Shown piece by piece: positions 1 to 13,053 of a stretch of 13,053 nt of DNA. The stretch's first letter is position 1, and the number at the start of each line of letters is the position of its first letter. The position numbers and the translations under genes are program-made. The DNA is from Acidimicrobiales bacterium (lineage in GTDB: Bacteria > Actinomycetota > Acidimicrobiia > Acidimicrobiales > Poriferisodaliceae): the NCBI GenBank assembly GCA_020631315.1, contig JAHDHM010000047.1, positions 1,723 through 14,775 of the forward strand. The letters run 5' to 3'. Under the pieces are notes generated by a model, which was given only the letters and a program-made list of their open reading frames with translations, did not search any database and was not told where the DNA came from.

Positions 1-530
1 ACCGTCGCATCAACAAGGTGCGCGACTCCAAGCAGCTCTCGCGAGCCGCGCGAGAGCGACTCCACGACCGGATCGTGGACTGGGTCGACGCCTGGTCGAT
101 CGGACAGGCGTCACCGGCCGAGTGCGACGAGCTGGGCATGTCCGAGGCGCAACGTCTCGCTGCGCGTCGTGCACTCGACGGCCTCGGCTGTCGGGTCGAT
201 CACGTCCTGGTCGACGGTCCGTGGAACTTCGTGCCCGACCACCAGACCACGTGCATCGTGAAGGGTGACTCCATCTCGCTGTCCATCGCCGCCGCCTCGG
301 TGCTCGCGAAGGTGACTCGAGACCGCCAGATGGTGGCTGAGGCCGAGCACTTCCCGGCGTTCGGTTTCGACTCCAACGCCGGCTATCCGGCCCCCGAGCA
401 CGTGGCCGCCCTGTCGGCCTACGGCCCGACGACGGTCCACCGGCGCAGTTGGGTCTTCATGGACTCGCTGCCCTGGACGGCCGTTCGTCGCTACGACCGC
501 GAGGCACACCGCCAGCCCGCGCTGTTCTGA
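1..530 (+). CDS. rnhB: Ribonuclease HII, 3' part (5' end outside window)
   Basis: RNase HII cleaves the RNA strand of RNA/DNA hybrids and nicks at single ribonucleotides misincorporated in DNA. The reading frame is already open at base 3 (…RRINKVRDSKQLS), so the start and the first catalytic Asp-Glu pair lie upstream of the window. Visible family blocks, in order, are VRDSKQLS, the third acidic site in HVLVDGPWNF, KGDSISLSIAAASVLAKVTRDRQM, NAGYPAPEH and the C-terminal GPTTVHRRSW. The protein ends ALF at a TGA that is itself part of a tandem repeat. A GTG at base 18 is internal to a conserved block and is not the start. The identification is secure; only the missing N-terminus limits it. Confidence 0.95.
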   Translation, partial: RRINKVRDSKQLSRAARERLHDRIVDWVDAWSIGQASPAECDELGMSEAQRLAARRALDGLGCRVDHVLVDGPWNFVPDHQTTCIVKGDSISLSIAAASVLAKVTRDRQMVAEAEHFPAFGFDSNAGYPAPEHVAALSAYGPTTVHRRSWVFMDSLPWTAVRRYDREAHRQPALF

Positions 531-596
531 GCAGCTTGCGCTGTTCTGACGCAGCTTGCGCTGTTCTGACGCAGCTTGCGCTGTTCTGACGCAGCC
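513..596 (+). repeat. 20-bp tandem repeat seeded by the 3' end of rnhB
   Basis: Three exact head-to-tail copies of GCAGCTTGCGCTGTTCTGAC occupy 531-550, 551-570 and 571-590, followed by a six-base partial copy (591-596). The last 18 bases of rnhB (513-530, including its TGA) are a further copy with two mismatches (CC for TT). The array therefore looks like expansion of the gene's own 3' end. Each unit can fold a small hairpin (GCAGC-TTGC-GCTGT, for example 531-544). The unit is not a multiple of three and lies after the stop, so the RnhB protein is unaffected. It does not look like CRISPR, because there are no spacers. Confidence 0.93.
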
Positions 597-652
597 GGTC
601 GGGGTCACGACACGTGCGATGACCTGTCAGGCTGGGGACTCACCGCAGCCGC

Positions 653-659
653 AGGAGGG
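653..659 (+). promoter_or_regulatory. Ribosome binding site of ppk2
   Basis: AGGAGGG lies just before ATG 663. It is the clearest Shine-Dalgarno sequence in the window and selects ATG 663 over in-frame upstream codons (for example the one at 576, inside the tandem repeat). The gap to the ATG is short, about 3-4 nt. Confidence 0.75.
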
Positions 660-662
660 TCC

Positions 663-1478
663 ATGGGCACCAAGTTCGATCGCTACCGCGTCGACGAAGG
701 GGACGAGGTCGACCTCGCGACACTGCCCACCAGAGACGATGCCGCCTTCGACGGTGACAAGGACGAGGCGAACGCCCGCCTGGACGAGCTGCGTGACGAG
801 ATCGCCGTCCTGCAGGACAAGCTGTTCGCCGAGGACCGCCAACGATTGCTGGTGGTGCTCCAGGCGATGGACACCGCGGGCAAGGACAGCACCATTCGCG
901 ACGTGTTCAAGGAGACCAGCCCGAACGGCGTGCACACCGCGGCCTTCGGGCGTCCGAGCACCGAGGAACTGGCGCACGACTACCTCTGGCGGGTGCACGC
1001 TCACGCCCCTGCCCGTGGGCAGATCCAGCTGTTCAACCGCAGCCACTACGAAGACGTCCTCGTGGTCCGGGTGAACGAGCTCGTGCCGGAGAAGGTCTGG
1101 AGGCGTCGCTACGGCCACATCCGCGACTGGGAACAGATGCTCGCCGACGAGGGCACCCGCATCCTCAAGTTCTTCCTCCACATCAGCCACGACGAACAGC
1201 GCGAGCGTCTCCAGGAACGGCTCGACATCCCGGAGAAGAACTGGAAGTTCGAGTCGGGCGACCTCGCCGTGCGAGAGCGCTGGGACGACTACATGGCCGC
1301 CTACGAAGACGCCATCGAGAAGACCTCGACGAAGGACGCGCCCTGGTTCGTGATCCCGTCGGACCGCCGCTGGTATCGCAAGTTGGCGGTCGCCGAGATC
1401 GTCAAAGCCACCCTCGAGGACATGGACCCGTCCTACCCGCCGCCCGAGGACGGTCTCGACGGCCTCGTGGTCGTGTGA
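663..1478 (+). CDS. ppk2: Polyphosphate kinase 2 family (class III-like polyP:nucleotide phosphotransferase)
   Basis: The product is a 271-residue cytosolic protein that transfers phosphate from polyphosphate to nucleotides. Family blocks include the Walker A-like loop AMDTAGKDST (68-77, with D70 and K74), FGRPSTEELAHDYLWRVH (95-112), the Walker B-like FNRSHYEDVL (124-133, D131) and ILKFFLHIS (167-175). From memory it resembles the Meiothermus ruber PPK2, a class III enzyme that phosphorylates both AMP and ADP, over nearly its full length, including the N-terminal YRV and the C-terminal WYVIP-like block (WFVIP, 228-232). Subclass and substrate preference are inferred. ATG 663 has a good ribosome binding site and matches the family's usual start. 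It follows rnhB by about 130 bases and is followed closely by a broken methyltransferase gene. Confidence 0.93.
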   Translation: MGTKFDRYRVDEGDEVDLATLPTRDDAAFDGDKDEANARLDELRDEIAVLQDKLFAEDRQRLLVVLQAMDTAGKDSTIRDVFKETSPNGVHTAAFGRPSTEELAHDYLWRVHAHAPARGQIQLFNRSHYEDVLVVRVNELVPEKVWRRRYGHIRDWEQMLADEGTRILKFFLHISHDEQRERLQERLDIPEKNWKFESGDLAVRERWDDYMAAYEDAIEKTSTKDAPWFVIPSDRRWYRKLAVAEIVKATLEDMDPSYPPPEDGLDGLVVV

Positions 1479-1488
1479 GTGCGGTCGT

Positions 1489-2345
1489 ATGAGTGAGCCA
1501 TCGATGCCCGGATCGCCGTTCAGCGGCGACAACGCAGCACAGGTCGAGTACTGGAACGATCGGGGAGAGGCGGCGTGGGTGCCGTTGCAGGATCGTCTGG
1601 ACGCCATGCTGCGGCCCTTCGGTGTCGCAGCGCTCGACGCGGTCGGCGTCGAACGAGGTCACCGTGTGCTCGACGTCGGCTGTGGGTGTGGTGACACGAC
1701 GCTCGAGGTCGGTGAACGAGTCGGCCCGGACGGGCACGTCGTCGGCCTCGATGTCTCGGCGCCGATGCTCGAACGGGCACGGCGGCGAACGGAGCGGCAA
1801 CGACACGTGCGGCTGGTGGAGGCCGACGCCCAGAGCGTGGACATCGGCCGCCGTCGACCGTGTCGTGTCCCGGAGTGATGTTCTTCGCCGACCCGGCTGC
1901 GGCGTTCGCCAACCTGCGCACCGCTTGCCGGCGCGGCGGCCGGCTGGGTTTCGTGTGCTGGCAACCGCCCAAGGCAAATCCGTGGTTCTCGTTCGCGGGC
2001 CGAGCCGTCGCCGAGCTGCTCGAGCTCGAGCGAGGCGACCCCGACGCTCCGGGACCGTTCTCGCTGCACGATCATCGACGGATCGCCCAGCTCCTGTTCG
2101 GTTCGGGGTGGCGTGACGTCGAGATCTCGTCGCTCGAGCAGGCCGTCGACTACGGCGGTGGCGGCTCGGTGGACGAACTCGTCCAGTTCGCGATCGACCT
2201 CGGCCCGATCGGTCGGGCGCTGGCGGAGAACCCGGAACTCGAGACCCCGATCCGTCACCGGCTCGCCGAAGCGATCGGTGAACGTTGGTCCGACGGACAC
2301 GTTCGTCTCGACGCTGCGGTCTGGGTGGTGACGGCGTCGAGCTGA
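1489..2345 (+). pseudogene. Class I SAM-dependent methyltransferase, disrupted by two frameshifts
   Basis: The 5' part (1489 to a TGA at 1876-1878) encodes a typical UbiE-like start: NAAQVEYWNDRGEAAW, then the SAM-binding motif VLDVGCGCGDTTLEV, the acidic loop GLDVSAPMLERAR and motif LVEADAQ. After DIG (about 1848) the family sequence continues in the next frame as AAVDRVVSR (about 1847-1873). It then shifts again to a third frame giving GVMFFADPAAAFANLRTACRRGGRLGFVCWQP through to the TGA at 2343-2345. Joined, the three segments make one complete protein of about 285 residues. Substrate unknown. ATG 1489 starts 11 nt after ppk2 and no clear ribosome binding site is visible. Either it is a recent pseudogene or the sequence has two local errors; the rest of the coding sequence is undecayed. 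Confidence 0.8.
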
Positions 2346-2347
2346 GG

Positions 2348-2353
2348 TACGAT
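2348..2353 (+). promoter_or_regulatory. Candidate -10 element for a leaderless Nfu_N-like mRNA
   Basis: TACGAT lies 8 nt before ATG 2362, and no Shine-Dalgarno sequence is visible. In actinobacteria a TANNNT hexamer at this distance puts the transcription start at or next to the start codon. No clear -35 is visible. Confidence 0.5.
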
Positions 2354-2361
2354 CCTCCGCC

Positions 2362-2655
2362 ATGGGTCAGCCCGTTCGAGTCGCCGTCAAGCCGTCCACC
2401 GCTCAGCTGGACACCATCCGCTACGAGACGAACCGTCCGTTGAGCGGCATGGGACATCGCAGCTACGAGTCCGCGGTCGACGCCACCAGCGAGCTCGATC
2501 CCGCTGACGTCCTGGCCGAACGCCTCTTCGACCGTGGCGGTGTGCGTCACGTGCACGTGAACGGCAACACCGTCACCGTCGAGTTCGCCCGTGGTGCCGA
2601 CACCGACGGCATCGCCGAGATCATCGAGGGTCTGTTCCTCCACTACGAGGGCTGA
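2362..2655 (+). CDS. Small protein resembling the Nfu/NifU N-terminal (Nfu_N) domain
   Basis: This is a 97-residue soluble protein. The region DPADVLAERLFDRGGVRHVHVNGNTVTVEF resembles the Nfu_N domain pattern (…PLAKRLFEIPGV..V….ITVTK), and the N-terminal part (KPSTAQLDTIRYETNRPLSGMGHRSY) fits that domain's 'numbers of residues retained' section. Full Nfu proteins carry Fe-S clusters on a C-terminal CxxC domain. That domain is absent here and the protein has no cysteine, so it cannot itself bind a cluster through Cys. Stand-alone Nfu_N proteins have no well-established role that I know. The gene has a leaderless-type -10 at 2348 and a perfect hairpin immediately after its stop, so it is probably a single-gene unit. 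Confidence 0.7.
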   Translation: MGQPVRVAVKPSTAQLDTIRYETNRPLSGMGHRSYESAVDATSELDPADVLAERLFDRGGVRHVHVNGNTVTVEFARGADTDGIAEIIEGLFLHYEG

Positions 2656-2656
2656 T

Positions 2657-2673
2657 CCCGATCTCCGATCGGG
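2657..2673 (+). terminator. Perfect hairpin after the Nfu_N-like gene
   Basis: CCCGATC-TCC-GATCGGG is a perfect 7-bp GC-rich stem with a 3-base loop, starting 2 nt after the TGA at 2653-2655 and lying before the LexA box of the imu operon. No T-tract follows, so it is a possible terminator of the type often assumed in high-GC actinobacteria, or a general boundary element. Confidence 0.4.
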
Positions 2674-2684
2674 CCTGGCGCGAT

Positions 2685-2698
2685 CGAACAGGTGTTCG
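2685..2698 (+). promoter_or_regulatory. LexA (SOS) box upstream of imuA'
   Basis: CGAACAGGTGTTCG is a perfect match to the Gram-positive/actinobacterial LexA operator (CGAAC-N4-GTTCG). It ends one base before the -10 hexamer of the imuA' promoter, so bound LexA would block RNA polymerase. It predicts DNA-damage induction of imuA'-imuB. Confidence 0.9.
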
Positions 2699-2699
2699 T

Positions 2700-2705
2700 T
2701 AGTGT
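2700..2705 (+). promoter_or_regulatory. -10 element of the imuA'-imuB operon (leaderless type)
   Basis: TAGTGT lies 6 nt before ATG 2712 and directly after the LexA box, consistent with a leaderless, SOS-controlled transcript. No convincing -35 hexamer is visible; the LexA box fills the spacer. Confidence 0.6.
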
Positions 2706-2711
2706 TCGGGG

Positions 2712-3722
2712 ATGGCCGTTGTCACCCCCGGATCGAACACCGCCACGGCGAACGCCGACTTCAGTGAGCTCGAGGCGCTGGCGGCATCGACCTCGCCGCT
2801 GACACTCGCCGCCGAACAGGTACTCCCCGTCGACGCGGCGGCATCGGCCTTGTTGCCGAACGGCCTGTTGCGTCGGGGGATGGCGATCACGATCGGCGGT
2901 CGTGCTCGGCGTTCGTTGGCCTTGGCACTCGTCGCCGAGGCGAGCGCGACCGGTTCGTGGGTGGCCCTCGTGGGTGTGCGGGGCATGGGTCTCGCCGCGG
3001 TGGAGGAGTACGGCCTGTCGCTCGAGCGTGTGGCCGTCATCGAGGACCCCGGCACCGAATGGGGAGCCGTCGTCGCGGCGTTGATCGGGTCGGTCGACAT
3101 CGTCATCACCTCGACCCCCGAACGTGTCTCGAGCCGCGACGGTCGTCGGTTGGCGGCCCGTCTGCGCGAGCGTGGCAGCGTCGTGATCGAGATGCGCTCA
3201 CGTGCCGATGCCGTCCTCCAAGGCGATGTCACGCTCCAGGCCGACACCGGTTCGTGGCAGGGGCTGCACCGAGGGCACGGCCGCCTGGAGCGCCGAAAGG
3301 TCGTCGTGCACACCGGTGGTCGTGGTGCCGCGGCACGTGGTGGTCGTGTCGAGATGTGGTTGCCGTCGTCGTCGGGTCGCGCCGAGGTGATCGAGGCCTC
3401 GAGCGGTGGTGTCTCCGACGGCGGTGTCGTCACCTACGACACGGTGGCCGACGTCGCCGATCTGACGGCACGACTCAAGGCTCGTGTCGAGGCACGTGCC
3501 GCATCCGGCGATCGTGACCACCCGGACGATGGTGGTCACGACCCCACACTGGCCACTGGTCGCCGCCGGAGTCGATGCGACACAGCCGGCGGCGGTGATC
3601 GTGGCGAACCGTGTCGTCGAGGTCACTCCGGCGGCCCGTCAGCACGGTGTCGACATCGGCATGCGCCGGAGGGAGTCGCAGGGGCGCTGTCCCTCGCTCG
3701 AGGTGATCGATCACGACCCTGA
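2712..3722 (+). CDS. imuA: ImuA' (RecA-like mutasome accessory protein)
   Basis: This is a RecA-fold partner of ImuB in damage-induced mutagenesis. The core GMAITIGGRARRSLALALVAEASATGSWVALVG (about 56-88) is the actinobacterial ImuA' signature. The Walker A position reads GGRARRSL (62-69) and lacks the GKT/S of an active ATP site, as expected for ImuA'. It continues with LGLAAVEEYG-like and RLAARLRERGSVVIEMR blocks. ATG 2712 is 6 nt downstream of the -10 hexamer and the LexA box. The frame stays open to the TGA at 3720-3722, 209 nt inside imuB. Residues up to about 267 look genuine; the last 69, within the overlap, are Arg/Gly-rich and look like an out-of-frame reading of imuB. A TGA in another frame at 3515-3517 overlaps the imuB GTG and may be where the ancestral gene ended. 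Confidence 0.88.
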   Translation: MAVVTPGSNTATANADFSELEALAASTSPLTLAAEQVLPVDAAASALLPNGLLRRGMAITIGGRARRSLALALVAEASATGSWVALVGVRGMGLAAVEEYGLSLERVAVIEDPGTEWGAVVAALIGSVDIVITSTPERVSSRDGRRLAARLRERGSVVIEMRSRADAVLQGDVTLQADTGSWQGLHRGHGRLERRKVVVHTGGRGAAARGGRVEMWLPSSSGRAEVIEASSGGVSDGGVVTYDTVADVADLTARLKARVEARAASGDRDHPDDGGHDPTLATGRRRSRCDTAGGGDRGEPCRRGHSGGPSARCRHRHAPEGVAGALSLARGDRSRP

Positions 3723-5136
3723 TCTCGATGCGCGCCGATTCGAGCCCGTGGTCGCCGCGCTGGAGACCTTCACCCCCAGGGTGGAACTGCTCGGTCCCGG
3801 GCGCTGTTCGTTCCCGACTCGCGGGCCGTCTCGCTACTTCGGCGGCGACGAGTCGCTGGCGACCTCGGTCGTGATGGCCGTCGACGCCGAGCTCGCACAC
3901 GTCCTCGGGCGTGACGACGTGCCTTTCGGCTACAGCGCCAGGGTCGGTGTCGCGGACGGGCTCTTCGGCGCGTCGTTGGCCGCGGAGTTGGCGGTGGCGG
4001 CTCGGACCGTCGAGCAACGCATCCAGGTCGTTCCCGTCGACGGCTCCGCTCGTTTCCTCGCTCCGGTGTCGGTCGCCGCATTGAAGGGATGGTCGGCGCC
4101 TCTGGCCGACGGCGAGCAGCTCGTCGACGTGTTGTGGCGGCTGGGCCTGACGACGCTCGGTTCCGTCGCCGCGACCCCCGAGGCAGATCTGTTGGCTCGG
4201 TTCGGCAACGACGGTGCTCGAGCGCACCGGCTGGCCGCCGGACTCGACGACCGACCTCCCGACACCCGTCCGGTGCCGCCCGAGTCGCATGTCGAGGCCG
4301 AGCTCGACCCGCCGGCTGCGCGAGTCGACGCAGCGAGCTTCGTCGCGAAGACCCTGGCCGACCAGCTCCATGCCCGGTTGTCGGCCGATGGTCTGGCGTG
4401 CACGCGCATCGTGGTCGAGGTGGTGACCGAATCGGGTGAGACGCGCTCTCGGGTCTGGCGGCACGAAGGCACACTGTCGGCAGTCGACGTCGCCGATCGT
4501 GTGCGCTGGCAGCTCGACGGCTGGTTGAGTTCCTCACGTCGGCCGACGTCGGCCATCTCGGTGTTGCGGCTCATCCCCGACGAGGTCGTCGCCGATTCCG
4601 GCCGACAGCTGGGGTTCTGGGGAGGGCAGCGAGCCGAGAGCGAGCGAGCGGTGAGGGCCCTGGCCAGGGTGCAGGGCATGCTCGGGCCGGACTCGGTCGG
4701 AGTTCCCGAACGTCGTGGCGGTCGTGGGGTGGGGGAGGTCATCGGTGTCGTCCCGCTGCCACTCGTCGATCTGTCCGACGAGGAGCGCTCCATCGATGCA
4801 CCAGCGGCCGCGGCGCCGTGGCCCGGGCGAGTGCCGGCGCCGTCCCCCACGGCGGTGTTCGACCGTGGCCGATCGGTGCAGTTGTTGGACGAGCGGGACC
4901 AGGCCGTGTCGGTGAGCGGTCGAGGCGAGGTGAGTGGTGCGCCGGCTGCGCTCGTCGACGGGGAGGGGCGCCATCGGATCGTCGGCTGGGCGGGTCCCTG
5001 GCTGCTCGACGAACGGTGGTGGGAGCCCGGGCAGCGGCGGAGGTCGGCGAGGTTCCAGATCGCCACCGACGACGGCGCAGCCCACCTGGTGTCCCTGTCG
5101 GGTGGGTGCTGGGTGATCGAGGCCAGCTACGACTGA
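3514..5136 (+). CDS. imuB: ImuB, inactive Y-family polymerase hub of the mutasome
   Basis: The product is a 540-residue Y-family-like protein that links the beta clamp, ImuA' and DnaE2 at damaged DNA. Conserved ImuB blocks are MVVTTPHWPLVAAG, VIVANRVVEVTPAARQHGVDIGMRRRESQGRCPSLEV, VELLGPGRCSFPTRGPSRYFGG and the little-finger region. The catalytic acidic residues of true Y polymerases are missing: TTPHW stands where a VDMDAF-type motif would be, and CSFPTRG where a DEAYLD-type motif would be. QLGFWG at about 365-370 corresponds to the clamp-binding motif QLPLWG known in Mycobacterium tuberculosis ImuB. I chose GTG 3514 because the family start follows directly; it forms GTGA with an out-of-frame stop. 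GTG 3484 and ATG 3529 are alternatives. It is co-transcribed with imuA' under the LexA box at 2685. Confidence 0.93.
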   Translation: MTTRTMVVTTPHWPLVAAGVDATQPAAVIVANRVVEVTPAARQHGVDIGMRRRESQGRCPSLEVIDHDPDLDARRFEPVVAALETFTPRVELLGPGRCSFPTRGPSRYFGGDESLATSVVMAVDAELAHVLGRDDVPFGYSARVGVADGLFGASLAAELAVAARTVEQRIQVVPVDGSARFLAPVSVAALKGWSAPLADGEQLVDVLWRLGLTTLGSVAATPEADLLARFGNDGARAHRLAAGLDDRPPDTRPVPPESHVEAELDPPAARVDAASFVAKTLADQLHARLSADGLACTRIVVEVVTESGETRSRVWRHEGTLSAVDVADRVRWQLDGWLSSSRRPTSAISVLRLIPDEVVADSGRQLGFWGGQRAESERAVRALARVQGMLGPDSVGVPERRGGRGVGEVIGVVPLPLVDLSDEERSIDAPAAAAPWPGRVPAPSPTAVFDRGRSVQLLDERDQAVSVSGRGEVSGAPAALVDGEGRHRIVGWAGPWLLDERWWEPGQRRRSARFQIATDDGAAHLVSLSGGCWVIEASYD

Positions 5137-5148
5137 CGTCGGGTCGCG

Positions 5149-5154
5149 TAGGGT
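5149..5154 (+). promoter_or_regulatory. Candidate -10 element for the HAD gene (leaderless type)
   Basis: TAGGGT lies 8 nt before GTG 5163, in the 26-bp gap after imuB. No ribosome binding site or clear -35 is visible. If real, the HAD-membrane pair has its own start separate from the SOS operon. Confidence 0.45.
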
Positions 5155-5162
5155 CGTTGCTC

Positions 5163-5825
5163 GTGGTTGCCGCAGTGATCTTCGACGTCGGTGGCGTGCT
5201 GGTCGAATCTCCGTTCGTCGCCGCGCTGCGATGGCAGCAGCAGATGGAGCTGCCGAACGAGACCCTTCGCGTGTTCTTCGAGGAGTACGCCAAGGTGCCC
5301 GAGCCGGGCGAGGAACCCCCGGCATGGCACCGCGTCGAGATGGGGACACTGAGCGTGCAGTCGTTCCTCGACGACGTGCGCCCGAAGATCCGCGGGCTGG
5401 TCCCTGACGACCACGTCGTCTTCTCGGTCTCGGCTGCCGATTTCAACGTGTTCGAGAACGCCGGCGCCCACTGGGAGATGATCCACGCGGTGCGTCGCTG
5501 CCGCGAGCGAGGGCTCGCCACGGCGATCCTCACGAACAACGTGAAGGAGTGGGGTGCGTGGCGGGACGTCGTGTCGCTGGCCGACTTCGACGTCGTCGTC
5601 GACTCCTGTGAGGTCGGCATGCGCAAGCCCGACCCTGCGATCTGGCAACACACCCTCGATCGCCTCGGCGTGGCGCCGGAACAAGCTGCGTTCCTCGACG
5701 ACCATCCGGCGAACGTCGCAGCCGCCGACCAGATGGGCATGACCGGGATCGTGGTGACCGCCGACATCGCTGCCGCTGTCGCCGAGGTCGACGGACTGGG
5801 GTTCGGCGGCGAGGCGTCCACGTGA
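5163..5825 (+). CDS. HAD-superfamily hydrolase, ACAD10/epoxide-hydrolase-N-like subfamily
   Basis: This is a 220-residue cytosolic HAD fold. Motif I is FDVGGVLVESPF (7-18): the nucleophile D8 is present but the usual second Asp (DxD) is Gly, as in the FDxGGVL subfamily that includes the N-terminal domains of soluble epoxide hydrolase-like and ACAD10 proteins. Motif II is LTNN (T124), motif III MRKPDP (K155) and motif IV FLDD (D179, D180). The region between motifs I and II is the alpha-helical cap. Loss of the acid/base Asp suggests weak phosphatase activity or a different substrate, which is inference. GTG 5163 is chosen because the HAD strand starts at once and the frame upstream lies inside imuB. 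Its TGA overlaps the next gene's GTG (GTGA), so the two are translationally coupled. Confidence 0.85.
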   Translation: MVAAVIFDVGGVLVESPFVAALRWQQQMELPNETLRVFFEEYAKVPEPGEEPPAWHRVEMGTLSVQSFLDDVRPKIRGLVPDDHVVFSVSAADFNVFENAGAHWEMIHAVRRCRERGLATAILTNNVKEWGAWRDVVSLADFDVVVDSCEVGMRKPDPAIWQHTLDRLGVAPEQAAFLDDHPANVAAADQMGMTGIVVTADIAAAVAEVDGLGFGGEAST

Positions 5826-6979
5826 CGCCACTCGCAAGCGACACCGTCACCGCGACGGAGCGGTGGTTCCTGCGTCGAGGCATCCCCCACTTCATCGACC
5901 GCTACAACGCCCGCGAGGACGTCTTCACTCGTGCGCTGCCGTTGATGTCCGTGGTCTTCGTGCTGGAGGTGCTCGTCGCCACCGACCTCGACTGGGTGTG
6001 GTGGCAGAACGTCGCCGCGCTGGTCGCCGGCGCAGTGCTGCTCGCAGGGACCTATGCCGGCGTCAACGTCCTGCGCGGTCGGCCTCGGTGGAGTCGGCCG
6101 GTGGACATCGGTGAACCAGAACTCGCAGCCTTCCTGATCCTGCCTGCGCTGTTGCCGCTCGTGATCGGCGGCCGGTGGAGGGGAGCGCTGCTCACGATCG
6201 GCTTCAACCTGCTGGTGCTGGTCGTGCTGTACGTCGTGCTCTCGTACGGCCTGATCCCGATGTTTCGTTGGGCGGTCACCCACATGTACGAGGAGGTCGG
6301 TGGGATCCTTCGGCTGATGGGGCGATCTCTGCCCTTGGTGCTCATCTTCTCGATGTTCATCTTCCTCAACGCCGAGATGTGGCAGGTGGCGGCCGACTTC
6401 ACGCCTGCGTACTTCGGTGTCTCGGTCGGCGTCTTGTTGCTGGTCGCCTCGACCTTCGTCCTGTTCCGCCTCCCCCGTGAAGTCGATGCGTTGCACCGTT
6501 TCGGGAGTTGGTTCGAGGTCTGTGGTCTGTTGGCCGACTCGCCGTTGACCGCCGATGATGCGGACGGGCTCGCCGAGCCGCCGACGCCACCGCAGCTGTC
6601 GCGGTCGGACTGGGTCAACGTCGGTCTGATCTGGTGGTTCTCGCAGCTGGTCCAGATCCTGCTCGTGGGCATCGTGATCACCGCGTTCTACGTCGGCTTC
6701 GGTGTCGTGACGGTCCGCGAGACGACCATCCTGCAGTGGACGACGGACACGGCGGTGTCGGGCTGGGGCCTGCCGGGGACCGATCTGGTGGTCACCTGGG
6801 AGCTGGTGACGGTGTCGGCGTTCATCGGCGCGTTCTCGGCGCTGCAGTTCGCGATCTCGGCGGTCACCGACGAGTCGTACCGCGAGGAGTTCCTGGTCGA
6901 CCTGGTGCACGACCTGCGGGAGTCGTTCGCCGTTCGAGCGCTGTACCTCGCTCGCCTCGGGGTCACCGAACGTCACTGA
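5822..6979 (+). CDS. Integral membrane protein, about eight helices, function unknown
   Basis: The product is 385 residues with a soluble, charged N-terminus (RWFLRRGIPHFIDRYNAREDVFTRALP), which resembles a recurrent actinobacterial membrane-protein start, though I cannot name the family. Hydrophobic segments lie at about 38-57, 60-80, 102-118, 121-148, 166-184, 190-213, 270-298 and 325-345. A hydrophilic loop at about 215-265 (EVDALHRFGSWFEVCGLL…EPPTPPQLSR) separates helices 6 and 7. The acidic C-terminal tail (EEFLVDLVHDLRESFAVRALYL) is probably cytosolic. No transporter or enzyme motif is evident. It starts at GTG 5822 with a four-base GTGA overlap with the HAD gene, so the two are likely made together. 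A hairpin follows its stop. Confidence 0.85.
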   Translation: MTPLASDTVTATERWFLRRGIPHFIDRYNAREDVFTRALPLMSVVFVLEVLVATDLDWVWWQNVAALVAGAVLLAGTYAGVNVLRGRPRWSRPVDIGEPELAAFLILPALLPLVIGGRWRGALLTIGFNLLVLVVLYVVLSYGLIPMFRWAVTHMYEEVGGILRLMGRSLPLVLIFSMFIFLNAEMWQVAADFTPAYFGVSVGVLLLVASTFVLFRLPREVDALHRFGSWFEVCGLLADSPLTADDADGLAEPPTPPQLSRSDWVNVGLIWWFSQLVQILLVGIVITAFYVGFGVVTVRETTILQWTTDTAVSGWGLPGTDLVVTWELVTVSAFIGAFSALQFAISAVTDESYREEFLVDLVHDLRESFAVRALYLARLGVTERH

Positions 6980-6996
6980 GCGTCGTCGATCGACGC
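6980..6996 (+). terminator. Hairpin directly after the membrane-protein gene
   Basis: GCGTCG-TCGAT-CGACGC is a perfect 6-bp GC-rich stem with a 5-base loop, beginning right after the TGA at 6977-6979. No T-tract follows, so this is a weak terminator call. Confidence 0.3.
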
Positions 6997-7058
6997 AGCC
7001 ACCTCACTCTGAGTGGACGTGGTGTGCTCTCTGTGGTTGACTGCCACGCGCTGTGGTG

Positions 7059-8804
7059 ATGTGTGGCGCATTCTCCCTGCGATCGGAACGACGGTCGATC
7101 GACCGACGGGTGCGAGGCCCCCGTCGTGGATCGATCGCGCTCGGGCTGGTCGTCGCCCTGGTGGCGGCACTCCAGCCGACCGCACCAGCGGCAGCCGACG
7201 TCGAGGTCTGGGACGTTCGTTCCACGACCGTCGTCGGTGAGGAACTGCCGGTGCTCGATCACCCGATCGTCGCCATCGATGCCACGGGTGACGGTCGCGG
7301 CACCTGGCTCGTCGCTGCCGACGGTGGGGTGTTCACCCTCGACGACGCTCCGTTCCACGGCTCTGCCGGAGGGCTGCGCCTGAGCGGCTCGATCGTCTCG
7401 ATCGCCGCCACCGGCGATGACCGTGGCTACTGGCTTGCCGGGGCTGACGGGTCCGTCATGGGCTTCGGTGCGGCCGGCTTCCACGGATCGGTGGCGGATC
7501 TCGCTCTGGCAGCGCCCGTGGTGGCCATCGAACGAGCTCCCGACGATCGTGGTTACTGGCTGGTCGCCGCCGACGGTGGCGTCTTCGCGTTCGGGTCGGC
7601 TCGCTTCCACGGCTCCGCTGCCGGGTGGGGTCTGCCGGACGTGGTCGACCTGGTCGCCACGCCGTCCGGCGACGGCTACTGGGTGGTCGACCGCACCGGC
7701 GGGATCCATCGCTTCGGTGCGGCGCGTCAGCTCGCGTGGAACTGGCCTGCGCCGGGTGAGGTGGTCGGGGCTGCCGGGCGTGGGTCGTCGCTGACGCTGG
7801 CGTGGTCGTCGGGTGTCGTGGACGACGTTCGGTCGACCCATGTCGAGCGGGTCTCGATGGTGACGCAGCGCACCACGGTCGACGTGGCCGTGTCCGGCCA
7901 GTCGCCTCGTATCGCGGCGACCGGCGACCGTTACCGCCGTCTCGGCCCGAGCATCGCCGGCGGCCGTGGGTCCTCGGTGGCCGACTTCGCCGATGCGTCG
8001 AATGCTCGGGTCGGCGTCGTGTCGTTCTACGCGAACTGGCGCCACGATCGGAACCTCCCGACCGGCTGGCTCGACGAGATCCACGCCATGGGCGCGGTGC
8101 CCATGATCGGTTGGGAGCCGTGGGATCCCGACGGTGACCTCAAGGTCCAGCCGGACTACCAGCTGCGCGACATCATCGACGGCCACCACGACTGGTTGAT
8201 CGATCGCTGGGCGTGGCAGGCCGCCGAGTACGGCAAACCGATCATGATGCGCTTCGCGCACGAGATGAACGGCGACTGGTACCCGTGGAGCGAACTGGTC
8301 AACGGCAACGGTCCTGGTGAGTACGCGGCGGCGTGGCGACACGTCCATTCGCGCTTCGAGGCCGCCGGGGCCGACAACGTCGTGTGGGTCTGGAACCCCA
8401 ACGTCGAGACCCCGTGGTCGACGCCGATGGCGCAGCTCTGGCCCGGTGACGACGTCGTCGACTTCGCGGCCATCGACGGGTACAACGCCGGAACGGCGCT
8501 GCCGTGGGGTGGCTGGCGCAGCGCTGAGTCCGTCATCGGGAGCATCGCCCTTCCCGAGCTCCGGTCGGTCGTGGGCGACGTGCCCATCGTCATCGGTGAG
8601 ACCGGCAGCACCGAGTCGGGCGGGGACAAGGCCGGCTGGATCGCCGATCTGTTCATCTGGCTCGAGCGCGAGCACCCGGACATCTCCATGGTCATCTGGT
8701 TCGACGAGTCGAAGGAGACCTCGTGGAACGTCGGGAGCTCACCGGCATCGGCGGGGTCGTTCGCCCGGCACGGCGCCCAGGACTGGTGCGGCTGCGCCCG
8801 TTGA
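7059..8804 (+). CDS. Secreted GH26-family glycosidase with N-terminal GYWLVAADGG repeats
   Basis: This is a 581-residue exported protein. Signal peptide: basic stretch RRVRGPRRGS, hydrophobic core IALGLVVALVAAL, and likely cleavage at APAAA-D (about 47). Residues 69-234 hold four repeats starting at 69, 111, 153 and 195, each near 42 residues with the pattern V.I..T.DGRGYWLVAADGGVFAFG.A.FHGS; these probably form blades of a beta-propeller-like domain. The C-terminal domain (about 310-565) matches GH26 (beta-mannanase-type) hydrolases: FYANW, the acid/base block MRFAHEMNGDWYPW (E402), VVWVWNPN, IDGYN and the nucleophile block PIVIGETGST (E514). Both catalytic glutamates are present, so activity is likely; the glycan is unknown. 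ATG 7059 is preferred, with two in-frame GTGs just upstream as alternatives. No strong ribosome binding site is seen. It converges on ribH with only 17 bp between them. Confidence 0.87.
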   Translation: MCGAFSLRSERRSIDRRVRGPRRGSIALGLVVALVAALQPTAPAAADVEVWDVRSTTVVGEELPVLDHPIVAIDATGDGRGTWLVAADGGVFTLDDAPFHGSAGGLRLSGSIVSIAATGDDRGYWLAGADGSVMGFGAAGFHGSVADLALAAPVVAIERAPDDRGYWLVAADGGVFAFGSARFHGSAAGWGLPDVVDLVATPSGDGYWVVDRTGGIHRFGAARQLAWNWPAPGEVVGAAGRGSSLTLAWSSGVVDDVRSTHVERVSMVTQRTTVDVAVSGQSPRIAATGDRYRRLGPSIAGGRGSSVADFADASNARVGVVSFYANWRHDRNLPTGWLDEIHAMGAVPMIGWEPWDPDGDLKVQPDYQLRDIIDGHHDWLIDRWAWQAAEYGKPIMMRFAHEMNGDWYPWSELVNGNGPGEYAAAWRHVHSRFEAAGADNVVWVWNPNVETPWSTPMAQLWPGDDVVDFAAIDGYNAGTALPWGGWRSAESVIGSIALPELRSVVGDVPIVIGETGSTESGGDKAGWIADLFIWLEREHPDISMVIWFDESKETSWNVGSSPASAGSFARHGAQDWCGCAR

Positions 8805-8821
8805 TCTGCGGCTGAACTGCC

Positions 8822-9328
8822 CTAACTGGACAGAACGGCGAGCGCCTGCAGCGTCTCGAGGCAGGCGCGGCCGACCTCGTGGCCCTTCAGGCCCATGTGG
8901 TCGGTGAAGAAGTCCCGGTGGTCCTGGTGCTCGTGGAACTGCTGCGGCGTCAGCACGCAGGAGAAGACCGGGACGCCGGTGTCGAGCTGCACCCGCATGA
9001 GGCCGCCGATCACGGCATCGGCCACGAACTCGTGACGGTAGATGCCGCCGTCGACGACGAACCCGACCGCGACCACTGCATCGACCCGATGGGTGGCGGC
9101 GAGGCGTCGGCTGAACAACGGGAGTTCGAACGCTCCGGGCACCGTGTGGAACTCGAGCGCGGCACGGCCGGCGAGTTCGGAGGTCAGTCCGTCGCACGCG
9201 GCATGGACCATCGGTCCGTTGACCGTGGTGCGCACGACCGCCACCCGTGGGCGCGACGTTCCGTCCTCGGGGTGATCGCCGTCACCTGAGGCGGTCGACG
9301 GTGGGTGGAGCTCTGCAGTCGTTCGCAT
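8822..9328 (-). CDS. ribH: Lumazine synthase-like protein, RibH2 (type II) form
   Basis: Lumazine synthase joins a ribityl-aminouracil and a butanone phosphate in the penultimate riboflavin step. Blocks are VPGAFELPLFSRRLA, VAVGFVVDGGIYRHEFVADAV (with the catalytic-type His), GLMRVQLDTGVPVFSCVLTPQQFHEH, DFFTDHMGLKGHEVGRACL (with the conserved Lys). GGIYRH, VLTP.FHE and the DFF…KG block are the type II, Brucella RibH2-like pattern, not the housekeeping RibH. The aromatic residue that normally stacks on the pyrimidine (Trp in RibH2 RWHADIV, Phe in RibH) is replaced: the segment reads VRTTVNGPMV. Activity may therefore be altered. I chose the ATG at 9328-9326 (168 aa) because the ATG 12 nt upstream (9340) lies within the -10 hexamer TATGTT. 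No other riboflavin gene is nearby. Confidence 0.85.
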   Translation of the reverse strand: MRTTAELHPPSTASGDGDHPEDGTSRPRVAVVRTTVNGPMVHAACDGLTSELAGRAALEFHTVPGAFELPLFSRRLAATHRVDAVVAVGFVVDGGIYRHEFVADAVIGGLMRVQLDTGVPVFSCVLTPQQFHEHQDHRDFFTDHMGLKGHEVGRACLETLQALAVLSS

Positions 9329-9335
9329 GAGCCGA

Positions 9336-9366
9336 AACATAGAAGTTGAAGTGAACTTCAGATCAA
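9336..9366 (-). promoter_or_regulatory. ribH promoter with 19-bp spacer (MerR/SoxR-activated type)
   Basis: Read on the minus strand: -35 TTGATC (9366-9361), a spacer of exactly 19 bp (9360-9342), -10 TATGTT (9341-9336), then 7 nt to ATG 9328. A 19-bp spacer is over-long for free polymerase and is the hallmark of promoters that MerR-family activators untwist. The SoxR-like palindrome begins at the first spacer base, as in E. coli soxS. Confidence 0.65.
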
Positions 9367-9375
9367 GAGCACAAT
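9346..9375 (+). promoter_or_regulatory. Divergent promoter of the membrane protein-soxR operon
   Basis: TTGAAG (9346-9351), an 18-bp spacer and CACAAT (9370-9375), followed by 6 nt and ATG 9382: a leaderless-type arrangement. The SoxR-like palindrome overlaps its -35, so SoxR binding could also repress or tune its own operon. Confidence 0.55.
9347..9360. promoter_or_regulatory. SoxR-box-like operator
   Basis: TGAAGT-GA-ACTTCA is a perfect 6-bp inverted repeat with a 2-base centre, in the 53-bp gap between divergent ribH and the soxR operon. Its core AAGT-NN-ACTT equals the core of the E. coli soxS SoxR box as I recall it (TCAAGTTAACTTGA); only the flanking C/G pair and the centre differ. With soxR two genes away, SoxR is the obvious candidate ligand. 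Confidence 0.7.
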
Positions 9376-9381
9376 CGTGCG

Positions 9382-10065
9382 ATGTCCTCGTCGATCGATG
9401 CCGATCCGAGCCGTCGCGTGCTGTGGTCGCTGGCGGTGTTCGTCGCCGGCTACAGCATCTGGCACCACAACGGTCTCTTCTTCGGCTGGGCTGGTGAGGT
9501 CGGTCCGCTCGATGGCGCCGACGTCGCTGACACGGTGACCCCGGTCGTCGTGATCGGTCCGTTGGTGGTGGCTGCTTCGGCGTTGGCGCTGTCGGGTCGC
9601 AAGTGGGTCGTGTTCGGTCTCGGGGTTGCCGGCCTCGGGCACGGTGCGCATCTGTCGTCGAACGCGATCTCGAATCGGATCGCCGACGTCGGTTCCGATG
9701 CCACTTCGGTCGAGATCGTCGATCACGTTCATCTGTGGGACGAGGTGTTGGGTCACTGGTGGTGGTTCGGTGGGCTGCTCGTCTGCATCGTCGTGTTGGT
9801 GGTCGCTGCTGCGCAGGTGGAGCTGGGTCTCGCGTCGTGGGTGCTGGCGGTGTTCGGCGGACTGGTCGGGTTGACCTGGGCGACGAACAGCCTCGAAGGC
9901 GGCACCGCTCTCCTCGGGCTCGCCGGTGGCGTCGCTGCGGTCGTGGCGGCCGTACGCGGTCACCCGTGGCGTTGGGCGCTCGCTGGTCTGGGTGTCGTGG
10001 CCTGCGGTGTCATCGGCGGTTGGGGTGTTCTCCACAGCGGCTTTCCGCAGCCGTCGAGTCTGTGA
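9382..10065 (+). CDS. His-rich integral membrane protein, function unknown, coupled to soxR
   Basis: The product is 227 residues. Hydrophobic segments lie at about 12-29, 52-70, 74-92, 125-145, 150-168, 174-191 and 197-217, giving about seven helices. A cluster of polar residues near membrane ends stands out: H28-H29, GHGAH (H87, H90), N94, N98, and DHVHLWDEVLGH (H115, H117, D120, E121, H125). This could ligate a metal or heme, as in some membrane oxidoreductases or membrane hydrolases; that is inference and no family is recognised. ATG 9382 is 6 nt after a -10 hexamer. Its TGA (10063-10065) shares a base with the soxR ATG, so the two are translationally coupled, which suggests a redox-linked role. 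Confidence 0.82.
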   Translation: MSSSIDADPSRRVLWSLAVFVAGYSIWHHNGLFFGWAGEVGPLDGADVADTVTPVVVIGPLVVAASALALSGRKWVVFGLGVAGLGHGAHLSSNAISNRIADVGSDATSVEIVDHVHLWDEVLGHWWWFGGLLVCIVVLVVAAAQVELGLASWVLAVFGGLVGLTWATNSLEGGTALLGLAGGVAAVVAAVRGHPWRWALAGLGVVACGVIGGWGVLHSGFPQPSSL

Positions 10066-10526
10066 TGCAGCCGTTCCTGACGATCGGGCAGGCGGCGGAG
10101 CGTCTGGGGGTGGCGACCTCCGCACTGCGCTTCTACGAGCAGCGAGGGCTGATCACGAGCCGCCGAACGTCTGGAGGGCAACGCCGATTCGCCCGCGACG
10201 TGCTGCGGAGGGTGTCGTTCATCCGGGCCGCTCAGGAAGTCGGCGTGTCGCTCGACGAGATCGCCGAGCGTCTCGCGGTGCTGCCACCGGAGCGGGCGCC
10301 GACCACCGAGGAGTGGGAGCGGCTTGCGGCCGATTGGCGCCCCCGGCTCGACGAGCGCATCGCCACGCTGCAGGGCATCCGGGATCGGCTCGCATCCTGT
10401 ATCGGGTGTGGCTGCCAGAGCCTCGACAGCTGCGCTGTGTTCAATCCCGACGACCAGGCGGCCTCGGGTGGCCCGGGTGCTCGTTTCCTCGCGATGCCAT
10501 CGCCCGTTGACGAGTCCTCGAACTGA
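10065..10526 (+). CDS. soxR: Redox-sensing transcriptional activator SoxR (MerR family)
   Basis: The product is a 153-residue cytosolic dimeric regulator carrying a [2Fe-2S] cluster, oxidised by redox-cycling compounds and then activating promoters by DNA distortion. The N-terminal MerR helix-turn-helix TIGQAAERLGVATSALRFYEQRGLI (6-30) and SGGQRRFARDVLRRVSFI match SoxR closely. The dimer helix follows, then the cluster motif CIGCGCQSLDSC with C112, C115, C117 and C123: exactly the E. coli SoxR spacing (CxxCxCx5C). The short C-terminal tail lacks extra domains. ATG 10065 overlaps the stop of the membrane gene by one base. The TGA at 10524-10526 is 2 nt before a LexA box that belongs to dnaE2. 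The gene is probably autoregulated through the operator at 9347. Confidence 0.95.
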   Translation: MQPFLTIGQAAERLGVATSALRFYEQRGLITSRRTSGGQRRFARDVLRRVSFIRAAQEVGVSLDEIAERLAVLPPERAPTTEEWERLAADWRPRLDERIATLQGIRDRLASCIGCGCQSLDSCAVFNPDDQAASGGPGARFLAMPSPVDESSN

Positions 10527-10528
10527 CG

Positions 10529-10542
10529 CGAACATCTGTTCG
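10529..10542 (+). promoter_or_regulatory. LexA (SOS) box 1 of dnaE2
   Basis: CGAACATCTGTTCG is a perfect CGAAC-N4-GTTCG operator. It lies upstream of the TTGACA -35, with its centre 32 bp (about three helical turns) from box 2, so two LexA dimers would sit on the same DNA face. Confidence 0.9.
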
Positions 10543-10550
10543 ATCCACTC

Positions 10551-10579
10551 TTGACAACATCGAACGGACGTTCGATGCT
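10551..10579 (+). promoter_or_regulatory. dnaE2 promoter
   Basis: Consensus -35 TTGACA (10551-10556), a 17-bp spacer, and -10 GATGCT (10574-10579), then 6 nt to ATG 10586: a leaderless-type promoter. LexA box 2 fills most of the spacer, so repression by direct occlusion is expected. Confidence 0.75.
10561..10574 (+). promoter_or_regulatory. LexA (SOS) box 2 of dnaE2
   Basis: CGAACGGACGTTCG is a second perfect CGAAC-N4-GTTCG operator, located between the -35 and -10 of the dnaE2 promoter and touching the first base of the -10. Confidence 0.9.
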
Positions 10580-10585
10580 CGCGGG

Positions 10586-13053
10586 ATGGGGTTCAACAAC
10601 CCGGGCGTGTCCTGGACCGAACTCGAACGTCGCCTGTCGGGCCGTTTCGGCGGGCCGCCCGACACCGCCGCGGAGTGGGAGGGCGCCGATGGTGGCGACA
10701 GTCCTGCATGGTCTCGCCATCGCGAAGCGTTCGAAGCCCCGGACATCCGGCGTCCTTCGGTGGTGGTGCCGTACGCCGAGCTGCACTGTCACTCGAACTT
10801 CAGCTTCCTCGACGGTGCCTCACATCCCGAGGAGCTGGTCACCGAAGCGGCCCGCCTCGGGCTGGAGGCGCTCGCACTGACCGATCACGACGGCTTCTAC
10901 GGCGTGGTCCGGTTCGCCGAGGCCGCCCGTGAGGTCGGCATGCCGACCGTGTTCGGCAGCGAGCTGTCGTTGGGACTGACCGAGCCACAGAACGGGGTGG
11001 CCGACCCGGCAGGGGACCATCAGATCGTCCTCGCCAGGGATCCACAGGGCTATGCGGCGTTGGGTTCGCTGATCTCGAAAGGGCAGATGGCAGGGGAGAA
11101 GGGGGCACCTCGTCTGTCGTTCTCCGACATCGCCGACGCCGCCGCAGCCGGTGCGGCCGATCACTGGGTGTTGCTGACCGGCGGTCGCAAGGGTCGGGTG
11201 CCCCGGGCACTCGTCGACGCCGGTCCGTCTGCGGCAGGAGTCGAACTCCAACGACTGATCGACGCAGTGGGCCGCGACAACGTGATGGTCGAGCTGTGGG
11301 ATCACGGCGACCCGCTCGACAACGCTCGCAACGACGAACTCGCGCGTCTGGCAGCTCGCTACGGCGTCGGCCTGGTGGCCACGAACAACGTCCACTACGC
11401 GACACCGTCACGCCGGCGGCTCGCCACCGCGTTGTCCGCGGTGCGGGCTCGGCGCAGCCTCGACGAGATCGACGGTTGGCTGCCGCCGTCCGGCGCCGCG
11501 CACCTGAGGTCGGGTGTCGAGCAGCTCCGCCGGTTCGACCGGTACCCGGGTGTCGTCGAAGCCGCCGCCGAACTCGGGCGGGCCTGTGCGTTCGACCTCC
11601 AGCTCGTGGCCCCGAATCTCCCGCCGTACCTGTGTCCACCGGGGCACGACGAGATGAGCTTCCTGCGCCACATCGTCGAAGAGGGGGCGCAACGTCGGTA
11701 CGGCCCGCGGGACGCCGAGTGGGTGCCGGGGGCGTGGCACCAGATCGATCGCGAGCTCGACCTCATCGACCATCTCGGCTTTCCCGGCTACTTCCTCGTC
11801 GTCTGGGACATCGTCGAGTTCTGTCGGGTCAACGACATCTACTGCCAGGGTCGTGGTTCAGCTGCGAACTCTGCGGTCTGTTACGTCCTCGGCGTCACCA
11901 AGGCCGATGCGGTCAGCCTGGGACTGTTGTTCGAACGCTTCTTGTCGCCCGAGCGTGACGGCCCGCCCGACATCGATCTCGACATCGAGTCGGGCCGCCG
12001 GGAGGAGGCGATCCAACACGTCTACGAGCGCTACGGGCGGTTGCACGCGGCGCAGGTCGCGAACGTCATCACCTACCGGGCGAAGTCGTCGGTGCGCGAC
12101 ATGGCCAAGGCTCTCGGCTACGCGACCGGACAGCAGGACGCGTTCTCCAAGCAGCTCGATCGGTGGGGTGGGTTGTCGAGCATGCTCGATGGCACCGCCG
12201 AACAGGTCGTCGCCGACGATCACGACATCCCGCGTGACGTGCTCGAGCTGGCGGCCGAGGTCGAGCACTTCCCGCGCCATCTCGGCATCCACTCCGGGGG
12301 CATGGTCATCTGCGACCGGCCGGTGATCGAGGTGTGCCCGGTCGAGTGGGGCCGCATGGCCGATCGCAGCGTGCTCCAGTGGGACAAGGACGACTGTGCA
12401 GCGGTCGGGCTGGTCAAGTTCGATCTGCTCGGCCTCGGCATGCTGTCGGCCATCCACTATGCGATCGACTTCGTGGCCGAGACCCACGGGGTCCACATCG
12501 ACATGGCGTCGATGCCCCAGGACCCCGAGGTGTACGCCATGTTGTGCCGGGCGGACACGATCGGCGTGTTCCAGATCGAGTCCCGGGCCCAGATGGCCAC
12601 GCTGCCCCGGTTGAAGCCCCGCACGTTCTACGACCTCGTCGTCGAGATCGCCCTCATCCGGCCGGGTCCGATCCAGGGCGGCTCGGTGCACCCCTACATC
12701 CGTCGTCGCAACGGCAAGGAGCCGGTCACCTACCTGCATCCGCTGTTGGAGAAGTCGCTGTCGAAGACGCTCGGCATCCCGCTGTTCCAGGAGCAGCTGA
12801 TGCAGATGGCGATCGACGTGGCCGGGTTCACGCCGGCCGAAGCCGACCAGCTGCGGCAGGCGATGGGGTCGAAGCGCAGCCGGGATCGGATGGAGCAGAT
12901 TCGTGCCCGCCTGTACGACGGCATGGCCGAACGAGGCATCGTTGGCGATGTGGCTGACCAGCTGTGGGAGAAGCTCGCCGCCTTCGCCAACTACGGGTTT
13001 CCCGAGAGCCACTCGGTGTCGTTTGCGTACCTCGTCTACGCGTCGTCATGGCT
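10586..13053 (+). CDS. dnaE2: Error-prone DNA polymerase DnaE2 (3' end outside window)
   Basis: This C-family polymerase alpha subunit performs SOS mutagenic translesion synthesis with ImuA' and ImuB. The frame is open from ATG 10586 to the window edge (822 codons of about 1,080 usual). The N-terminus FNNPGVSWTELERRLSG is the DnaE2-type extension. The PHP domain has YAELHCHSNFSFLDGASHPEEL (H67, H69) and LTDHDGFYG (D100, H101, D102). The palm has GRGSAANSAVCYVLG and PDIDLDIES (catalytic D464 and D466), with the third Asp in GLVKFDLLGLGML (D613). IGVFQIESRAQM, IALIRPGPIQGGSVHPYIRRR and FPESHSVSFAYLVY follow in family order. The start is fixed by the leaderless promoter and two LexA boxes directly upstream. 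It is separated from imuA'-imuB by six genes, unlike the common contiguous cassette. Confidence 0.96.
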   Translation, partial: MGFNNPGVSWTELERRLSGRFGGPPDTAAEWEGADGGDSPAWSRHREAFEAPDIRRPSVVVPYAELHCHSNFSFLDGASHPEELVTEAARLGLEALALTDHDGFYGVVRFAEAAREVGMPTVFGSELSLGLTEPQNGVADPAGDHQIVLARDPQGYAALGSLISKGQMAGEKGAPRLSFSDIADAAAAGAADHWVLLTGGRKGRVPRALVDAGPSAAGVELQRLIDAVGRDNVMVELWDHGDPLDNARNDELARLAARYGVGLVATNNVHYATPSRRRLATALSAVRARRSLDEIDGWLPPSGAAHLRSGVEQLRRFDRYPGVVEAAAELGRACAFDLQLVAPNLPPYLCPPGHDEMSFLRHIVEEGAQRRYGPRDAEWVPGAWHQIDRELDLIDHLGFPGYFLVVWDIVEFCRVNDIYCQGRGSAANSAVCYVLGVTKADAVSLGLLFERFLSPERDGPPDIDLDIESGRREEAIQHVYERYGRLHAAQVANVITYRAKSSVRDMAKALGYATGQQDAFSKQLDRWGGLSSMLDGTAEQVVADDHDIPRDVLELAAEVEHFPRHLGIHSGGMVICDRPVIEVCPVEWGRMADRSVLQWDKDDCAAVGLVKFDLLGLGMLSAIHYAIDFVAETHGVHIDMASMPQDPEVYAMLCRADTIGVFQIESRAQMATLPRLKPRTFYDLVVEIALIRPGPIQGGSVHPYIRRRNGKEPVTYLHPLLEKSLSKTLGIPLFQEQLMQMAIDVAGFTPAEADQLRQAMGSKRSRDRMEQIRARLYDGMAERGIVGDVADQLWEKLAAFANYGFPESHSVSFAYLVYASSW

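What the first reader, a model, noticed from the sequence alone, without database searches (positions are those of the whole stretch)
9326..9382. Predicted SoxR control of a RibH2-type lumazine synthase through a soxS-like promoter
The 53-bp gap between ribH (minus) and the soxR operon (plus) holds the palindrome TGAAGT-GA-ACTTCA. On the ribH side it lies in a spacer of exactly 19 bp between TTGATC and TATGTT, beginning at the first spacer base. As I recall the E. coli soxS promoter (TTTACC, 19-bp spacer opening with TCAAGTTAACTTGA, TATACT), position, spacing and core AAGT-NN-ACTT all coincide. SoxR is encoded in the divergent operon. Known SoxR targets are soxS or genes handling redox-active metabolites; control of a flavin-pathway-like protein would be new to me. 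Sequence and geometry are seen; regulation is inferred.
Basis: partly seen in the sequence, partly recalled or inferred. Interest (0 to 1): 0.8.

Follow-up and report, generated by a model that had tools for sequence, protein, structure and literature searches.

The report
Redox sensor SoxR controlling riboflavin genes
A conserved DNA switch of the kind used by the redox sensor SoxR sits in front of a vitamin B2 gene here, and in related bacteria the same switch precedes this or other vitamin B2 genes, suggesting that these bacteria adjust flavin production to redox stress.

Summary
The minus strand reads TTGATC, a 19-bp spacer opening with TGAAGT-TC-ACTTCA, then TATGTT; the ribH2 ATG (9328) follows 7 nt later. 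A box model trained on 69 boxes before other genes scores it 35.0 bits (E. coli soxS 35.5; nothing above 8 bits in 507 kb of background, both strands). In relatives, 12 further ribH2 genes carry the box at the same spacing, nine of them divergent to soxR. The window SoxR falls in a clade of 16 (SH-aLRT 99). The other 15 genomes of that clade each have a box at ribH2, ribD, ribE or ribBA, including three without ribH2 (two of those boxes weak). Thirteen RibH2 genomes in which this SoxR type was not found lack the box. FMN riboswitches precede ribH2 in 11 of 11 Pseudomonadota loci tested, in none of the boxed loci. Best reading: direct SoxR activation of riboflavin genes by a dedicated SoxR subclade. 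Binding and induction are untested. A twist: this window's RibH2 has Val-Asn where most have Trp-His, so it may not be an active lumazine synthase.

The parts
9361..9366 (-). -35 hexamer TTGATC of the ribH2 promoter (relatives: TTGACT)
9342..9360 (-). 19-bp spacer TGAAGTTCACTTCAACTTC, MerR/SoxR-type operator
9347..9360 (.). dyad TGAAGT-GA-ACTTCA (plus strand), core of the SoxR-type box
9336..9341 (-). -10 hexamer TATGTT
   Evidence: TANNNT in the 12 boxed relatives
8822..9328 (-). ribH2: type-II (RibH2-like) lumazine synthase family protein, 168 aa, ATG 7 nt after the -10; Val36-Asn37 in place of the usual Trp-His
9382..10065 (+). orf227: unnamed multi-helix (probably membrane) protein between the box and soxR; its family was found in 1 of 80 SoxR-containing genomes
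10065..10526 (+). soxR, with CIGCGCQSLDSC cluster-binding motif, member of the riboflavin-linked SoxR clade (SoxR-A)
9346..9375 (+). possible promoter of orf227-soxR overlapping the operator (TTGAAG, 18 nt, CACAAT, then 6 nt to ATG); weak, read by eye
   Evidence: not found by the scan

Best explanation
The site is a SoxR operator inside the ribH2 promoter. SoxR bound to the dyad would hold the over-long 19-bp spacer in an inactive form; oxidation of its [2Fe-2S] cluster by redox-cycling compounds would realign -35 and -10 and switch ribH2 on, with the transcript starting at or near the ATG. The SoxR in this window belongs to a subclade (SoxR-A) whose shared targets in relatives are riboflavin genes: ribH2 in most, the ribD, ribE or ribBA promoters in others. 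The likely purpose is extra flavin supply for the flavoenzymes that clear redox-active compounds. Shown: the site, its conservation, its company. Inferred: binding, activation, inducer, purpose.
For: A box model from 69 boxes upstream of genes other than riboflavin genes scores the window site 35.0 (training range 31.0-49.7), with 0 hits above 8 bits in 80 background loci (507 kb, both strands). ribH2 box in 12 of 25 RibH2-containing genomes, all 12 with a SoxR-A gene; 0 of the 13 in which no SoxR-A was found (Fisher 1.9e-7, but see against). SoxR-A is one clade, SH-aLRT 99. 15 of 15 SoxR-A genomes have a box at one or more riboflavin genes: ribH2 in 12; ribD (G400, G401), ribE (G425, G467, G424, G427), ribBA (G467). 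ribE loci of 29 genomes with other SoxRs only: best score 10.6, no box (40 of 90 such genomes searched, 11 without a ribE match). Strict box search of 12 RibH2 genomes: 7 matches (6 distinct places) in 5 genomes, all at ribH2 or ribD; 0 for the reversed control. Order-wide box search: 78 of 397 genomes match; I see one match of the reversed control, in G490. Boxes of this type lie next to soxR: 39 of 111 ORFs on the far side of a box match SoxR.
Against: No binding, footprint or expression data. On the RibH2 tree the boxed genes form one side of a weakly supported branch (72/92) and only one independent pair exists, so the RibH2 counts amount to one evolutionary event, not 25 tests; the separate support comes from boxes at ribD, ribE and ribBA. 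The window dyad carries G/C swaps in both halves against the consensus (TGAAGT..ACTTCA for TCAAGT..ACTTGA). Boxes at ribE lie 43 to about 81 nt from the start codon instead of 6-8, and those of G424 (30.6) and G427 (26.7) score below the training range (31.0-49.7). 9 of 15 SoxR-A genomes have no box in the ribE locus held (up to 1.5 kb each side). The SoxR searches scored only the first 9 candidates per genome, so absence of SoxR-A is not proven genome by genome.
Confidence: 0.8

Rival explanations
1. The box mainly serves soxR autoregulation (divergent promoter), and ribH2 is a passive neighbour.
For: The operator overlaps any orf227-soxR promoter; in several relatives a possible soxR start codon directly follows the box. 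In the window the divergent operon is orf227-soxR.
Against: The 19-bp-spaced -35/-10 and an ATG 6-8 nt downstream point toward ribH2 in 13 of 13 boxed loci, window included; in G400, G402 and G425 the box stays at ribH2 although the SoxR-A gene lies on another contig; other riboflavin promoters carry it too.
Confidence: 0.08
2. The box is bound by another MerR-family protein, not SoxR.
For: MerR-family operators are alike (recalled), and the SoxR searches brought up other MerR-like genes.
Against: soxR or its operon divergent from boxed ribH2 at 10 loci, window included; 39 of 111 opposite ORFs at boxes of this type match SoxR; among the genomes compared, riboflavin boxes were found only where SoxR-A is present.
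Confidence: 0.07
3. The window RibH2 is no longer a lumazine synthase but a SoxR-induced lumazine- or flavin-binding protein.
For: Val36-Asn37 replace Trp-His, Trp being present in 42 of 48 aligned rows (2 of the 48 have a gap there); its two closest relatives have Ile-His, so the Trp loss is shared by the lineage; Brucella RibH2 W22A is reported to lack activity but keep its structure (PMC2828483, passages, citing unpublished results).
Against: His99, Arg98 and Lys148 are kept, and other changes could compensate. Assignment of W22 to this column rests on it being the only Trp in the stretch of the Brucella protein printed.
Confidence: 0.3
4. Chance palindrome in an AT-richer intergenic gap.
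For: Short dyads are common.
Against: The best of 40 dinucleotide shuffles of the window scores 1.8 bits against 35.0; conserved at 12 further ribH2 genes.
Confidence: 0.01

Closest known systems
E. coli soxR-soxS divergent promoter
   Same: soxR divergent from its target; 19-bp spacer; dyad with core AAGT-NN-ACTT starting at the first spacer base (31-mer verified)
   Different: Target is a type-II lumazine synthase family gene instead of soxS; half-sites differ (TGAAGT for TCAAGT); the window has orf227 between the box and soxR
E. coli SoxRS regulon member ribA (Koh et al. 1996, not held; seen only as cited in passages of PMC6092379)
   Same: A riboflavin gene raised under redox-cycling stress
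   Different: There control is reported for the soxRS locus (through SoxS, as I recall); here a SoxR-type box lies directly in riboflavin promoters
Streptomyces coelicolor SoxR regulon (PMC4146615, passages and the Discussion section)
   Same: Actinobacterial SoxR acting directly on target genes with boxes in their promoters; redox enzymes and a transporter
   Different: Six genes, none of riboflavin synthesis
Stand-alone ribH2 of Rhizobiales and Brucella under an FMN riboswitch (PMC2828483, passages)
   Same: Second, separately controlled type-II lumazine synthase gene
   Different: There an RFN element (found here in 11 of 11 Pseudomonadota loci tested); here none in the window or the 12 boxed RibH2 loci and a SoxR-type box in its place

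Membership tests
SoxR | Score above the TIGR01950 cut-off | tested here: met
   201.7 bits, cut-off 116.9
SoxR | Four-cysteine [2Fe-2S] motif CxGCxCxxxxxC | tested here: met
   CIGCGCQSLDSC
SoxR | Redox-dependent activation | not testable with these tools
   needs purified protein or a reporter strain
soxS-like SoxR promoter | 19-bp spacer between -35 and -10 | tested here: met
soxS-like SoxR promoter | Dyad with core AAGT-NN-ACTT in the spacer, scoring like other SoxR-type boxes | tested here: met
   35.0 bits; training range 31.0-49.7; background none above 8
soxS-like SoxR promoter | Full consensus half-sites (CTTCAAGT..ACTTGAAG) | tested here: inconclusive
   Core kept, outer bases deviate, with G/C swaps in both halves
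soxS-like SoxR promoter | Conservation beside the same gene in relatives | tested here: met
   12 further ribH2 loci of 25 RibH2 genomes
soxS-like SoxR promoter | SoxR binding and soxR-dependent induction | not testable with these tools
RibH2 (type-II lumazine synthase) | Score above the NF009084 cut-off | tested here: met
   177.3 bits, cut-off 160
RibH2 (type-II lumazine synthase) | Active-site Trp (W22 of the Brucella enzyme) | tested here: not met
   Val36 (and Asn37 for the next His); Trp in 42 of 48 rows. It belongs to the sequence family; I do not file it as an active lumazine synthase
RibH2 under FMN riboswitch | RF00050 upstream of ribH2 | tested here: not met
   0 Rfam hits in the window; positive control 11 of 11 Pseudomonadota loci

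The most novel reading that the evidence does not exclude
One SoxR subclade has become a dedicated switch of riboflavin biosynthesis: in this lineage the feedback control of ribH2 by flavin level (FMN riboswitch) has been replaced by control through redox state, and boxes were gained separately at ribH2, ribD, ribE and ribBA. In the window's own lineage the switched RibH2 has lost its active-site Trp and may serve as a flavin- or lumazine-binding protein instead of an enzyme.
Probability: 0.5. Interest if true: 0.75.

Novelty: new variant of a known kind. Interest (0 to 1): 0.62.

Why it matters
SoxR targets are known as soxS in enterics and as efflux pumps and redox enzymes elsewhere. A SoxR clade whose shared targets are riboflavin genes would make flavin production a first-line response to redox-active compounds, and would show the regulation of a vitamin pathway being rewired from metabolite feedback to a redox sensor. 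It also suggests a role for the stand-alone RibH2 outside the Rhizobiales. A promoter-fusion experiment tests it.

Tried and rejected
Tried without gain: a scan of the window's own genome (none held). As the scan was cut off, it does not speak for RibH2 at large; it served as background and as riboswitch control. orf227 was tested as a part of the module and dropped: its family is found in 1 of 80 SoxR-containing genomes, it has no Pfam or NCBIfam match and no PDB fold match at E<=0.001. 'SoxR replaced the riboswitch throughout the pathway' was weakened: FMN riboswitches are rare in the family (3 of 39 genomes, G413, G421, G422; the SoxR-A genomes of that family have none, the SoxR content of those three was not tested). 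The replacement statement is made only for ribH2 against Pseudomonadota; 5 actinobacterial RibH2 loci (L005, L008, L010, L017, L018) have neither riboswitch nor box.

First-pass errors corrected: I first took L115 (G425) as without a box, and one search scored L115 and L253 as without, because tblastn extended upstream of the start codon; some searches found both boxes. One search failed through a script error and was rerun. The motif scan was a first look only.

Selections and rows left out: the two G402 matches (C548, C673) are overlapping contig ends and count once. The SoxR tree (quick method) holds 65 SoxR rows from loci at hand, E. coli and the window, not every SoxR match; the SoxR-A group was named by identity before the tree. 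A partial SoxR (L166) stayed in it; the partial SoxR of G393 (55%) was not placed, and the SoxRs of G495 and G411 (53%, 50%) were judged by identity only. Of the 40 genomes, those not in the tree were taken as not SoxR-A by identity (62% or less). The Rfam controls are 16 of the 80 loci, picked by me (11 Pseudomonadota, 5 Actinomycetota).

Literature searches for direct SoxR control of riboflavin genes: 25 of 69 listed; 15 of 102 listed; none; listings only, plus passages of PMC13028884 and PMC6092379. Nothing on point was seen. Labels such as questin oxidase, FMN reductase or transketolase for other box targets are by eye from memory, not from a search; ribBA of G467 is named from its ORF by eye.

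Full report
What is there. On the minus strand the gap between ribH2 and orf227-soxR reads TTGATC (9366-9361), a 19-nt spacer TGAAGTTCACTTCAACTTC (9360-9342), TATGTT (9341-9336), seven bases, and the ATG of ribH2 at 9328.

More than chance. From boxes found in relatives I built a weight matrix using only the 69 boxes that precede genes other than riboflavin genes and have a start codon within 10 nt of the -10 hexamer. It scores the window site 35.0 bits (training 31.0-49.7), E. coli soxS 35.5, and finds nothing above 8 bits in the 80 background loci (507 kb, both strands). The best of 40 dinucleotide shuffles of the window scores 1.8.

Conservation. No genome is held for the window, so relatives were sampled: 395 genomes of a class, 39 of a family and 397 of an order, with overlap. 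RibH2 (E<=1e-24) occurs in 21 of 397 genomes of the order. With G400, G402 and G409 from the family and G393 from the class this gives 25 RibH2 genomes. Twelve have the box in front of ribH2 at 35.1-48.9 bits, 13 do not (best 8.5 bits in the locus held). In all 12, and in the window, the spacing is 19 and an ATG lies 6-8 nt after the hexamer. In nine of the 12 soxR is the immediate divergent neighbour; in G400, G402 and G425 it lies on another contig but the box remains.

A riboflavin-linked SoxR clade. SoxR matches (E<=1e-18) occur in 102 of 397 genomes. A tree of 67 rows puts the window SoxR with those of the 12 boxed RibH2 genomes and of G401, G424 and G427 in one clade, SH-aLRT 99; I call it SoxR-A. 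No SoxR-A was found in the 13 unboxed RibH2 genomes: G301, G495 and G411 have other SoxRs, G393 a partial one, G267 only a 34% match, the rest none at the thresholds used (one search scored 9 candidates per genome). The three SoxR-A genomes that lack a RibH2 match have a box at the main riboflavin genes. In full: ribD in G400 and G401, ribE in G425, G467, G424 and G427, ribBA in G467; those of G424 (30.6) and G427 (26.7) score below the training range. So 15 of 15 SoxR-A genomes have a box at one or more riboflavin genes, 6 of 15 in the ribE locus. In 29 genomes with other SoxRs only (40 of 90 searched, 11 of the 40 without a ribE match) no ribE locus scores above 10.6 (Fisher 7e-4). Pfam confirms RibD, RibE, RibBA and RibH1 for the examples tested (L136, L168, L231). 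Across 120 distinct boxes, blast of 115 downstream ORFs found riboflavin genes only in SoxR-A genomes and the window; 39 of 111 ORFs on the other side match SoxR. The order-wide box search matched 78 of 397 genomes; in its table I see one match of the reversed control, in G490.

How far the statistics carry. The 12/12 against 0/13 split (Fisher 1.9e-7) is not 25 independent tests: boxed RibH2s form one side of a branch of weak support and only one independent pair is available. The stronger argument is that boxes appear at different promoters of one pathway (ribH2, ribD, ribE, ribBA) in genomes of one SoxR clade, which would need several separate gains.

Riboswitch comparison. In Brucella and Rhizobiales ribH2 stands alone behind an RFN element (PMC2828483, passages). 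I found RF00050 upstream of ribH2 in 11 of 11 Pseudomonadota loci tested and in none of 5 actinobacterial loci, nor in the window or the 12 boxed RibH2 loci. FMN riboswitches are rare in the family in general (3 of 39 genomes; none in its SoxR-A genomes).

Mechanism. SoxR binding in a 19-bp spacer and activation by realignment is established for SoxR/MerR promoters (recalled). The geometry here is the same, so activation of ribH2 under redox-cycling stress is the best explanation, with soxR probably autoregulated through the overlapping divergent promoter (inferred). A flavin supply role has a precedent: E. coli ribA belongs to the SoxRS regulon (Koh et al. 1996 as cited in PMC6092379, passages). 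The six-gene SoxR regulon of Streptomyces coelicolor contains no riboflavin gene (PMC4146615, Discussion), and my searches listed no report of direct SoxR control of riboflavin genes.

A complication. The Trp of the WHxDIV stretch, present in 42 of 48 aligned RibH2 rows, is Val in the window and Ile in its two closest relatives; the next His is Asn in the window alone. Brucella RibH2 W22A is stated to lack activity with unaltered structure; that this is the same residue rests on it being the only Trp in the part of that protein printed. His99, Arg98 and Lys148 are kept. The window protein is therefore a RibH2-family member of doubtful catalytic activity, while 11 of 13 boxed RibH2s keep the Trp.

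Verdict. Observation confirmed, interpretation supported and widened. A known kind of switch with a new target pathway and a dedicated SoxR subclade; experimental proof is missing.

Noticed in passing
window 9382-10065: orf227 belongs to an unnamed family (21 homologs besides itself) with conserved HHxG, GHGIHLAANSI, HLWDEVVGHY, TNxLEGGTA and FPQPS motifs; AlphaFold model pLDDT 84.9, no PDB fold match at E<=0.001; found in 1 of 80 SoxR genomes searched.
   Followed up: partly
window 10560-10575: Between soxR and a dnaE2-like polymerase gene (PHP and pol III alpha domains) lies TCGAACGGACGTTCGA, which looks like an actinobacterial LexA box (recalled); an ImuB-like Y-family polymerase gene (IMS domain) is at 3484-5136.
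   Followed up: no
L138-L247 (order-wide box sites): Many other genes of the order start 6-8 nt behind a SoxR-type box (59 of 120 boxes by the ORF rule used): by eye Rieske proteins, questin-oxidase-like proteins, transketolase-like subunits, FMN reductases, ABC exporters, SDR and VOC proteins; a SoxR regulon atlas of leaderless promoters could be made.
   Followed up: partly
L289 (G467) 1408 and 2131: Two boxes in one riboflavin operon, before ribE and before ribBA, while the same genome also has one before ribH2.
   Followed up: no
L117 (G409) RibH2: One other boxed RibH2 row has Leu at the active-site Trp column (box row with L); by the alignment alone I take it to be L117, which reads GWHAEL or similar only by eye, so the row needs checking.
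   Followed up: no
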